From Arthrobacter sp. TMP15 (GTDB lineage: Bacteria > Actinomycetota > Actinomycetes > Actinomycetales > Micrococcaceae): 64,000 bases of DNA. Location: assembly GCF_039529835.1 (NCBI RefSeq), contig NZ_CP154262.1, forward strand, positions 186,001 through 250,000. Reading direction: 5' to 3'. This document shows positions 1 through 64,000 of this stretch, piece after piece. Each line of letters begins with the position of its first letter. Positions within the stretch are counted from its first letter, which is position 1. A program made the translations under genes and the position numbers. The notes beneath the pieces are model-generated. The model was not told the origin of the DNA. It saw nothing but the letters and a program-made list of their open reading frames with translations, and searched no databases.

Positions 1-376
1 ACAAGCCGAATACGTCAACTACCGCAAGCGTGTTGAACGCGACCGAGCAGTGGCAGGACAGATGGCCGTCATTGGCGTACTGAACTCGCTACTGCCCGTG
101 GTGGATGACATTGACGCGGCGCGTGCGCACGGCGACCTCACCGATGGCCCCTTTTCGGCCATCGCGGCAAAGCTGGAAACAGCTTTGGCTACCTACGGTT
201 TGGAAAAGATCAACACAACTGGTGTGGCATTTGATCCGACCATTCACGAGGCACTCATTCAGCAGCCTGGCGCCGATATTGAGGTTGACACTGTTAGTCA
301 GGTGCTACGCAACGGATACAAGTCCGGTGAGCGAATTCTGCGCGCCGCACAGGTCATCGTGGCAGTACCTGAATAG
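1..376 (+). CDS. grpE: GrpE nucleotide exchange factor (5' end outside window)
   Basis: This is the C-terminal part of GrpE, the exchange factor that releases ADP from DnaK in the cytoplasmic Hsp70 cycle. The open frame runs in from the window edge (frame starts at base 2) through a helical stretch reading YVNYRKRVERD, typical of the GrpE long helix, and then the beta-domain with FDPTIHEAL and GYKSGERILRAAQVIVA, which are GrpE family signatures. About 124 residues are visible and the N-terminal part is missing. dnaJ and hspR follow on the same strand, the usual actinobacterial order dnaK-grpE-dnaJ-hspR, so dnaK is expected just outside the window. The GTG at base 50 is an internal valine codon and not the true start. 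Confidence 0.95.
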   Translation, partial: QAEYVNYRKRVERDRAVAGQMAVIGVLNSLLPVVDDIDAARAHGDLTDGPFSAIAAKLETALATYGLEKINTTGVAFDPTIHEALIQQPGADIEVDTVSQVLRNGYKSGERILRAAQVIVAVPE

Positions 377-437
377 TCCCCGGTTCCTCCCCGGTTGAAT
401 CCGCTGGCGCAGATTCGACCGGGGGCCTCGGAACTGT

Positions 438-494
438 GGGCCCACCAGTGCCTCCCGGGACGCGCAAGCTCGTCCCGGGGCCCTCTGGTGGGCC
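438..494 (+). other. Nested inverted repeat between grpE and dnaJ
   Basis: An outer stem (GGGCCCACCAG at 438-448 against CTGGTGGGCC at 485-494) encloses a second perfect 9-bp stem (CCCGGGACG at 454-462 against CGTCCCGGG at 471-479). The two stems stack into a strong GC-rich RNA structure in the 214-base spacer. No U-run follows, so it looks more like a processing, stability or attenuation structure within the operon than a full terminator. The function is inferred. Confidence 0.55.
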
Positions 495-590
495 TAAGCC
501 ACCGGTGGGGTTGATCGAGGCACTTGTGTCCCGGTCAGCCCCGCCCTTGGCGAAGCATTACCCCCAACAAACTTTTAGAAAGGAGGCGTC

Positions 591-1598
591 TTGGCAAGTC
601 AGGATTGGGTCGAGAAAGACTTCTATAAAATCCTCGGAGTGTCCAAAGATGCATCGGACACCGACATCAAGAAGGCCTACCGGAAGTTAGCCCGTAAGTA
701 TCACCCGGACACAAACTCTGGTGATCCTGCGTCGGAAAAAACTTTCAAGGACGTCTCCGAAGCGTATTCAGTACTCTCAAGTAAAGAAGATCGCGAACAA
801 TATGACGCCATCCGTGCCATGGGTGGCGGCGCCCGCTTCAGCGCAGGCGGCACTGGTGGACACGGCGGAGGCGGTGGCTTCGAGGATGTCTTTGGCGACC
901 TCTTTGGTGGCGGCCGCGGAGCGCCCCGGGGGAATCCCGGATTTGGTGGCTCACCTCGTGGGAACCCAGGATACGGCTCAGGCTTACCGCCGGAGTTCGC
1001 GGACCTCTTTGGCGGCGGTGGCGGCGGTTTTGGCGGCTTCCAGTCAACACCTACGAAAGGTGCTGACCGCAGCGCCTCAACAACCATCTCCTTTGGCGGG
1101 TCAATTACCGGAACCAAGATTGGTCTGCGTGAGCCTAACGGCGACGTGATCGATGTACGGATTCCCGCAGGTATCAAGGATGGTCAGAAGGTCAGGGTCA
1201 GAGGCAAGGGCCAGTCAGGTGCTGCCGGCCCGGGTGACCTAATGGTCACTGTTAAGGTCAAGCCGCACGACTTCTTCGTGCGTGATGGCAACAACATTCG
1301 TGTCCATGTCCCCGTGGCATTCCATGAAGCCGCGCTAGGGGCAGACATCAGCGTGCCCACGCTGACGGGAGAAACTGTGCGTGTCCGCGTTCCGGCCGGA
1401 ACCCCTTCCGGACGGACGCTACGCGTCAAGGGGGCAGGCGTTAAAACCAAGAAGGGTGATGGTGACCTTCTCGTCACCATTGACGTGACAGTGCCGCAAA
1501 AGCTGAACAAGGAAGCTGAAGCCGCCGTGCGCGCTTTCGCTTCAGCAACAGCTGACGAGGACGTCCGTGCTGCACTCAAGGACAAAGCAAAGCTGTAG
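591..1598 (+). CDS. dnaJ: DnaJ-type co-chaperone lacking the zinc-finger domain
   Basis: Cytoplasmic Hsp40 co-chaperone that stimulates DnaK ATPase and delivers unfolded substrates. Residues 1-70 are a J domain with the HPD motif inside RKYHPDTNSG. A long Gly/Phe-rich linker (about 78-165) follows, with FGDLFGGG and repeated glycine runs, then the two beta-barrel substrate-binding domains (about 170-315). The protein contains no cysteine, so the CxxCxGxG zinc-binding repeats of type I DnaJ are absent; it is a type II / CbpA-like J protein of 335 residues. The start is a TTG placed seven bases or so after a strong AAAGGAGG ribosome site. It is part of the grpE-dnaJ-hspR operon. A second, zinc-containing DnaJ probably exists elsewhere in such genomes (family knowledge, not seen here). 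Confidence 0.93.
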   Translation: MASQDWVEKDFYKILGVSKDASDTDIKKAYRKLARKYHPDTNSGDPASEKTFKDVSEAYSVLSSKEDREQYDAIRAMGGGARFSAGGTGGHGGGGGFEDVFGDLFGGGRGAPRGNPGFGGSPRGNPGYGSGLPPEFADLFGGGGGGFGGFQSTPTKGADRSASTTISFGGSITGTKIGLREPNGDVIDVRIPAGIKDGQKVRVRGKGQSGAAGPGDLMVTVKVKPHDFFVRDGNNIRVHVPVAFHEAALGADISVPTLTGETVRVRVPAGTPSGRTLRVKGAGVKTKKGDGDLLVTIDVTVPQKLNKEAEAAVRAFASATADEDVRAALKDKAKL

Positions 1599-1660
1599 CT
1601 TGCTACCTGACCACTCTCGCGGACCCATAACGGGGCCCGAGGGACGGCAGGCTCCGTGAG

Positions 1661-1696
1661 CACCAGAGCCGCCAAAGACACCAGAGCCGCCAAAGA
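1661..1696 (+). repeat. 18-bp perfect tandem duplication before hspR
   Basis: Two identical adjacent copies of CACCAGAGCCGCCAAAGA (1661-1678 and 1679-1696) occupy the dnaJ-hspR spacer. The second copy runs directly into the ribosome-binding sequence GAAAGGA of hspR, so the duplication sits in the translation initiation region. Confidence 0.85.
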
Positions 1697-1708
1697 AAGG
1701 ACGTTGCA

Positions 1709-2149
1709 ATGTTTGTTGATCCCCACTCACCCATTTTTGTGATTTCCGTGGCGGCCGAGCTGGCAGAGATGCACCCACAAACGCTGCGCCAATATGACAG
1801 GTTGGGCATCGTCAAGCCCCGCCGTGCCCCGGGCAGGTCGCGCCGCTATTCCCAACACGATGTTGAGATGCTGCGTGAAGTTCAGCGACTGTCGCAAGAA
1901 GGGATCTCCCTTGAGGGGATCCGACGGGTCATGGAGCTGCAAAACGAGGTGGATGTCCTGCGCGCAAAAGTCGTGGAGCTCAGCGATGCACTCGAAGACG
2001 CCGCAGCGCAGATGGCCTCGCGTCCGCCCCGTGCCAACACCCGAGTATTTGCCGGTGGGCTCACCGGCGGGGATATTGTTGCGCTGGCCCGCGGTCAGCG
2101 CCCGCGTCCCCGTAGCCAGGCAGTTGTCATCTGGCGTCCACAGCGCTGA
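1709..2149 (+). CDS. hspR: Heat-shock repressor HspR (MerR family)
   Basis: MerR-family DNA-binding repressor of the DnaK operon and, in many actinobacteria, of clpB; it binds HAIR sites together with DnaK. The 146-residue protein begins with a MerR winged-helix domain: FVISVAAELAEMHPQTLRQY, then YDRLGIVKPRRAPGRSRRYS and a helical segment QEGISLEGIRRVMEL. A coiled-coil dimerisation segment (about 75-100) and an arginine-rich C-terminal tail follow. The ATG is preceded by GAAAGGA. It ends the grpE-dnaJ-hspR operon, and its stop codon lies inside a long perfect hairpin. A HAIR-like site upstream of clpB at 26.5 kb fits this repressor. Confidence 0.95.
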   Translation: MFVDPHSPIFVISVAAELAEMHPQTLRQYDRLGIVKPRRAPGRSRRYSQHDVEMLREVQRLSQEGISLEGIRRVMELQNEVDVLRAKVVELSDALEDAAAQMASRPPRANTRVFAGGLTGGDIVALARGQRPRPRSQAVVIWRPQR

Positions 2150-2215
2150 GGGCGTGCCATGCTGGCGGGGGCGTATGAAAGTTCATACGCCCCCGCCAGC
2201 ATGGCACGCCCTCAG
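2146..2215. terminator. 34-bp perfect-arm hairpin between hspR and the SNF2 gene
   Basis: Perfect inverted repeat with 34-base arms (2146-2179 and 2182-2215) and a 2-base centre. The left arm begins with the hspR stop region and the right arm ends 12 bases from the stop of the convergent SNF2 gene. It fits a bidirectional terminator, although its perfection is far beyond what termination needs and there is no long T-run. Confidence 0.75.
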
Positions 2216-2227
2216 GTGGAAAATTCG

Positions 2228-5200
2228 TTAGTCCCGGAAGAGCCCGGCCAGGTCGGTTGCCGTCAGTGCCCCGCTGGAGAGCGAATCTCCACTCATTACA
2301 TCTGAGAACAGCTGGGATTTCTTCGCCTTCAACGCCATGACCTTTTCTTCGATCGTGTCTTTGGCAACCAATCGGTACACCATGACGTTCTTCTTCTGCC
2401 CGATGCGGTGAGTACGGTCCACCGCCTGCGCCTCCGAGGCGGGGTTCCACCACGGATCAAGAATGAACACGTAGTCCGCCTCCGTCAGGTTCAATCCAAA
2501 ACCACCGGCTTTGAGACTAATCAAGAACAGTGGTGCCGTCCCCGTCTTGAATTCATCAACGACGGCGGCTCTGTTGCGTGTGCCTCCGTCAAGATACGTG
2601 AAGTCAATGCCTTCAGCTATGAGACGCTCACGAACCTTACCCAAGAAACCCGTAAACTGGCTAAATATCAGTGCCCTGTGGCCTTCTCTGACCACGTCTT
2701 CTAGCTGCTCGAACAACACATCCAGCTTCGAGGAGCGTACTCCGGCATGATTTTCATCAACAAGGGACACGTCCAGGCTGAGCTGACGAAGCAATGTCAG
2801 GGACTGGAAAATAGTGAAGCGGTTCTTATTAACATTTTCTAGCAGGCCAAGGATCTTGGCACGTTCCCGCTGCAAATGCGTTTGGTAGATTTTCTGGTGA
2901 CGCGGATTCAACTCCACTTCCAGTATCTGTTCCTGCTTGGCAGGCAGATCAGCAATAACCTGTTCCTTGGTGCGTCGCAGCATGAGTGGCTTGACGCGCG
3001 CACGCAGCTTCGCCAACAGCTCAGAGTCTGCGTTCTTTTCAATGGGACGCTGGTAAAATTCGGCGAATCGCTTTGGGCTGGGGAAAAGTCCAGGAGCCAC
3101 AATGGACAGCAACGCCCACAACTCCATGAGGTTGTTTTCCATGGGTGTTCCTGTGACGGACAGCTTGAAGGGGGACCTCAATTTCCGTGCGCACTGGTAT
3201 GCCTTCGACTGGTGGTTCTTGACGAACTGCGCCTCATCCAAAATCAGTCCGGCAAAATCCTGCATTCCATATTCAGGAAAATCGATGCGGAACAGTGCGT
3301 AGGACGTGATGACAATGTCGGCATCGCCAAAGAATTCTGCCGAGTCCAGCCCGCTCTTGGCAAAGGTTTCAGAGACTGTCACGACCTTGAGCCCAGGCGC
3401 AAACTTAATGCTCTCACTGGCCCAGTTACCCACCACGGAGGTGGGTGCAACTACAAGAAACGGCGGGTTGCTCGAACCGCGTGCATCGTTATCGGCCTTG
3501 ACCTGGCACATCAACGCCAGGGTCTGGACTGTCTTTCCCAAACCCATGTCATCTGCAAGGACGCCGCCCAAACCAAAGCTATACAAAAAGTGCAGCCAGT
3601 TAAAGCCATCCAGCTGGTAGGGGCGCAGGGTTGCATTCAACCCTGGGGGCGCAGGCAGTGCAACGGGGGGTCCGCCGTCGAGCAGGCCAGAGATGGTCTT
3701 GCGCCAAGCCTGTGCCTGCTCGTCAACGATGCCAAGCTGGGCCAGCTCATCCCAAAGCCCGGCCTGGAACCGGCTGATGCGCAGTTCGCCATCTTTGCTG
3801 TCATTGAGACTGCGAGCTTCATCTATCAAGGCACGCAGCTGATGGAGTTCGGGGCGGTCCAAGGAGAAGTAAGCTCCGCTAGGCAGCAGCATGCGTGAAT
3901 TTCCGGCAGCCAAAGCCGAGAAGACGGCGGCAAAGGAGACGTACTGGCCTTCAAGCGTAATGACAATGCCCAGATCAAACCAGTCGCGCTCGTCGGTAGC
4001 CTTGGTTGAAATAGTGACGATGGGTGCTTCGGTAACTTCACGGTAGCTGGCAATGTTGCCGGAAGTTTCAACCTGAACCCCGGGCAGTGCCTCTAGTCTA
4101 GGCAACACAGTCTCGGTAAATGTGAGCGTGTCCAAATCTGTCAAGGAAGCGGAACCTGCAAGTGAAGGCTCCCCCCACGCATGGTTAGCCGCAACGCCCA
4201 TAGCCGTGATGTCCTCCCACGGCTGGCCCACACTCTCGATTAAGCGGGCCTCTGCCCCGGCATCCCGGACAGCGCTCTCCCCGAGCTCAGGCCACAAGGG
4301 CAGGGACGTCACGCGGGAGCCCACAGGGTAATGCCACTCCCAATGCAAACGCACAGTGTGGTCACCGCCATACGCCGCCAGAAGCGACAAGGTAGGTTCC
4401 ACGTATGCGGGCAATTCCACCGAATGATCGGCCGAAACCACTGCGGCAGCCTGCTTGAGTTGCGGATAAATCTGGGTGAGGAACTTATCCCGCGCCTGCG
4501 CAGGGACGTGGACTGTTTCCTTCCGCAGTGCAAAATCGAGCATTTGGGCAGAGACATCTGCGGGCAGAGGTGCCAGCGTGATACTTCCGCGGACGACGGC
4601 GTCGCGGCCTTGGGCAGTGCTCCCTGCGGTGCCGCCGGTCTCGGCTTTGGAGCTGAAAAAGAGTCCACTGACGGGAGACCCAACTCGGCCAAGAACCTCA
4701 GCCTCGATCCGGACACCATCAAGGTCAATCAGCGGACTAACATCCAGTCCCCCTGAGTCCGCCTGGCTAACATCCAACTGCAGTGATGCTTCCTGACTGA
4801 CAACTCTGATGGGGTCCCCGCCGCCTGACTGGATCAGGGCTATGCCGTTCTTGTGGGCACTGGACAGCAGCTGCCACAGGTTACGGCCAGCGAAGTCATT
4901 TATGGATAGCCACGCACCGGCGTTTCCGTGGTTGTACTGGCGCGGGCTGTGTGAGGACAGGAATTCGCTGAGCCATTCCAACTGGGTGCGGTCATGCGCG
5001 CCACCGTAGGCAAGGTAGCCCAGGGTTGCCCAGCTGACTCCTGTCTTGACCCATTTTCCGCGGGTGCCCATGACAACGGGGCGGACGTTCAGAACAGGTT
5101 CGGAGGGCACTGTGTTGCCGCGGCCACGGTAGGAAAAGCGCGGTGGCGGCAGATGAAGTTCAAACTGCAGTCCAAGCGCGGGCGTGTCCTGGCTGGGAGC

Positions 5201-5680
5201 GGCCGCCGCGGGTGGCAGCAGCGCTGACAATGCAGCTTCCCAGGAATCAACGGCCGGTTCGTCTTCGCTGTGAATGGGCGCCGCGGCTGCTGCTGACTTT
5301 CCGTCCTTGGCTTTTGCCAGCAGGGTCTCCAGGAATGTTGGTTCCCGGGGTGCTTCATCGGGAACAAAAAAGTCCGTGAATGCCTGGTCGTGTTCGGCGG
5401 CAGAGATGAGGGCAACAACATGCTTGCAATTTTGGCGTACAGGGCAGTTGCAGATGCCCACTCGGCAGGCAATGACGCCGTCATGCTCACGCACAAGTTT
5501 CGCCGTGCTCCGGTATTCGTGGGTTCCGGTCACCCTGCCCGAAAGCAGTCCGGTGGCAGGTTCCAAAACAATGTCGCTGACCCGGCCCTGATCAGCATAG
5601 ACCCGGCCAGCGGCAATGGAATTCTCGGTGAACTCGGCGATTCGGGTTAGGAGACGAGAATCAGCGGAGGAGTGCGTCAC
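2228..5680 (-). CDS. SNF2-family DEAD/DEAH helicase with SWIM zinc finger
   Basis: Large Swi2/Snf2-type ATP-dependent DNA translocase of about 1150 residues. Near the N-terminus is a SWIM zinc-binding motif, CNCPVRQNCKH (ligands at about residues 77, 79, 85 and 87). A long less conserved region follows, then the two-lobed motor in the last 450 residues: Walker A in DDMGLGKTVQT, DEAQ box in ILDEAQFVKN, SVTGTPMENN (motif III), then FSQFTGF, LKAGGFGLNLTEAD and DRTHRIGQ of the second lobe. A TTG at 5737 would add 19 residues, but the GTG at 5680 has an AGGTGG ribosome site at good distance and is preferred. It appears monocistronic, convergent with hspR. Such bacterial proteins are linked to transcription or DNA-repair remodelling; the substrate here is unknown. 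Confidence 0.9.
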   Translation of the reverse strand: MTHSSADSRLLTRIAEFTENSIAAGRVYADQGRVSDIVLEPATGLLSGRVTGTHEYRSTAKLVREHDGVIACRVGICNCPVRQNCKHVVALISAAEHDQAFTDFFVPDEAPREPTFLETLLAKAKDGKSAAAAAPIHSEDEPAVDSWEAALSALLPPAAAAPSQDTPALGLQFELHLPPPRFSYRGRGNTVPSEPVLNVRPVVMGTRGKWVKTGVSWATLGYLAYGGAHDRTQLEWLSEFLSSHSPRQYNHGNAGAWLSINDFAGRNLWQLLSSAHKNGIALIQSGGGDPIRVVSQEASLQLDVSQADSGGLDVSPLIDLDGVRIEAEVLGRVGSPVSGLFFSSKAETGGTAGSTAQGRDAVVRGSITLAPLPADVSAQMLDFALRKETVHVPAQARDKFLTQIYPQLKQAAAVVSADHSVELPAYVEPTLSLLAAYGGDHTVRLHWEWHYPVGSRVTSLPLWPELGESAVRDAGAEARLIESVGQPWEDITAMGVAANHAWGEPSLAGSASLTDLDTLTFTETVLPRLEALPGVQVETSGNIASYREVTEAPIVTISTKATDERDWFDLGIVITLEGQYVSFAAVFSALAAGNSRMLLPSGAYFSLDRPELHQLRALIDEARSLNDSKDGELRISRFQAGLWDELAQLGIVDEQAQAWRKTISGLLDGGPPVALPAPPGLNATLRPYQLDGFNWLHFLYSFGLGGVLADDMGLGKTVQTLALMCQVKADNDARGSSNPPFLVVAPTSVVGNWASESIKFAPGLKVVTVSETFAKSGLDSAEFFGDADIVITSYALFRIDFPEYGMQDFAGLILDEAQFVKNHQSKAYQCARKLRSPFKLSVTGTPMENNLMELWALLSIVAPGLFPSPKRFAEFYQRPIEKNADSELLAKLRARVKPLMLRRTKEQVIADLPAKQEQILEVELNPRHQKIYQTHLQRERAKILGLLENVNKNRFTIFQSLTLLRQLSLDVSLVDENHAGVRSSKLDVLFEQLEDVVREGHRALIFSQFTGFLGKVRERLIAEGIDFTYLDGGTRNRAAVVDEFKTGTAPLFLISLKAGGFGLNLTEADYVFILDPWWNPASEAQAVDRTHRIGQKKNVMVYRLVAKDTIEEKVMALKAKKSQLFSDVMSGDSLSSGALTATDLAGLFRD

Positions 5681-5794
5681 GGAACTTTTCCACCTGTCGG
5701 TTGAGGGTGGTCCAAGAGCAAGAACCACATCTATCAATCCTACGCAGTATTGAGAGACTCATTTACCCGACAGCGTGACAAGCCCGCCACACGA

Positions 5795-5851
5795 GGTTGA
5801 GGTTGGAGGTAATGACGTCCCGGAGGGACGTCATTACCTCCAACCTCAACC
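5795..5851. terminator. 26-bp perfect-arm hairpin downstream of narK
   Basis: Perfect inverted repeat, arms 5795-5820 and 5826-5851, centre CGGAG. It lies 37 bases beyond the narK stop and about 115 bases upstream of the SNF2 start, both on the minus strand, so it most likely ends the nar operon transcript. Confidence 0.75.
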
Positions 5852-5888
5852 CACGAAGGAGAGGAAGGGGCGCAGCACGGAGAAGGAA

Positions 5889-7130
5889 CTATTTCGTGGC
5901 TGGTACGGGCTCCATTGCGGGCGTCTTCACAAAAATCAATGCAAACAGCAAAGCCACCACGGCCGTGACCACCAGGAGTGAAAGTCCTATGGCGTACTTG
6001 TAACTTTCGGCGTCGGCGTTGTACGTCATACCCATAATCAGTGGTGGGAAGTAACCGCCCAGGCCACCGGCGGCACTGACAATACCGCCCACTGTGCCCA
6101 TTTTTCCTTCAGGGGATAGTTTGCCTACCCAAGCAAACACACCACCGGTACCCAGCCCAAGCGCGGCAGCCAGGCCAATGAAAATGGGGCCGGCCTGCAC
6201 ATCGGCGGCCGGTTCAAGAGCTACTATGAAGCCCAAAATGCCCACGCCCACAAGCGATGCAATCACTACAGGTTTGGAACCAATTTTATCAGCCAGCACG
6301 CCGCCAATGGGGCGGGCCAGCACTGCTGCCAACGCGAACCCGGCTGTTCGGGCACCGGCCGCGCTGGGATCAAATTCGTAGACGTCACGCAGGTATGTGG
6401 GCAGATACGTGGCGAAGGAAACGAACCCGCCAAAGACCACGGCGTACAAGAAGCACAGTTTCCAGGTGACAGCCAGTTTTGAGGCGTCCAAGAGTTTAGG
6501 TAGTACTGGTTCCTTACTGGGCACCCAGTCGGGGGAGTTCTTCATGAAAAACCAGACAAGGCCTGCCATGACAGCCAAGAGAACGGCAATCAATAGGTGG
6601 GTGGGAACGTAGCCTATGGACTTAACAAGGCGCGGGTTCAAGAAGGCGGCAAGGGCCGTGCCGCCCATTCCGGCCCCAAAAACTCCCGTGGCAAATCCGC
6701 GCCTGGCCGGCGGGTACCACGCGCTGACAAAGGGGATGCCGACAGCAAAGACCGTGCCGGCTACGCCCAGCAAAAAACCGGCGGCGAGTACCATCGGGAA
6801 GGAGTTTATTGCCCCGCCCCAAGCTACAAGCAGAACTGTGGGGATGGTGGCCAGCAAAACAAAGGTGAACAGTGCCCGTCCGCCGTACTTGTCAGTCATG
6901 GCGCCCACCACAATGCGACCCAAAGAACCCACAAAGATGGGCATAGCCACCAAAATACCCATGGTCCCGGCAGAGAGTTCCATGTTCTTTGCATAGTGTG
7001 TGCTTAACGTGGCTATGACGTTCCACGCCCAGAAGCCCACCACCGAGGCGGCTGTGGCCAAAATAAGGTTCAGGGCCTGGCCCTTGACTGCTTCAAGCGC
7101 AGGCGCGCTTATTGTGGTTTCTCGTGCCAT
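5889..7130 (-). CDS. narK: NarK-type nitrate/nitrite transporter (MFS)
   Basis: Major facilitator superfamily transporter of 413 residues with about 12 membrane segments, expected to import nitrate and/or export nitrite at the cytoplasmic membrane. Family features include FWAWNVIATLSTHYA in the first segment, GRIVVGAMTDKYGGR (MFS loop 2-3 signature), and the nitrate-porter glycine-rich motifs GVFGAGMGGTALAAF and VGGIVSAAGGLGGYFPP. The ATG at 7130 has an AGGAGAAATC ribosome site; an upstream in-frame extension to 7160 lacks one. It follows narI on the same strand with an 82-base gap, making it the last gene of narGHJI-narK. Substrate direction cannot be decided from sequence. Confidence 0.93.
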   Translation of the reverse strand: MARETTISAPALEAVKGQALNLILATAASVVGFWAWNVIATLSTHYAKNMELSAGTMGILVAMPIFVGSLGRIVVGAMTDKYGGRALFTFVLLATIPTVLLVAWGGAINSFPMVLAAGFLLGVAGTVFAVGIPFVSAWYPPARRGFATGVFGAGMGGTALAAFLNPRLVKSIGYVPTHLLIAVLLAVMAGLVWFFMKNSPDWVPSKEPVLPKLLDASKLAVTWKLCFLYAVVFGGFVSFATYLPTYLRDVYEFDPSAAGARTAGFALAAVLARPIGGVLADKIGSKPVVIASLVGVGILGFIVALEPAADVQAGPIFIGLAAALGLGTGGVFAWVGKLSPEGKMGTVGGIVSAAGGLGGYFPPLIMGMTYNADAESYKYAIGLSLLVVTAVVALLFALIFVKTPAMEPVPATK

Positions 7131-7212
7131 GATTTCTCCTGTAGTGGCTGGTGCAGGCAATGGCTGATGCGACTAGTAGCCGTGCAACTAGTGGCGGTTC
7201 AAAAAGCAGTAA

Positions 7213-7959
7213 TTAACGGTGTTTGGTGTCCCGGTCGTGCGTGCCCACATCTGACCAACCATGCTGGTTGGCTACCGTGGGGCCCTTGTCCCGTGAGCGG
7301 TACACAATGTAGGGCCGGAACAGGTAGTGCAAGGGGGCTGTGAAGGCGTGCACCAAACGGGTGAACGGCCAGATGACAAACAATGCCATTCCTACCAGTG
7401 TGTGAATGTGGAAGGCCGTCGGCGCAGCAGCCATGGCGGCAACGTCGGGGCTGAAGATAAACAGTGAACGGAACCACGGTGACACCGTGTCCCGGTAGGT
7501 CAAGTCGTGATCGGGCCAAAAAACGCTGGCCAACGTTGTCCACAAACCAAACACAATGGCGGCCACCAGCACCACATACATCAACTTGTCATTTTTGGTG
7601 GTTGCCATAAAGACCGGCCCGGTTTTGCGGCGACGGTAGATCAAGAGAATGATCCCGCCCAGCGTGCCAACCCCGGCAACAGTACCCACAAAAAGGGCGT
7701 TGAAATGGTAAATGTTCTCGCTCATGCCCACAGCTTCTGTCCACGATTTGGGGATGACCAGACCAAAGAAGTGCCCGGCAATGACGGCCAGCAAACCAAA
7801 GTGGAAGACCGGTGAGCCAATGCGCAGCAGCCTGGATTCATAAAGTTGGGAGGAACGGGTTGTCCACCCAAACTGGTCATATTTGTACCGCCAGATGGAG
7901 CCGCCCACCAGGATGACCACCATGAGGTACGGCAGCACGCCCCACAAAAATATGTCCAT
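7213..7959 (-). CDS. narI: Respiratory nitrate reductase gamma subunit (cytochrome b)
   Basis: Membrane anchor of the NarGHI complex. It oxidises menaquinol and passes electrons through two b haems to NarH. The 248-residue protein has about five membrane helices. Haem-ligand histidines are expected in HFGLLAVIAGHFFG (residues about 53-66) and in HIHTLVGMALFVIWPFTRLVH (about 184-204), matching the paired His of the family. The start is the ATG three bases after the narJ stop. The C-terminal tail is cytoplasmic and charged. Confidence 0.94.
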   Translation of the reverse strand: MDIFLWGVLPYLMVVILVGGSIWRYKYDQFGWTTRSSQLYESRLLRIGSPVFHFGLLAVIAGHFFGLVIPKSWTEAVGMSENIYHFNALFVGTVAGVGTLGGIILLIYRRRKTGPVFMATTKNDKLMYVVLVAAIVFGLWTTLASVFWPDHDLTYRDTVSPWFRSLFIFSPDVAAMAAAPTAFHIHTLVGMALFVIWPFTRLVHAFTAPLHYLFRPYIVYRSRDKGPTVANQHGWSDVGTHDRDTKHR

Positions 7960-7962
7960 TGC

Positions 7963-8583
7963 TCAAGCACCTTTCATGGGCAGCAGTCGCGGGTCGTAAG
8001 GGTCAAGGCCCACGGATTCAGTGGGCGGTCCGTAGCCTGCCATGCGCATCACGGCTTGTTCGTCCGCCGGAGAAGCTCCCGGAAGCGTGTTGCAAATGGC
8101 CTGCACAATGTGGGTATGCGGCAGATCGTCCCGAAGCAGACCAAATTTAATCAGCTCAAGGCTGGGCCGGTACTGCTGCAGGAGATCCTTGCCCGCGCCC
8201 ATGTCTACGGTGGCCGCATACTCCAGCACCATGGGCAAATAATCGGGAAGTTCGCCTCGGGTATCCACTAAGGTGTCCGATCCGCGATACACCTTCTTAA
8301 ACGCTCCCAGCACCTCGCCGCGGCGACGCGTATCGCCATCGGTCCAGTAGGAGAGGTGCAGCGCATGCCGCTTGCCAAGGTCAAACTCCTTGACATATTG
8401 GGTTTGCGAAGCCATTAAGTCTTTGCTTTCCAAGGTGGAAAGTACGACGTCGAATGGCTTGGTTGCGCCGGGAAACTCACCGAGGGCTGCCCTCATCAGC
8501 GGAATGCGTTCAAGGAGTTGCTCATCCGGGTAGGACAGGCACCAGGCTGCGGCCAGAAATGTTACCTGATCTTTGCGGCTCAT
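7963..8583 (-). CDS. narJ: Nitrate reductase molybdenum cofactor assembly chaperone
   Basis: Dedicated cytoplasmic chaperone (TorD/DmsD-like helical fold) that holds apo-NarGH during molybdenum-cofactor and Fe-S insertion and membrane attachment. The 206-residue protein starts with FLAAAWCLSYPDEQLLERIP and contains LHLSYWTDGDTRRRGEVL and GELPDYLPMVLEYAA, typical NarJ segments. Its ATG overlaps the narH stop as ATGA, indicating translational coupling, and narI follows at once. Confidence 0.93.
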   Translation of the reverse strand: MSRKDQVTFLAAAWCLSYPDEQLLERIPLMRAALGEFPGATKPFDVVLSTLESKDLMASQTQYVKEFDLGKRHALHLSYWTDGDTRRRGEVLGAFKKVYRGSDTLVDTRGELPDYLPMVLEYAATVDMGAGKDLLQQYRPSLELIKFGLLRDDLPHTHIVQAICNTLPGASPADEQAVMRMAGYGPPTESVGLDPYDPRLLPMKGA

Positions 8584-10301
8584 GCCCCCCCACCGCCTTC
8601 GAGGGCATCTTCGCGGTCAATCTCCCGTGGCGGCTCCGTGGGATGGTGTTGCGGGAACAGTCCGGCGGGTGCGCCGTTGCCGTCCCAGTTGAGCAGGTTC
8701 ACCCGGCCGCGCAAGGTATCAGCCCCGGCCACCGAGTCAGAAGTCTGCCGGTCCCGCAGGGCGTTGAAGGTTTCCACGGCGACGGGGGTGGGCCGTCCGC
8801 TGGCTTCCCCGAACGGGGAGTCTCCCATGGCGCCCATGCCGGGTCCGCCGTCGAAGTCCAGGGAGCAGCCCATCTCCTCCAGGTCATGGGCCTGCTCGGC
8901 GTGCGCCTTGGGAATCACATAGCGTTCCTCGTATTTGGCGATGGCCATGAGCCGGTACATCTCATACATGGTTTCCCCATCCATGCCCACGGAGGCGGGA
9001 ATGGACTCATCGGGATCGTTACCCAAGGAGATACCGCGCATGTAGGAGCGCATGGCTGCCAGCTTGCGCAGTACCTCGGTGACCAGCTCGGTATCTCCGG
9101 CCGTAAACAGCTCGGCCAGGTATTCCACCGGGATGCGCAAAGCGTCAATGGCACCGAAGAGAACGTCCTGGTTCTCGGCGTCGTGCCCCTGCTCGCGCAG
9201 AAGGTCAACCACCGGGGACAGCGGCGGGATGTACCAAACCATGGGCATGGTGCGGTATTCCGGGTGCAGCGGAAGCGCCAGCTTGTACACCTTTGTCAGC
9301 GCATAGACGGGCGATTTCTGGGCCGCATCGATCCAGTCTTCGGCGATGCCCTGTTCGCGGGCAGCTTTGATGACAGCAGGATCGTTGGGGTCCAGCAGCA
9401 CATCCATCTGTGCCTGGTACAGGTGCTTTGGGTCGGTGACGGAGGCCGCCGCGGTGACGGCGTCGGCGTCGTACAAGAAAAGACCCAAATAACGCAGCCG
9501 GCCAACACAGGTTTCCGAGCACACGGTGGGCAGGCCCACCTCGATCCGCGGGTAGCAGAACGTGCACTTCTCGGCCTTGCCGGTCTTGTGGTTGAAGTAA
9601 ATTTTCTTGTACGGGCAACCCGTCATGCACTGGCGCCAGCCGCGGCACTGGTCCTGGTCAACCAGAACAATGCCGTCCTCCACCCGCTTGTAAATAGCGC
9701 CGGAGGGGCAGGAGGCCATGCAGGACGGGTTCAGGCAGTGTTCACAGATGCGGGGCAGGTAGAACATGAACGTCTGTTCAAATTCAAACTTGATCTTGTC
9801 CTCGGACTCGCGGCGCACCTTCTCCACGATCGGGTCAAGGTGACCCATTTCCTCGGTGCCGCCCAGGTCGTCGTCCCAGTTGGCGCTCCAGGTGATCTTC
9901 GTATCCTTGCCGGTGATCAGGGACTTGGGCCGGGCCACCGGGAAGTCATCACCCAGGGGAGCGTCAACAAGGGTCTTGTAATCGTAGGTCCAGGGCTCGT
10001 AGTAGTCCTTGAGCTCGGGCTGGATGGGGTTGGCGAAGAGCCCAAACAGCTTCTTCACACGTCCGCCGGCCTTGAGCTTGAGGCGGCCGCGCTTGTTCAG
10101 TTCCCAGCCGCCCTTCCACTTTTCCTGATCCTCGTAGCGGCGCGGGTAACCCTGCCCAGGGCGGGTCTCAACATTGTTGAACCAGACGTATTCCACCCCA
10201 GCCCGGTTGGTCCATGCCTGCTTGCACGTGACAGAACACGTGTGACAGCCAATGCACTTGTCCAGATTCATGACCATGCCCATTTGAGCCATTACACGCA
10301 T
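8580..10301 (-). CDS. narH: Respiratory nitrate reductase beta subunit (iron-sulfur)
   Basis: Electron-transfer subunit carrying three [4Fe-4S] and one [3Fe-4S] cluster between NarI and NarG. All four cysteine groups are visible: CIGCHTCSVTC near the N-terminus, CEHCLNPSCMASC, CRGWRQCMTGC (the Trp in place of one Cys marks the 3Fe-4S site) and CTFCYPRIEV with CSETC. The protein has 573 residues, slightly longer than E. coli NarH, with an acidic glycine/proline-rich tail. The ATG overlaps the narG stop by one base (TAATG) and is preceded by AGGAGGTGC. The 616-residue frame on the opposite strand is a shadow of this gene. Confidence 0.96.
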   Translation of the reverse strand: MRVMAQMGMVMNLDKCIGCHTCSVTCKQAWTNRAGVEYVWFNNVETRPGQGYPRRYEDQEKWKGGWELNKRGRLKLKAGGRVKKLFGLFANPIQPELKDYYEPWTYDYKTLVDAPLGDDFPVARPKSLITGKDTKITWSANWDDDLGGTEEMGHLDPIVEKVRRESEDKIKFEFEQTFMFYLPRICEHCLNPSCMASCPSGAIYKRVEDGIVLVDQDQCRGWRQCMTGCPYKKIYFNHKTGKAEKCTFCYPRIEVGLPTVCSETCVGRLRYLGLFLYDADAVTAAASVTDPKHLYQAQMDVLLDPNDPAVIKAAREQGIAEDWIDAAQKSPVYALTKVYKLALPLHPEYRTMPMVWYIPPLSPVVDLLREQGHDAENQDVLFGAIDALRIPVEYLAELFTAGDTELVTEVLRKLAAMRSYMRGISLGNDPDESIPASVGMDGETMYEMYRLMAIAKYEERYVIPKAHAEQAHDLEEMGCSLDFDGGPGMGAMGDSPFGEASGRPTPVAVETFNALRDRQTSDSVAGADTLRGRVNLLNWDGNGAPAGLFPQHHPTEPPREIDREDALEGGGGA

Positions 10302-13300
10302 TAGTACTGCACCTCCTGGGAACGACGGCGGATAGTGGAAACGTTGTCACGCTGGTTTCCGGTGGGGCCAAGATAGTTGAAGGCGTAGGTCAGCTGCCCG
10401 TAGGCGCCGATCAGGTGCGATGGCTTGACCAGCAACCGGGTAAGGGAGTTGTGAATGCCCCCGCGGCGTCCGGTGGCCTCGGACTTGGGTACATCGATGG
10501 TGCGCTCCTGTGCGTGATAGACGTACACCACACCCTCTGGCATGCGGTGGCTGACCACGGCTCGGGCAACGAACACACCGTTCATGTTCACGGCCTCCAC
10601 CCAGTCGTTGTCCTTGACCTTGATGGATTTGGCGTCCTGCGGGCTCATCCACACGGTGGGACCACCGCGGGAGAGCGAGAGCATCAGTAGGTTGTCCTGA
10701 TATTCGGAGTGGATGGACCACTTGGAGTGCGGGGTCAGGTAGCGCACCACCACCTCCTTCTCCCCATTGGGACCAAACTTCGGTTCACCAAACAGGCGCT
10801 GCATATCCAGCGGCGGACGGTAGATCGGCAAGGCCTCGCCAATGTCGATGATCCAGTCGTGGTCCAGGAAGAAATGCATGCGCCCGGTCAGCGTGTGGAA
10901 CGGTTTGAGCCGTTCGATGTTCTGCGTGAACGGTGAATAGCGCCGCCCACCAGTTTCCGAACCCGACCACTCCGGGGAAGTAATGACAGGGACCGGCCCG
11001 GCCTGGGTCATGGCGAAGGAGATGATCTTCTCTTCTGAACCCTCGGCCAGGTCCGCCAGCTTAACGCCGGTGCGCTTCTCCAACTCCTTGAAGCCGCTGA
11101 CGGCCAGCTGACCGTTGCAGGTTCCGGAGAATGTCAGGATGGCTTCTGCCATTTTCGCGTCCGTGTCGATCGCGGGGCGCCCGTGCGCGAATCCGCCCAT
11201 CATGACACCGTTTTGTTTGGCCAGATGGTCGAGGGCTTTATCCAGCTTGTAGTTGACGTCCTTGACGGTGAAACCCAGCTTGTCAGCTAGCGGCCCGACG
11301 GCGGACAACTTGTGTGCGATGGCTGTGTAGTCCCGCTCCACAATGGTGAAGTTCGGCATGTTTTGCCCCGGTACGCCGTCGATGCCGTCTTCGCGCCAGT
11401 CGCGAACCACTCCGCCGGGCTGGGCGATCTGGCCCACGGTGTCGTGGATCATCGGCACCGTCACCAGGTCCTTGCGGGTGCCCAAATGTTTGGCTGCCTG
11501 GCGGGAGAATTCCTCGGCGAGGAGGTGGAACATCTCAAAGTCAGTCTTGGTTTCCCACGGCGGATCGATGGCCGGGGTGAAGGCGTGCACAAACGGGTGC
11601 ATGTCAGTGGAAGAGAGATCGTGCTTCTCATACCAGGTGGCTGCGGGGAATACCACGTCGGAGAGCAAGGTGGTGCTGGTCATGCGGAAGTCCGCTGACA
11701 TTAAGAAGTCAAGCTTTCCTTCCGGGCCCTTTTCATGCCATTTGACGGTTTTCGGTTTCAGTGAGGATTCACTGTCTTGGCCCATCACATTGTTGTGCGT
11801 GCCCAATAGGTTGCGCAGGAAGTACTCGTTGCCCTTGGCAGAGGAGCCAAACAGGTTGGAGCGCCACAGGATTAAGGTCCGCGGCCAGTTCTCCGGGGCG
11901 TCGATGTCCTCGATGGCCAGGTCCAGATGACGGTTCTTGAGTTCCTGCGCCACCCACGTCTTTTCATCCGGGGCTTCGCCGGCGGCAACCCCCGCAATGG
12001 CCCGATCGGCGATGTCCAATGGGTTCTTATCAAAGAACGGGTAGAAGGGCATCCAGCCCAGCCGGGCGGACTGCGCCAAGGCGTCGGCGGTATGCATGCC
12101 GTCAAGGCTGCCGGTGGATAGCGGCGACTTCAGCGCATCCGCCGAGTACCCGTCCTGACGCCACTGGTCAGTGTGCATGTACCAGTAGCCGGTGCCAATC
12201 ATGGTCCGCGGCGGGCGCGACCAGTCAAGGGCGTTGGCCAACGACACCCAACCGGTGAGTGGACGCGTCTTTTCCTGGCCCACATAGTGCGCCCAGCCAC
12301 CGCCGTTGCGGCCCATGCAGCCTGTCAACATGACGAGAGCCAAAATGGCGCGGTAGGTGGTGTCGCCGTGGAACCACTGGCAGATACCGGCGCCCATGAT
12401 GATCATGGAGCGGCCCTTGGACTGCTCGGCATTGCGAGCGAACTCGCGGGCAATCCGGATGCAGGCCTGTGCGGGAACAGAGGTGATCTCCTCCTGCCAC
12501 GCAGGGGTGTAAGGAGTGCTGGTGTCGTTGTAGTCTTTGGCCCAGTCTCCGGGGAGACCGTCACGGCCTACGCCGTACTGGGCGAGCATCAGGTCATACA
12601 CCGTGGTGACCAGGTGTTCACCCACTCGAGTGGTAGGTACGCCGCGCCGCAACACAGAGCCTGCCCCGCCCGGATCCTCAAAGCATGGCAGCAGAATTTC
12701 TGCGGATTCGGTGGAAATTTCATCCAAGCTCAAGGCCGGTTCAATGCCTGTTAGGTCAAGGTTCCATTTGCCCTCACCAGTCTTGGAGTACCTGTGGCCC
12801 AGCGTTCCATTGGGAATGATGGCCGTGCCGGTGACCTTGTCAAAGAGCATCGTTTTGAAGGCTGCATCTTCTTCGTTCTCGTTGCCGGGGACGAAGGCGG
12901 CGGTGAGAAATTTCCCGGGACAGTACGTCCCGTCGTCGTTCTTCACCAAACGCACCAGGAACGGCAGATCGGTGAACTGGCGCACGTATCCCTGGAAGAA
13001 GGGGACCTGACGGTCAACGAAGAATTCCTTCAGCGTCACGTGCCCCATGCCCATGGCCAGCGCGGCGTCGGTGCCGGCCTGTGCAGGAAGCCATTCGTCG
13101 GCGAATTTGGTGTTGTCCGCGTAGTCGGGGCTGATGGCGATGACCTTCGTGCCGCGGTACCGGACCTCGGTCATCCAGTGGGCATCCGGGGTGCGGGTGA
13201 CGGGGACGTTGGAGCCCCACATCATCAGGTAGGTGGCGTCCCACCAGTCGCCGGATTCGGGGACGTCCGTCTGGTCGCCAAAGACCTGCGGGCTGGCCAC

Positions 13301-14014
13301 GGGAAGATCCGCGTACCAGTCGTAGAAGGAGGTCATGACCCCGCCCACGAGCTGGACAAAGCGGGTTCCGATGGTGTGGCTGACCATGGACATGGCCGGG
13401 ATGGGGGAGAACCCTGAGCAGCGGTCGGGGCCGTACGTTTTAATGGTGTTCACGTGTGCTGCGGCGGCGATTTCCAGGGCCTCAGCCCATGAGGTGCGGA
13501 CCAGGCCGCCCTTGCCGCGAGCATTTTGGTAGCGTTTGCGCTTTTCGGGGTCTCCGGCGACCTCGGCGAACGCCAGGACGGGGTCCTTCAGTCGGGATTT
13601 GGCTTCGCGGTACATTTCCACCAGCACGCCACGGGCGTAGGGGAAGCGCACGCGGGTGGGGGAGTAGGTGTACCAAGAGAAGGCGGCGCCGCGGGGGCAG
13701 CCGCGGGGCTCGTATTCGGGACTGTCCGGGCCCACGCTGGGGTAGTCGGTTTGCTGGGATTCCCACGTGATGATGCCGTCTTTGACGTACACCTTCCACG
13801 AGCACGATCCTGTGCAGTTCACCCCGTGCGTGGAGCGCACCACTTTGTCGTGGCTCCACCTGTCACGGTAGAAGATGTCACCGGCGCGTCCGCCCTCGCG
13901 GAAGACCACGCGGGAATCGTCGGTCTGGTCCCACTTGGTGAAGAAGCGGCCCAATTTCAACATGGCGTCCGACGCCGGTCCATCGACCCCAGCGACTAAA
14001 GGTTCAGCAGTCAT
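10301..14014 (-). CDS. narG: Respiratory nitrate reductase alpha subunit (molybdopterin)
   Basis: Catalytic subunit that reduces nitrate to nitrite at a Mo-bis-MGD centre on the cytoplasmic side of the membrane. The 1237-residue protein has no Tat signal, as expected for NarG. The FS0 cluster ligands are conserved with the E. coli spacing: His63, Cys67, Cys71 and Cys106 (HGVNCTGSC and RGCPRGA). The segment SFYDWYADLPVASPQ holds the family's Mo-ligating Asp, and WGSNVPVTRTPDAH is the MGD-binding region. The ATG is preceded by GGGTGGGG. It is the first gene of narGHJI-narK. Confidence 0.97.
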   Translation of the reverse strand: MTAEPLVAGVDGPASDAMLKLGRFFTKWDQTDDSRVVFREGGRAGDIFYRDRWSHDKVVRSTHGVNCTGSCSWKVYVKDGIITWESQQTDYPSVGPDSPEYEPRGCPRGAAFSWYTYSPTRVRFPYARGVLVEMYREAKSRLKDPVLAFAEVAGDPEKRKRYQNARGKGGLVRTSWAEALEIAAAAHVNTIKTYGPDRCSGFSPIPAMSMVSHTIGTRFVQLVGGVMTSFYDWYADLPVASPQVFGDQTDVPESGDWWDATYLMMWGSNVPVTRTPDAHWMTEVRYRGTKVIAISPDYADNTKFADEWLPAQAGTDAALAMGMGHVTLKEFFVDRQVPFFQGYVRQFTDLPFLVRLVKNDDGTYCPGKFLTAAFVPGNENEEDAAFKTMLFDKVTGTAIIPNGTLGHRYSKTGEGKWNLDLTGIEPALSLDEISTESAEILLPCFEDPGGAGSVLRRGVPTTRVGEHLVTTVYDLMLAQYGVGRDGLPGDWAKDYNDTSTPYTPAWQEEITSVPAQACIRIAREFARNAEQSKGRSMIIMGAGICQWFHGDTTYRAILALVMLTGCMGRNGGGWAHYVGQEKTRPLTGWVSLANALDWSRPPRTMIGTGYWYMHTDQWRQDGYSADALKSPLSTGSLDGMHTADALAQSARLGWMPFYPFFDKNPLDIADRAIAGVAAGEAPDEKTWVAQELKNRHLDLAIEDIDAPENWPRTLILWRSNLFGSSAKGNEYFLRNLLGTHNNVMGQDSESSLKPKTVKWHEKGPEGKLDFLMSADFRMTSTTLLSDVVFPAATWYEKHDLSSTDMHPFVHAFTPAIDPPWETKTDFEMFHLLAEEFSRQAAKHLGTRKDLVTVPMIHDTVGQIAQPGGVVRDWREDGIDGVPGQNMPNFTIVERDYTAIAHKLSAVGPLADKLGFTVKDVNYKLDKALDHLAKQNGVMMGGFAHGRPAIDTDAKMAEAILTFSGTCNGQLAVSGFKELEKRTGVKLADLAEGSEEKIISFAMTQAGPVPVITSPEWSGSETGGRRYSPFTQNIERLKPFHTLTGRMHFFLDHDWIIDIGEALPIYRPPLDMQRLFGEPKFGPNGEKEVVVRYLTPHSKWSIHSEYQDNLLMLSLSRGGPTVWMSPQDAKSIKVKDNDWVEAVNMNGVFVARAVVSHRMPEGVVYVYHAQERTIDVPKSEATGRRGGIHNSLTRLLVKPSHLIGAYGQLTYAFNYLGPTGNQRDNVSTIRRRSQEVQY

Positions 14015-14045
14015 GACCCCACCCTAGGGTGCGGTTGGGTCGATT

Positions 14046-14073
14046 TCTATAGCCATTTGATTAGTCAACACAA
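14046..14073 (-). promoter_or_regulatory. Candidate narG promoter
   Basis: Read on the minus strand there is TTGTGT (-35-like, 14068-14073), a 16-base spacer and TATAGA (-10-like, 14046-14051), about 31 bases before the narG start. The spacer contains TTGA-N4-TCAA (14057-14068), a short imperfect dyad that could be a regulator site. The spacing does not match a standard FNR box. Confidence 0.4.
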
Positions 14074-14199
14074 GGCTGATCTAATTCTTGCCCAAATTAT
14101 GCGACTTTAGGATTTTGTGCCGACTTTTGTGTCATGGCAAAGCGCCTAGATGACGAAAGCAGGACGTTTACCTCCGCCCATGTGTTAGCTCCCAGCCTG

Positions 14200-15111
14200 C
14201 TAGTTCCGGCGAAAGGCCAGATCGAAAATCACACGCCCCGCTTTGTGGGCCTTGTTTTCAAAACTCGTCAGAACTCGACCGTCAAAGCGCGGCGCCCAAC
14301 CGCCAATGTCATCCGGTTCGTTGCTTTGCTCGCAGTCCACGCCGCTGAGCCGCGCCTGGGTGAGGGGGCTCTCGGCGGACTTGCGCTCGCCGTCGTGCGG
14401 GTTGGTGAATTCCTTCGAGTCAGTGCCCACCTCGCGCATTTGCTCGGCATACGTTGACCAGTCGGTGGCCAAGCGCCATGTGCCGCCAGGGCTGAGTACG
14501 CGGGCAACCAATGGGGCGAAAGTGTCCTTCACCATCCGACGTTTATTGTGCTTGGTCTTGTGCCAGGGGTCCGGGAAAAATACCCACACCTGGCTGACAG
14601 ATCCAGTCGGCAGCATAGTACTGAGAACTTCAGGGGCGTTAGCCTGGACGACCCGCACATTGGTCAGCTTGTTGGCAACGATTTTTTGGATGGTCTGGGC
14701 CAGTCCTGGTGTGTAAACCTCCACGGCCAGAAAGTCCATGGCGGGATTTTCTTTTGCGGCGTAGACCACGGCATCGCCCAGACCTGAGCCAATTTCAACA
14801 ACGAGCGGCGCGGTGCGGCCAAACTCTTCGGCTGCGCTAAAAACGTACTCGGGGTGCACCGAGGTGTCTGAAATGTGGCGCGGAACATCCACTGCCAGAG
14901 TGTCTGAGTGATCGTCCCATGCCTGCTGGCGGCGACCCTGCAGACGTGTTCCGCGGCGCACAAATGACACCGGTTGGGCGCGGTAGGTACCTTCTGCGGC
15001 CTGGCTTCCCGGGGTGACAGGGCGTGCCGAGCCGTCTTCGGTGCGGGGGGCCGGCTGCCCGGTGGAGGTGTTAACGCGTGCGGAGGGTTCAGGGACTGGG
15101 TTTTCGCTCAT
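14200..15111 (-). CDS. trmB: tRNA (guanine-N7-)-methyltransferase
   Basis: SAM-dependent enzyme that makes m7G46 in tRNA variable loops. The Rossmann core has the SAM motif VEIGSGLGDAVVYAA and the TrmB hallmark FPDPWHKTKHNKRRM. The last 220 or so residues align with the family length; the first 80 residues are a low-complexity Pro/Ser/Thr extension seen in some actinobacterial TrmB. A GTG directly before the ATG is also possible as start; the ATG lies better relative to an AAGAG sequence. It is separated from narG by about 185 bases and transcribed in the same direction. Confidence 0.92.
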   Translation of the reverse strand: MSENPVPEPSARVNTSTGQPAPRTEDGSARPVTPGSQAAEGTYRAQPVSFVRRGTRLQGRRQQAWDDHSDTLAVDVPRHISDTSVHPEYVFSAAEEFGRTAPLVVEIGSGLGDAVVYAAKENPAMDFLAVEVYTPGLAQTIQKIVANKLTNVRVVQANAPEVLSTMLPTGSVSQVWVFFPDPWHKTKHNKRRMVKDTFAPLVARVLSPGGTWRLATDWSTYAEQMREVGTDSKEFTNPHDGERKSAESPLTQARLSGVDCEQSNEPDDIGGWAPRFDGRVLTSFENKAHKAGRVIFDLAFRRN

Positions 15112-15477
15112 CACTCTTAAGCGTACCGGTGACCACGGGCAGTAGCGCGACTTTCACGCCTGCGCATGGTTGGCGTGGGGAGCGTGCGCCACAGCCACTT
15201 GTGCGGCACGTACGCCACTGACGGTGCGCAGGGGTTCAACACGTACTCGAACGTGAGTTGGGGCACTAAGGGGAGCGCCGGCGTCGTACCGCTGCTAGAC
15301 TGACATTACTTAATGCGCGTCTAGTGCATTCTGCGTCGATGAACGCATTCAACTTGTCCCGCACTGATTTTGCTTCAGGCAAATCGCGGTTGACACGCTC
15401 TGGCATTGAATCGGCGAACCCGCGGTCAAAACTGCTCGTGGGACGTTGAACCGCCTTACGAAAGATTCTCTCTTTAC
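15112..15477. other. Intergenic region with possible long leader of the helicase gene
   Basis: This 366-base stretch separates divergent trmB and the DEAD-box helicase gene. I see no convincing gene in it; a 95-residue minus-strand frame overlapping the helicase start has no recognisable features. TAGACT near 15294 could be a -10 element without a clear -35. If transcription starts near there, the helicase mRNA has a leader of about 180 bases. Confidence 0.4.
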
Positions 15478-17172
15478 ATGACAACTTTTGCTGCCCTTGG
15501 TGCGCCCAAGGAAATCGTTGCTTCACTCGCCGCTCAGGGCATTGAGGAAGCATTCCCCATTCAGGTCAAGACCTTGCCAGATACTTTGGCAGGACGGGAC
15601 GTGTTGGGGCGCGGCCGCACCGGCTCCGGCAAGACCATTGCCTTCGCCATCCCGCTCGTTGCCCGTTTGGCTGAGCGCGAAGCCCCTTACTTCCGCAAGC
15701 CGGGCCGTCCCATGGGCCTGGTTTTGGCACCAACCCGCGAACTGGCCACACAGCTGAACAACACCATTGAGCCGCTGGCCAAGTCCATGGGCTTGAACAC
15801 CACGGTCATTTACGGTGGCGTTTCACAGGCTCGTCAGGAAAAGGCTTTGCGCGCAGGCGTTGACATTGTCATTGCCTGCCCCGGCCGTCTAGAAGACCTC
15901 ATGAAGCAGCGCATCGTGTCGCTGGAAAATGTTGAGATCACCGTTTTGGACGAGGCTGACCACATGGCCGACCTTGGCTTCTTGCCCGTTGTTAAGCGCC
16001 TGCTGGACACCACTCCCACGCAGGGCCAGCGCATGCTGTTCTCCGCAACGTTGGATAACGGCGTGGACAAGATCGTCCAGCGTTACCTCTCCAACCAGCT
16101 CACCCACTCGGTAGACGAGGCCAAGGCTGCTGTCTCCACCATGGAACACCACGTACTCGTTGTTGGTGACCAGACGGTGAAGAAGCAGGTCATCGTTGAG
16201 CTGGCATCGGGCGCCGGTCGCCGCATTCTTTTCATGCGCACCAAGCACCACGCCCGCAAGCTGGCCAAAACCCTGACCGACGCCGGTATCCCCGCCGTTG
16301 ATCTGCACGGCAACCTCTCACAGAACGCACGCGATAGGAACCTGGCCGAATTCTCCACCGGCGGCGTCCGCGTGCTGGTTGCCACCGACGTTGCTGCCCG
16401 CGGCGTCCACGTCGATGACATCGAATTGGTCATCCACGTTGATCCGCCCACAGAGCACAAGGCATACCTGCACCGCTCAGGACGTACGGCGCGGGCCGGG
16501 TCCGACGGCGTTGTTGTCACCTTGACCTTGCCGGAGCAGCAGAGCGACGTCAAGAAGCTCATGCGTGCAGCAGGCGTTGACGTGAACTTTGAGCGCGTCA
16601 CCACCAGCTCACCGGTCATTGCTACATTGGTGGGCAACGTAGCTGACAAGATTGATCCACGCACCCGCGCGGCACTCCTGGCCGCCAAGGCGCCGGCACA
16701 GGGTGGCGGTTCATCAACCGGAGCCAATGCTCAGCGCAAGCGCTCAGTTCGTTCCGGTGCCGCTCCCACAGCCGGTGGCCGGGGTGGCCGTGGTGGACGT
16801 GGCCGCGTCTCATCAGAAGGTGGCGAGCGTTCGGCTCCTGCGGGACAGGGTAACCGTTCAGAGCGTCGCGATGGTCAGGTTTCACGCCCAGCTGGCGCTG
16901 GGCGTCCGGCACGTTCCGGCGAGGGCCGCCCAGCTGGTGCTGGCCGTCCGGCACGCGATGGTGAGGGAGCCCGCGGCAAGCGCGCACCTCATTCAAGTGG
17001 TTCACGTGAAGGCGCCCGCGAGGGTGCACGAAGCAGCTCCAGTGTTGCTTGGTCATCCAACACCGGAGGTACTTCCGGTGGCAGCTACAACGCCAACGGT
17101 GGTGGATCCTCTCGCTCCGGCGGACCCCGCCGCGCTTCTGCACCGGCTTCGAACCAGCGTCGCAGCCGCTAG
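15478..17172 (+). CDS. DEAD-box RNA helicase with basic Gly/Arg/Ser-rich tail
   Basis: ATP-dependent RNA helicase of about 564 residues, likely in ribosome assembly or mRNA turnover, often cold-inducible in this family. The Q motif region precedes GRTGSGKTIAFA (Walker A), PTRELATQL (Ia), DEADHMADLGF (motif II), FSATLD (III), ATDVAARGVHVDD (V) and HRSGRTARAG (VI). From about residue 410 the protein becomes a disordered tail rich in Arg, Gly, Ser and Ala with repeats such as AGRPARSGEGRPAGAGRPARDG, typical of RNA-binding extensions. The ATG at 15478 begins MTTFAALG, where homology starts; an in-frame extension upstream lies in the leader. A strong terminator follows. Confidence 0.93.
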   Translation: MTTFAALGAPKEIVASLAAQGIEEAFPIQVKTLPDTLAGRDVLGRGRTGSGKTIAFAIPLVARLAEREAPYFRKPGRPMGLVLAPTRELATQLNNTIEPLAKSMGLNTTVIYGGVSQARQEKALRAGVDIVIACPGRLEDLMKQRIVSLENVEITVLDEADHMADLGFLPVVKRLLDTTPTQGQRMLFSATLDNGVDKIVQRYLSNQLTHSVDEAKAAVSTMEHHVLVVGDQTVKKQVIVELASGAGRRILFMRTKHHARKLAKTLTDAGIPAVDLHGNLSQNARDRNLAEFSTGGVRVLVATDVAARGVHVDDIELVIHVDPPTEHKAYLHRSGRTARAGSDGVVVTLTLPEQQSDVKKLMRAAGVDVNFERVTTSSPVIATLVGNVADKIDPRTRAALLAAKAPAQGGGSSTGANAQRKRSVRSGAAPTAGGRGGRGGRGRVSSEGGERSAPAGQGNRSERRDGQVSRPAGAGRPARSGEGRPAGAGRPARDGEGARGKRAPHSSGSREGAREGARSSSSVAWSSNTGGTSGGSYNANGGGSSRSGGPRRASAPASNQRRSR

Positions 17173-17177
17173 ATACC

Positions 17178-17216
17178 AAAAGAATCGGGCCCGCTTCCTG
17201 CGGGCCCGATTCTTTT
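17178..17216 (+). terminator. Rho-independent terminator of the DEAD-box helicase gene
   Basis: Perfect 17-base arms (17178-17194 and 17200-17216) with loop TTCCT. The stem centre is GGGCCCGC and the 3' side ends in a run of T, a classical intrinsic terminator six bases past the stop codon. Confidence 0.92.
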
Positions 17217-17314
17217 TAACTAATGCCAGTGTGTAACCCTCTGGCACCTGGTGGACTGGCATCTGATGGACAGCCGGATCGCGGTCCCACTTCGTTTGGA
17301 GCTGGATGCTCTAT

Positions 17315-17917
17315 TCAGGTGCCGACCGGGTCGATGCTGAGCACAGCAAGGAAGCCGCGGCCGGAAACCTCCGGGGCATCCTCGGAACCTACCACCGTAT
17401 CGAACTTGCCAAGCGCCTCAGCGGCTGGCACCGGGGAAGATGCCTGCGGATGGTCCGGGGCAACAGTCGAGGGCGCTGGCGTAACGCTGGCCGAGCCCTG
17501 AAGCAGCACGGCAAACTGGTCGGCAAAGACCGGGTGTGGACGCTTCTTGGACAGTTCGATGATGGCGGCGTAGCCCTTGAAAGCGCCACGTCGGGTCATG
17601 AGATTCAAGTCCTTCAGAGCACCTGTTGGTAGGGCTGCGCAGGTCTGTGAATCGCCTGAAAAACGGAACGGACGGTACTTTTCAAGTGCCTGCTCCACAC
17701 CATCTATTGTCAGTGCGATCAGTTCGCCCTCTACCACCGTGATAATGCGATCCACCCCTGGTAGTTCCGAGAAGGGGCCGGCTTTGGAAACCTCTGCCAG
17801 ACTCACACGCCATTGCCACGGCTCTGATCCTGCCGGGCCGGCAGCAATTTGCCGGCTTAGCCCACCGCCATTGTGCCAAGGCGTTGCTTCGAGTGCGGAG
17901 TAGCGGATGATTTGCAT
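17315..17917 (-). CDS. HutD/Ves family protein
   Basis: Cupin-like protein of 200 residues from the HutD/Ves family, whose exact role is unclear (linked to histidine use or cold-inducible in other bacteria). Family signatures are the N-terminal TPWHNGGGLSRQIAA and WQWRVSLAEVSKAGPFSELPGVDRI, followed by VVEGE and PFRFSGDSQTCAALPTG. No hut genes are nearby. It starts within a TAATG overlap with the stop of the upstream small membrane protein gene, so the two are co-translated. Confidence 0.85.
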   Translation of the reverse strand: MQIIRYSALEATPWHNGGGLSRQIAAGPAGSEPWQWRVSLAEVSKAGPFSELPGVDRIITVVEGELIALTIDGVEQALEKYRPFRFSGDSQTCAALPTGALKDLNLMTRRGAFKGYAAIIELSKKRPHPVFADQFAVLLQGSASVTPAPSTVAPDHPQASSPVPAAEALGKFDTVVGSEDAPEVSGRGFLAVLSIDPVGT

Positions 17918-18150
17918 TATTTTTCGTCCGCATTCTTCACGCTGTAAATATGCAGCCGCTTCGGGTCAGATGGACGACGGCGGAGCTTTCGTTTGTAATA
18001 AGACCAACCACCTGTGATGGCCAGGGAAACAGCGAAGGCGAGCACGATCTTTACAGGCAGGCCGAATCTAGCAAAACTCAGCACTAAAATCATGGCCGCG
18101 AAACTGGCGAAGTTGACGATGACGTCCAACCAATCGGTCTTATTGCGCAT
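17917..18150 (-). CDS. Small two-helix membrane protein
   Basis: A 77-residue protein with two hydrophobic segments (about 8-28 and 33-47, the second ending in GGWSYYKRKLRRRP) and a basic cytoplasmic tail. It resembles the size and layout of DUF4229-type actinobacterial proteins, but I cannot assign it firmly. It overlaps the following HutD gene by one base (TAATG), so both are expected on one transcript. Confidence 0.7.
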   Translation of the reverse strand: MRNKTDWLDVIVNFASFAAMILVLSFARFGLPVKIVLAFAVSLAITGGWSYYKRKLRRRPSDPKRLHIYSVKNADEK

Positions 18151-18232
18151 GAGACAAGCTTACGCGGCAAACGTCTTCACCAGATTCGTGGACAACTCCT
18201 CTTTGGCGTGGATGGTTCAGGGGCTGACCGTT

Positions 18233-18634
18233 CTAGCGGTAACTGGCCACAAATGGCCGGTTGGTGGGCACTATCTCCTTGCCCAACGGCATCAAAGAAA
18301 CAGGGATCATCTTCAGATTGGCAATAGCCAAGGGGATACCGATGATGGTGATTGCCATGGCAACTGCAGTGCTGACGTGTGCAATCACTATCCAGATTCC
18401 CGCCACCAAAATCCAAATGACGTTGCCCAGCGTACTGGCCAGGCCCGTGCCGCCGGGCTTATCAACAACGGTTCGGCCAAAAGGCCACAGGGCGTACCCG
18501 GCAATGCGGAATGAGGCTATACCCCAGGGGATGGTGATGATGAGAATGCAGCACAAAATTCCGGCAAAAAAGTAGCTCAGCGCCAACCAAAAGCCGCCGA
18601 ACACCAACCAAATGACATTCAAAATTGTCTTCAT
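18233..18634 (-). CDS. YccF domain membrane protein
   Basis: Inner-membrane protein of 133 residues with two copies of the YccF-type repeat: NVIWLVFGGFWLALSYFFAG...CCILIITIPWGIASFRIAGYALWPFGR and NVIWILVAGIWIVIAHVSTAVAMAITIIGIPLAIANLKM. Each repeat holds a hydrophobic hairpin followed by the I-x-IP/GIP motif. Function is unknown. The ATG at 18634 sits after GGGGGG; a frame extending to 18763 has no homology-like sequence and is ignored. Confidence 0.85.
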   Translation of the reverse strand: MKTILNVIWLVFGGFWLALSYFFAGILCCILIITIPWGIASFRIAGYALWPFGRTVVDKPGGTGLASTLGNVIWILVAGIWIVIAHVSTAVAMAITIIGIPLAIANLKMIPVSLMPLGKEIVPTNRPFVASYR

Positions 18635-18803
18635 CCCCCCATTCTGCCCGCTGGCACCGACAAAGGGCGCTTTCGAACTGAAACGAAGGAGCCGCCCGGC
18701 ATAACACCTCTCTTGTAGGAGTGAATCTCTGGGATAGCCTTGCGGTGTTACGCTGATCTGCAACGGCTCAGTTCCTCAATCTGGCAAGGAAACCTACCAT
18801 TCC

Positions 18804-19379
18804 ATGGACTTAGGCACAGTCTTTTTGATTCTTCTCTTGGTGATCGTTGCCATTTTTTTGGGCGTCGCCGTCACCTTGGGGATATTAGTTTCCCGGGGCG
18901 TCATTGGCTTAGCGAAATTTTCTAAGCCCAGGATCGAGTCGGCAAAGCGTAGCGCCCTGAAAGTTCGGGCCAGCTCCAGTACCGGCCCCGTTGCGGAGAT
19001 CCTCAAGCAGCGTGTGGCCCTGCAAGAATCCCTTGAAGCGACGCACAGGTCGTTGGGTGTGGCCCAGTCCACCGGGCAATATACCGGAAATCTTGAGTCC
19101 GTATTCAAGACCCTGCAGCAAACAGCCGCCGTCATGGAACACCAGTTAATTGTGGCACAACGGGAACCCGAACCCGCTGTCCAGGCCCTCTATGCTAAGA
19201 CACTCAGCGTGCAAGTGGAGCAGATCACCCAGACCGCCAGGGGAGTCCGCAACGCTCTCGCCAGTGCTGGCGCGCCGACTGCCGAAGTTGACCTCAAAGA
19301 CCTCACCCGCACGCTTGAAATTGAGGCTTCGATGCTTAAGAATTGGTCTAAAACATACACGGACCTTGGCGAAGACTAA
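18804..19379 (+). CDS. Membrane-anchored coiled-coil protein of unknown function
   Basis: A 191-residue protein with one N-terminal membrane helix (about 5-30: TVFLILLLVIVAIFLGVAV) followed by an alpha-helical, Gln/Leu/Ala-rich cytoplasmic domain (about 65-190) likely to form coiled coils. No catalytic motif is seen. It lies 9 bases upstream of a PspA/IM30-like gene on the same strand, suggesting an operon and a common role at the membrane. I do not recognise the family. Confidence 0.75.
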   Translation: MDLGTVFLILLLVIVAIFLGVAVTLGILVSRGVIGLAKFSKPRIESAKRSALKVRASSSTGPVAEILKQRVALQESLEATHRSLGVAQSTGQYTGNLESVFKTLQQTAAVMEHQLIVAQREPEPAVQALYAKTLSVQVEQITQTARGVRNALASAGAPTAEVDLKDLTRTLEIEASMLKNWSKTYTDLGED

Positions 19380-19388
19380 CTGAGAACG

Positions 19389-19910
19389 ATGAGTTTTTTT
19401 GCGCGGATTGTGGGCATTTTTTCTCGCCCCAAGCTCTCGGTGAAGTACGACCGCGGAGCCTCCAGCCGTGACCCGCTCACCTTGAGGGATGCCCAGTTTA
19501 AGCAAAGGAACGCCGTGCAAAAGATGCGCCGTGGAGTTGCCGATGTTTCGGTGAGTAGGCAGCGGTTGGACATCCAGGCCGCGGATCTAGAACAGGCCCT
19601 TGACAGACTGGTGCGGCAAGCGGAAAAATCTCGCCTTGACGGGGATGAGCTAGCTGCCCAAACTGCCATGGGCCGCCACCTGATTATGGGCGGGCAGCTG
19701 GCGGACATCGTCAACCAGCGCAACGCCTTGGCCGAACAGGAAACCATGCTGATTGGCGCCCTAGCTCAGCTCCAAGCCCGCGTCAGCGGCTTCAACGTCA
19801 CAGTTGAAACGCTCAAGGCCACGCAATCTGCGGCGCACGCCGATCACGCCATCGCCCAAGCGCTCGAGGAATTCAAAAAGCCAGAGGTAGGGCAGGCGGA
19901 GCGCCCGTAG
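19389..19910 (+). CDS. PspA/IM30-like coiled-coil protein
   Basis: A 173-residue protein with no membrane segment. It begins with an amphipathic stretch MSFFARIVGIFSRPK, as in PspA-type proteins that bind membranes through an N-terminal amphipathic helix. It then forms long helices: DAQFKQRNAVQKMRRGVADV, RQRLDIQAADLEQALDRLV, LAAQTAMGRHLIMGGQLADI and a final Ala/Gln-rich helix. The pattern of helices resembles PspA/IM30 (ESCRT-III fold), but the protein is shorter than the usual 220 or so residues. The assignment is by overall pattern and remains tentative. It is coupled to the membrane-anchored coiled-coil gene upstream. Confidence 0.65.
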   Translation: MSFFARIVGIFSRPKLSVKYDRGASSRDPLTLRDAQFKQRNAVQKMRRGVADVSVSRQRLDIQAADLEQALDRLVRQAEKSRLDGDELAAQTAMGRHLIMGGQLADIVNQRNALAEQETMLIGALAQLQARVSGFNVTVETLKATQSAAHADHAIAQALEEFKKPEVGQAERP

Positions 19911-19940
19911 TTTGAGCTCTGCGCATGGTCAGTTGAGCCC

Positions 19941-19967
19941 GTGCCGCCACCGTCGAAGTGGCGGCAC
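19941..19967. terminator. Hairpin between convergent PspA-like and sialidase genes
   Basis: Perfect 10-base arms GTGCCGCCAC (19941-19950) and GTGGCGGCAC (19958-19967) with a 7-base loop. It lies in the 97-base gap between two convergent genes, so it may end both transcripts; there is no T-run. Confidence 0.6.
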
Positions 19968-20007
19968 CATGACAACTCACGGTGCGCAGGAGTCAAAGAC
20001 GCGAGCG

Positions 20008-21633
20008 TCAGCTTTCGGAAATATCGCCAGTGGCAACGTCGAAGGTGAAGGATCGTTTGGCCTCAAGACCCTGGCCGCAGTCCCGCACACCCATGACGAA
20101 TGCAACGGTGAGGCAGCCGGCGTTAATGTCGGCCTGAGTCACCTCGTATGTGGCATTGAAACTACGAGCCGTCCCGGCTGGCAACGCTTCAGGGCAGGCA
20201 ACAACCTCGGTAGAGCCGTTCTCACGAAGCACCGACACCACCTGAACATTGGTTTGCGCAGAATTCTCCACCCTCCCGGCAAACGCCAGAACGTCTCCAG
20301 CCTTGTAGCCCGGAATGATGGCACCGTAGTTTCCATCCTGTGATTCGCGGTTTGAAAGTACCTGGGGAGCCTCATCAGAATAGCCCTGACCGACTTCCTT
20401 CCAAGCGGCCGGGTCCCAATCACCTTCAGTCGCAGCCAATACAACAGTCTCGCCAACACTGTTCCAAACCACTGGGCGTCCCGGCGTGATGGAACGCAGC
20501 ACAACGCTCAGCCCAACGCTTCCGGCATAGGAGGTGCCGACGTCGTGCTTCAGTGAGCCGACAGGGGAGGTGAGGAGCTCTTGCGGATCGAAGGCAACAA
20601 AAACGATTTCCTGGTAACCCTGGCTCTCATACAACACACCAATCCGGCCGTCGGGCAGGCGGGCAGCGGTGGAATACTGTGAACTGCCTGCACACAGTAC
20701 GACGGCGTACGGCCAGGTTGCGCCGTTGTCCACAGTTAGCTTCAGGAGCGTATTGCGGCGCAGCAGGGGGTCATGATTGTGGGTGGCGATGAGCCAGTTC
20801 TCAGTCTCAGGTGTGGCCCACGCTGCCACATTGGGTAAGCCGTCGAAGCGTGCCACCGAACCGTTGTCGCTGGGGTCGGGCAATTCACTGTGCGGTTGCG
20901 CGGTTGTATAGCTGTGACCGCCGTCTGTGGAGAGGGCAGTGAGCCTGTGTGGTGTGGCGCGGGAGTGCATCAGCAGTGATCCGTCAGCCAAACAAACAAC
21001 CTTGTTTTCATTGGCTCCAGAAATGAATTCACCGAGAGTCCAAATCTCGCCATGATCGTCGCTATAGGCGCTGGCGGCCTTAATGTGGCCCTGGTGAAGT
21101 AGCACGAACTGCTGCACAAGACGCCCCGTGAACGGGCCGGTGTGAATTTGAATGCCAGCGCCCGCAGCAGCAAAAAGTCCGGTTGTACCCGGGCGTTTGA
21201 GCATGGCGGTGAGGCTGCGATGCTGCCACGTGAGACCGTCGTCGTCTGAGAAGCTCAGGTCCGCGTGCTGGATGGCATCCTTATCCTCTAGTCCTTCAAC
21301 TGCCTCAAAGAAACCAGCGTGGGTCCCCGCCGCGTGGAAGCAAAAAATGCGCCCGGTTTCGGTGTCAACAAGCAGACTTGGATCCCCGTAACCGTCCAAA
21401 CCGGTGCCTGTGCGGATTGTTTGTTGCGGACCCCACGAGGTTCCATTATCGGTGCTGCGGCGGATCAGCAGATCGATTGGGTTGGGGAGGTCATCCAAAT
21501 TGGGCCGGCCGTCGTAGGCGGCCAGGAGTGTGCCGTGAGTGGATACCGCGAGGGCCGGGATGCGGTACTGGCGGTGCCCGGAAACACCGCGACGGGCAAG
21601 AACAAACTCAGAGGAGGTAGGACGAGTGGTCAC
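20008..21633 (-). CDS. Exo-alpha-sialidase (neuraminidase), apparently without signal peptide
   Basis: Six-bladed propeller glycosidase of the GH33 type that releases terminal sialic acids. The Arg-containing YRIPAL motif is at residues 23-28, and at least five Asp-box-like motifs follow: STDNGTSW, SDDDGLTW, SDDHGEIW, STDGGHSY and VDNGATW. The propeller occupies about residues 10-380. The last 140 residues look like a beta-sandwich accessory domain (VLAFAGRVENSAQTNVQV). No secretion signal is visible at the N-terminus MTTRPTSSEF, so it would be cytoplasmic or exported by another route. The first residue is a GTG codon; no upstream extension providing a signal is seen in frame. No sialic acid transport or nan genes are nearby. 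Confidence 0.88.
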   Translation of the reverse strand: MTTRPTSSEFVLARRGVSGHRQYRIPALAVSTHGTLLAAYDGRPNLDDLPNPIDLLIRRSTDNGTSWGPQQTIRTGTGLDGYGDPSLLVDTETGRIFCFHAAGTHAGFFEAVEGLEDKDAIQHADLSFSDDDGLTWQHRSLTAMLKRPGTTGLFAAAGAGIQIHTGPFTGRLVQQFVLLHQGHIKAASAYSDDHGEIWTLGEFISGANENKVVCLADGSLLMHSRATPHRLTALSTDGGHSYTTAQPHSELPDPSDNGSVARFDGLPNVAAWATPETENWLIATHNHDPLLRRNTLLKLTVDNGATWPYAVVLCAGSSQYSTAARLPDGRIGVLYESQGYQEIVFVAFDPQELLTSPVGSLKHDVGTSYAGSVGLSVVLRSITPGRPVVWNSVGETVVLAATEGDWDPAAWKEVGQGYSDEAPQVLSNRESQDGNYGAIIPGYKAGDVLAFAGRVENSAQTNVQVVSVLRENGSTEVVACPEALPAGTARSFNATYEVTQADINAGCLTVAFVMGVRDCGQGLEAKRSFTFDVATGDISES

Positions 21634-21672
21634 ATGATGAGCTTAGCCGTGATGGAACCCAGATGCGTGGGG

Positions 21673-22067
21673 CTAACCGACTGAGCGGGCCCGACCGATC
21701 TGGGTTTGCAAGAAATGCACCCTGTTGAACACATCGATCCTTTGAACCTCATTGCCCACGGGAAGCTGCTCCGTGTAGGAGTATTTACCGGCCTGAATAT
21801 TCACGGCGATGAAACCCTCCATGCGAGTATCGCGGGCGAGGAGAAAAAGCAGGCTAATGAGGAAAAACCAAATGAATAAAAACACCATGACAATAGCCCA
21901 AGTAGGGGTGAAAGTGGTGACCCTGGTTTGATCAACGGATGTGACGTCACTTCGGCCAAGGGCCACGTTCCGGCCGGAGTTATGACGTATTGCTCGGTGA
22001 CCTGGATATGCCCGAGCGAGAGCAGGATGGGCGGGTTGGCGGGGAATCCTGGGCTCTCTAACGTCAT
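21673..22067 (-). pseudogene. Small membrane protein gene with a frameshift
   Basis: Two overlapping minus-strand frames together give one plausible protein. The first frame starts at the ATG at 22067 (MTLESPGFPANPPILLSLGH, then VTEQYVITPAGTWPLAEV). The second carries TSVDQTRVTTFTPTWAIVM, a hydrophobic membrane helix ending in LLFLLARDTR, and a C-terminal domain MEGFIAVNIQAGKYSY...VQRIDVFNRVHFLQTQIG. The switch falls near 21930-21955. Each half alone lacks essential parts: the first ends in a non-conserved tail and the second begins with low-quality sequence. I recognise a type of small actinobacterial protein in which these two parts are continuous. It is either a true frameshift mutation or a sequencing error. 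Confidence 0.7.
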
Positions 22068-22198
22068 GGTTTCCAACTGACCAGCTTTGAATTATATCCA
22101 GCCCTGATGCCACGGGGAGTTCATGGGTATTGTGTGCCGCTGTGTTGGCTGAATGACTACACCGAACTGCCTCCAGTTCACGGTCCATGCTGTCCGGA

Positions 22199-23182
22199 CT
22201 ACTTGTAGACGGACTTTAGGCCGGCTTCATCGTATCGGGTGCCTGCCGCGCTGCCGGCAGGCACGGCTGCTTCAATAGCGGCAAGATCTTCGGTGGTGAG
22301 CACAATGTCCGGTGCTGCCGCGTTCTCCTCCAAATACTTGCGTTGTTTGGTGCCAGGTATGGGAACAGTGTTTTGGGCTATGACCCATGCCAGTGCCAGC
22401 TGTGCGGCCGTGACCTCCTTGGCTGCGGCAATTGCGGTGATCTGCTCAACCATGGACAAGTTCGTTGCCATATTCTCACGGGTGAAGCGGGGCATGCCTC
22501 GACGCCAGTCGTTCGCGGCGAGATCGTCTTCACTGGTGATCCCGCCTGTCAAAAGACCTCTGCCCAGCGGGGAGTACGCCACGAAGCCGATGCCGAGTTC
22601 GCGGGCTGTCGCTAAGACTCCGTTGCTCTCCGGCTCGCGCTCAAACATGGAGTACTCGGTTTGTAGCGCGGTTATTGGATGGGTGGCGTGTGCGCGCCGA
22701 AGTGTCGCCGGGGCCGCCTCTGAAAGGCCAAGAAACCGCACCTTGCCTTCGGCAACGAACTCGGCCATGGCTCCCACAGTTTCTTCGATCGGGGTGTTGG
22801 GGTCCACGCGATGCAGATAGTAAAGGTCCACGTAGTCCGTGCCAAGGTGAAGCAAGGACCTCTCCAGCGCCCTGCGGGCATAGGCGGGGCTGCCATTGAC
22901 GGGCCGCCGGGAACCATCATCGTTAACTTCGCTGCCAAACTTCGTGGCCAAGGCATACTCGCCTCGGCGGTGCCCAATGGCCTGGCCTATGAGTTGCTCA
23001 TTGAGGAACGGCCCGTAAACCTCCGCCGTGTCAATCAAGCTGATGCCCAAATCAAGGGCGCGGTTGAGCGTGGCCGTTGATTCGGCGTCATCGCGGGCAC
23101 CGTAAAACGCACTCATGCCCATGGCGCCTAGTCCCTCAGCGGATACAACAAGTCCTTGGCCGCCTAATTTCACTGTTTGCAT
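22199..23182 (-). CDS. Aldo/keto reductase
   Basis: NADPH-dependent TIM-barrel oxidoreductase of 327 residues. The catalytic tetrad is visible: Asp and Tyr in DTAEVYGPF, Lys in ALATKFG and His in YYLHRVD. C-terminal cofactor residues lie in VPIPGTKQRKYLEENAAA. The sequence GLGAMGMSAFYG and FVAYSPLGRGLLTG place it with the AKR11/13-like bacterial group. The ATG at 23182 is where homology starts; a longer frame to 23278 adds an unlikely leader. Physiological substrate is unknown and no pathway neighbours are present. Confidence 0.92.
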   Translation of the reverse strand: MQTVKLGGQGLVVSAEGLGAMGMSAFYGARDDAESTATLNRALDLGISLIDTAEVYGPFLNEQLIGQAIGHRRGEYALATKFGSEVNDDGSRRPVNGSPAYARRALERSLLHLGTDYVDLYYLHRVDPNTPIEETVGAMAEFVAEGKVRFLGLSEAAPATLRRAHATHPITALQTEYSMFEREPESNGVLATARELGIGFVAYSPLGRGLLTGGITSEDDLAANDWRRGMPRFTRENMATNLSMVEQITAIAAAKEVTAAQLALAWVIAQNTVPIPGTKQRKYLEENAAAPDIVLTTEDLAAIEAAVPAGSAAGTRYDEAGLKSVYK

Positions 23183-23410
23183 ACTGCTTCGCGCCCTCAC
23201 TTGGCTCTCTGCCCACCCGAATTGTCCGGCATGGGTGCTGCCAAGCAAAATGCTGCCGTACTTTGGGTTGTGGGGCAAGGGTCCCTGGCTGGCAAATTGC
23301 TAGGTGAGGGGAATTAGCGCTCGCCTTTGTTGATTTTGCTGAACCTAAGCGTGAGGGACTAAGCGCTGCCCCGATCATCTCTGGGCACGGGTTTCTCAAT
23401 GGCCCAGGGG

Positions 23411-24070
23411 CTAGGCGATGGTGACGCCAAGGTGCGCTGCCATGAAAGGGGCAAGCAGGCTTAGTTGGTAATCGTCAATGACAACCCCGGACATGGAACC
23501 GATGCCGTTGAGAATCCGAAAATCGGTGCTGCGCAGATCGAGGTCTTTGAGCTTGGCCTGCTGGAGGTCGAGGGTGCCAATCCGGCAGTTCTTCAGTGAC
23601 ATGCGGGTGACTGTTGCCCCGCCAAGGTCAAGTTCGCCAATGATGGCATCGCTGATCTGAAGGTCGGTGATCTTAGCGGTGCGCAGGTTCAAAAAGTCGA
23701 TCTTCCCTCCGTCGATCCGTACCGACTGCCAACTGCTGTCATACAGTTCTGCAGAGCCCCACCGTGGTGCAGTGATTTCGGTATCCCGCCAGCTGGTTCG
23801 GGCGCCCTTCATGATCGGGGCGAAGCTGTCATTGACGACCGTGCCACGGAACCGCACACCACGAAGCTCGGTGTTATTCAAAGTTGGTCTATTGAGCTCA
23901 CAGTCTAGAAAGTCCGTTGAGCTCAGATCGGCTTCATCAAAGGAGGTCTGCTCAAAACGTTGCCCGTCATACGTCTCACCGGGACCAAAGAAAGCATCGT
24001 CATTTACTACAAGGTCATGCAGTTCTAGGGGAGAGAGGCGGGGTGCGCGGGGTTCATTCTTCGAAGCCAT
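23411..24070 (-). CDS. Pentapeptide-repeat protein
   Basis: A 219-residue protein predicted to fold as a right-handed quadrilateral beta-helix. Pentapeptide-like steps with a central Leu/Phe recur from about residue 45 to 185: FDEADLSSTDFLDCELN, LNNTELRGVRFRGT, DFLNLRTAKITDLQ, LDLGGATVTRMSLKNCRI and LDLQQAKLKDLDLRSTDF. No membrane segment or signal peptide is seen. Some members mimic DNA and protect gyrase, but nothing here shows that. The ATG at 24070 gives MASKNEPR; a GTG six bases upstream is possible. Confidence 0.88.
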   Translation of the reverse strand: MASKNEPRAPRLSPLELHDLVVNDDAFFGPGETYDGQRFEQTSFDEADLSSTDFLDCELNRPTLNNTELRGVRFRGTVVNDSFAPIMKGARTSWRDTEITAPRWGSAELYDSSWQSVRIDGGKIDFLNLRTAKITDLQISDAIIGELDLGGATVTRMSLKNCRIGTLDLQQAKLKDLDLRSTDFRILNGIGSMSGVVIDDYQLSLLAPFMAAHLGVTIA

Positions 24071-24141
24071 GCACACAGGGTACCCGGCCGCGGTGAGCGA
24101 AAAAATCTGATAGCCACCAGCGGGAACGGAAGCCGCCGGTG

Positions 24142-24570
24142 CTAGGACTCGAGTTTGGCGATGACCCGAAAGCGCTGCAACACCAATATGGTGTCATCAT
24201 CCACCGTAAACTTTGGGTCTCCCATGGCCTTGCGCATATCCGGGGAGTGCCAAAACTCTTCATGTCCGGCCCGCCACTGTGCCACGGTGGTGTAGTCCTC
24301 GCCCTCATCGATGACGTCCTGGAGATCAACGTCGGCCAGCTTCACGTGGCGTACCTCGGTAGTTTCAATGACGGCAACACCTTTTCCGGCCGAATTAATC
24401 ACCAGCTCCTGCTGGCCAATGCGGGGTAATTCTTCGTTTTCAACCTCATCTTCGATGAGTGTCGGGGTAGTGGAAGTTTTTGAGCCGTCCAAGATTGCTG
24501 CGAGCAGTTGTTCGCGTAGCAGTCCCGGGAAGGCGAACTCAACAATCGGCAGGGAGCTGCAGTCAGTCAT
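24142..24570 (-). CDS. ASCH-domain protein
   Basis: A 142-residue protein of the ASCH superfamily (PUA-like beta-barrel thought to bind RNA or modified nucleotides). Typical elements are FPGLLREQLLAAILDGSKTSTT at the N-terminus, PRIGQQELVINSAGKGVAVIETTEV in the core, and GEDYTTVAQWRAGHEEFW in the C-terminal half. It starts one base after the stop of the DUF4031-HD gene (24572) or, with the alternative ATG at 24588, overlaps it; neither start has a clear ribosome site, suggesting translational coupling. The function is unknown. Confidence 0.88.
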   Translation of the reverse strand: MTDCSSLPIVEFAFPGLLREQLLAAILDGSKTSTTPTLIEDEVENEELPRIGQQELVINSAGKGVAVIETTEVRHVKLADVDLQDVIDEGEDYTTVAQWRAGHEEFWHSPDMRKAMGDPKFTVDDDTILVLQRFRVIAKLES

Positions 24571-24571
24571 A

Positions 24572-25459
24572 CTATGAACCCACGGCATTTATTTGGTTCA
24601 ACTGTTCTAGTTCCCGACTGAGATTGTGCTGTGCCTGCGCCGCCCACAGCGCCTGGCCTTTGCGCGTATGGAATAGCGGTCTCAGGGCTAGTAATTGACG
24701 TACTACGGTAGCTCTTCCGTTGGTAAAATTGCAGTCCGAAACGTGTGAATAGTCGCGGCGAATGCCAGAAATATAGCGGGAATAGAGTTCCGGCGTACCG
24801 CCAAGGATGGCTAGGTCGGCGTCGCAAAGCAAGTGCCCGGAGCTATCGCCAGGCTCGGGGGCATGGGTAGCTGTGAGGCGAACAAGCCGAGCAACTTCTG
24901 CTACTTCCGCGGGGGTCACTACATCTTTTAAGTACAGTTGCGCTAATTTGGCCGACTCTTCTTCGTCCGTGGCGGTGCCGTTGTAGACGGCGTCATGAAA
25001 CCAGGCGGCTAGTTCCACGGTGCGGGGGACGCAGCGCTCAGTGAGCAGCTCTAGTGCTTCCAGTACCGCCAGTAGGTGCGTTCCCGAGTGGTAGTGCCTG
25101 TGCGGCTCGTTCCAGCGGGTGAGTATATCGGAGCCAAGGTGTGGCTGGCCCGGCAGGAGGGCGTTCCAGCGCAACCCCAATACCGAGGCAACAGATTTGA
25201 CTCGGTATTTTGCTTTGATTCGCAACCCAGAGTCCATCAGTGTGCGGGCCAACTCCTTGCCTGATACCGGAATAGCTCCTGCTGCGACCAGACCCTCGTA
25301 ACGGCGCTTCGCGACGTCGTAGTGATCAAGGTCAAAAGCGCGTCTGGTGACTCCATTGGCTGCCGCAAAGGCGTGCAACTCATCAAGTGAGGTGTTGGAG
25401 ATCAGATGCGAGAACACGGTTCCGTGCGCTGGCCAGTAGGGCGGATCGATGAAGATCAT
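24572..25459 (-). CDS. DUF4031-HD domain fusion protein
   Basis: A 295-residue two-domain protein. Residues 1-85 form a DUF4031 domain beginning MIFIDPPYWPAHGTVFSHL, with DELHAFAAANGVTRRAFDLDHYDV. From about residue 110 a second region has HRHYHSGTHLLAVLEAL, then ELAAWFHDAVYNGTATDEEESA and CDADLAILG, the pattern of an HD-family metal-dependent phosphohydrolase (His, His-Asp, Asp). DUF4031 proteins are widespread in actinobacteria without a known role. The fusion and the tight coupling to an ASCH protein suggest nucleotide or RNA metabolism, which is inference only. Confidence 0.85.
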   Translation of the reverse strand: MIFIDPPYWPAHGTVFSHLISNTSLDELHAFAAANGVTRRAFDLDHYDVAKRRYEGLVAAGAIPVSGKELARTLMDSGLRIKAKYRVKSVASVLGLRWNALLPGQPHLGSDILTRWNEPHRHYHSGTHLLAVLEALELLTERCVPRTVELAAWFHDAVYNGTATDEEESAKLAQLYLKDVVTPAEVAEVARLVRLTATHAPEPGDSSGHLLCDADLAILGGTPELYSRYISGIRRDYSHVSDCNFTNGRATVVRQLLALRPLFHTRKGQALWAAQAQHNLSRELEQLNQINAVGS

Positions 25460-25590
25460 GCTTTTAGCTTAGGTGCTCGCTCCTGCCCTGGCTCCAAGTG
25501 GACTGCCCTGCGAATGTGCCGCGAAGCTGCGCCCGCATAGAGCTGAGCCCGCATAGAATCGTTTGGGTCCAACACATCAAATGAAGGTCA

Positions 25591-26286
25591 ATGGCAATGC
25601 GAAAAGAAGATTCTTCAGTTCAGGCTACTTTCAACGCCATCGCCCGGCGCTATGACCTAATGAACCGGCTCATGACGCTGAATTCACATAGGCGCTGGTG
25701 CCGGGACGTTGCCGCCATTGCCACCTCCGCGCCCGGACGCAGCTACCTTGATCTGGCCACGGGGACAGGCGTCATTGCCAAGGCCATCGCAGCGGTGCAC
25801 CCTGCGGCTACCATCATTGGAGCTGATTTTTCCGAGTCCATGTTGGAGGTGGCCCGCCAGCAAGCGGGCAACACAAATATCCAGTGGCAGTTTGCCGATG
25901 CCCATGAACTGCCCTTCAAGGACAATACGTTCGACGGCGTGAGTCACGGATACCTCCTGCGCAATGTCAGCGATCTGGATACGGTGTTGAACGAGCAGTT
26001 CCGCGTACTCAAGCCTGGCGGAGTAGTGGCAGCTCTTGAATCGTCCCCTCCCAGCGGCATGCTTTCCCCATTCATCCGTCTTGGCATGCGCATAGTCATC
26101 CCAACGTTGGGGGCAATCATTGGCCGCGACCGTGAGGCATACCAGTACCTGGTCGATTCCACCCTGGGCTTCCTGACCCCTAAGGCGTTGGAGCAAAAGT
26201 TCCAGCAGGCCGGGTTTGAGCACGTCCAGGTGAAGCCCAGGTTCATGGGCACCAACATGATTTGGGTGGCGCGTAAGCCAACCTGA
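25591..26286 (+). CDS. menG: Demethylmenaquinone methyltransferase (MenG/UbiE family)
   Basis: SAM-dependent methyltransferase of 231 residues proposed for the last step of menaquinone synthesis, which would supply the quinol for the NarI subunit encoded in this window. The N-terminal FNAIARRYDLMNRLMTLNSHRRW is the UbiE/COQ5 signature. SAM motif I is LDLATGTGVIAKAIA and the second UbiE signature is HGYLLRNVSDLDTVLNEQFRVLKPGG. The C-terminal half is somewhat different from typical MenG (ESSPPSGMLSPFIRLGMRIV), so a related methyltransferase role is possible. No other menaquinone genes are in the window. Confidence 0.8.
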   Translation: MAMRKEDSSVQATFNAIARRYDLMNRLMTLNSHRRWCRDVAAIATSAPGRSYLDLATGTGVIAKAIAAVHPAATIIGADFSESMLEVARQQAGNTNIQWQFADAHELPFKDNTFDGVSHGYLLRNVSDLDTVLNEQFRVLKPGGVVAALESSPPSGMLSPFIRLGMRIVIPTLGAIIGRDREAYQYLVDSTLGFLTPKALEQKFQQAGFEHVQVKPRFMGTNMIWVARKPT

Positions 26287-26608
26287 GGAAACTTCCATGT
26301 TTTATTCGATGGGTGGGACGGAGGGGAAACCCTTCAGGGAATTCTCCCTCAACGCACACGTTGAAAACCCGGACAAAAGGAACGCTACCGGCAGGCGGGG
26401 ATTGCCGGGACGTCCGCATGGGTTGATGCCTGGCGTTGATGGATAATTCCGCCAACAGCCGTGCTTAAAGAGCCGTTTTTGGCGCAGGATTTTTCGAGGT
26501 CTAAAAAATCTTTGGAATAAGGCGCCCAATTTCAAAGTTGAGCGTAGTAGACTCAACTTTATCGGGATGGGTTTTTACGCCCTCCCCCAGCCGATGAAAG
26601 GACTTCTC
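26287..26608. other. Intergenic region upstream of clpB
   Basis: This 322-base stretch holds no supported gene. Its only clear feature is the HAIR-like inverted repeat at 26537-26557 near the clpB start. An AT-rich segment around 26490-26520 may contribute to the promoter, but I cannot place -35 and -10 elements with confidence. Confidence 0.6.
26537..26557 (+). promoter_or_regulatory. HAIR-type HspR operator upstream of clpB
   Basis: Inverted repeat GTTGAGC-N7-ACTCAAC, flanked by AAA and TTT that extend the dyad. The actinobacterial HAIR consensus for HspR is CTTGAGT-N7-ACTCAAG, so spacing and most half-site bases agree. It lies about 50 bases before the clpB start, fitting repression of clpB by HspR, whose gene is at 1709-2149. 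Confidence 0.85.
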
Positions 26609-29224
26609 TTGGACGCCAAATTCACCACTAAGAGCCAGGAGGCTCTTTCCGCCGCCGCCATGAACGCCTCCACCGCCGGGAATCCTGCGGTGGAGCCCGC
26701 CCACCTGCTCAAGGCCCTCATGGATCAGCGCCAAAGCGTTGCTGTGGCCCTTTTGAAGGGCGCAGGAGTGGACCCGGATGAGGTCAGTGTTGGTGCCAGT
26801 ACAGCCATTCGCAACCTCCCGTCGTCGTCCGGGACCTCGGTAGCCCAGGCACAATTGAGCCGAAACACCCTGTTGGTGGTGCAGGCCGCGCAGCAGACCG
26901 CCGAGCGCATGGGAGATAACTATGTCTCCACCGAGCACCTGCTTTTGGGTCTAGCGGACGACGCCGGAGCAACAGGAAGTGCCCTGCGCCAGAGTGGTGC
27001 CACTAGAGCCGCGCTGGATGCGGCGCTTCCGTCAGTGCGTGGCGATGGCAAGGTCACCACCCCCGATCCCGAGAACACGTTTGAAGCACTGGAAAAATTT
27101 GGTGTTGACATGACAGCCATTGCCCGCTCCGGCAAGCTTGATCCGGTGATTGGCCGCGATGCCGAGATTCGCCGGGTCATCCAGGTACTGAGCCGTCGCA
27201 CCAAGAATAACCCGGTGTTGATCGGGGAGCCTGGCGTTGGCAAAACAGCCGTTGTTGAAGGTCTGGCCCAGCGGATGGTTGCAGGGGATGTGCCCGAATC
27301 GCTGCGCGGTAAGTCGTTGATCAGTCTTGACCTCTCAGCCATGGTGGCCGGGGCCAAATACCGTGGCGAATTTGAGGAGCGCCTCAAAGCTGTCCTTGAG
27401 GAGATCAAGGCCTCCGATGGGCAGATCGTGACGTTCATCGATGAAATCCACACGGTTGTGGGTGCTGGTGCCTCGGAAGGTTCCATGGATGCGGGCAATA
27501 TGCTCAAACCCATGCTGGCGCGCGGTGAGTTGCGCCTGATCGGTGCCACAACCCTCGATGAGTACCGGGAAAACATTGAGAAGGATCCGGCTTTGGAGCG
27601 CAGATTCCAGCAGGTCTACGTTGGTGAACCCAGTGTTGATGACACCATCGGTATTTTGCGTGGGCTGAAGGAGCGTTATGAAGCGCACCACAAAGTGGCC
27701 ATCGCAGACTCTGCCCTGGTCGCGGCCGCAACACTGTCCAACCGCTACATCAGCGGCCGCCACCTGCCTGACAAGGCCATTGACTTGATGGATGAGGCGG
27801 CTTCCCGGCTGCGCATGGAGATTGACTCCGCGCCGGAGGAGATCGACCAGCTGCGCCGCGCCGTCGACCGCCTGACAATGGAGGAATTGGCCCTCAGCGG
27901 GGAAACTGATGCGGCATCCATGGAACGCCTTGATGCCCTCCGCGCGGATATGGCTGACAAAAAGGAAGAGCTTTCCGGATTGAACGCCCGGTGGGAAGCC
28001 GAGAAGGCCGGCCTGAACCGTGTGGGTGATCTGAAGGCCAAACTTGATGAGCTGCGCTCCATTGCGGACAAGGCACAGCGCGACGGCGATCTTGAGCAGG
28101 CGTCTCGGGTCCTGTACGGGGAAATCCCGGCTTTACAGCACGAATTAGAGGCTGCTGCGGCTGAGGAGGAGTCCGCTGATAAGGCAGAACTCATGGTGGC
28201 AGAGGAAGTCACCGCTGATGATATAGCAGAAGTCATTTCGGCCTGGACAGGGATTCCGGCCGGACGGATGTTGCAGGGTGAAAGCCAAAAGCTGCTGCAA
28301 ATGGAGCAGGTTTTGGGATCCCGACTAATCGGCCAAGCCTCAGCTGTCACCGCTGTCTCTGACGCCGTCCGCCGGGCACGCGCCGGCATCAGCGATCCGG
28401 ACAGGCCCACGGGCTCGTTCCTGTTCCTTGGACCCACGGGTGTTGGTAAAACTGAGCTGGCCAAGGCGTTGGCTGACTTCCTCTTCGACGACGAACGCGC
28501 CATGATCCGCATCGATATGAGCGAATACTCTGAGAAGCACTCCGTCTCGAGGCTGGTTGGTGCGCCTCCCGGTTACGTGGGTTACGACGAGGGTGGGCAG
28601 CTGACTGAGGCCGTACGCCGCCGGCCATACTCCGTTGTGCTGTTGGACGAAGTTGAAAAGGCGCACCCGGAAGTTTTTGACATCCTTCTGCAGGTGTTCG
28701 ACGACGGTCGGCTCACCGACGGTCAGGGTAGAACAGTTGATTTCCGCAACGTCATCATTGTCCTGACCTCGAATTTGGGCTCCCAGTTCTTAGTTGACCA
28801 GTCACTGTCAGAGGATGAAAAGCACAAGGCAGTCATGTCCATTGTGGAGTCCTCATTCAAACCTGAGTTCCTGAACCGGCTCGATGAGATCGTCATGTTT
28901 GATGCGCTCACCGTGGATGAACTTTCGCGAATTGTTGACCTGCAGGTGCAGTCTCTGGCAGCCCGGCTGTACCAGCGGCGCCTGAGCCTTGAGGTGACCG
29001 AGGCTGCGAAGGCATGGCTGGCTCTGACGGGTTACGATCCTGCCTACGGTGCGCGGCCCCTGCGCAGGTTGGTGCAACGACAGATCGGTGACAGGCTGGC
29101 CAAGGAAATTTTGGCTGGTGCCATTACCGACGGCGACACAGTTTTGGTGGATACCTCGGCCGACTTCGATGAACTGGACCCGATTTCAGGTGCTACCTCC
29201 GGACTGACTGTCAGCCGGAAATAG
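26609..29224 (+). CDS. clpB: ATP-dependent disaggregase ClpB
   Basis: Hexameric AAA+ chaperone that works with DnaK, DnaJ and GrpE to dissolve protein aggregates in the cytoplasm. The 871-residue protein has a Clp-N repeat domain (about 1-150), a first ATPase with [13 protein letters not shown], a coiled-coil middle domain (about 400-530: [20 protein letters not shown]) and a second ATPase with [13 protein letters not shown] and [13 protein letters not shown]. The start is a TTG ([13 protein letters not shown]) about seven bases after GAAAGGA; an in-frame upstream ATG would add 14 residues without homology. A HAIR-type operator precedes it. Confidence 0.97.
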
Positions 29225-29256
29225 AGAACCCAGGGAATCCTGGCCGCCTAACTGGT

Positions 29257-29297
29257 GAGAGGGGTGGGAAACGGGTAATCCGTTTCCCACCCCTCTC
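29257..29297. terminator. Bidirectional terminator between clpB and the Septum_form gene
   Basis: Perfect 18-base arms (29257-29274 and 29280-29297) with loop GTAAT, located between convergent genes and 29 bases from the stop of the minus-strand gene. Confidence 0.88.
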
Positions 29298-29325
29298 GTA
29301 TTTCTCGGTGCTGGCCTACTTCTTG

Positions 29326-31440
29326 CTATTTTGTCAGCGAGGTTTCCAGCGGATTGCCGTCCCGCGTGTCATGAACCATGCAGTCGACCCGACGATCATC
29401 GCGTTCAGTCCAGGTGGACTCGGAAGGATAAGCGGTGGTTTGTTTCAGGGTCGTGATTTTAGCGGCCGCTGACGTTAACTCAACGCCGTTGCACACGTCA
29501 GCAGCTTTAGCTTTAAGCGCTTCTGCCCCCGGGAAGTCGTCCGAGATTTCATAGTTGAAAGTGCCTGCGAGCTGGGCGTTGTGAGGTGTGCTGCAAAGTA
29601 CAACGTCGGCCGGTGTGGAAGCATTCTTAAAATCTCGCAAACAATCCCCCTCCAGCCATTCCAACGGTGATAGAGCGGGGAACATTAGGCCCGTGTCAGG
29701 ATCCGCAACTCCGTCAGTTGACGTTGCATCTTCGGTGGGTGAGGCGCTCGTAGCCGCAGTGGCGTTGTCACTGGGCTCAGTGGCTGGACTCTGCTGCTGC
29801 GACTGCGAAGCGGCGACCGGGCTGGGGTCTGCTTTGTTGATATTTCCAAGGATCAAACCAAGGAGAAGCCACACGAAGAAGATGATCAGACCTAAACCAA
29901 GTACGGCAATACCGAGGATAATGAAGAGCTTCTTCTTGCCACCACCGTTGCCACCACCGTTTCCACCAGGGCCACTTCCATTGGGGCTGCCGGGGCCCTG
30001 GGGACCGCCAGGATAGCCTGGCCCCTGTGGCCCACCGGCGTAGCCTGGTCCTTGTGGGCCGCCGGGGTACCCGGGGCCCTGATTACCTGGATAGCCGGGG
30101 CCTTGCGGTCCGCCTTGGTATGGAGGGGTGCCTGTTCCCGGTGCCGGCGGAACACCGGCTGCGCCGTACTGCTGTGCGCCGTACTGACCTGCGCCGTATT
30201 GACCTGCACCGTACTGCTGTGTGGCCGGTTGGGTGGGCGCTCCCTGCTGACCTGTTGCGCCAAAGGGTGCTTGGCCGCCAGGAGCAGCCTGCTGGCCAAA
30301 CGGAGCCGGTGCACTGTGCCCAGCCTGATACTGCTGCTGTTCAAGGGGCAGCGTGGCCTCAGAGAAGCCTGGATCCGCAGTGGGAACTTCGCCGGTTGCG
30401 GAGGTAGGGGCGCCGGAATTTTCAGATTGTTGCGAGCTTGCCAGTGCAGCCGCGGCGGCAGCATCGGCTTCACCGCGGGCCAGCTGGGCAGGGGATTGCC
30501 AGCCTCCAGCCTTCGGCTGCCAAGGCGTAGCCGATTGCTGCCATTGGGTTTCGGGACGACGCCAGCCGTGACCGTCAGCCACGCCAGGACCAAAGTGCGG
30601 TGCAGCTGCAGGGGGTGCAGTTTCAGGAGCTGCAGTTTCAAGGGGCCCTGATGCATCGGGGGATGCTTCAGGCGCCACGTCAGGGGCACCTCCACCGACA
30701 GAGTCTGCGGTTGCTGCCTGCTCTGTGAGCGCGGCAGCCTCAATAGCCTCAGTAGCGGAAACTGCAGGGGCGCCGTCGTCGGACTGGTTCTGTGGCTGCG
30801 TAGCAAACTCTTGCGTGGGCTGCTCGTTCTGCGGCTGCTCTCGGGGAGAGGAAGCAGGTGGCATGGTCGGGGGCGCAGGAGGCGTTGCGGGAACCTGCCT
30901 CGGGGGTGTCACCGATTCGGTGGGGGTAGCCATTTGCTGAACTGGCTCCACGTCAGCGACCTGTCCTACGGCGGCCTCTGCCTGGGCGGTCTCTCCCTGG
31001 GCGGTCTCTCCCTGTGCGGCCTCCCCCTGGGTCCAGGGATTGCTCGCAACAGGAGGCTTAGAGAAATCCGTGCGCATAACAGTAGGCGCATCGTCCCAAT
31101 CGATCGGTTGCTCCGGGGTGGACTCAGGGGATTTGAATGTAGGCGCGGGAATGTCAGTGGCGAGGGTTGAGGACACTCCCTGGGCGGCCAATTCGGCTTC
31201 GTGTTCTACCTTCGCTGCCTCAGCGGCAGCAGCCTGCAGGTCAACGCTTTCGGCGACCTCCTCGCTGATTTCCGCGGCCCCAAGCTGTGGCTCGTCAAAG
31301 GTGTAGTCCGAGCCTGAAATGACAGGCTCGAGGTTTTCCTGAGCTGGTGCTGCTGGCTCTGGAGCCGTGGTTGGCTCAAGCGGCTCCGGTGGAGGGCTGT
31401 TCTGGGCGCCCTGATCGTTGGCGTTGCTGCTCTCGTTCAT
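29326..31440 (-). CDS. Septum_form-domain membrane protein with long low-complexity N-terminus
   Basis: A 704-residue protein. The first 530 residues or so are disordered, rich in Pro, Ala, Glu and Gln, with repeats: SerGlnGly-poor acidic blocks (GEAAQGETAQGETAQAE), then QYGAGQYGAGQYGAQQYG and Gly/Pro/Tyr repeats such as GPGYPGGPQGPG. A basic KKK precedes one membrane helix (LFIILGIAVLGLGLIIFFVWLLL). The last 130 residues form an extracytoplasmic domain with four cysteines (DCLRDF, VVLCSTPHNAQ, ADVCNGV, RRVDCMVHD) that fits the Septum_form family. Such proteins are linked to septation in actinobacteria, but their role is not established. The ATG at 31440 has a GAAGG ribosome site. Confidence 0.82.
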   Translation of the reverse strand: MNESSNANDQGAQNSPPPEPLEPTTAPEPAAPAQENLEPVISGSDYTFDEPQLGAAEISEEVAESVDLQAAAAEAAKVEHEAELAAQGVSSTLATDIPAPTFKSPESTPEQPIDWDDAPTVMRTDFSKPPVASNPWTQGEAAQGETAQGETAQAEAAVGQVADVEPVQQMATPTESVTPPRQVPATPPAPPTMPPASSPREQPQNEQPTQEFATQPQNQSDDGAPAVSATEAIEAAALTEQAATADSVGGGAPDVAPEASPDASGPLETAAPETAPPAAAPHFGPGVADGHGWRRPETQWQQSATPWQPKAGGWQSPAQLARGEADAAAAAALASSQQSENSGAPTSATGEVPTADPGFSEATLPLEQQQYQAGHSAPAPFGQQAAPGGQAPFGATGQQGAPTQPATQQYGAGQYGAGQYGAQQYGAAGVPPAPGTGTPPYQGGPQGPGYPGNQGPGYPGGPQGPGYAGGPQGPGYPGGPQGPGSPNGSGPGGNGGGNGGGKKKLFIILGIAVLGLGLIIFFVWLLLGLILGNINKADPSPVAASQSQQQSPATEPSDNATAATSASPTEDATSTDGVADPDTGLMFPALSPLEWLEGDCLRDFKNASTPADVVLCSTPHNAQLAGTFNYEISDDFPGAEALKAKAADVCNGVELTSAAAKITTLKQTTAYPSESTWTERDDRRVDCMVHDTRDGNPLETSLTK

Positions 31441-31765
31441 GGGGACTAACCTTCCGTGCTGCGCATTTTGCTTTGGGCAAACGTTGTGCGTGTGGTGAGG
31501 GAAAGTGTTTACAGACACTTTGTGGATGCCGTCGGCACGCCGCCCTCATGGAATAAATACTCTACTTACACGTGACTCTACCGAATAAAGCGTTCCAACC
31601 GGCCCAATCCCACGGTTTGGCTATGGGCAGAACACCCCATGGTGGGACACGACCATCGCAGAACTAATGTAATCTAGGAATACGACAAATTGACCGAATA
31701 TTCCGGAGCCTCGCTCTTAGCCCGAGCGACCACCTCTGGTCCAAGTGTAAAAAGGGGGTCACGCC
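31441..31765. other. Divergent intergenic region
   Basis: This 325-base region lies between the Septum_form gene (minus) and the DUF3073 gene (plus) and must hold both promoters. I see no gene, strong repeat or clear operator in it. Confidence 0.5.
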
Positions 31766-31996
31766 ATGGGGCGCGGCCGTCAAAAGGCGAAGGCAACCAA
31801 GCAGGCTCGGGACATTAAGTACTACTCCCCGAACACTGATTATTCTGCTCTGCAAAAAGAGCTCGGTGCGACTACTCGGCGAGCCCCGAGCCATCACGTT
31901 GAGATTCCTGCAGAGCCGGATTATTCGGCATATGAAGATAAATATGCGGATCAGTTTGAGGACGACGACGAAGTGGACACCCGCCGCATTGGCTAG
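31766..31996 (+). CDS. DUF3073 family protein
   Basis: Small 76-residue protein with the family-defining N-terminus MGRGRQKAKATKQARDIKYY, strongly basic in the first 20 residues and acidic at the end (FEDDDEVDTRR). DUF3073 proteins are conserved in actinobacteria next to purine genes, with unknown role; a nucleic-acid contact through the basic head is only a guess. An AAAAAGGGGG sequence precedes the ATG. It is convergent with purM and shares a strong hairpin. Confidence 0.95.
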   Translation: MGRGRQKAKATKQARDIKYYSPNTDYSALQKELGATTRRAPSHHVEIPAEPDYSAYEDKYADQFEDDDEVDTRRIG

Positions 31997-32102
31997 GGAC
32001 GCTTAGACACCAAACGTAACAAACCCTGCACGACGCTCAGCAGAAAAGCTGAAGCGACGTGTGGGGATTTTGTTGCGCTCAAGGAAATTCGTCCACTTAC
32101 TG

Positions 32103-32170
32103 AAAAAGCCGCCGTTTGCGGATAAAGCCACCCGGCGTCGGGTGGCTTTATCCGCAAACGGCGGCTTTTT
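32103..32170. terminator. 31-bp perfect-arm bidirectional terminator
   Basis: Perfect inverted repeat, arms 32103-32133 and 32140-32170, loop of 6 bases. The arms begin with AAAAA and end with TTTTT, giving a U-run in both directions. It sits between DUF3073 (plus) and purM (minus), both of which it would terminate. Confidence 0.95.
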
Positions 32171-32188
32171 ACGGACCATCGTTACGTC

Positions 32189-33334
32189 TCAGGAAGCGTA
32201 GCTACCCACGAGGCGAACAGCGCCGCCATTGACACCCTTGGCGCCCTGAGTGTAATCAGAGCCAGTTTTATCTGAATTGGAAGACTCCGTGGTGACGGTT
32301 CCCATGACCCATGACGGCAAGCCACGAGAATTCAACCGCTCAACTGCTGAGTCTGCGGCGTCGGCTGACACCACTGCCACCATGCCAACACCCAAATTCA
32401 GTGTCCGTTCGAGATCGGCCAACGGGACATTGCCCAGCTGTGAAACCAAGTTAAAAATGGCCGGTAGGCTCCACGTGGAACGGTCAACCGTGCCAATCAG
32501 GCCCTGCGGAAGGACGCGTGCCAAGTTGGCAGCCAGACCGCCACCGGTGATGTGACTGAAACCGTGCACAGCTTTTTCCTGCGTAACAGGAAGGTACCGG
32601 GTCAGATCCAAGCAGTCGGCTGCATACACGCGGGTTGGTTCAAGGAGCTCTTCGCCCAGGGTGCGTCCGAGTTCAGACACCTGACGCTCAAGAGCCCAAC
32701 CCGCGTGGTTGATAACGCGACGAACAAGCGAGTAGCCGTTGGAATGCAGGCCGGAAGACGCCATACCGATGATGACATCACCCTCGCGTACTCGTTCCGG
32801 ACCCAGCAGCAAGTCAGCCTCGACGACTCCGGTACAAGCACCCGCGACGTCGTACTCATCCGGGGCAAGCAGGCCTGGGTGTTCAGCAGTCTCGCCACCC
32901 ACCAGGGCGGTCCCGGCAACCTTGCAGGCAGCAGCAATGCCACGGACAGTATCTGCCACGCGCTGGGGAACAACCTTACCGGTGGCAATGTAGTCCGTCA
33001 TGAACAGCGGCTCGGCACCCACCACAACAATGTCATCGACAACCATACCCACCAGGTCAAAACCAATGGTGTCGTGGATATCCATGGCCTGGGCGATTGC
33101 CACCTTGGTACCCACACCGTCAGTGGATGTTGCCAAATACGGCTTCTTGTAACTGAGCAGTTTGGAAGCATCAAACAAACCGGCAAAGCCGCCGAAGCCG
33201 CCAACAACGTTTGGGCCGTGGGTAGCCTTAACGGCCTCCTTCATCAGCTCAACTGCGAGGTCACCGGCTTCGGTGTCAACGCCGGCACTGGCATAAGTGA
33301 TTGCCGCAGCGGAATCATGGGAGGCGTTGGTCAT
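32189..33334 (-). CDS. purM: Phosphoribosylformylglycinamidine cyclo-ligase
   Basis: AIR synthetase, the fifth step of de novo purine synthesis, converting FGAM to AIR with ATP in the cytoplasm. The 381-residue protein has GFGGFAGLFDAS near the N-terminus, STDGVGTK, VDDIVVVGAEPLFMTDYIA and VGGETAEHPGLL, and ends its core with FSHITGGGLAANLARVLP, all PurM signatures. The ATG at 33334 (MTNASHD) follows AAGAGA; a longer frame overlaps purF and is rejected. It lies 23 bases after purF on the same strand, giving a purF-purM operon. Confidence 0.96.
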   Translation of the reverse strand: MTNASHDSAAAITYASAGVDTEAGDLAVELMKEAVKATHGPNVVGGFGGFAGLFDASKLLSYKKPYLATSTDGVGTKVAIAQAMDIHDTIGFDLVGMVVDDIVVVGAEPLFMTDYIATGKVVPQRVADTVRGIAAACKVAGTALVGGETAEHPGLLAPDEYDVAGACTGVVEADLLLGPERVREGDVIIGMASSGLHSNGYSLVRRVINHAGWALERQVSELGRTLGEELLEPTRVYAADCLDLTRYLPVTQEKAVHGFSHITGGGLAANLARVLPQGLIGTVDRSTWSLPAIFNLVSQLGNVPLADLERTLNLGVGMVAVVSADAADSAVERLNSRGLPSWVMGTVTTESSNSDKTGSDYTQGAKGVNGGAVRLVGSYAS

Positions 33335-33357
33335 GGCGTCTCTTTTCGTGGAATTTC

Positions 33358-34923
33358 TTAGGAACCGTTGGATACGGCGCGGTCTTGCTCGGACAGGATG
33401 GATTCCATTTCCGAGTCGGGGCCGGGGTCGCATCCGGTGGAGGGGGTGGAATTGCCGGCTGCTGTACGTTCAAGCAAATTTTTGCCTAGGCGGTCGCTGC
33501 TGGGAAGTTCAATGGGGTACGTGCCAGTGAAGCAGGCCGTGCATAAGCGTTCGCGCGGCTGCTGCGTGGCGTTGATCATGCCGTCCTCGGAGATGTACTC
33601 CAGGGAATTGGCGCCGATTGATTTGGCGATCTCATCTATTGCGGCGCCGTTGGCGATCAGCTCAGCGCGTGAAGCAAAATCAATCCCGTAGAAGCATGGC
33701 CAGCGTACTGGGGGGGAAGAAATCTTGACATGGATTTCTGCTGCGCCGGCTTCCTTAAGCATGCGGACAACGGCTCGCTGAGTGTTGCCACGGACAATGG
33801 AATCATCCACAACAATGATGCGTTTGCCGCGGATTACCGATTCAAGGGCACTGAGTTTGAGCCTAATCCCGAGTTTGCGCAAGGTTTCGCTGGGCTGGAT
33901 GAAAGTACGGCCAACATAGGCATTTTTGACGAATCCGTGAGCGAAAGGGATGCCCGATTCCTCGGCGTAGCCAATTGCCGCCGGGGTGCCTGACTCCGGG
34001 ACGGGGATGACAAGATCGGCCTCTGCGTGGTTTTCACGTGCAAGTTGACGTCCCATCTCCACGCGGGATTCGTAGACTGAGCGGCCAGCAATGGTGGCGT
34101 CCGGGCGGGCCAGGTAAACGTATTCAAAGACACAACCGGCCGGTGTTGCCGGGGCAAACCGCTGTGCGCGGACACCGTCTTCATCGATAGCAATGAATTC
34201 GCCGGGTTCAATTTCACGGATGAAAGTAGCGCCGATGGTGCTTAGCGCTGCGCCTTCAGAGGCAACAACCCAGCCACTGTCCAGGCGGCCGAGTACCAAC
34301 GGGCGCACACCATGGGGGTCGCGGGCTGCGTATAGCGTATGTTCGTCCATGAAGACGAAACTAAAGGCACCATGGATTTTGGGTAGCAACTCCATGGCTG
34401 TGTCTTCCAGGGAGCGGCCCTCATCGCCTTGCAGCAAGGTGGTAACAAGAGCAGTGTCTGTGGTGTTGCCTTGGGCCATTTCCCCAGAGGTTGGGACACC
34501 GTACTTGGCAATGACCATCTCATGCAGTTCCGCTGAGTTGGTGAGATTGCCGTTGTGCGCCAGTGCGACTGTGCCGCTGCCTGTTGCGCCCAGAGTGGGT
34601 TGGGCATTGGCCCAGTTGGCGGCTCCCGTTGTGGAATACCGACAGTGGCCCACGGCCATGTGCCCGGTCAGGGTGTTCAGCGTGGATTCATCAAAGACTT
34701 GGGATACCAGACCCATGTCCTTGTACACACTGATCCGCTTGCCATCGCTTGTAGCGATACCAGCAGATTCCTGACCGCGGTGCTGTAGTGAATACAGTCC
34801 GTAATAGGTTAGTTTTGCAACCTCTTCACCGGGTGCCCAGATGCCCAGAACGCCGCAAGCGTCCTGAGGTCCCTTTTCGCCGGGTAAAAGATCATGGGAT
34901 AATTTTCCGTCTCCGCGTGCCAC
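33358..34923 (-). CDS. purF: Amidophosphoribosyltransferase
   Basis: First committed enzyme of purine synthesis, forming phosphoribosylamine from PRPP and glutamine. An N-terminal propeptide precedes the catalytic Cys at residue 23 (DACGVLGIW), so self-cleavage is expected. The Ntn glutaminase domain includes LQHRGQESAGI and GHCRYSTTG; the PRPP-binding loop is IIVVDDSIVRGNTQ. Cysteines in AGCVFEY, WPCFYG and LCTACF match the [4Fe-4S] ligands of the Bacillus-type enzyme. The first codon is a GTG. Full length of 521 residues is normal. It heads the purF-purM pair. Confidence 0.97.
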   Translation of the reverse strand: MARGDGKLSHDLLPGEKGPQDACGVLGIWAPGEEVAKLTYYGLYSLQHRGQESAGIATSDGKRISVYKDMGLVSQVFDESTLNTLTGHMAVGHCRYSTTGAANWANAQPTLGATGSGTVALAHNGNLTNSAELHEMVIAKYGVPTSGEMAQGNTTDTALVTTLLQGDEGRSLEDTAMELLPKIHGAFSFVFMDEHTLYAARDPHGVRPLVLGRLDSGWVVASEGAALSTIGATFIREIEPGEFIAIDEDGVRAQRFAPATPAGCVFEYVYLARPDATIAGRSVYESRVEMGRQLARENHAEADLVIPVPESGTPAAIGYAEESGIPFAHGFVKNAYVGRTFIQPSETLRKLGIRLKLSALESVIRGKRIIVVDDSIVRGNTQRAVVRMLKEAGAAEIHVKISSPPVRWPCFYGIDFASRAELIANGAAIDEIAKSIGANSLEYISEDGMINATQQPRERLCTACFTGTYPIELPSSDRLGKNLLERTAAGNSTPSTGCDPGPDSEMESILSEQDRAVSNGS

Positions 34924-35245
34924 CTGAGAATTATCTCATGTAAAGGCCCGGGCCGTAACCGGGGGAGTGGGCTGAGCGAAACTAATCCACAGCGAGGCTG
35001 TTGGGCCACCTTGGGTTCGAAGCTATTGTCCTAGCTGTGTGTGGCTTTCATGGCTGCCTCTACGCCCATGAAAAGCGGTGAGTGCTCGTGGCGATATTCC
35101 GGGGATACAAGGTGCGTTCTTCATATTTCCTAGTGGGATCCGTGGCCTGATTCTAGTTATGGATGGTGATGGCGGTCACTTTGTAAGGACTGCTAACATA
35201 CAACCAGCGCGTTAATGATGACGACTCGAATGGAGGACTTGAACG
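34924..35245. other. Intergenic region upstream of purF and the LuxR gene
   Basis: This 322-base region separates divergent purF and the LuxR-type regulator gene. I see no gene or strong repeat; it presumably carries promoters for both genes. A GGAGGA ribosome site at its right end serves the regulator. Confidence 0.5.
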
Positions 35246-37705
35246 GTGGCGGTTTTCCCTTTGGCCCATACAACGGTGGACACAGTCCCTGCATTGCTGG
35301 AGCTCCTTTCCCAGAAGGGGTTTACCTTGGCTCCCCATGTTGCATCGGCCTTGTTCACGGATTTGTCCTCCGACATTGACGCGGTGCTTGAAGTGGCAGG
35401 ATTCCTCACCCCTTCCCAACTCTCGGGGCACTGCGCGCTCCCTGACCCTTTGCCTTTGCTGCCGGGTCTTCTGGCACGTGTAGGAGCCGTCGGTGGAGAA
35501 CTCGACGCCGAAGAGCGAGCTGGTCTGCTGGCTGCAGCAATCTGCGTTGAGGATCGGACCGAAGTACTGCTGGAGCAACAGCAGGTCACCATGAACGAAC
35601 TCATAGCCACCCGTTTGGGCACCCACCTGCTCTTCGTAGCAGGACACTTTTCCTTTGTTGATCCACGCATGCGCGTATGGGTCCACGGGTCAGCTACATT
35701 GGCTGAGCGGACAACGGAACATGTTCAAATGCAGCGCGCCTATACCGCCCTGGGTGACACGGATAAGGCCACTTGGCACGAGTCCTTGGCAACCCTTGAG
35801 GGTGATAACTTGCTTGTCCCGGCTCTGCTTAGGCTCTCACGCAAAGCGAATGCTGCCGACAACGCCGTCTGGGCACATGCCATTGCTCGCGAAGCTTCCA
35901 GCCATGCTCTTGGTGCAGAATTTTTTGAATCGCAGCTGTGTGCTGGCGTGGCCGCACTCAACCTTGGGTTAGTGGAAGATGCAGCCAATTGGCTTGGCGG
36001 GGCAATGTCTTCCCCGGATGTGTTGGTGGCTGCACGGGCGCTGCCGCCGTTTGTTCATGCCGAGTCACTCCTGGCAGGGGAGGTACCTATTGTGGCTCTG
36101 GCCCGCCATAGTGATTCCTTTCTCAAAAGAGCAGAGGCGCTGGAAGCCGCGGACTCCGCCACGGTTGCCCGCCAAGTTGCCAAGGCCACGGGTCTGGCAG
36201 CTGGCCTGTGTGCGGCACGGGGCACGCATGAAGAAGCCGCACGGCTACTCGATGAGGCAGAACGGCTTGCGGAAGAACATAACGTTGACGGGTTGCCGCT
36301 ATGCGCAGCGCGACTCTGGTGTGCCACCTTCGGAGGTCCCGCCGTCGAGCCTGAATATGCCTGCCGGTGTCGCCAATGCCTGGATGGGTTGCCTGATTTT
36401 TCGGATGCACGCGTTGTTATGGACGCGTTAACGCTTGGACTTGATGATGATGCCTACGCCGGTCTGCGCTTACTACACGACGGTCCAGAATCCGGACGGT
36501 CTGTGAGCGGTGGCAACCGAGGCAGTGAGGTCCGGTGGGCGCCAACTCCATTGGGATTGGCATACGGGGCAGTAGTCGCAGCACTACTTCAGCTTTGGCT
36601 CGGCGATGTTTCCAGAGCGGCCGCCGAACTGAGACGAGCAGCAGTTTCGGTGCCCGTGGGTCTGCCTTTCTTTGGCCTGGGCGTCATTGTAGCCCGCCGC
36701 CTTGACGTGCTGACAACAGGCGAGGTGGGTACCTTGGCGCACGCCATGGAAGCAAGCTATCCAGCCGCCAGCTCAGCATTCATCCGCACCGGAGACCTCA
36801 TGGACAGGACGTTGAGCGCTTACCTGGATGGCCGGGTCGAAGAGGCCTCCACGTTGGGCAGGCTGGCAGCGCAGCGGGCGTTGCGGGGCGCAGCGTCGCC
36901 ACTGTATGTCCCCGGCTTTGATGAGATGGCACCGCGGGGAAGTGCCACCGCTGATGAGCAGGGGCAAACGCACAATGGTGGAGTTGCCCCCGGACCACGA
37001 ATGCCGTCAGGGCACCGTCGAGCAAGCTCCGCCCGCGTGGCCCTTTGTTCCACCGATAACTCCCGGTTTGCCAAGGATTATGAGTATGCCGAGGGTGTTA
37101 GCGTGATGTTGCGCTCGCATTACGAACGAGCCCGCACCGAGTTCGTTATTGGTCGGGCATGCCTGTTGCACAGCACTGTTGCCATGGCCCGGGAACATCT
37201 TGTTGTGGCCGCTGACCTCTTCCGGGAAGTGGGTGCCATGGCGTGGCTGCGTTGCGTGGAAAATACGCTAAGCAGTCTGCCACCGCCTGATGGTCACCTC
37301 GCTGCCCGTGTAATGGGGCCGGGGGTAGCTACTGAAAAGGAAACCAGTGATGAGGACGCTGGGCCGCGGAAAGCGATGAGCTCCACGACGGCGCAGGATC
37401 AGCTCCATAGGCGGCCGGGGAACTTTGCGGCACCCGCCAAAGCCTTGAAAGAGTACGACGACGGTCCTCTGCAACGCTGTCGGCAAGAGTGGGGCGAGGT
37501 GTTGACTGAGCGGGAGCTTGAGGTGGCCATGCTCGTTGTTGACGGTGCCCCAAACCGGCAGGTAGCGGCACAGCTACATGTTTCTGTGCGCACGGTAGAG
37601 GTCCACTTGGGCCATGTGTTCACCAAACTCGATGTGCGTTCACGGGTGGAGTTAAGCGTGTTGGCGCACCGCATGGGTAGCGAATGGCACCAGGTCGATA
37701 CGTAG
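35246..37705 (+). CDS. Large LuxR-type transcriptional regulator
   Basis: An 819-residue regulator. The C-terminal 70 residues are a LuxR/GerE HTH: LTERELEVAMLVVDGAPNRQVAAQLHVSVRTVEVHLGHVFTKLDV. The rest is largely helical, with alpha-alpha hairpins such as AARLLDEAERLAEEHNVDG and ARTEFVIGRACLLHSTVAMAREHLV suggesting a TPR/MalT-like sensor region. I find no Walker A motif at the N-terminus, so it looks like a LAL-type protein without the ATPase module. The start is a GTG nine or so bases after GGAGGA. It is followed on the same strand by two chitinase genes, with 125 bases between; control of chitin use is a reasonable inference, not proven. Confidence 0.85.
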   Translation: MAVFPLAHTTVDTVPALLELLSQKGFTLAPHVASALFTDLSSDIDAVLEVAGFLTPSQLSGHCALPDPLPLLPGLLARVGAVGGELDAEERAGLLAAAICVEDRTEVLLEQQQVTMNELIATRLGTHLLFVAGHFSFVDPRMRVWVHGSATLAERTTEHVQMQRAYTALGDTDKATWHESLATLEGDNLLVPALLRLSRKANAADNAVWAHAIAREASSHALGAEFFESQLCAGVAALNLGLVEDAANWLGGAMSSPDVLVAARALPPFVHAESLLAGEVPIVALARHSDSFLKRAEALEAADSATVARQVAKATGLAAGLCAARGTHEEAARLLDEAERLAEEHNVDGLPLCAARLWCATFGGPAVEPEYACRCRQCLDGLPDFSDARVVMDALTLGLDDDAYAGLRLLHDGPESGRSVSGGNRGSEVRWAPTPLGLAYGAVVAALLQLWLGDVSRAAAELRRAAVSVPVGLPFFGLGVIVARRLDVLTTGEVGTLAHAMEASYPAASSAFIRTGDLMDRTLSAYLDGRVEEASTLGRLAAQRALRGAASPLYVPGFDEMAPRGSATADEQGQTHNGGVAPGPRMPSGHRRASSARVALCSTDNSRFAKDYEYAEGVSVMLRSHYERARTEFVIGRACLLHSTVAMAREHLVVAADLFREVGAMAWLRCVENTLSSLPPPDGHLAARVMGPGVATEKETSDEDAGPRKAMSSTTAQDQLHRRPGNFAAPAKALKEYDDGPLQRCRQEWGEVLTERELEVAMLVVDGAPNRQVAAQLHVSVRTVEVHLGHVFTKLDVRSRVELSVLAHRMGSEWHQVDT

Positions 37706-37830
37706 TCGCACCTATGCGTGGTTGTGCTGATGTGCGGTGACCCTAGCCATGGATAACCTTGGGCCAGCAAGCGTAGGAGCTTACTTCCTGCGCTGCAGCG
37801 GTCTCATTCGCACAGCAGAACAGGAAATCC

Positions 37831-40479
37831 ATGCAGACACCAACATTGCCGGGATGGCGGCATCGTAGTGCCGCCATCGTGACGGGGTTCGCCCTTGTTG
37901 CCTCGATCGGCATAACGACGCAGATGGCTCACGCCGCACCGTCTCAAACATCGACAACAAAGGCGTGCGCCCCCGCTTGGGCTCCGTCCAGCGTTTATAC
38001 GGGGAGCACGGTTGTTTCCCATCAGAACGTGAACTACTCCGCCAAGTGGTGGACTCAAAACAACGTGCCGGGCGCTGATCCATGGGGGCCGTGGACCAGT
38101 CAAGGGGCATGCGGGGCGGGGACGGATCCGACGCCGACTCCCACTGCCACCTCAACCTCCACTCCCACTGCGGTTCCGACCGCAACACCAACCGCAACCC
38201 CAACGGCTACCCCAACCCCGACAACGCCGCCCACTGACGCTCCTGGAACTCCATGGACGTCTAACCCGGATGAGAAATGCCGGCCCGACGGCCTGTACCA
38301 GACCCCCGGTGTTGATGTTCCCTATTGCTCCGTATATGACGAAACGGGCAGGGAACTTCTTCCTAATGGTCTGGAACAGCGCGTGATCGGCTATTTCACC
38401 AGCTGGCGCACCGGTGAGAACGGCGCCCCGCGCTACCTCGCCAGTGATATCCCGTGGAAGAAACTCAGCCACATCAACTACGCTTTTGCGCACATTGACG
38501 GCAACAATAAAGTTTCCGTCGGTGCAGAGGCGCCCGGTAATGCGGCCACTGACCTGACCTGGCCCGGCGTTGCTGGGGCCGAGCTGGACCCATCGTTGCC
38601 CTACAAGGGGCACTTGAACCTGCTGAAGAAGTTCAAGAAGGAAAACCCTGGAGTGAAGACTCTTGTTTCGGTTGGTGGTTGGGCGGAGACCGGTGGTTAC
38701 TTCGCTGCTGATGGCACTCGTGTGGGGGATGGCGGCTTCTATACGTTGACAGAATCCCAGGCCAAGATCGATACCTTCTCCGATTCAGCCGTGGAATTTA
38801 TCCGTAAGTATGGCTTTAGCGGTGTTGATATCGATTACGAATATGCCACCAGCAACTCTAAGGCGGGTAACCCGGATGACTTCGCCATCTCTGAGCCTCG
38901 CCGTGCCGTGCTCTTTGAGAACTACATGAAACTGATGAAGACCCTGCGCGAAAAACTGGACAAAGCCAGTGTTGCTGATGGCACGTACTACCAGCTCACA
39001 GTTGCCGCTCCAGCATCGGGCTGGCTACTGCGTGGCATGGAAGCGCATCAGGTGGTCAAATACCTGGACTTCGTTAACATGATGAGCTATGACTTGCACG
39101 GTGCATGGAATAACTACGTAGGCGGCAACGCAGCGCTCTTCGACGATGGAAAGGACCCGGAACTCGCAGCTGGAGGCGTGTACAACGCCTACAAGGGGGT
39201 TGGCTACTTGAACTCTGACTGGGCGTACCACTACTTCCGTGGCGCAATGCCGGCCGGTCGCATCAACCTGGGCGTACCGTTCTACACTCGCGGCTGGACA
39301 AACGTAAAGGGCGGAACCAATGGCCTTTACGGTAGCTCCGTGCTGGCCGACCAGAACAAGTGTGCTCCCGGAACCGGCCCTAAAGCCGGTGGAAACTCCA
39401 AATGTGGTGACGGTGCCGGCGGCATCGACAACCTGTGGCATGACAGCGACCCAATGGGCGGCGAATTGGCCGCAGGGGCTAACCCAATATGGCATGTGCT
39501 GAACCTGCAAAAGGGTGTTGTAGGCGACTACGCTGCTTCATATGGTTCACCAACGGGTGCGCTTAAGGGCACCTATACACGCCATTTTGATAACGTCACC
39601 AAAAACGAGTGGTGGTGGAATGACACCACCAAGACGTTCCTTACCGGAGACGCCGACCAAGCCATCCAAGCCAAGGCCGACTATGTGGCAGACAAAGGTC
39701 TTGGCGGGGTCATGATTTGGGAGCTTGCAGGCGACTACGAGTACAACGCCAGCAAAGGCCAGTACGAGATGGGGTCCACGCTCGTGGACAAGATCCACTC
39801 CACCTTGTCAAATTCCAAGCCCTACGGCGCAACCAAGGCAAACGTGAAGATGCCCACCAAGGCCATTGATCTTGGTGTTGAACTGAAAAACTTCGCCTTG
39901 GGTGACAATAATTACCCCATCAACCCGGAAGTGCACTTCACAAACAACTCCAAAACCGCCATACCGGCCGGTGCAACAATCACGTTCGACAGTGCAACAA
40001 GCGACACCGGTGAGATGAAAGAACAAAGTGGGTGGTCCATCACCAAGGTATTCAGCGACCACTCCGGCAACAATGTTGGAGGGCTCAAAGGCGATTTCCA
40101 CACCTACACGATCAAGGTGCCATCCGGAGGTATTGCGGCTGGCGCAACTGTCAGCACCAAGCTGGCATGGACGCTGCCCACTGCAATGATCTCCAACTTC
40201 CGGGTCAGCATTGGTTCGGAAACGTACGCCATCTTGGCTGACTACCCTCGTGGCGTCAGTGTTGTGGAGCCTTCCGCAGGCACCGGCGGCGGTAACGGCG
40301 CGGGACCAGTTGAAAGCTGCAACGGAGCCGGTGCCTGGTCCGCTGCGGCCGTTTACACCGGCGGGGACGTTGTTAGCCACGGCGGTTCCAGTTACAAGGC
40401 CAAGTGGTGGAACCAGGGCGAAGTCCCGGGTTCCGGTGCGGCCAACGCCTGGGGTTCTCCTATCCTGTGCGGTAAGTGA
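37831..40479 (+). CDS. Secreted GH18 chitinase, CBM5/12-GH18-accessory-CBM5/12
   Basis: Extracellular chitinase of 882 residues. A Sec signal peptide (about 1-36, ending MAHAAPS) leads into a CBM5/12 chitin-binding module (about 45-95, with AKWWTQNNVPG), a Thr/Pro linker, and a GH18 barrel (about 155-660) with LVSVGGW and NMMSYDLHGAW. The catalytic motif is SGVDIDYE (330-337), with Glu337 as acid; the first Asp of DGxDxDxE is replaced by Ser330. After it comes a beta-sandwich accessory region (about 670-810) and a second CBM5/12 ending in KAKWWNQGEVPG. A chitinase gene follows on the same strand. The cytoplasmic regulator upstream may control both. Confidence 0.95.
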   Translation: MQTPTLPGWRHRSAAIVTGFALVASIGITTQMAHAAPSQTSTTKACAPAWAPSSVYTGSTVVSHQNVNYSAKWWTQNNVPGADPWGPWTSQGACGAGTDPTPTPTATSTSTPTAVPTATPTATPTATPTPTTPPTDAPGTPWTSNPDEKCRPDGLYQTPGVDVPYCSVYDETGRELLPNGLEQRVIGYFTSWRTGENGAPRYLASDIPWKKLSHINYAFAHIDGNNKVSVGAEAPGNAATDLTWPGVAGAELDPSLPYKGHLNLLKKFKKENPGVKTLVSVGGWAETGGYFAADGTRVGDGGFYTLTESQAKIDTFSDSAVEFIRKYGFSGVDIDYEYATSNSKAGNPDDFAISEPRRAVLFENYMKLMKTLREKLDKASVADGTYYQLTVAAPASGWLLRGMEAHQVVKYLDFVNMMSYDLHGAWNNYVGGNAALFDDGKDPELAAGGVYNAYKGVGYLNSDWAYHYFRGAMPAGRINLGVPFYTRGWTNVKGGTNGLYGSSVLADQNKCAPGTGPKAGGNSKCGDGAGGIDNLWHDSDPMGGELAAGANPIWHVLNLQKGVVGDYAASYGSPTGALKGTYTRHFDNVTKNEWWWNDTTKTFLTGDADQAIQAKADYVADKGLGGVMIWELAGDYEYNASKGQYEMGSTLVDKIHSTLSNSKPYGATKANVKMPTKAIDLGVELKNFALGDNNYPINPEVHFTNNSKTAIPAGATITFDSATSDTGEMKEQSGWSITKVFSDHSGNNVGGLKGDFHTYTIKVPSGGIAAGATVSTKLAWTLPTAMISNFRVSIGSETYAILADYPRGVSVVEPSAGTGGGNGAGPVESCNGAGAWSAAAVYTGGDVVSHGGSSYKAKWWNQGEVPGSGAANAWGSPILCGK

Positions 40480-40539
40480 GCCGAGCTCCGCGGGCTGGAG
40501 CGGCAATCGCAACGTAATTAAGGCGATGCAAGCAACATG

Positions 40540-40571
40540 AAGTGGCGGGGTTCTTTGGAATCCCGCCACTT
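40540..40571 (+). terminator. Terminator of the first chitinase gene
   Basis: Arms AAGTGGCGGG (40540-40549) and CCCGCCACTT (40562-40571) with a 12-base loop, followed by TTG. It lies 60 bases past the stop codon. Confidence 0.75.
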
Positions 40572-40655
40572 TTGCGTTTATTACGTGATGGTGCAGGCAA
40601 ACACGGACCGAGCTGAAACGGATATGAGGGTTCCAGAAACCAACACTCACAAGAA

Positions 40656-40675
40656 CCTAGGTATCAATACCTAGG
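40656..40675. promoter_or_regulatory. 20-bp perfect palindrome, candidate operator of the second chitinase
   Basis: CCTAGGTAT (40656-40664), CA, ATACCTAGG (40667-40675) form a perfect dyad 117 bases before the start of the second chitinase. It is short and has no T-run, unlike the terminators in this window, and fits a dimeric repressor or activator site. It does not match the DasR or the Streptomyces chitinase direct-repeat consensus. Confidence 0.6.
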
Positions 40676-40792
40676 TGACTATCAGCTGGGGAAAGTATGT
40701 GGAAGATGCTGATGTGACTTGGGACACGGAAGAATAGCGTTGTTCCCGGACGACGGTGCGATCAGCGCACCTCACTGTTCAAGGGATTACGA

Positions 40793-42703
40793 ATGTCAGA
40801 AAAAATCAATCGGCGCAAGCGCCTCACGAAGGTGTGGGCTGCTGTGGCTGCGGGCACCATGGTTGCTGGATTGGCAGGTGGTGTGGGTGCCCTCGGGGCA
40901 AATGCCGCACCTGTCGACACAGGTGCAGATGCTCCGCTCACCTCAACTGTCAACGGTTACCGCAATGTTGGATATTTTGCGCAGTGGGGGGTGTACGGGC
41001 GTGCGTTCCAAGCAAAGCAGCTCGACGTTTCCGGAACTGCGAAAGATCTCACCCACATCAACTACTCCTTCGGTAACATCAACAACCAGTCATTGACCTG
41101 TTTCATGGCAAATAAGGCGCAGGGGACTGGTCCCAACGGTTCCGACGGTGCAGGCGATGCTTGGGCCGACTTTGGTATGGGCTACGCGGCAGATAAGTCT
41201 GTCTCTGGCAAGGCCGATACCTGGGACCAGCCGTTGGCAGGTTCTTTCAATCAGCTCAAACAGCTCAAAGCCAAGAACCCGAAGCTGAAGGTCATGATCT
41301 CCCTGGGTGGCTGGACCTGGTCCAAGAACTTCTCGAAGGCAGCAGCCACCGAGCAGTCCCGCCAGAAACTGGTCTCTAGCTGTATTGATCTGTACATCAA
41401 GGGCAACCTGCCAAACTTCGAAGGACGTGGCGGCCCTGGTGCGGCTGCGGGGATCTTTGATGGCATTGATATTGACTGGGAATGGCCGGGTACCAACTCC
41501 GGTCTAGAAGGCAACGGTGTAGACACAGTCAATGACCGTGCAAACTTCAAGGCCCTGCTGGCCGAGTTCCGTAAGCAACTCGACGCGTACGGCACCACAA
41601 ATGGCAAGAAGTATGTCCTGAGTGCCTTCCTGCCGGCCAACCCCGAGGACATTGATGCAGGCGGCTGGAATGATCCGGCCAACTTCAAGTCCTTGGACTT
41701 TGGCAATATCCAGGGCTATGACCTGCATGGTGCGTGGAACCCCACGCTCACCGGTCACCAGGCCAACCTCTACGACGACCCCGCGGATCCTCGTGAGCCG
41801 AACAAAAAATTCAGTGCCGACAAGGCAGTGAAGAAGTACCTTGAAGCTGGCATTGATCCCAAGCAGCTGGGCCTGGGCTTGGCAGCGTACGGCCGCGGCT
41901 GGACCGGGGCCACGAGCGTTGCCCCATGGGGTCCGGCCACCGATGGCGCTCCGGGCACGTACGAAAAGGCAAATGAGGATTACGACAAGCTAAAGACACT
42001 TGGTACGGATCACTACGACGCCGCAACCGGCTCTGCATGGCGCTATGACGGCACACAGTGGTGGAGCTATGACAACATTGCCACCACTAAACAAAAAACT
42101 GACTACATTGTCAGTAAGGGTCTTGGTGGCGGAATGTGGTGGGAGCTCTCAGGTGACCGCAATGGTGAACTGATTGGCGCCATGTCTGATAAGTTCCGGG
42201 CAGCAGCACCGGGGCCGGTCACCGAGACGGCCCCTCCAGGCACCACCGGTCCCACGCCCACTCCTAGCGCAACGCCTACTCCGAGTCCCACTGATCCTCC
42301 CGTTCCGGGGGAATGTACAGCAACGCCTTGGTCCGCATCCGCTGTGTATAACGGTGGTGAGAAGGTCAGCCATAAGGGAGTTGAGTACAAAGCCAAGTGG
42401 TGGACACAAGGTGGTGTACCGGGTGCCGACGGTGCGTGGCAGAAGGTAGCCAATTGCGCAGGAGTTCCCACAGACCCGACGCCTACGCCGACACCCACCC
42501 CGACCACCGCTCCGACGGTTGCCCCCACAACACCGCCAGCCAATTCGAACTGTGGCGAGGTGTGGAACGCAACTGCGACCTATGTTGGCGGTACCAAGGT
42601 TTCCCTTGACGGCTCCAGCTACAAGGCGAAGTGGTGGACGGTTGGTGAGAAGCCCGGTACTTCACAGTGGGGTGCCTGGGAAAATGTAGGGGCCTGTAAA
42701 TAA
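40793..42703 (+). CDS. Secreted GH18 chitinase with two C-terminal CBM5/12 modules
   Basis: Extracellular chitinase of 636 residues. A Sec signal (about 1-38: KVWAAVAAGTMVAGLAGGVG then ANAAPV) precedes a GH18 barrel (about 55-465) with DLTHINYSFGNI, MISLGGWTW and a complete catalytic motif DGIDIDWE (223-230, acid Glu230). Thr/Pro linkers separate two CBM5/12 chitin-binding modules (about 500-550 and 585-636), each with an AKWW motif. Compared with the first chitinase it has an intact active site and different module order, so the two enzymes may act together on chitin. AAGGGA precedes the ATG, and a palindromic candidate operator lies upstream. Confidence 0.96.
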   Translation: MSEKINRRKRLTKVWAAVAAGTMVAGLAGGVGALGANAAPVDTGADAPLTSTVNGYRNVGYFAQWGVYGRAFQAKQLDVSGTAKDLTHINYSFGNINNQSLTCFMANKAQGTGPNGSDGAGDAWADFGMGYAADKSVSGKADTWDQPLAGSFNQLKQLKAKNPKLKVMISLGGWTWSKNFSKAAATEQSRQKLVSSCIDLYIKGNLPNFEGRGGPGAAAGIFDGIDIDWEWPGTNSGLEGNGVDTVNDRANFKALLAEFRKQLDAYGTTNGKKYVLSAFLPANPEDIDAGGWNDPANFKSLDFGNIQGYDLHGAWNPTLTGHQANLYDDPADPREPNKKFSADKAVKKYLEAGIDPKQLGLGLAAYGRGWTGATSVAPWGPATDGAPGTYEKANEDYDKLKTLGTDHYDAATGSAWRYDGTQWWSYDNIATTKQKTDYIVSKGLGGGMWWELSGDRNGELIGAMSDKFRAAAPGPVTETAPPGTTGPTPTPSATPTPSPTDPPVPGECTATPWSASAVYNGGEKVSHKGVEYKAKWWTQGGVPGADGAWQKVANCAGVPTDPTPTPTPTPTTAPTVAPTTPPANSNCGEVWNATATYVGGTKVSLDGSSYKAKWWTVGEKPGTSQWGAWENVGACK

Positions 42704-42757
42704 GGGCAAGTTCCCTTCACGTATAAAAGCTCGGGTTCTCAAAATCCTGAGTTCACA

Positions 42758-42806
42758 CAGGAAAGTCCCGTCCAGCCGATCTCCACGGCTTGGCGGGACT
42801 TTCCTG
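42758..42806. terminator. Bidirectional terminator after the second chitinase
   Basis: Near-perfect 21-base arms (42758-42778 and 42786-42806) with a 7-base loop and two mismatches, located between convergent genes. Confidence 0.85.
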
Positions 42807-42819
42807 CATTGCAGCAGAA

Positions 42820-43143
42820 CTACGCGATCTCGGCCTCGGCGTTACTGTCATCATCGGGCAACGATTCCACGACCAAGGTGCTTGCCCGGCGCCTGCCTTG
42901 ACGGTCAAGGACAAGAGCCACGATGGCCCCCAATCCGGCACCCGGCAGCACCATGAGCACGGCAAACAGACCAAAGACGCTGGAAGCTGCGAACTCTCCA
43001 TCTGCTGGCAGTGAGAACGTGAAAATTGCGGCAGTTACAACACCGGCCAAGGCTCCTGCTATCAGGAACGGGACATACTTGGGGGCCCGGCGCACAGTGA
43101 GCTTGCGCGGCTCCCCTGCGGTGGTTTCAGGGTGAGAGGTCAT
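42820..43143 (-). CDS. Two-helix membrane protein of unknown function
   Basis: A 107-residue protein with two hydrophobic helices (about 24-44, YVPFLIAGALAGVVTAAIFTF, shortened here; and about 58-80, GLFAVLMVLPGAGLGAIVAL) and charged ends. The tail is acidic (DDDSNAEAEIA). I do not recognise a functional family. It lies 55 bases downstream of the sterol carrier family gene on the same strand. Confidence 0.75.
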   Translation of the reverse strand: MTSHPETTAGEPRKLTVRRAPKYVPFLIAGALAGVVTAAIFTFSLPADGEFAASSVFGLFAVLMVLPGAGLGAIVALVLDRQGRRRASTLVVESLPDDDSNAEAEIA

Positions 43144-43198
43144 GAATCAAGGGTACCGCCCCAACATGAGAGCAGTTTAAGCGTGTGGGAAGGGTTCG

Positions 43199-43552
43199 CT
43201 AAAAGGGTAGTTCTGCAGATAAGTCCGCACGCAAGCCTGAGGCTGCCACCAGTCCGCGGCCGACGGCGTCAGCCCAGCTGGTTCCGCCGCTCACCAGCGC
43301 CAGCCAGGTTCCGGCGTCGCACTCCACCACATTTGGCGGGGTGCCACGGGTGTGCCTGGGCCCGGCGATGCATTGGGTGACACCAAAGGGAGGTACCCGC
43401 ACCTCGACCGAGTTGCCCGGCGCGCGAGCGGCCAATTCCTCTAGGGTGTAGCGCACTGCCATGGCCGTGACGGGGCGCGAACTCTCCCCGTTGAGCCAGG
43501 CTGACAGTGCCGCCTGGCCCTCGAGAATGTCTATGCGACGCCGTGCACTCAT
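43199..43552 (-). CDS. Sterol carrier (SCP2-like) family protein
   Basis: A 117-residue cytoplasmic protein of the actinobacterial family that begins MSARRRIDxxEGxAALxAWL and carries an SCP2-like lipid-binding fold. Recognisable elements are LAARAPGNSVEVRVPPFGVTQCIAGPRHTRGTPPNVVECDA and WLALVSG. Members are frequently found beside purine genes. A ligand has not been shown. GGGAGAAT precedes the ATG. It follows the asparaginase gene on the same strand with a 100-base gap. Confidence 0.85.
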   Translation of the reverse strand: MSARRRIDILEGQAALSAWLNGESSRPVTAMAVRYTLEELAARAPGNSVEVRVPPFGVTQCIAGPRHTRGTPPNVVECDAGTWLALVSGGTSWADAVGRGLVAASGLRADLSAELPF

Positions 43553-43638
43553 GTGTGATTCTCCCTGAGTTAATTTTTTTTGATGCTCGACGGCGGTGGC
43601 CCAGGCTGGTCCATCTGACCCGGTATGCGAGCGGGGTA

Positions 43639-43666
43639 GTTAATCCTGAAGGGTTAATCCAGAAGG
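43639..43666. repeat. 14-bp tandem duplication at the asparaginase gene end
   Basis: GTTAATCCTGAAGG (43639-43652) and GTTAATCCAGAAGG (43653-43666) are adjacent copies with one mismatch. The second copy contains the asparaginase stop codon, so the end of the gene seems to have been duplicated. Confidence 0.75.
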
Positions 43667-44658
43667 GCCAAGACTGCTTGACCCAAGCGCAGGCTCCCGG
43701 CCGGGCCGTCTCCACCCATGACGGGAGGGACAACTTTTGCCAGGACGGTAGCCGCAGCAGGGATGTCGATGGCACCTGTTGCCGCCAGCAATGTCAGCCC
43801 TACAAGAGTTGCGGCCCGGCCATTGCCGTCAAGAATTTTTACTGCCACGCTGGCACCTGTGGGTGTGGCCATGGCCAGAACGCCCTCGGCACCCAGTTTG
43901 GCCAGAATACCCAGATCTTCCATAACCACGGTATTGGGCTTGCCATGACCTTGCACTGCCCATGGATAATCAAGCATTGAGGTGGCGATCGTGGCGGCGC
44001 GAGCATTGGCATTTTTATCCGATGGCGCCTTCGCAAGTGTGCTGAAGGCGCGGGCCAAACCTGTGAGCGTCACCGCCATGACGGGTGCCCCGCAACCGTC
44101 AACGCCTGTGTGGAGCACTGGTTCTTGGGTATATTCCTCCAGAACTGTTCGCACGGCCCTCTGCATTGGGTGGTTGGGTTCCAAGTATCCGGAAAGGTCC
44201 CACCCGTTTTCAACACAGGCCCAAAGAAAAGCTGCGTGTTTACCTGAGCAGTTCATGGCCAGCTTGGACTTGGCCCGATCCGTACGCACCATCCAGGCTC
44301 GGGCGGCTCCGTCAGAGGGCCAGTCTGAGGGGCAGCGCAAATGGTTTTCGCTGAGTCCGGCGTTCTTGAGCATCCCGGACACCACATCCATGTGATCAAG
44401 GGAGCCGGTGTGGCTGCCGGCTGCGATAGCCACCTGGACACCTCGCAGCGGCACTCCTGCCTGCATCGCGGCAAGAGCTTGAAATGGTTTGGTGGCCGAG
44501 CGCGGATAGATGGGAGCTGCAATATTGCCTAGCGCCGTTACAACCGAACCGTCTGCTGCTACAACAACGGCGGAGCCAACGTGAGCAGATTCAACAAAAC
44601 CACTGCGTTCCAGGACGGCGAGTTCAACGGCGTCGTGCGCCCTGAAGGTATGGATCAT
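43654..44658 (-). CDS. Asparaginase (type II, AsnA/Asp-type bacterial family)
   Basis: A 334-residue protein of the bacterial asparaginase II family (PF06089), which releases ammonia from asparagine; distinct from the AnsB-type L-asparaginases. Signatures are YPRSATKPFQALAAM, SHTGSLDHMDVVSGMLK, LAMNCSGKHAAFLWAC and TGVDGCGAPVMAVTL. No signal peptide is seen, so it acts in the cytoplasm. It is transcribed away from the protease/lipoprotein genes' downstream end and lies upstream of the sterol carrier family gene. The start ATG gives MIHTFRAHDAVEL. Confidence 0.9.
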   Translation of the reverse strand: MIHTFRAHDAVELAVLERSGFVESAHVGSAVVVAADGSVVTALGNIAAPIYPRSATKPFQALAAMQAGVPLRGVQVAIAAGSHTGSLDHMDVVSGMLKNAGLSENHLRCPSDWPSDGAARAWMVRTDRAKSKLAMNCSGKHAAFLWACVENGWDLSGYLEPNHPMQRAVRTVLEEYTQEPVLHTGVDGCGAPVMAVTLTGLARAFSTLAKAPSDKNANARAATIATSMLDYPWAVQGHGKPNTVVMEDLGILAKLGAEGVLAMATPTGASVAVKILDGNGRAATLVGLTLLAATGAIDIPAAATVLAKVVPPVMGGDGPAGSLRLGQAVLALLD

Positions 44659-44694
44659 GGTGTCATCTTAGCGAGTGTTGGAAGCTAATACTTG

Positions 44695-45222
44695 TTAGTA
44701 AGGGGTGGCAAGTCCGGCAGATTCTTTAATTACCAGGGGTACCTCACCGGCAGGTTTATCGGCGCTCGCGGCTATGGATACGGCGTCGAGTTTCTCGGCA
44801 GCAACGAAGATGGTCAGGGTTCCAGTGCGGCCATCGGGGACGATCTTGTGAATGGCTGCGCCCTGACCCTCAGGGAGTTTTGCTTGCCAGGCCGAGACTG
44901 CCTGCAGGGCAGCCTCAAGTTGGGCGGCGTCAATGCTGACGATTTTTGGAACTGCACCGGCTTCTTTCACAATTTCTGCTGCAGACTCTGTGGTGACGGC
45001 AATATGAAGTTTGTTCTCCTCGATCCAGGAATCCGAGTAAGCAGCACCCAGTTTGGTGCGCAAGGTGTCGTTGAGTAGCAGCAAGGCGCTGGAATCGGTG
45101 CTGGCGGTTGATTCTGCGGACGGTGCTTTTTCAGGGCCATCTACTGGTCCACATGCGCTCATAACGAGACCTCCTGTCAAGGTGGCAACCAAGACCACTG
45201 CTGCCATTTTTCTGTTAGTCAT
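44695..45222 (-). CDS. Lipoprotein resembling an S1 protease propeptide
   Basis: A 175-residue secreted lipoprotein. A signal peptide with lipobox LVMSAC (Cys at about residue 24) is followed by a short Ser/Thr/Glu-rich spacer and a domain of about 120 residues. The domain reads TKLGAAYSDSWIEEN, LHIAVTTESAAEIVKEAGAV, PKIVSIDAAQLEAALQAVSA and GRTGTLTIFVAAEKLDAVS. This order matches the prodomain of alpha-lytic/Streptomyces-griseus-type S1 proteases (the beta-hairpin, AA..V..AGA.PK.V...L and final strand), yet no protease domain follows. The ATG at 45222 has an AGGAGG ribosome site. It lies 165 bases downstream of a large S1 protease on the same strand, with a hairpin between them. A chaperone or inhibitor role toward that protease is inferred. 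Confidence 0.72.
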   Translation of the reverse strand: MTNRKMAAVVLVATLTGGLVMSACGPVDGPEKAPSAESTASTDSSALLLLNDTLRTKLGAAYSDSWIEENKLHIAVTTESAAEIVKEAGAVPKIVSIDAAQLEAALQAVSAWQAKLPEGQGAAIHKIVPDGRTGTLTIFVAAEKLDAVSIAASADKPAGEVPLVIKESAGLATPY

Positions 45223-45302
45223 TGGTGCCTCCTGGGCTTCTTGAAATTGTGCCGCTGGTGGGGGCCCGCTGTTTGAGCAGCGGGGATAAAACGGTGGGTA
45301 TA

Positions 45303-45344
45303 AAGCAGTGGGTCCCATTCATTGTTGAATGGGACCCACTGCTT
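45303..45344 (-). terminator. Terminator of the S1 protease gene
   Basis: Perfect 19-base arms (45303-45321 and 45326-45344) with a 4-base loop, 43 bases beyond the protease stop on the minus strand. It separates the protease gene from the propeptide-like lipoprotein gene, though read-through is possible. Confidence 0.85.
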
Positions 45345-45387
45345 ATGGTGTTGCAGCAAACTTTTTACAGTTTAGCGGTTTTCGCTG

Positions 45388-47532
45388 CTAGTTCATTGAG
45401 TTGCGGCGGCGGAAGAGCAAGAACGCAATTCCGCCGATCATGAGTACTCCACCGGCTGCCCCGAGGAGCATGACCGGGTTGGATACACCTGTGTTGGCCA
45501 GATCGTTCTCGTTAGGTGCGGGTGCAGGTGTTGCTGACGGTGCCGGGTCTGTGGTGGGTGCCGGCACAACCGGTGCAGGCTCCGTGGTGGGGGCCGGTGC
45601 CGGAGCTTCGGAAACACTGAATGCGGAAGTCCCTGGCAATGAGTCGATGCCATCAACGCTCTGCACTACAGAGACGCTGTATTGGCCGGTTCTGAGCTTC
45701 TCACCCAGCGATACGTTCCAAGTGGTGCCGGATACGGTGGCCTTTAGCTGCACGCCGTTGATATCCACAGAAACCGTTGCACCTGCAATGTTGGTGCCGG
45801 AGAGAACCGACGGACCTTGATCGTAGGCGAACTTCTGGCCGTCAGTAGGCGAGGTTACTGCTGGGGCCGCCGGGAGTACGTTGAACTTGTTTGTGACAGT
45901 CTTGGAATCGTTCCAGTTGTCCAGAGTTTGCTTGGCGGTGACCGCGTAGTTGCCAACTTTCAGGGCAGGGGAAACGGTGAAGGACCAAGTGCCGTCTGTA
46001 CCAACTTCAGCGTTGCCGCTAACGTCGCCGGTCAGCTCGATGGTTGCTCCAGCCTTACCCGTGCCTGTGATGGTAGTAACCGGAGCAGCGACTTCACTGT
46101 CCTGTGCAGGTGCCGTGATTGCCGGAACGGCAAGGGTCTCCTTGATGACCTCAATGGAAGCCTCGGTGGTCTCTGACGTGCTGTAACCATTCTTGGTTGC
46201 GGCAGTCACGTCAAAGGTGCCGAACTTGTTGGGAGCTGCTGCAGTCCACTTACCTTCGCTGTCAACGGCAACTTCGGTAGTTGTACCGTCAATTTTGACA
46301 GCAACTTTGGTACCAGCAGGGGCGCCAGCAACGGAGCCGGTGATGGCGCCCTTGCGGTAAACGGGCGCCGTGGTGGTGACCTTGGGTGCGTTCAGGAAGA
46401 TCTTCACTGTGTAGCCGTCAGTTGCGGCCAGGGCGTCCTTGATGCTGACGCCGTAAACGACCTTACCGTCTTTGCTACCGGCGCTGATCATGCCCACTGC
46501 TGTCGTGTCGGAAATGATGGCTCCACCGGAGTCACCTGGTGCGGATTTAAGATTCTTTGAGGAGAAACCGCGGACGGCGCGGACGTCGTCCGCTTCACCG
46601 CTGCCGCCGCCAACGAGGAAGATTGCCTTTGCCTCGACGGTTCCGCAGCTCCAGCCTGTAGTGCGGCCCGACTTGCAAATTTTGGCACCGGGGATGGCCT
46701 CGGAAACGCCTGTTACCTTCGGGCCGGAGGCCTTGGGGTCAGCGGGAGTTGTCCAGTCGGTGACCTTGGCCAGCTGGTTCAGCTCGGTGTCGATGCCGTC
46801 GATGACCGCAATATCCGTGCCGATGTTCCCCGGATTGGGAGTGTCAACGTTTGTTGCGCGCGAGTTGCCAGGTCCGCCGAACTGTGAAAAGCCAAAAGTT
46901 CCCAGAGGACCGGTGGTTATAAATCCGGGACCGCCCGCCGTTACTTCCTCTTCCGAGTCGGTAAGCTCCGTCTTGGTGGCGGCACCATCGTTCGCGCAGT
47001 GGCCGGCCGTGATTACAGCAGGATCGCCTGCCGCACTAAAACCGTTCCAGCCAATCGAGCAGGTGTAGTTGTTGTTGTCAAGCGTATAGCCCTGGCCGTT
47101 TGTGACGTCCGTAGCGAAGGCGGCTGCCGGGCCAGCAACGTTTTCACGGTCAATCGTGACATTCCCGCCGACAGTGGCCTTGAACTCCTCGTCCGTCTGC
47201 TTGGTCTCGGGGGCGGCGGAGCGGCTTTGGGCGCTGGAAGTTGCTGGGGCGGCCGCAGCTGGCTCACCGGTGCGGATAGTGAAGTTGCCCGCGGCGTCAA
47301 CCGTGACCGCCTCAAGTTTCTGGACGCCATACTCGGCCACATATGCGGCGAATAGCGATTCAACGTCGGTTGCAGCCGAGGACTGGACCTCTGCCGTGAT
47401 CGGGGCCGGTGCCAGCGCGGTTGAGGGTGCTGCATAGGCGGCGCTCGCCGTCAGTGAGCTGCCAATCAAAATCGCGGCTGCGGCGCAGGCCGCACCGCCG
47501 CGGCTGAAAAAGGCGCGTTTGGATGCTTGCAT
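45388..47532 (-). CDS. Secreted S1 serine protease with Ig-like repeats and LAxTG wall anchor
   Basis: A 714-residue cell-surface protease. A signal peptide (about 1-34) precedes a short pro-region and a trypsin-fold domain whose catalytic triad is His178 (ITAGHCAND), Asp240 (GTDIAVIDG) and Ser335 (APGDSGGA). The cysteine pairs CSIG/AGHC and CKSGRTTGWSC are typical of the alpha-lytic/streptogrisin group. About three Ig-like/bacterial adhesion-type repeats (390-640) follow, then a Pro/Ala linker and a sorting signal LANTG (678-682), a hydrophobic helix and RRR, fitting class E sortase substrates of actinobacteria. The N-terminal pro-region is short and does not resemble the usual prodomain. 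The neighbouring lipoprotein may supply it. A GGGGG sequence precedes the ATG. Confidence 0.92.
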   Translation of the reverse strand: MQASKRAFFSRGGAACAAAAILIGSSLTASAAYAAPSTALAPAPITAEVQSSAATDVESLFAAYVAEYGVQKLEAVTVDAAGNFTIRTGEPAAAAPATSSAQSRSAAPETKQTDEEFKATVGGNVTIDRENVAGPAAAFATDVTNGQGYTLDNNNYTCSIGWNGFSAAGDPAVITAGHCANDGAATKTELTDSEEEVTAGGPGFITTGPLGTFGFSQFGGPGNSRATNVDTPNPGNIGTDIAVIDGIDTELNQLAKVTDWTTPADPKASGPKVTGVSEAIPGAKICKSGRTTGWSCGTVEAKAIFLVGGGSGEADDVRAVRGFSSKNLKSAPGDSGGAIISDTTAVGMISAGSKDGKVVYGVSIKDALAATDGYTVKIFLNAPKVTTTAPVYRKGAITGSVAGAPAGTKVAVKIDGTTTEVAVDSEGKWTAAAPNKFGTFDVTAATKNGYSTSETTEASIEVIKETLAVPAITAPAQDSEVAAPVTTITGTGKAGATIELTGDVSGNAEVGTDGTWSFTVSPALKVGNYAVTAKQTLDNWNDSKTVTNKFNVLPAAPAVTSPTDGQKFAYDQGPSVLSGTNIAGATVSVDINGVQLKATVSGTTWNVSLGEKLRTGQYSVSVVQSVDGIDSLPGTSAFSVSEAPAPAPTTEPAPVVPAPTTDPAPSATPAPAPNENDLANTGVSNPVMLLGAAGGVLMIGGIAFLLFRRRNSMN

Positions 47533-47908
47533 GTAGAGGTTCCCCCTGAAGGAATTAAAAGGTGTTCGGTGATGATGCCAAAGTCACCGGGCCTGATGTG
47601 GGCGAGAAAGCACCCGTGCCTGGTGCGTGTAAAAAAAGTAGGCAGTCCAAAAATAAAGCTATCAAGTGGAATAAGGCGATGCAACATGTGTGTGATAGTT
47701 TCGACACATTTTGACTCGCAGCCCAGCTTTGGCGCAGATGGCAGAACTCACCAGTGACGTTTGCGCGTGAGTGTGTGGCCAGAGGTGACTCATAACGCTG
47801 CCGCGCGCAACTCGAAGACAACCCGGTAGATAAGCCCGTTGGTAACTGTGCCCCGCTGGACCAGCGTCATTTTGCGGCCTCAACGCTGAAGCCAAGTACC
47901 CTAGGATC
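47533..47908. other. Divergent intergenic region between protease gene and purD
   Basis: This 376-base region holds promoters for the protease (minus) and purD (plus). The only structure I note is ATGTGT-N12-ACACAT (47686-47691 and 47704-47709), a weak dyad of 6-base half-sites about 155-177 bases before the protease start. No gene is seen. Confidence 0.4.
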
Positions 47909-49201
47909 GTGAAGGTTTTAGTCATTGGCCCCGGAGGCCGCGAACACGCCATTGTCCGCTCGTTGCTCAGCGACCCCAACGTCAGCGAGGTCCATGCTGC
48001 ACCAGGCAACGCCGGGATTGCTGCAATAGTTCCTACCCATCAGCTCGACACCTGCGATCCCGTCGCGGTTGCCGCTCTTGCTGTCAGGCTTGGAAGTGAT
48101 TTGGTTGTTGTGGGGCCCGAGGCTCCGCTGGCTGCCGGAGTGGCCGATGCGGTGCGGGAAGCCGGAATTCTCGTATTTGGTCCCAGTAAGGAAGCGGCGC
48201 AGCTAGAAGCGTCCAAGGCTTTTGCAAAAAAGGTGATGGCAGAAGCTCAGGTGCCTACGGCAATGGCAATGGTTGCCGTCAACGCGGCGGAGGCCGCTGA
48301 TGCCCTCGATACCTTTGGCGCCCCGTATGTGGTCAAAGATGATGGATTGGCCGCAGGTAAGGGCGTTGTTGTCACCAATGATCGCGCCGAGGCCCTGGCT
48401 CATGCGAAGTCCTGCTTCACCGTGGGTGGGACGGTTGTCATTGAGGAATTTCTTGATGGTCCGGAGGTTTCCCTCTTTGTTCTTGCCGACGGACGCAGCG
48501 TAGTCCCGCTGGCTCCGGCCCAGGACTTCAAACGTATTTTTGACGGTGATGAGGGCCCGAACACCGGAGGTATGGGTGCTTACTCTCCGCTTGAGTGGGC
48601 GCCGGCAGGTCTTGTGCAGGAAGTTATTGATCGCGTGGCCCAGCCAACTATCGACGCTATGGCCCACCGCGGGACACCTTTCACGGGTGTTTTGTACTGC
48701 GGCTTGGCGCTGACCAGTCGGGGAACCCGCGTTATCGAATTTAACGCCCGCTTTGGCGACCCTGAGACGCAGGCAGTGTTAGCCCGTTTAAAAACACCGC
48801 TCGGCGGGGTGCTGATGGCTGCTGCTAGGGGGCAGTTAGATGAGATCGAGGAACTGCGCTGGGCACCAGAGACCGCCGTCGCCGTGGTACTTGCCAGCGA
48901 AAACTATCCAGAGAACCCCCGCACAGGTGAGAAGATCCGCGGCTTGAAGAAGGCAAACAGGCTCGACGGCGTCCATGTTCTGCATGCGGGTACCGGTACT
49001 GACCAGGAGGAGAACACTGTCAGCACTGGCGGTCGCGTACTGGCAGTTGTCGGATTGGGCGTTGACCTGCAGGATGCTCGGGAGCGAGCGTATGCCGGCA
49101 TAGAGCAGATATCCCTCGAAGGCGGACAGTATCGCACAGACATTGCGGCGAAGGCTGCCCGTGGCGAAATTACCGTGGCGGACCCCGCCACTCATGGATA
49201 A
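47909..49201 (+). CDS. purD: Phosphoribosylamine-glycine ligase
   Basis: GAR synthetase, the second step of de novo purine synthesis, an ATP-grasp enzyme of 430 residues. It begins [19 protein letters not shown] (N-terminal domain), has [15 protein letters not shown] in the ATP-binding lobe and [12 protein letters not shown], and [17 protein letters not shown] near the active site. The start is a GTG. purC follows after 15 bases, giving a purD-purC operon, while purF-purM lie about 13 kb away on the other strand. Confidence 0.97.
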
Positions 49202-49216
49202 GGACCAAGGCGCACC

Positions 49217-50167
49217 ATGAATTCAGCAATCCCGGCAGCACCACTTCTAGCTGGTTGGACACACGTATACTCGGGCAAAGTCCGTGAGCTGTATGTGCCA
49301 GCAGCGGGCCCCGAGCAGGACTCTGCTGGAGACTCTGTTAGCACTCCGTTCGCAGGTCGTGACGACGTTGTTCTAGTGGTCGCTAGCGATCGAATCAGCG
49401 CATTCGATCATATCTTAGCCACCGAAATCCCCGATAAGGGAAGAATTCTGACAGGGCTGAGCCTGTGGTGGTTTGAGCAGCTGAACGTGCCAAACCACCT
49501 GCTGGCAACCACTGTTGCCGATGGTGTGCCCGCCGAAGTGGCGGGCCGGGCAATGGTGTGCAAGAAACTTCAAATGTTCCCCATCGAGTGCATTTCCCGC
49601 GGCTATCTCACGGGTTCCGGGCTGCTTGAATACCGTGCCTCACAAACGGTCTGCAGCCTGCCACTGCCTGCTGGTCTGCTGGATGGTTCACGGTTGAAAG
49701 AAGCCATCTTCACCCCTTCAGCAAAGGCCGAAGTGGGTGAACACGATGAAAACATCTCCTTTGAAACCATGGTGGGCTCTGTTGGCGCTCCGGCTGCAGA
49801 AGCTTTGCGGAAGCTAACTTTGGAAATTTATTCACGTGCAGAGGAAGTGGCCCGGGAACGCGGCATCATCTTAGCTGACACGAAGGTTGAGTTCGGCACC
49901 GATCCTGCTAGCGGAGCCATCACCTTAGGCGATGAAGTGCTAACACCTGATTCCTCACGCTTCTGGGATGCCGAGCTGTGGGCTCCCGGTCAGGCTCAAC
50001 CAAGCTTTGACAAACAATACGTGCGTGACTGGCTGGCTAGCCCGGAGTCAGGTTGGGACCGATCCTCAGACACTGAGCCCCCAGCACTCCCGGCAGAGGT
50101 TGTGGAGCGTACCCGTGCACGGTACATTGAAGCCTTTGAGCGGTTGACGGGCAGCACTTTTATTTAG
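49217..50167 (+). CDS. purC: Phosphoribosylaminoimidazole-succinocarboxamide synthase
   Basis: SAICAR synthetase of purine synthesis, 316 residues, joining aspartate to CAIR with ATP. Signatures include VYSGKVRELYV, VLVVASDRISAFDHIL, CKKLQMFPIECISRGYLTGSG shortened here as FPIECISRGYLTGSG, and ADTKVEFG with DSSRFWD near the C-terminus. It follows purD on the same strand. The gene is convergent with an XRE regulator gene 18 bases away. Confidence 0.97.
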   Translation: MNSAIPAAPLLAGWTHVYSGKVRELYVPAAGPEQDSAGDSVSTPFAGRDDVVLVVASDRISAFDHILATEIPDKGRILTGLSLWWFEQLNVPNHLLATTVADGVPAEVAGRAMVCKKLQMFPIECISRGYLTGSGLLEYRASQTVCSLPLPAGLLDGSRLKEAIFTPSAKAEVGEHDENISFETMVGSVGAPAAEALRKLTLEIYSRAEEVARERGIILADTKVEFGTDPASGAITLGDEVLTPDSSRFWDAELWAPGQAQPSFDKQYVRDWLASPESGWDRSSDTEPPALPAEVVERTRARYIEAFERLTGSTFI

Positions 50168-50185
50168 CCGCACGCGCGAAGTGGT

Positions 50186-51427
50186 TTAGGTACGGTCGGT
50201 AGCAATCTGGGCGGCATGGTCCCGAGCCACGGCTGCACGATCAAGTGCGCCAGCCCGGACATACCTATCCTGAGCATCCCGATATGCACCAAGGGCCTCT
50301 TGGAGACGGCCCGATGCCTGCAAAACATTGCCCAATACCAAAGCGCTGTCCCCGGCAATGTGAGGAGCAAGCTCGGTCTTCTGCGCTTCAATGAGCCCCA
50401 AAAGTTCTAAAGCCTGGGGAAAGTCCCCGTTGAGATAATTCCAGCGGGCACGCAAAAGCAAGATTTCTAAGTTTTCAGCCGTCGTGGCACCAACTATTGA
50501 GTGGGCCAGCTCGCTGCGTTCAATGGCTTGCAGCGTGGCTGGTTCCACGACTCCTGCTGTTAGCCGCACCCAGGCTGTTGCTTTGTTGAACTGGGCCCAA
50601 CGAGAAAGATCCACAGAAGGGGAAAGAAGGTGGCTCGCCTTGGCGTGATGTTTGAGTCCTGCGCGAGTGTCTTGACGAATGAACGCCACGTTGCCGATGA
50701 CCCAATGAATTTCTCCCGCTATCTGCGCAGAGGTCTCCTCATTGACAGCTTCGGCAAGAGTTAGGGTATGTGTCCAGGCCTCGTCGAGGCGGCCGGACTC
50801 AGCAAGGGCGCCAACAAGTGTCTGTAGCGCCATCAGGTACGCGCTAAACTCTTCGGCACTATCGCCGGAGCCAATTTCAACAGCCTGGGTTGCGTGGATA
50901 ATCGAGTCCTGCAAAGAACCTGCGTCAAGCATTGCCGCTGCCATGACTTGATGGGCGCGCAGCGAGAGAGCATCGTTTTCCCGGGTGAGGGAGTGCTCCA
51001 ACAGTGATTGCAGGACTTCGCACGCGCCACTGTAGTCCCCATTTTGACGCAGCGAGTTAGCTGCCAAAAAGGTCATATCCCACCATGTGACTGGGTCTTT
51101 GCTGGCGCGTGCAAGGTTTGCGGCGTACTGGGCACTATTTGCCGCACCGACGTAATCACGGGTGTCCCAACTTTGCCGGGCACTAAGGGAAAGTCTGAGG
51201 TATTCGCTTTCTTCCGGGGAGGCGGTTTCTGCCCACTCCGCAACTGTGCAAGGTGTGAGTTGGAGTTGGCGTGCGAGCTCCCGGATGATGTCCGTTGTAG
51301 GCTCGCGGCGGGCGCTTTCAAGGAGTGAAATATAGCTCGCTGAATAAAGTTCGCCGCCAAGTTCGCCTTGAGTCAGGCTCCGAGATAAGCGTTCTTGTTT
51401 CAGCCGGTCACCAAAACTGCTGCCCAC
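50186..51427 (-). CDS. XRE-family regulator with TPR-like domain
   Basis: A 413-residue regulator. Residues 1-60 form a Cro/C1-type HTH (FGDRLKQERLSRSLTQGELG, then YSASYISLLESARREPT). The remainder is a long helical-repeat region, with TPR-like units such as DYSGACEVLQSLLEHS, SGRLDEAWTHTLTLAEAV and DFPQALELLGLIEAQ. The GTG at 51427 (VGSSFGDRL) has AAGGAGC upstream; a longer frame to 51490 is rejected. Such proteins often sense a peptide or small ligand through the repeats, but no partner gene is evident. Confidence 0.85.
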   Translation of the reverse strand: MGSSFGDRLKQERLSRSLTQGELGGELYSASYISLLESARREPTTDIIRELARQLQLTPCTVAEWAETASPEESEYLRLSLSARQSWDTRDYVGAANSAQYAANLARASKDPVTWWDMTFLAANSLRQNGDYSGACEVLQSLLEHSLTRENDALSLRAHQVMAAAMLDAGSLQDSIIHATQAVEIGSGDSAEEFSAYLMALQTLVGALAESGRLDEAWTHTLTLAEAVNEETSAQIAGEIHWVIGNVAFIRQDTRAGLKHHAKASHLLSPSVDLSRWAQFNKATAWVRLTAGVVEPATLQAIERSELAHSIVGATTAENLEILLLRARWNYLNGDFPQALELLGLIEAQKTELAPHIAGDSALVLGNVLQASGRLQEALGAYRDAQDRYVRAGALDRAAVARDHAAQIATDRT

Positions 51428-51539
51428 TCTATTGCTCCTTGCTTGGGTTTCACCACACTGTTGGCTCAACCCTAAGGCCAGATGAACCATGTCTAGCCTA
51501 AAACCTAACAGAATCTGTCAAAGAGGGTTGGGGAAGCAC

Positions 51540-53546
51540 CTAGGGCTTTTCGGAGATCGAGACGCCGCCACACTTGGTCAGCCTGTACAGCTTGGCATGG
51601 CCCTCACTGGCCACCAAGGAAAAGGCCGCCGAATCTGGTGCCAGAGTCACACCCGGGTAGAGGGATCGGGGGTTATTAAACGCTGGAATATAGTCCGTGC
51701 CAAAATCAAGGAGGTATGTCACACCCAGCCGTTTTGCAGCCGCACAAACCTCTTGATCAGTACCGATGCGGTTGAGCCAAAACCGCAGCATGTACAAGTC
51801 CGGACTTAGATCGCCTTGGGAACTATAAGGAAAGAGCATTGTCCGCTCTGCCAGCGCCATGGCAAGAGCTGAGCCGTTATAAGGATTATTGGCAATCACA
51901 TCATCCTTGGTGGTGTAGTTCCCGAGCCGGTGGATCAACGCAAGCTCCTGGGCATCCACCTGCGCCAGCCCGTTAGGACTCGCAGGGACGTTATACATAA
52001 TGCCCACCTGCTCTTTCATCTGCCACAGTCCCGGGTTAGTGAAAGTCAGTACGACGACGAGCGCTGCCACCGCCGCCGTCTTGCCTTTGCGCTGCCACAG
52101 GGCCGAACCGGAAAAGATCTTTGGGAAACGGTGGCTAAACCAGCCAGAAAGCGTGACCATGCCAAGGGCCGCCAGTGGCACCGCCAGCAGGGGCATCAGC
52201 GCAGCAATTCGTTCCGGATTGTCCCACCAGGGAGCCATCGCGATGTTCGCCAGCACAAAGTTTGTGCCGGCTGATAGTGGATAAGTGAGAATTAGCAGCA
52301 CCAAAGAGGCCGGCAACCAGCGCAATCCAGTGAGATGAAAACCGGCGCGCACACCTATGAGAACCAATGCGCTCAAGGCCAACGCCGGAAACCAGATGGG
52401 CGCCGGAGCGTGGGTGAAATTGCGGATCAGCGCCAGCGGGAAGGACAAAAACGCTGGGCTTGTGTAATTGAACAGACTACGAATTTGGGGAAGCGTATAC
52501 AACGCGGCTAAAACGGCAGCTGTCACCATCACAAAGAAACCCAACCGCTTCCAGCCATGGAAGGAGCTGCGGCCAAAAGCGGTGCGTATCCAGGAATACA
52601 GCAAATAGCCCAACAGGGGTGTTAGCACCAGCAGGACGCTGAACACGCCGTTGGGCTGGGCTGTGATTGCACCAGGCAGGAACAGTGCCACGACAGCCAA
52701 CGCTTGTGCAGGGTTCAGGCCCGAATGGACGGTGGGTCGCAGGATCAGCAACACCAACCCGATCCCCACAGGTACCAGTGCGTTGGACAGAGCATTTGGA
52801 TAGGCGGAGCCGTACTGCACTAAAAGCCACGGGAAAGCAGGAAAAGCTGCGGCAAAAGCACCTGCGCAGACGAGCAGCATAGCTTTGCCGCCGAACAACA
52901 CACGCGTGAGGAACACGCAACTTAGCGGCCATACAAAACCGGCCACTGCTAGCCACATGATGTTGGTGGCAGCGGGAATGCTGATGCCGGTGAGGATGGC
53001 AAGCAGACTGGTGAGACCGTGCCATGCGCCAGGGTAGAAGGCGGCTTTAACTGTGGGAAGAATGAAGCTTGAGAGGGCGAAGGAGGAGGCGTTGGATGTT
53101 TCCACGGCAAACGCTGTGGCGTTCAGGTGGAATACCGAGTCGTAGCCTTGGGTGAACTGTTCAGGATTTTGGGCAACCAAGACCAACAATGTCGTTGTCA
53201 TTGCCAGTGCCAGCAAGACTCCCGCCAGCATTGGGAGGATGCTTGCCCTGAACTTTTCCTTGCGCAGGGGTAACGCAATTTTTAGGGCCGGGATGAAGTA
53301 CCGTGCAGAAGCAGCTGTCGCGGCCGTAACTAGCGTCCCCAGTAGCACCACCGGGATGTGCCATGGCAGATGGATCAAGGGGGCAACTATGGCGCTGACA
53401 GCCACAATCGAAACAGATACTGCAGGGGCCAGACAAAAGGCCATCAAAGAGCGTACACGCAACGTTGCCAGCACAGCCGCGCCGGGCAGGGTGAGTATAA
53501 ACAACGCCACAATGAAAGCTGGCAGCGCTTCAAACCATGAACTCAC
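51540..53546 (-). CDS. DUF6541-family multi-spanning membrane protein
   Basis: A 668-residue integral membrane protein with at least 12 predicted hydrophobic helices, most in the first 500 residues, and a C-terminal extracytoplasmic domain (SSQGDLSPDLYMLRFWLN, then CAAAKRLGVTYLLDFG and YRLTKCGG). The pattern is that of actinobacterial DUF6541 proteins, which resemble GT-C glycosyltransferases in layout, but a catalytic function is not shown. The start codon is a GTG preceded by AGGATG. The gene begins 33 bases before the end of the frame of its neighbour. Confidence 0.78.
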   Translation of the reverse strand: MSSWFEALPAFIVALFILTLPGAAVLATLRVRSLMAFCLAPAVSVSIVAVSAIVAPLIHLPWHIPVVLLGTLVTAATAASARYFIPALKIALPLRKEKFRASILPMLAGVLLALAMTTTLLVLVAQNPEQFTQGYDSVFHLNATAFAVETSNASSFALSSFILPTVKAAFYPGAWHGLTSLLAILTGISIPAATNIMWLAVAGFVWPLSCVFLTRVLFGGKAMLLVCAGAFAAAFPAFPWLLVQYGSAYPNALSNALVPVGIGLVLLILRPTVHSGLNPAQALAVVALFLPGAITAQPNGVFSVLLVLTPLLGYLLYSWIRTAFGRSSFHGWKRLGFFVMVTAAVLAALYTLPQIRSLFNYTSPAFLSFPLALIRNFTHAPAPIWFPALALSALVLIGVRAGFHLTGLRWLPASLVLLILTYPLSAGTNFVLANIAMAPWWDNPERIAALMPLLAVPLAALGMVTLSGWFSHRFPKIFSGSALWQRKGKTAAVAALVVVLTFTNPGLWQMKEQVGIMYNVPASPNGLAQVDAQELALIHRLGNYTTKDDVIANNPYNGSALAMALAERTMLFPYSSQGDLSPDLYMLRFWLNRIGTDQEVCAAAKRLGVTYLLDFGTDYIPAFNNPRSLYPGVTLAPDSAAFSLVASEGHAKLYRLTKCGGVSISEKP

Positions 53547-53578
53547 CCAAACATCCTGTCTTAGATTGTTGGGCCGGG

Positions 53579-53938
53579 TCAGGCCTTTTTGACCACACTG
53601 GATTTAAGTTTCATGGCGCCGAAGCCGTCGACCTTGGCGTCAATGTCATGCCCATTGACGGGGTCTATAAGGCGGATATTGCGAACTTTGGTACCAATTT
53701 TCAAATCTTGCGGGCTACCCTTAATCTTCATCGTTTTCACGATGCTCACAGTGTCGCCGTCGTTCAAGACATTTCCCACAGCGTCCTTAACTACCGCCTG
53801 AACCAACGCGTCGTGCGCCGCATCAGGTGCTTGGACCGGCACAAATTCATGTGCACATTCTGGGCAAACCAATAATTCGCCCATCTGGTAGGTGTATTCA
53901 CAGGCGCAAACGGGGCACGGAGAAAGGGTCTCACTCAT
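53579..53938 (-). CDS. PhnA/YjdM zinc-ribbon protein
   Basis: A 119-residue protein of the PhnA (YjdM) family. The N-terminus holds a zinc ribbon (CPVCACEYTYQMGELLVCPEC) and the C-terminal part a beta-barrel ending GHDIDAKVDGFGAMKLKSS. The family name comes from alkylphosphonate use, but its role is uncertain and no phosphonate genes are nearby. The ATG at 53938 gives MSETLSPCPVC, matching homologues; the in-frame ATG at 53947 is also possible because GGAGG lies too near 53938. Confidence 0.9.
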   Translation of the reverse strand: MSETLSPCPVCACEYTYQMGELLVCPECAHEFVPVQAPDAAHDALVQAVVKDAVGNVLNDGDTVSIVKTMKIKGSPQDLKIGTKVRNIRLIDPVNGHDIDAKVDGFGAMKLKSSVVKKA

Positions 53939-54022
53939 GGCCTCCATCTTAGCCGCATCCCCATTTTAGTCTTGGAGCCACCAGCCTGCACTAAAGCCCT
54001 GAGAAACGTACGGAATAAAAAA

Positions 54023-54047
54023 CAGCGACATCCAATGGATGCCGCTG
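54023..54047 (-). terminator. Terminator of tRNA-Pro
   Basis: An inverted repeat, CAGCGACATCC at the left and GGATGCCGCTG at the right (one G-U pair), lies just downstream of the tRNA on its strand. It is followed by a T-run (TTTTTTATTCC as read on the minus strand). Confidence 0.8.
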
Positions 54048-54055
54048 CTATTTAA

Positions 54056-54134
<79 letters not shown>

Positions 54135-54314
54135 ATCCGTAGCTTTCACCTAACCTGCGAAGGTCTGAAAAAGCAACCACTCAAGACTAGCGGACAGGGG
54201 CCATGATCACGAAATCGTGGCGTGCCCCTGACTCGTAGATTACGAGGTATTAGGTCAAGGAAACACGTGAATACGAACTGACCAAACTGCCTGTTTCCTT
54301 AGGTTCTTAGGTTC

Positions 54315-55265
54315 CTAGCGTCGAGCCGTGAGAGTCAACACAACAGCTTCAGGCCTGCACGCGAAGCGGAAGGGGGCAGTGCGTGCGGTGCCTATCCCTG
54401 CGGAGACGTTCACCGGCGTCGTACGTCCATAGGCCTCCCAGTCATTGAGGCCCCGAGCTCGCCACGTAGGCAAGTCGCAATTACTGACAAGTGCCCCGTA
54501 GCCGGGAATGCAGACCTGGCCGCCATGGGTATGGCCAGCAAGGATCAAATCCGCGCCCTCTTGAGTGAAATGGTCAAGAACACGCTGATACGGGGCATGC
54601 GCCACAGCGATTTTCACGTGCGGGGCGGAATCTTGGTTGATTGAACCCTGCGGCCAACCGGCGTAACGCTCCCGGTTTAGATGTGGATCGTCAACGCCGC
54701 TGAAATCGAAGCGAATGCCGTTCATCGGAAGGGATTGGGCACGGTTTGTCAGATCGACCCAACCACCAAGCCCAAAGCCCGTGTGCAGTGCCTGCGTGTC
54801 CAGCGGGATGGGATGGTGCCTGGTCCCGGATGGGTGCTTAGAGGGACCTGTTAGATAGGAGAAAGGGTTTTTGAAACTAGGGGCAAAATAGTCGTTTGAG
54901 CCCGGTACAAAAACCCCCGGGAACTTCATTAGCGGACCGAGGGCATCCAAAAGCGGAGCAATCGCATCCGGGTGGCTAAGGTTATCGCCGGTGTTGACCA
55001 CAAGATCCGGCTGCAACGAGGCCAACTCCCTGAGCCACCGGGTCTTCTTGTGCTGGCCCGGGGATAAGTGGATGTCAGAAAGATGCAGCACAGTAAAGGG
55101 CGCCGAACCGGGCGGGAGAATGGCCAAAGATTCTTCCCGGAGTGCAAACCAATGCCGTTCAATTAAGGCACCGTACGCCACAGCGCCGGCACCAGCGGCC
55201 AAGACAACCCCCGCCGCCGCACTGAATGTGGATAAGCGGGACGGGGCTGCGTACGTTCGTGACAT
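54315..55265 (-). CDS. YkuE-type metallophosphoesterase
   Basis: A 316-residue membrane-associated phosphoesterase. A hydrophobic segment (about 13-33) anchors the N-terminus. The calcineurin-like core has the metal ligands in SDIHLSPGQH (DxH), VNTGDNLSHPD, PGSNDYF and LAGHTHGGQV. The family includes YkuE, which binds the cell envelope; a specific substrate is not known. It lies 12 bases downstream of the penicillin-binding protein gene on the same strand, so the two form an operon, suggesting a link with cell-wall synthesis. Confidence 0.92.
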   Translation of the reverse strand: MSRTYAAPSRLSTFSAAAGVVLAAGAGAVAYGALIERHWFALREESLAILPPGSAPFTVLHLSDIHLSPGQHKKTRWLRELASLQPDLVVNTGDNLSHPDAIAPLLDALGPLMKFPGVFVPGSNDYFAPSFKNPFSYLTGPSKHPSGTRHHPIPLDTQALHTGFGLGGWVDLTNRAQSLPMNGIRFDFSGVDDPHLNRERYAGWPQGSINQDSAPHVKIAVAHAPYQRVLDHFTQEGADLILAGHTHGGQVCIPGYGALVSNCDLPTWRARGLNDWEAYGRTTPVNVSAGIGTARTAPFRFACRPEAVVLTLTARR

Positions 55266-55277
55266 CAGGGCGACGCT

Positions 55278-57509
55278 CTACTCTTTCTTGTCTTTATCGT
55301 CAGGTTTGTTATTGCCTTTATCGTCGCCGTCCTTGGGCTTGTCAGAATCCTTGGGCTTGGGCGGAATTATCACCGGCGCGTTGACCATGCTGGCTGGTGG
55401 GAGGTCAAAGCCATTGACATCAAAGAACCCCGCGATCTGGTTCATGTAACCCTGCCAGGCCTTCCCAGCGTAGGTTGCGCCGTCAACGTAGTCGATGCGC
55501 TGGTTGGCGATCAGTTTGCCGTTGTTGGATGCGTTCTTATCCTCCGGGCTACCCAGCCATGAGGCCGTGGCCAAACCGCGGGTGAAACCAATGGTCCACG
55601 TGTGTTGGGAGTCATTGGTTGTTCCCGTCTTGGCTGCTGCCGGGTACTGCAAGCCCAGCTGGTAGCCGGAGCCACGAACCAGGACCTCCTGGAGCACGTT
55701 GTTCACACCCGCAGCAACTTCTGGCTTGATCGATTGATTGCAGTTGGCGCTGGGCACGGGAAGTGGTTCATCTTTCGCATTTTTGATGGAAATCAACGCG
55801 ATGGGGTCGCAGTGAATCCCACCTGCGGCGAAGGTGGCAAATGAGGCTGCCATGGTCAGGGGTGCAACCTCGCCACTACCCAGCAGGCTGCTGATGTAGT
55901 CAACGTTGTATGGCTTATTGGGGTCTTCTCCCAAGTGAATGCCGGTTGCCGTCATCATTTTCTGAATGTTACAGACATCCAGTTTGTCAGCGCTGGCGAA
56001 CGTGGCAGTGTTTAGGGAGTTGTACAAGCCCTCCCGAGCCGTCACGGTCCGGTAATAGCCCTCAGTCGCGTTCTGGAGATCGTCGGCGGCTTCCGGATTA
56101 CTGGAATCGTAGATACCTCCGGTTGCCCCACAGGAGTTATTCCATTGGTGGGAGGCCGGGTACCGGCGCACCGCGGCATTCACAGAGTCGTTGATCTTGT
56201 GCCCGGAGTTAAGCCATTCGGCAAAGGTGAATGGCTTAATGGTTGAGCCCACATCGAAACCACCGGAGCCACCGAGGGAATTGCCTTTGGTATCAACACG
56301 ATCAACATTGAAGTTGTAGTCGGTCTTCCACTGTCCTTCCGGTGCTGCCAACTTGGTGTTTTGCGCCATTGCCAAAATCTTTCCACTGGCTGGCTGGACC
56401 GTCACCAGCGATTGACCAACTTTATCCGGGTTGTTATCCATTGGCGTGAAGTTTTGCAGTTGGGTTTGGGCCGCATCCTGCAGACCGGCATCCAGTGTGG
56501 TGGTGATGGTCAATCCACCCTGCAGCAGCAGTTTTTGCCGTGCTTCCACAGTTTTTCCGTAGCTAGGGTCGTTGACGAAAAGATGAGTGACGTACTCGCA
56601 GAAGTACTCTGCACGGACCGCCGTAGTGCAGCCCCGTTGATTGGGTTGGACATTGAGCCCAATGTCCGTGGCCACGGCCTCTTCGTGCTGCTTTTTATCA
56701 ATTTTTCCCTGATCCAGCATATGATCCAAAACCATGTTTCGGCGTGAAATAGCGTTCTCGGGATTGACCAGAGGATCGTAATAACTGGGCCGGTTAACCA
56801 CACCTGCAAGTAACGCAGCCTGAGGCAAGTTCAAGTCCTTGGCATGGGCACCAAAGTAGAAGTTGGACGCCGATTCAATGCCGTAGTTGTTGTTGGCAAA
56901 AAACACCCAGTTCAAATAACCCTGAAGAATCTCATCCTTGGAATATTTTTTGTCCACAGCAATGGCGAGCTTAATTTCGCGGACTTTGTCCCCGACTTTC
57001 TTGTCCCCACCTTGTTTGACCTTCTCCAGTTCACCGTTGGCCGCGAATGTCTGAATAATTACGTTGTTCACGTATTGCTGTGTGATGGTGGAGGCGCCTT
57101 GGCGGTCACCGCCTCTGGCCATGGCAGTTACAGCACGCATCAGGCCGCGAGTGTCGATGCCACCATGCTCGTAGTAGCGAGCGTCCTCAACGGCGACGAT
57201 TGCATCCTTCATGAAGTCGGAGATGCTATCCAACCCCACCTCTGTCCGGTTTTGATCGTAGAAAGTGGCAAGTAACGAGCCGTCTGAGGCCAGAATCTTC
57301 GATGACAAGGCAGGAGTGCCGATGGCCATCTCATCGGGAAGGTCATCGAAGAATGTGATCGATGAGGACGCCGTGCCGCCTGCCAGGGCTACTGCCGGGA
57401 CCATGAGTCCTGCCACAAGGACACCACAAATAGAGCTAATGCCCATGAAGGCGACCAGTTTGCCCAGAGTTGTGGCGGTATCGAAAATAGGGTGTTTTTT
57501 TGCTGCCAT
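55278..57509 (-). CDS. Class A penicillin-binding protein (transglycosylase/transpeptidase)
   Basis: Bifunctional peptidoglycan synthase of 743 residues. An N-terminal membrane helix (about 18-44) is followed by the GT51 glycosyltransferase domain with EDARYYEHGGIDTRGL and GASTITQQYVNN. The transpeptidase domain carries the catalytic Ser in GSTIKP (SxxK), the SLN of the second motif and KTGTTN as the third (KTG). The C-terminus is a charged, low-complexity tail (Lys/Asp/Pro). The ATG gives MAAKKHPIFD. It is upstream of the phosphoesterase gene, and divergent from the small DUF4177 gene. Confidence 0.96.
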   Translation of the reverse strand: MAAKKHPIFDTATTLGKLVAFMGISSICGVLVAGLMVPAVALAGGTASSSITFFDDLPDEMAIGTPALSSKILASDGSLLATFYDQNRTEVGLDSISDFMKDAIVAVEDARYYEHGGIDTRGLMRAVTAMARGGDRQGASTITQQYVNNVIIQTFAANGELEKVKQGGDKKVGDKVREIKLAIAVDKKYSKDEILQGYLNWVFFANNNYGIESASNFYFGAHAKDLNLPQAALLAGVVNRPSYYDPLVNPENAISRRNMVLDHMLDQGKIDKKQHEEAVATDIGLNVQPNQRGCTTAVRAEYFCEYVTHLFVNDPSYGKTVEARQKLLLQGGLTITTTLDAGLQDAAQTQLQNFTPMDNNPDKVGQSLVTVQPASGKILAMAQNTKLAAPEGQWKTDYNFNVDRVDTKGNSLGGSGGFDVGSTIKPFTFAEWLNSGHKINDSVNAAVRRYPASHQWNNSCGATGGIYDSSNPEAADDLQNATEGYYRTVTAREGLYNSLNTATFASADKLDVCNIQKMMTATGIHLGEDPNKPYNVDYISSLLGSGEVAPLTMAASFATFAAGGIHCDPIALISIKNAKDEPLPVPSANCNQSIKPEVAAGVNNVLQEVLVRGSGYQLGLQYPAAAKTGTTNDSQHTWTIGFTRGLATASWLGSPEDKNASNNGKLIANQRIDYVDGATYAGKAWQGYMNQIAGFFDVNGFDLPPASMVNAPVIIPPKPKDSDKPKDGDDKGNNKPDDKDKKE

Positions 57510-57545
57510 TTTCTCAGCTTAGCTGCAGGGGCTACGCTTTGAAGT

Positions 57546-57701
57546 ATGACCAAATGGGAGTACTCTACGATTCCGCTGATTATCCATGCCACCAAGGCGA
57601 TTCTTGACCAGTGGGGTGACGAGGGCTGGGAGCTGGTCCAAGTTGTTCCTGGCCCGGATGGCAAAGGCCTTGTTGCGTATTTGAAACGAGAGAAGGCTTA
57701 G
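57546..57701 (+). CDS. DUF4177-type small protein
   Basis: A 51-residue protein of the DUF4177 family, short enough to be missed by length filters. It begins MTKWEYSTIPLIIHATKAIL and contains DEGWELVQVVPGP, the family signature, and ends YLKREKA. It is followed after two bases by ridA on the same strand, so the pair is co-transcribed. Function is unknown. Confidence 0.85.
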   Translation: MTKWEYSTIPLIIHATKAILDQWGDEGWELVQVVPGPDGKGLVAYLKREKA

Positions 57702-57703
57702 TC

Positions 57704-58189
57704 TTGAATACCGCATCAGATCAAGGAACTTCACGTATTGAAGCGCGCATGGCGGAGCTTGGCTTAAGCCTTCCTGCCGTGGCCGCCCCGGTGGCGGCCT
57801 ATGTGCCGGCCGTGGTCTCAGGCAAGCACGTTTATACCTCAGGCCAGCTGCCATTTATTGATGGCAAACTCACAGCTACCGGCAAGGTGGGCGCCGAGGT
57901 TTCCGCTGAGGACGCAAACTCCATGGCCGCAACTGCCGCTATCAACGCCATTGCGGCAGTTAAAAGTGTCATTGGTGACCTTGACCGTGTGATCCGGATC
58001 GTGAAAGTTGTGGGCTTTGTTGCCTCGGATCCGTCTTTCACCGGTCAGCCGGGTGTTGTTAACGGTGCCTCGGAACTGCTCGGTGAAATATTTGGCGAGG
58101 CAGGCGTGCACGCACGCTCCGCTGTTGGGGTTTCCGTTTTGCCATTGGATTCCCCCGTTGAGGTTGAGCTGATTGCCGAATTCCAGTAA
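57704..58189 (+). CDS. ridA: RidA/YjgF family deaminase
   Basis: A 161-residue protein of the RidA family (reactive enamine/imine deaminases), some of which relieve 2-aminoacrylate stress. The core shows VVSGKHVYTSGQLPF, VGAEVSAEDANSMAATAAINAIAAV shortened here as AATAAINAIAAVKSV, and HARSAVGVSVLPLDSPVEVELIAEF, the C-terminal family signature. A TTG start follows AGAAGG in the upstream gene. It overlaps the next gene by 17 bases. Confidence 0.93.
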   Translation: MNTASDQGTSRIEARMAELGLSLPAVAAPVAAYVPAVVSGKHVYTSGQLPFIDGKLTATGKVGAEVSAEDANSMAATAAINAIAAVKSVIGDLDRVIRIVKVVGFVASDPSFTGQPGVVNGASELLGEIFGEAGVHARSAVGVSVLPLDSPVEVELIAEFQ

Positions 58190-59117
58190 TAATCCTGCCG
58201 TCTTCAGACCCGGCGGTACGCGGTGCTTCCCGCTGAACAATGATCAGCGGGAAGCTGCGCAGGCTTGGGTTGAATTTGGTGCGCGCACCCCCAGTAAACC
58301 GCGGCAGGCGTCATCCGTGGTGTTGTTGAAGGACAGCCCAGCCGGGTTGAAAACGTTTTTGACGTACCGGCCCGGCGGATCACCGCTGGGCACAGTTGCT
58401 TTTCCCGGCGGCACCATTGATCCCGCGGACGACGACGTGACCGACTGGGTGGGTCCCTCGGCGCTTGCGTGGGCCAAAAGCATGGGCACTGTTGACAGTT
58501 CCCTGGCCAAACGTCACGTGGTGGCTGCTATCCGTGAACTGTTTGAAGAGACCGGTGTGTTGCTTGCCGGACCGGACGCGTCGTCTCTGGTGGAAAATAT
58601 CTCTGGGGCAGACTGGATGCGCGCACGTGAGTCTATTGCGGCCCAGGAATCTACATTCTCCGCACTTCTGGAACGCTACGGCTTGGCCCTGCGTACCGAT
58701 CTGCTCAAGCCGCTGAGCCACTGGATGAGCCCGGACTTCGCGCACCGACGATTCGACACACGATATTTTGCGGCAGCAAGGCCAGTGAATCAGGAACCAT
58801 CGCTGCTCACAAGCAAGGGAGTATGGGGCCGATGGGCAAGTGCCGCAGAGATTCTTGGCGACCGTGCCACCGCCGCCCTGGGCGATGAAATAGGTGTGCC
58901 CGCCACGGCCGGACTGGCTCTGGGTGAACTTGTTGTCCCGGGCGTTGAAATAATTTTGGAAAAAATCGCTGCTGCCCGAGGCTGTATTGCCTACTTAAAC
59001 CACAAACGCGCCATCAACGAGTACCAGCCGAAGCTTGTCACCGATACCGACGAGGATTTCAGCCTTGAAGTCTCGACGGCTCCAGCATCTGAAGGTGGCC
59101 CCTGCCGGGAACGGTAG
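58173..59117 (+). CDS. Nudix hydrolase (NUDT19-like)
   Basis: A 314-residue hydrolase of a nucleotide or CoA derivative. The Nudix motif is interrupted in the usual way for this subgroup: GGTIDPADDD at the start, an insertion of about 35 residues and AAIRELFEETGVLLAG as the REUxEExGU core. The C-terminal half (RRFDTRYFAAARP, FDTRYF and LKPLSHWMSP) is typical of NUDT19/CoA-pyrophosphatase-like proteins. The TTG start overlaps ridA and no ribosome site of its own is clear, so translation is probably coupled. Substrate is inferred by family only. Confidence 0.82.
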   Translation: MPNSSNNPAVFRPGGTRCFPLNNDQREAAQAWVEFGARTPSKPRQASSVVLLKDSPAGLKTFLTYRPGGSPLGTVAFPGGTIDPADDDVTDWVGPSALAWAKSMGTVDSSLAKRHVVAAIRELFEETGVLLAGPDASSLVENISGADWMRARESIAAQESTFSALLERYGLALRTDLLKPLSHWMSPDFAHRRFDTRYFAAARPVNQEPSLLTSKGVWGRWASAAEILGDRATAALGDEIGVPATAGLALGELVVPGVEIILEKIAAARGCIAYLNHKRAINEYQPKLVTDTDEDFSLEVSTAPASEGGPCRER

Positions 59118-59139
59118 GCACTTCTGCAGCGTGAGCGTG

Positions 59140-60378
59140 CTAGCTCCGTGCTGCAAGCAGATTGCTGTAGATGCCCACGAGAAGTTCTGCATGTGCACTT
59201 GCTGAAACCCGCTGTTGAGGGATAGCTAGTGTCGTGCTCATTGACGGCAGGGTGCTTGTGTTGGCCATCAACAACCGAAATGCCGCTGCGAGATCCTGGT
59301 GGCTCTGGGTAGCGGCTACTACGTAAGCGCCAACCGGCAACCCTTCCCCTAAATCAGGGTCGGAAAGCACAATTGGTAAGCCACAGGACATTGCTTCAAG
59401 TATCACCATGGGTTGATTATCAAAACCATAAGAAGATGATACAAAAGCGTGGTGTTGTTGCATGGCCGCCAGAACTTCCTCCTGTGCAACACTGCCGTGC
59501 ATCCGTACTCTATGGTCCACTCCAAGGTGTTTGACGAGCCGTTGGAGCTTGGCCGCAGCCGCGCCGTCGCCGTAAATATTGGCTACCACGGCCTCGCCAG
59601 CGGCGGCTACAGCTTGTACAAACACTTCGGGCCGTTTTTCCGGGGAGATCCGCCCACACCACATCAACTTAAGCGGCTCGTGGGCAGCCTTGGTGCGAGG
59701 TTGGGCGGTGCCCACAGAATTTAGCACGGAGTCTTCTAGACCGTTGGAGATCACGTGAACTGGTGCCGTGAGCCCTTGACGGACCAATTTGGCGGCAAAG
59801 TGAGCTGATGGCACCACCACAGCATCGGCGGTATTACCTTGGGTGGTCATCAGCTGCCACATCCGTCGCGCCACCGCGGAATGCATATAAGCATCTTCGG
59901 GATGCTCCGGCGCAGACCCATGGCCAAGGTGGCGTCGGTGAACTGCGGCAAGCACGCGAGTAGTAATCTCGGGAACGGGAAGAACATTGGCTGTGTAGAC
60001 ATCCAAGCGACCGTGCATGCTCTGCACCAAAGGCAGACTCAGCGTCCGAGCGGCCTTTATACCGGCAAGGGCGGCGAAAATTTCTGAATGTACATGCACC
60101 ACATCAACGTTCCTCTCTGCGAGCGCTGCCGTGAGCACCTCAAACGCTTTTTGAGGTGGCCACGTGAACGGAAACCCATCCGGTTTGAACGCCTTGGAAG
60201 CAGGCAAAGCCACCACATCCGGGTCAAGGGAATCCAGGTCAGTGGAAGGAGTATGAAGTGGGGCGAAGATAGTAACGTGATGGCCCAGTTGACTCAGCGA
60301 CTCCTTTGCCGCCTTGATGGCTGTCTGTACCCCGCCAAGCGTTGGCAGGTAATAGTCGGTCACCATGGCAATGTGCAT
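59140..60378 (-). CDS. GT4-family glycosyltransferase
   Basis: Cytoplasmic GT-B glycosyltransferase of 412 residues, similar to mannosyltransferases of phosphatidylinositol mannoside or glycolipid synthesis. The N-terminal GGVQTAI donor/acceptor loop and LPLVQSMHGR precede the sugar-nucleotide half with VISNGLEDSV, LMWCGRISPEKRPEVFVQA and SYGFDNQPMVILEAMSCGLPIVLS. The first Glu of the usual EX7E pair is replaced by Asp. It is convergent with the Nudix gene and divergent from the SDR/MBL/ketosynthase cassette across 123 bases, so the promoters may be shared. A glycolipid link with the cassette is speculation. Confidence 0.9.
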   Translation of the reverse strand: MHIAMVTDYYLPTLGGVQTAIKAAKESLSQLGHHVTIFAPLHTPSTDLDSLDPDVVALPASKAFKPDGFPFTWPPQKAFEVLTAALAERNVDVVHVHSEIFAALAGIKAARTLSLPLVQSMHGRLDVYTANVLPVPEITTRVLAAVHRRHLGHGSAPEHPEDAYMHSAVARRMWQLMTTQGNTADAVVVPSAHFAAKLVRQGLTAPVHVISNGLEDSVLNSVGTAQPRTKAAHEPLKLMWCGRISPEKRPEVFVQAVAAAGEAVVANIYGDGAAAAKLQRLVKHLGVDHRVRMHGSVAQEEVLAAMQQHHAFVSSSYGFDNQPMVILEAMSCGLPIVLSDPDLGEGLPVGAYVVAATQSHQDLAAAFRLLMANTSTLPSMSTTLAIPQQRVSASAHAELLVGIYSNLLAARS

Positions 60379-60501
60379 GTTTCAACTATAGGGACGTCCC
60401 AGCGATTCCTCCCCACACCAAACGCCAGTGCGCCGACCTGGACATGGGCAGATGTCCGCGTGGTGGATTGTGGTTTGGCTCTGTGGTTCTACGATAGGCA
60501 A

Positions 60502-61515
60502 ATGACTACTGATCCTTCCGGTGAGCCGCCCGTGGTTCTGATTACTGGAGCCACGGGGTTCCTTGGCGGATATGCAGTCCAGGAATTCATCTCCCAAGGA
60601 TTCCGCGTGCTCGCCCATGGCCGCAACCCTGCCGCGCTTCAGCGGTTAGAGCTCATGGGCGCCCAAACGATAGTGGGTGATCTTGCCGGGCTTTCGCAGC
60701 TTCGGAGACCTGTTGATGTTGTGGTGCACGCGGCTGCACTTTCGAGCCCTTGGGGGCGGTGGCCGGATTTTGAACTCAACAACGTAACCGGCACAGCCCA
60801 CGTGGTCAGCTTTATGGAAAGAAACGCAGTTCCGCGTCTGGTCTTTGTCTCTTCCCCCAGTGTGTACGCGGATAGGGGGGACCGTCTTGCCATCAAGGAA
60901 AGCGAGCCTATCCGGCGTCGACCGCTAAACTCCTACATCCGTTCCAAGGTGGCAGCCGAGGCACTTCTGCAAGAAGCTCACGGCTTGGGACGGGTGAAGG
61001 AATTGGTGATGATTCGTCCGAGGGGCATCATCGGTGCCGGCGACACAAGTGTTGCGCCGCGGCTACTTTCTGCGTATCGGAAGATTGGTGTCCCTCTTTT
61101 TGCCGGCGGGGAGAACCTGGTGGACCTCACAGCAGTTCAGAACGTGGCGTACGCGCTGCGGCTGGCCGCTTGTGTTCAGGATGCTTCTGGGCAGGTGTAC
61201 AACATCACGAACGGCCAGCCACGGGCCTTCAAAGACTTGCTGGAGATCCTCTTTCGGGAGTTGGATCTGCCACCACGCTACCGCCGGGCCAACGCCTCCT
61301 TGTTCTTCGCATTGGGTGCGGTCTTGGAGAATATTTTCGAGCTGGTCCCGGGTTCACCCGAGCCGCCGTTGACAAGATACATGGTCTCCACCATTGCCTA
61401 TTCTCAGACTCTGGACATCTCGCGCGCCCGCGATCAGCTAGGTTATGAGCCTCAGGTGGATATTGAATCTGCACTTGCCGCCTTTGCAACCGGATACGGG
61501 GGAGAACATGCCTAA
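60502..61515 (+). CDS. OleD-like NAD(P)-dependent reductase (extended SDR)
   Basis: A 337-residue extended short-chain dehydrogenase. The nucleotide motif TGATGFLGG is at the N-terminus; the catalytic Tyr145 and Lys149 lie in NSYIRSK, with Ser in VSSPSVYAD. The segment MIRPRGIIGAGDTSVAPRLL and NLVDLTAVQNVAYALRLA resemble 3beta-HSD and OleD enzymes, which reduce a 2-alkyl-3-keto acid. The ATG at 60502 is chosen since homology begins at MTTDPSGEPPVVLITGA; the frame is open much further upstream. It overlaps the MBL gene by 8 bases, the first gene of a three-gene cassette. Confidence 0.85.
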   Translation: MTTDPSGEPPVVLITGATGFLGGYAVQEFISQGFRVLAHGRNPAALQRLELMGAQTIVGDLAGLSQLRRPVDVVVHAAALSSPWGRWPDFELNNVTGTAHVVSFMERNAVPRLVFVSSPSVYADRGDRLAIKESEPIRRRPLNSYIRSKVAAEALLQEAHGLGRVKELVMIRPRGIIGAGDTSVAPRLLSAYRKIGVPLFAGGENLVDLTAVQNVAYALRLAACVQDASGQVYNITNGQPRAFKDLLEILFRELDLPPRYRRANASLFFALGAVLENIFELVPGSPEPPLTRYMVSTIAYSQTLDISRARDQLGYEPQVDIESALAAFATGYGGEHA

Positions 61516-62275
61516 AGGACGGCTGAGCTATTACGCCTGTGGATACACCACTCATCAGATGAAACAACTGATGCGCTCTGCGCCACGCGAGCGCAGAACC
61601 TTTCCCGCTGGGGTATTCCTGTATCAGCACCCAGACGGGCGCAACGTGCTGTTTGACACCGGCTACGCACCGGCAACCTGGCGGGCCGGGATCAAGGGAT
61701 TTCTTTACAATCTGCTACTGCCTGTACGCCTAGCAAAAGAACAAAATATTGCCGCTCAGCTATCACGTGATGGCATATCCGTGGACTCGATCACGTACGT
61801 GGTGTTGTCCCACTTGCACCCGGATCACATTGGCGGAGCGCGGTACTTTCCTCAAACCACCTTTGTCCTAAGTACACCGATGCTGGCAACGCTTTCTCAA
61901 GCCAAGCTGCAGGAAGGTTTCCTTCCCGGGCTGCTGCCGCAGTGGTTTAGCGCAGCCCAGAAACTGATTGTTGATCCAGAATTAAGTGAATTCGACCTCC
62001 TGGGCGATGGCAGCTATCGCTTAGTTGGTCTGCCGGGGCATGCGCAAGGACACATGGGTGCACTGGTTGAAGAGCGCGCCCTGCTGGCCGGGGATGCCTC
62101 CTGGGGCGAGGACTTGATGGGGGAGGTTCCGCGTATGAAGGCAGTGCCTAAGGCGATTACGCACAACTGGGTTGAATACCAGGAAACCGTCCAGCGAGTG
62201 CAAAGGATGAAAGGCAATGGAATTCAACTATATTTCAGTCATGATCCCCAAGATCGCAAGCAATTGTTCTCATGA
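61508..62275 (+). CDS. Metallo-beta-lactamase-fold hydrolase
   Basis: A 255-residue metallohydrolase. The metal motif HLHPDH occurs at residues 102-107, with further ligands in GHAQGHMG and LLAGDASWG. VLFDTGYAPATWRAG and the overall pattern resemble N-acyl-homoserine lactonases. Its ATG follows GGGGGAG in the end of the SDR gene and overlaps it by 8 bases. The substrate is not visible in the sequence. In this cassette it could open a lactone or a thioester made by the ketosynthase and reductase. This is an inference. Confidence 0.85.
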   Translation: MPKGRLSYYACGYTTHQMKQLMRSAPRERRTFPAGVFLYQHPDGRNVLFDTGYAPATWRAGIKGFLYNLLLPVRLAKEQNIAAQLSRDGISVDSITYVVLSHLHPDHIGGARYFPQTTFVLSTPMLATLSQAKLQEGFLPGLLPQWFSAAQKLIVDPELSEFDLLGDGSYRLVGLPGHAQGHMGALVEERALLAGDASWGEDLMGEVPRMKAVPKAITHNWVEYQETVQRVQRMKGNGIQLYFSHDPQDRKQLFS

Positions 62276-62313
62276 CCTGCAGGAACCAACAACACTCAAC
62301 AGGGGGAAATACA

Positions 62314-63273
62314 ATGACGGAGCCTGGTCGAATACTCAGAATTCGTAATTGCCGTATTGCTGGATACGGAACGTACCTTCCGGAGAATCAAATAAAATTT
62401 GGGAATCAGAGACGGTACCGGGTTCCGGAGGGGGTAAGTCAGCTTGACATGCTCACTTCGGCAGCCGCGGACGCTCTAGCCCGGGCCGGTGTCAAGGCGG
62501 ACGAGCTGGAATGTGTCATTGGCGCCAGTGCAGCGGGCATCCAGCCTATTCCTTGCACCGCTGCCCTGGTACTTGAAAAGATTGCACCTCATGGGGTGGC
62601 AGCGGCTTTCGATGTGAACTCCACCTGTACTTCCATGATTACTGCCTTGGATATTGCCTCCCGTTATATTGCCGACGGCACATACAAGAGCATTCTCATT
62701 ACAGCCGGGGACGTAGGTTCCCGTTTTCTGAACCCGGAGCAGAAGGAAAGCTTTTCCCTGTTCTCCGATGCCGCCGTTGCCTTTGTGCTGACCTCCACCG
62801 ATGACCCTTCTCAAGGAGTCGTGGCCAGCACCCAACGAACGTGGGCCGCTTACGCCCATGACACCGAGATTAGAGGCGGGCTAAGCCGCTCCCCGGCTCA
62901 ACTCTATGCGGGGGCCGACCCTGCCGATTATCTCTTTGACATGAATGGCCGGGCAGCATTGCGGAACATGATGCGGGTACTCCCTGACTTCTTGGGCGAT
63001 TTCCTTGCCCGTTCGAGTCTTGATCTAAGTGATATTTCTCTTGTTATCCCGCATCAGGCGAGCCCGGCCCTGGGTTTGGCAATGCAGAGGATAGGAATCC
63101 CGAAGGATAGCTATATTGACTGGGTGGCCGAGATTGGAAACATGGTTTCCGCATCTGTCGGCTATGTGCTGGCGCAGGTGATGGAGCAAGAACGGGTGCG
63201 TGAGGGCCAGACAGTACTTCTTTTTGGAACGGCGGCCGGGTTGACCGCCAACGCGTTGGTGCTCCGGCTGTAA
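62314..63273 (+). CDS. Ketosynthase III-like thiolase-fold enzyme (KAS III/OleA-like)
   Basis: A 319-residue thiolase-fold enzyme with the Cys-His-Asn triad of KAS III: Cys105 (VNSTCTSM), His247 (IPHQAS) and Asn276 (EIGNMVSASV), with FabH-like spacing. It starts near AGYGTYLPENQI and ends LLFGTAAGLTANALVLRL. The Cys surroundings are unlike FabH (usually xxACSG), so it may condense two acyl groups, as OleA does, or transfer an acyl chain. The ATG at 62314 has AGGGGGAAAT upstream; an ATG at 62272 overlapping the MBL stop (ATGA) is the alternative. It is the last gene before a terminator. Confidence 0.87.
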   Translation: MTEPGRILRIRNCRIAGYGTYLPENQIKFGNQRRYRVPEGVSQLDMLTSAAADALARAGVKADELECVIGASAAGIQPIPCTAALVLEKIAPHGVAAAFDVNSTCTSMITALDIASRYIADGTYKSILITAGDVGSRFLNPEQKESFSLFSDAAVAFVLTSTDDPSQGVVASTQRTWAAYAHDTEIRGGLSRSPAQLYAGADPADYLFDMNGRAALRNMMRVLPDFLGDFLARSSLDLSDISLVIPHQASPALGLAMQRIGIPKDSYIDWVAEIGNMVSASVGYVLAQVMEQERVREGQTVLLFGTAAGLTANALVLRL

Positions 63274-63333
63274 AAATATGCCACCTAAGGCAATCCGCCA
63301 AACAGGAATTATGGGTTTCAGCGCAGATAACTC

Positions 63334-63363
63334 CGGCCCGGCCACCCTAAGGTGGCCGGGCCG
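63334..63363 (+). terminator. Terminator of the ketosynthase cassette
   Basis: Perfect 13-base arms CGGCCCGGCCACC (63334-63346) and GGTGGCCGGGCCG (63351-63363) with loop CTAA, followed by TTTCTTC. Confidence 0.92.
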
Positions 63364-63407
63364 TTTCTTCTAGGCGGGCGCCCTAAAGTGGGCGGGTAGC
63401 CTGGTGT

Positions 63408-64000
63408 CTAGCGTGAACGCTGGCGCAAACGATTGACGTCCAAGATCACAACGGCGCGGGCTTCCAAACGAAGCCAGCCGCGCTGAACAAACTCGGCCAG
63501 CGCCTTGTTGACAGTCTCTCGCGAAGCGCCGACCAGCTGGGCCAATTCTTCCTGGGTCAGTTCGTGAGCTACCAGGATGCCGTCGGTGGCCGGGCGACCG
63601 AACCGGTCCGCTAGATCCAAGATGGCCTTGGCGACGCGGCCAGGCACGTCGGAGAACACAAGATCGGAGAGGTTGTCATTGGTGCGTCGCAGACGGCGGG
63701 CCAGAGCCTGCAGCAGCTGCATGGACACCTCGGGACGGTTGCGCAGCAGAGCGTTAAGAGATTCATTCTTCAAACCGGCGAGCCGAGTTTCAGACACGGC
63801 AGTAGCTGTGGTGCTGCGAGGTGCCGGATCAAAGAGCGCCATTTCCCCGAACAGCTCTCCTGGTCCAAGGATCGCGACCAGTGATTCGCGGCCATCAGAG
63901 GATGTTCGGCCTAGCTTCACCTTGCCTGAAACAATGAAATACAGCTGATCGCCTTGATCGCCTTCACGGAACACTGAAGCCCCGCGGGAAAGATCCACCT
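63408..64000 (-). CDS. Crp/Fnr-family regulator (GlxR-like, N-terminus outside window)
   Basis: A cAMP-responsive Crp-family regulator. About 197 residues are visible; the first 30 or so lie beyond the edge. The cyclic-nucleotide domain shows VFREGDQGDQLYFIVSGKVKLG and GPGELFGEMALFDPAPRSTTATA, and the HTH domain AHELTQEELAQLVGASRETVNKAL with RGWLRLEARAVVIL. It closely resembles GlxR/Crp regulators of Corynebacteriales and Micrococcaceae, which control carbon use. The gene is convergent with the ketosynthase cassette, separated by a terminator. Confidence 0.95.
   Translation of the reverse strand, partial: VDLSRGASVFREGDQGDQLYFIVSGKVKLGRTSSDGRESLVAILGPGELFGEMALFDPAPRSTTATAVSETRLAGLKNESLNALLRNRPEVSMQLLQALARRLRRTNDNLSDLVFSDVPGRVAKAILDLADRFGRPATDGILVAHELTQEELAQLVGASRETVNKALAEFVQRGWLRLEARAVVILDVNRLRQRSR

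Follow-up and report, generated by a model that had tools for sequence, protein, structure and literature searches.

A candidate ligase-less branch of a widespread KAS III-SDR-MBL cassette beside a glycosyltransferase gene in Arthrobacter sp. TMP15

The window analysed here is a stretch of 64,000 nucleotides from Arthrobacter sp. TMP15 (contig NZ_CP154262.1, positions 186,001 to 250,000). Near its right end, three genes on the plus strand lie beside a divergent GT4 glycosyltransferase gene (59140..60378, minus strand), which encodes 412 amino acids matching PF13439 and PF13692/PF00534. The first plus-strand gene (60502..61515) encodes an OleD-like extended SDR of 337 amino acids with the motifs TGATGFLG and YIRSK (YxxxK); its most likely start is the ATG at 60502 rather than the start of the open reading frame at 60088. 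It is followed by a gene for an MBL-fold metallo-hydrolase resembling AHL lactonases (61508..62275, plus strand, 255 amino acids, PF00753), a junction of 38 nt (62276..62313), and a gene for a KAS III of 319 amino acids (62314..63273, plus strand, PF08545 and PF08541). At this junction a TIGR02304-type gene is found in all 13 cassette-A loci outside Arthrobacter. The block is bordered on the left by a Nudix-like gene (58173..59117, plus strand) and on the right by a gene for a CRP/Fnr-type regulator (63408..64000, minus strand) that is cut by the end of the window; both names are putative.

The initial annotation described three overlapping genes and took the overlaps to show co-translation. 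The SDR and MBL genes do overlap, by 8 nt. Whether the MBL and KAS genes overlap depends on the start codon of the KAS. An alternative in-frame ATG at 62272 would give an overlap of 4 nt, while the one at 62314, which comes with a good Shine-Dalgarno sequence (aggggg), leaves the 38-nt gap. Co-translation of the genes is plausible. A consensus scan identified a terminator-like stem of 13 pairs, 12 of them G-C, 3' of the KAS gene (63334..63363, plus strand), the strongest of five terminator-like sites in the stretch. Since 3.9 such sites are expected (mean of shuffles), only the strength of the stem counts in its favour. The promoter consensus scan gave one promoter-like site against 2.2 expected. 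The GC content is 56.4% in the cassette block and 58.4% in the rest of the window; same-size segments span 54.9-61.9%, a range that includes the block, and GC is therefore uninformative as to recent acquisition.

The Nudix-like and CRP genes mark the edges of an insertion. The cassette is present in three of 23 genomes of the genus, the Nudix-like gene is kept in all 23, and in 15 of the 20 genomes without the cassette the two flanking genes lie within 0.9 kb of each other with no cassette between them. The regulator comprises 225 amino acids in a near-identical locus (L006), and the copy in the genome G221 is 99.6% identical to that of L006. The SDR, MBL, and KAS display 72-81% identity between two Arthrobacter species, while the GT4, with 64% identity to G221, is the fastest-changing cassette gene. 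When the window is compared with G221, dN/dS is 0.195/1.76 for the SDR, 0.205/2.19 for the MBL, 0.143/1.91 for the KAS and 0.274/1.74 for the GT4; dS is saturated (>1.5) in these genes, which makes the ratios indicative only. With dN values of 0.14-0.27, the cassette genes evolve faster than the genes next to them, for which dN is 0.050 (RidA), 0.106 (Nudix), and 0.003 (CRP). In the kept genes dN is well below dS, and judged from these substitutions the retained SDR, MBL, and KAS thus appear functional.

The catalytic triad of the KAS III is intact (C105, H247, and N276), and the unusual environment of its cysteine, pointed out in the initial annotation, is real and common to the cassette KASs. 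The motif D-[VIL]-[ND]-[SAT]-[ST]-C is found in 29 of 29 cassette KASs and in none of 15 FabH, nine OleA, and nine other KASs; as it was derived from the same sequence set, it is descriptive and no independent test. The best NCBIfam match is PRK07204 (229.4 bits, cut-off 402), a cut-off that a KAS relative from Elusimicrobiales (359.4 bits) also fails to reach. The OleA pattern EPxx[AS]x(14,18)DxxNACL, published in PMC7158056, matches nine of nine OleA, but none of the 29 cassette KASs including that of the window, none of the 15 FabH, and none of the nine other KASs. Aligned with the OleA of the same genome, the KAS of the window shows 25% identity over 299 columns.

Phylogenetic analysis had been proposed as a check on the identity of the KAS, and both the tree and the cut-off of the FabH model TIGR00747 separate it from FabH. 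FabH (15 rows) makes up one side of a 95/98 branch that contains no cassette KAS. OleA (nine rows) forms a 100/100 clade, and the cassette KASs lie beyond a 100/98 branch. KAS III relatives for which no partner was detected (L031, L106-L108) fall inside the KAS clade. The tree included 8 of the 12 loci from the OleA search together with the genome's own OleA, and 13 of the 30 loci from the FabH search together with the own and the E. coli FabH. L099 (cut by a contig end), L007 (the same place as L092), L035 and L036 (copies), and the phylum-level loci L063-L091 were excluded. The predicted structure of the KAS has a mean pLDDT of 78.6, with residues 1-7, 100-102, and 187-207 below 50. The top five PDB matches of this model are FabH structures, but the fold search does not discriminate: FabH, CorB, MxnB, BioZ, and PqsD rank together, and no OleA is among the best 50 matches.

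The description of the other proteins also holds. The best NCBIfam matches of the SDR are two OleD-type models, NF042423 and NF042422, with 172 and 170 bits far below the cut-off of 580; the genome's own OleD, encoded beside OleBC, scores 274 bits against NF042422. The MBL is nearest to the AHL lactonases, and its best PDB matches by sequence as well as by fold are quorum-quenching lactonases, with identities of about 20-24% in the best fold matches. It scores 79.5 and 42.3 bits against the AttM and AiiA family models, which have cut-offs of 390 and 375. The metal ligands of AHL lactonases form the motif HxHxDH-H-D-H. This motif is present in all seven aligned MBL sequences (one a near copy), and the corresponding residues H102, H104, D106, H107, H178, D196, and H245 are invariant. 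The best NCBIfam match of the GT4 is alpha-monoglucosyldiacylglycerol synthase (68.7 bits, cut-off 400). The GT4 noted beside the set recurs in the same place and orientation at 13 of the 16 loci of cassette-A; of the remaining three, one is cut by a contig end.

The KAS-SDR-MBL set is found in five phyla, normally with a fourth gene of the TIGR02304 type ('F390 synthetase-related'), and the window belongs to it in having homologues of KAS, SDR, and MBL together. In cassette-A, the group closest to the set of the window, 13 of 16 loci have the order SDR-MBL-AMPL-KAS, with the TIGR02304 gene between MBL and KAS. Searches for a conserved gene order and for a nearby F390-synthetase-like gene had been suggested, and both were rewarded: the three genes are conserved as a set, with the same order and strand recurring across several families of the taxonomic order, and such a gene adjoins the set in relatives. 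The recurrence of the SDR-MBL-KAS set is well beyond chance. A Paenibacillus relative (L014) is without the MBL, and in cassette-B the SDR is found on the opposite strand some kb away; the cassette core is thus not rigid. In E. coli the cassette is patchily distributed (672 of 5426 genomes, about one in eight), and its lipid-type neighbours encode an acyl-CoA desaturase, a member of the sterol desaturase family, and PAP2. A sulfotransferase is found near the set of Ketogulonicigenium. The cassette-associated glycosyltransferases are of two kinds, GT4 and GT2-like. GT2-like homologues are found in all six cassette-B loci, and the GT2-like protein with the cassette in Fusobacterium is a weak HpnI match (48.5 bits, cut-off 310). 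For records from a plasmid collection, the neighbourhoods were read for 5 of 27. The annotated records examined give only generic names for the cassette genes, and searches of the open full-text literature, one of them swamped by common words, found no paper describing the cassette.

The three cassette-A loci without the ligase are all from Arthrobacter, and two of them are near-identical. In the tree they group together as a 100/100 clade, which lies within loci that carry the ligase. The TIGR02304 profile has no match in the genome of the window (G000), in G157, or in G221, and a relocated ligase is therefore rejected for the three Arthrobacter genomes searched. A tblastn search with AMPL against the window, L006, and L030 gave no hit better than E 3, and no ligase remnants were detected at the window locus (best E 3.2). 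The initial statement that no AMP-ligase is visible thus extends genome-wide for the TIGR02304 type, but it concerns a lineage-specific absence of this type and not a missing OleC. Also in cassette-B the ligase is absent in G531 and G640 and retained in the congener G518.

It was proposed at first that the genes could encode a variant of the head-to-head hydrocarbon or beta-lactone (Ole) pathway, with the KAS as OleA, the SDR as OleD, and the MBL in the role of OleB. The OleD models are indeed the best NCBIfam matches of the SDR, the KAS, the SDR, and the adenylate-forming enzyme of the relatives parallel OleA, D, and C, and according to PMC7064751 the function of thiolases is not predictable from sequence alone. 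However, an oleA-oleBC-oleD-type cluster is present elsewhere on the same chromosome (G000:C1:2318134-2322904), and neither oleC nor oleB (or oleBC) flanks the cassette KAS. The ligase of the relatives matches TIGR02304, while the genome's own OleBC matches OleC (olefin beta-lactone synthetase) models, below their cut-off. The MBL belongs to the cassette across several phyla and is no local substitute for OleB. As the KAS lies outside the OleA clade and does not have the OleA pattern, and as the genome has an ole-type cluster elsewhere, the Ole variant was rejected and is considered very unlikely. If the KAS were simply a second FabH copy, priming fatty acid synthesis and encoded next to unrelated genes, this would account for the FabH-like fold of the model. 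Such a paralogue was also rejected and is hardly credible, as the KAS scores 130-132 bits (132.3) against TIGR00747 (cut-off 292.1), lies outside FabH in the tree, and has conserved neighbours in a genome with a FabH of its own (L001).

The closeness of the MBL to quorum-quenching lactonases, in both sequence and fold, would also suit a small-molecule signal system, where the KAS and SDR build a lactone and the MBL turns over the signal. The tabulated loci have no regulator within the set, though, the CRP gene adjoins with or without the cassette, the MBL is far under the AttM cut-off, and the partners in other hosts include enzymes that modify lipids, so this explanation seems unlikely. A decaying remnant, in which the ligase has been lost and the cassette is disappearing, would fit the absence of the ligase from all three cassette-bearing Arthrobacter genomes, the scarcity of the cassette in the genus, and the rapid change of its genes relative to the neighbours. 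Against such decay, which is judged quite unlikely, reading frames and catalytic residues are intact in two species that have diverged to 72-81% identity, and dN is far below dS.

There is about an even chance that the three plus-strand genes constitute a functional branch, without the ligase, of a widespread KAS III-SDR-MBL-TIGR02304 cassette with a dedicated glycosyltransferase. Their chemistry is best read as the synthesis of a beta-hydroxy fatty acyl product that is probably glycosylated, with an activation step that would have been lost or taken over. The KAS would carry out the condensation of an acyl thioester with another thioester, either acyl or malonyl, and the OleD-like SDR would reduce the resulting beta-keto product to the beta-hydroxy form, as an acyl group or an acid. 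Hydrolysis of the thioester or of a lactone by the MBL might then release the acid, and the GT4 might add a sugar. In the relatives the TIGR02304 enzyme would activate the acid as acyl-AMP for transfer, while in the Arthrobacter lineage the end product would be the free (glycosylated) acid, or another ligase would perform the activation. The GT4 could also be independent of the cassette, and a ligase-less cassette may have been acquired by transfer instead of the ligase being lost within Arthrobacter.

The wider hypothesis, given slightly less than an even chance, is that KAS-SDR-MBL(-TIGR02304) represents an unrecognised lipid biosynthesis pathway in at least five phyla, from which a dispensable ligase has been lost more than once, and that Arthrobacter displays the minimal core making a free, probably glycosylated beta-hydroxy acid. 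If the ligase is dispensable and repeatedly lost, the Arthrobacter branch would reveal this core and its product. The cassette is widespread, with E. coli and Fusobacterium among its hosts, and a natural ligase-less branch offers a ready-made comparison with a four-gene Microbacterium relative. The contribution of the orphan TIGR02304 enzyme and the product of the three-gene core would become apparent from such a comparison. The locus also calls for caution, as an OleD-like SDR adjoining a KAS III is insufficient for assigning an olefin pathway.

The cassette shares with the OleABCD pathway a KAS III-fold condensing enzyme, an OleD-like SDR, and, in the relatives only, an adenylate-forming enzyme. 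It differs in that its KAS is not OleA by tree or signature and in that the ligase of the relatives is TIGR02304 and not OleC. OleB has an alpha/beta hydrolase fold, while the cassette hydrolase has the MBL fold. The cassette KAS has the fold and the Cys-His-Asn triad in common with FabH, but it belongs to a separate clade, has another Cys motif, and scores under the FabH cut-off. Similarly, the MBL shares its fold and all metal ligands with the AHL lactonases AttM, AiiA, and GcL, but has identities of about 20-24% in its best fold matches, scores far under the family cut-offs, and is encoded in a biosynthetic-looking operon. The closest counterparts are the sets of E. coli, Ketogulonicigenium, Pontibacillus, and Paenibacillus urinalis, annotated as KAS, NAD(P)-dependent oxidoreductase, MBL fold, and F390 synthetase-related. 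As in these four, homologous KAS, SDR, and MBL genes adjoin in Arthrobacter. Unlike them, the Arthrobacter branch is without the F390 synthetase-related gene, and it has a divergent GT4 gene where the annotated sets have ATP-grasp, GNAT, desaturase, or sulfotransferase genes.

The set of four genes is bordered by a Nudix-like gene (58173-59117) on one side and by a gene for a CRP/Fnr-type regulator (63408 onward) on the other, both named from reading the sequence. Within this interval the GT4 glycosyltransferase gene (59140-60378) is on the minus strand, and the genes for the SDR (60502-61515), the MBL-fold enzyme (61508-62275) and the KAS III (62314-63273) are on the plus strand, the last followed by a terminator-like stem of 13 pairs (63334-63363). 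The initial annotation described the three plus-strand genes as overlapping. This holds for the SDR and MBL reading frames, which share 8 nt, but a 4-nt overlap between MBL and KAS needs the less likely ATG at 62272; the KAS most likely starts at 62314, a position preceded by a good Shine-Dalgarno sequence, leaving a gap of 38 nt after the MBL gene. The Pfam and NCBIfam assignments agree with the four stated identities, with none of the NCBIfam matches shown reaching its own cut-off.

The window spans G000:C1:186001-250000 in a genome (G000) of 3.7 Mb. The strain's close relative Arthrobacter sp. H35-MC1 has a KAS that is 99% identical. A search with the Nudix protein found its gene in all 23 genomes of the genus that were searched, and the GT4-SDR block is downstream of it in three: the window's genome, G157, reported as the same species, and G221. 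No KAS match was obtained in the remaining 20, where the CRP gene is at most 0.9 kb from the Nudix gene in 15, the locus is ended by a contig end in three (L114, L126, L127), and no CRP gene is present within the 1.5 kb examined in two (L124, L134). A family-wide KAS search (E 1e-30) matched four of 395 genomes, the same three and G323 of another genus, whose KAS relative is 33% identical and without detected partners.

Order-wide (E 1e-25), 20 of 396 genomes matched, and the surroundings were examined in all 19 other than the window's own. Eight encode close orthologues (59-64%), each with a ligase gene. Six carry a second form, cassette B, in which KAS and MBL adjoin, the ligase adjoins them in four, and the SDR and a GT2-like gene are found on the opposite strand at a distance of some kb. 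A further three have a KAS without detected partners, and two are FabH-like. Cassette A, the group closest to the window, comprises 16 loci when pooled with those found earlier, and the SDR-MBL-KAS set does recur in relatives; the F390 synthetase-like gene that the initial annotation proposed to look for is present in 13 of these and missing from the three Arthrobacter loci, of which two are near-identical. A GT4 gene is also found in 13 of 16; L094 lacks it, the contig end hides the relevant part of L099, and none was found in the Fusobacterium locus, which has a GT2-like gene. Upstream of the F. vincentii cassette (L037:1990-4590; own ORF calls) are genes for an SDR, the GT2-like protein, with homologues in all six cassette-B loci, and an uncharacterised 215-aa protein with homologues in L103 and L104.

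The search for related loci gave ten, nine of them other than the near-identical Arthrobacter locus. All nine have a homologous SDR and, adjacent to the set, a ligase gene; only L014 lacks the MBL. The four ligases scanned (L010, L011, L014, L015) exceed the TIGR02304 cut-off, and the other five were identified by blastp to these. In the plasmid collection the KAS matched 27 of 72,556 records, and SDR, MBL and F390 synthetase-related genes were found in all five neighbourhoods examined, for Fusobacterium from ORFs called in this analysis. In E. coli the set is flanked by narI and by two tRNA-Tyr genes ahead of purU, and forms a seven-gene run, KAS-SDR-MBL-TIGR02304-PAP2-sterol desaturase family-acyl-CoA desaturase (L040:9848-16729; L182:6001-12882); the first four genes of this run are present in 672 of 5426 E. 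coli genomes. An ATP-grasp-type gene separates KAS from SDR, and a GNAT-like gene lies downstream of the ligase, in three Paenibacillus loci, P. urinalis and Elusimicrobiales; Pontibacillus has the ATP-grasp gene, with no GNAT-like gene in the stretch examined. Three loci of genus g26 in the same family (L032-L034) have a TIGR02304 gene with ATP-grasp/GNAT-like genes after it (a single ORF in both L032 and L033), an SDR nearby, and a divergent KAS, which groups with OleA in the tree on long branches. They represent either a distant version of the cassette or a different pathway with common parts.

The initial annotation saw no AMP-ligase at the locus, and genome searches found no TIGR02304 ligase in the window's genome, G157 or G221. 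In the KAS tree these three form a clade (100/100) surrounded by loci that carry the ligase, so loss in the Arthrobacter lineage is the simplest history, though the cassette might also have been received by transfer already ligase-less. Among cassette-B genomes TIGR02304 matched in G518, G422, G598 and G591, and not in G531 or G640; tblastn with a congener's ligase at the latter two loci gave nothing beyond a 32-residue piece inside the MBL region of L102, taken for an overlapping frame at the query ORF start. With both the Arthrobacter trio and G531/G640 lacking it, two separate branches are without the ligase; within the genus of G531/G640 the tree is too weak (94/42) for events to be counted.

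The remaining genes retain the KAS catalytic residues C105/H247/N276 and the MBL metal ligands. Between the window and G221 identities are 75% (SDR), 72% (MBL), 81% (KAS) and 64% (GT4), and dN/dS is about 0.11, 0.09, 0.07 and 0.16, only indicative as dS is saturated (>1.5). By dN, constraint is stronger on the neighbouring genes (RidA 0.050, Nudix 0.106, CRP 0.003) than on the cassette genes (0.14-0.27), which counts against a functional reading.

In a possible pathway the KAS would condense, the SDR reduce the product, the MBL hydrolyse a thioester or lactone, the TIGR02304 enzyme of relatives adenylate an acid for transfer, and a glycosyltransferase finish the molecule; the Arthrobacter branch would lack the activation step or borrow a ligase. 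Two kinds of glycosyltransferase recur, as do desaturases, PAP2 or a sulfotransferase in other branches, and this gene content suggests a lipid whose head group varies. Among the papers listed from the open full-text literature, none is on the KAS-SDR-MBL-TIGR02304 set, which subscription papers may describe, or on the E. coli run; no paper at all matched 'F390 synthetase-related', or TIGR02304, PRK07204 and PRK06849 taken together. An acyl-CoA ligase-like gene in a D. psychrophila fatty-acid cluster is annotated as F390 synthetase (PMC2649909), and 'Coenzyme F390 synthetase' is the COG1541 label of a gene also tabled with pyoverdine synthetase genes (PMC5467263).

In a KAS tree of 62 rows, FabH (15 rows, 95/98), OleA (9 rows, 100/100) and the cassette KASs (29 rows from four groups plus four partner-less KASs, 100/98) form separate groups, placing the window's KAS outside ordinary FabH. 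Long branches were flagged (L040, L041, L015, some FabHs, and L032-L034 with OleA), which leaves the deep branching order uncertain; this uncertainty does not extend to the placement of the window's KAS within cassette A. L106, L107 and L108 have a KAS III inside the cassette clade at about 7.2-8.5 kb, with no SDR, MBL or ligase partners detected. In L106 it is followed by ATPase-like and 757-aa permease-like ORFs, the latter similar to ORFs of about 760 aa in L107 and L108 (all read from sequence); the pairing of a KAS with an exporter may represent a further system yet to be characterised. The window's genome also encodes a 433-aa KAS (L004:1312-2610), for which the best match is DpgA (148 bits, cut-off 425).

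The reading of the cassette as a variant Ole pathway is not favoured by these data. Besides the separation in the tree, the published OleA sequence pattern (PMC7158056) is found in nine of nine OleAs and none of the 29 cassette KASs. An Ole-type pathway nevertheless retains some plausibility: OleD is the best model for the cassette SDR, the KAS might, judged by sequence, still have OleA-type activity, and function is described as not predictable from thiolase sequence alone (PMC7064751). The genome has its own ole-type genes elsewhere, however (L042:7135-11905, G000:C1:2318134-2322904). Their OleA has the pattern and is the only member to reach a cut-off (PRK09258, 461 bits, cut-off 285); it adjoins an OleD-like SDR (274 bits, cut-off 580) and a fusion of hydrolase and ligase, the ligase portion of which is matched by the olefin beta-lactone synthetase models (264 bits, cut-off 900). 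The name oleA-oleBC-oleD rests on the OleA pattern and on a gene arrangement that has been described in Micrococcales (PMC7064751).
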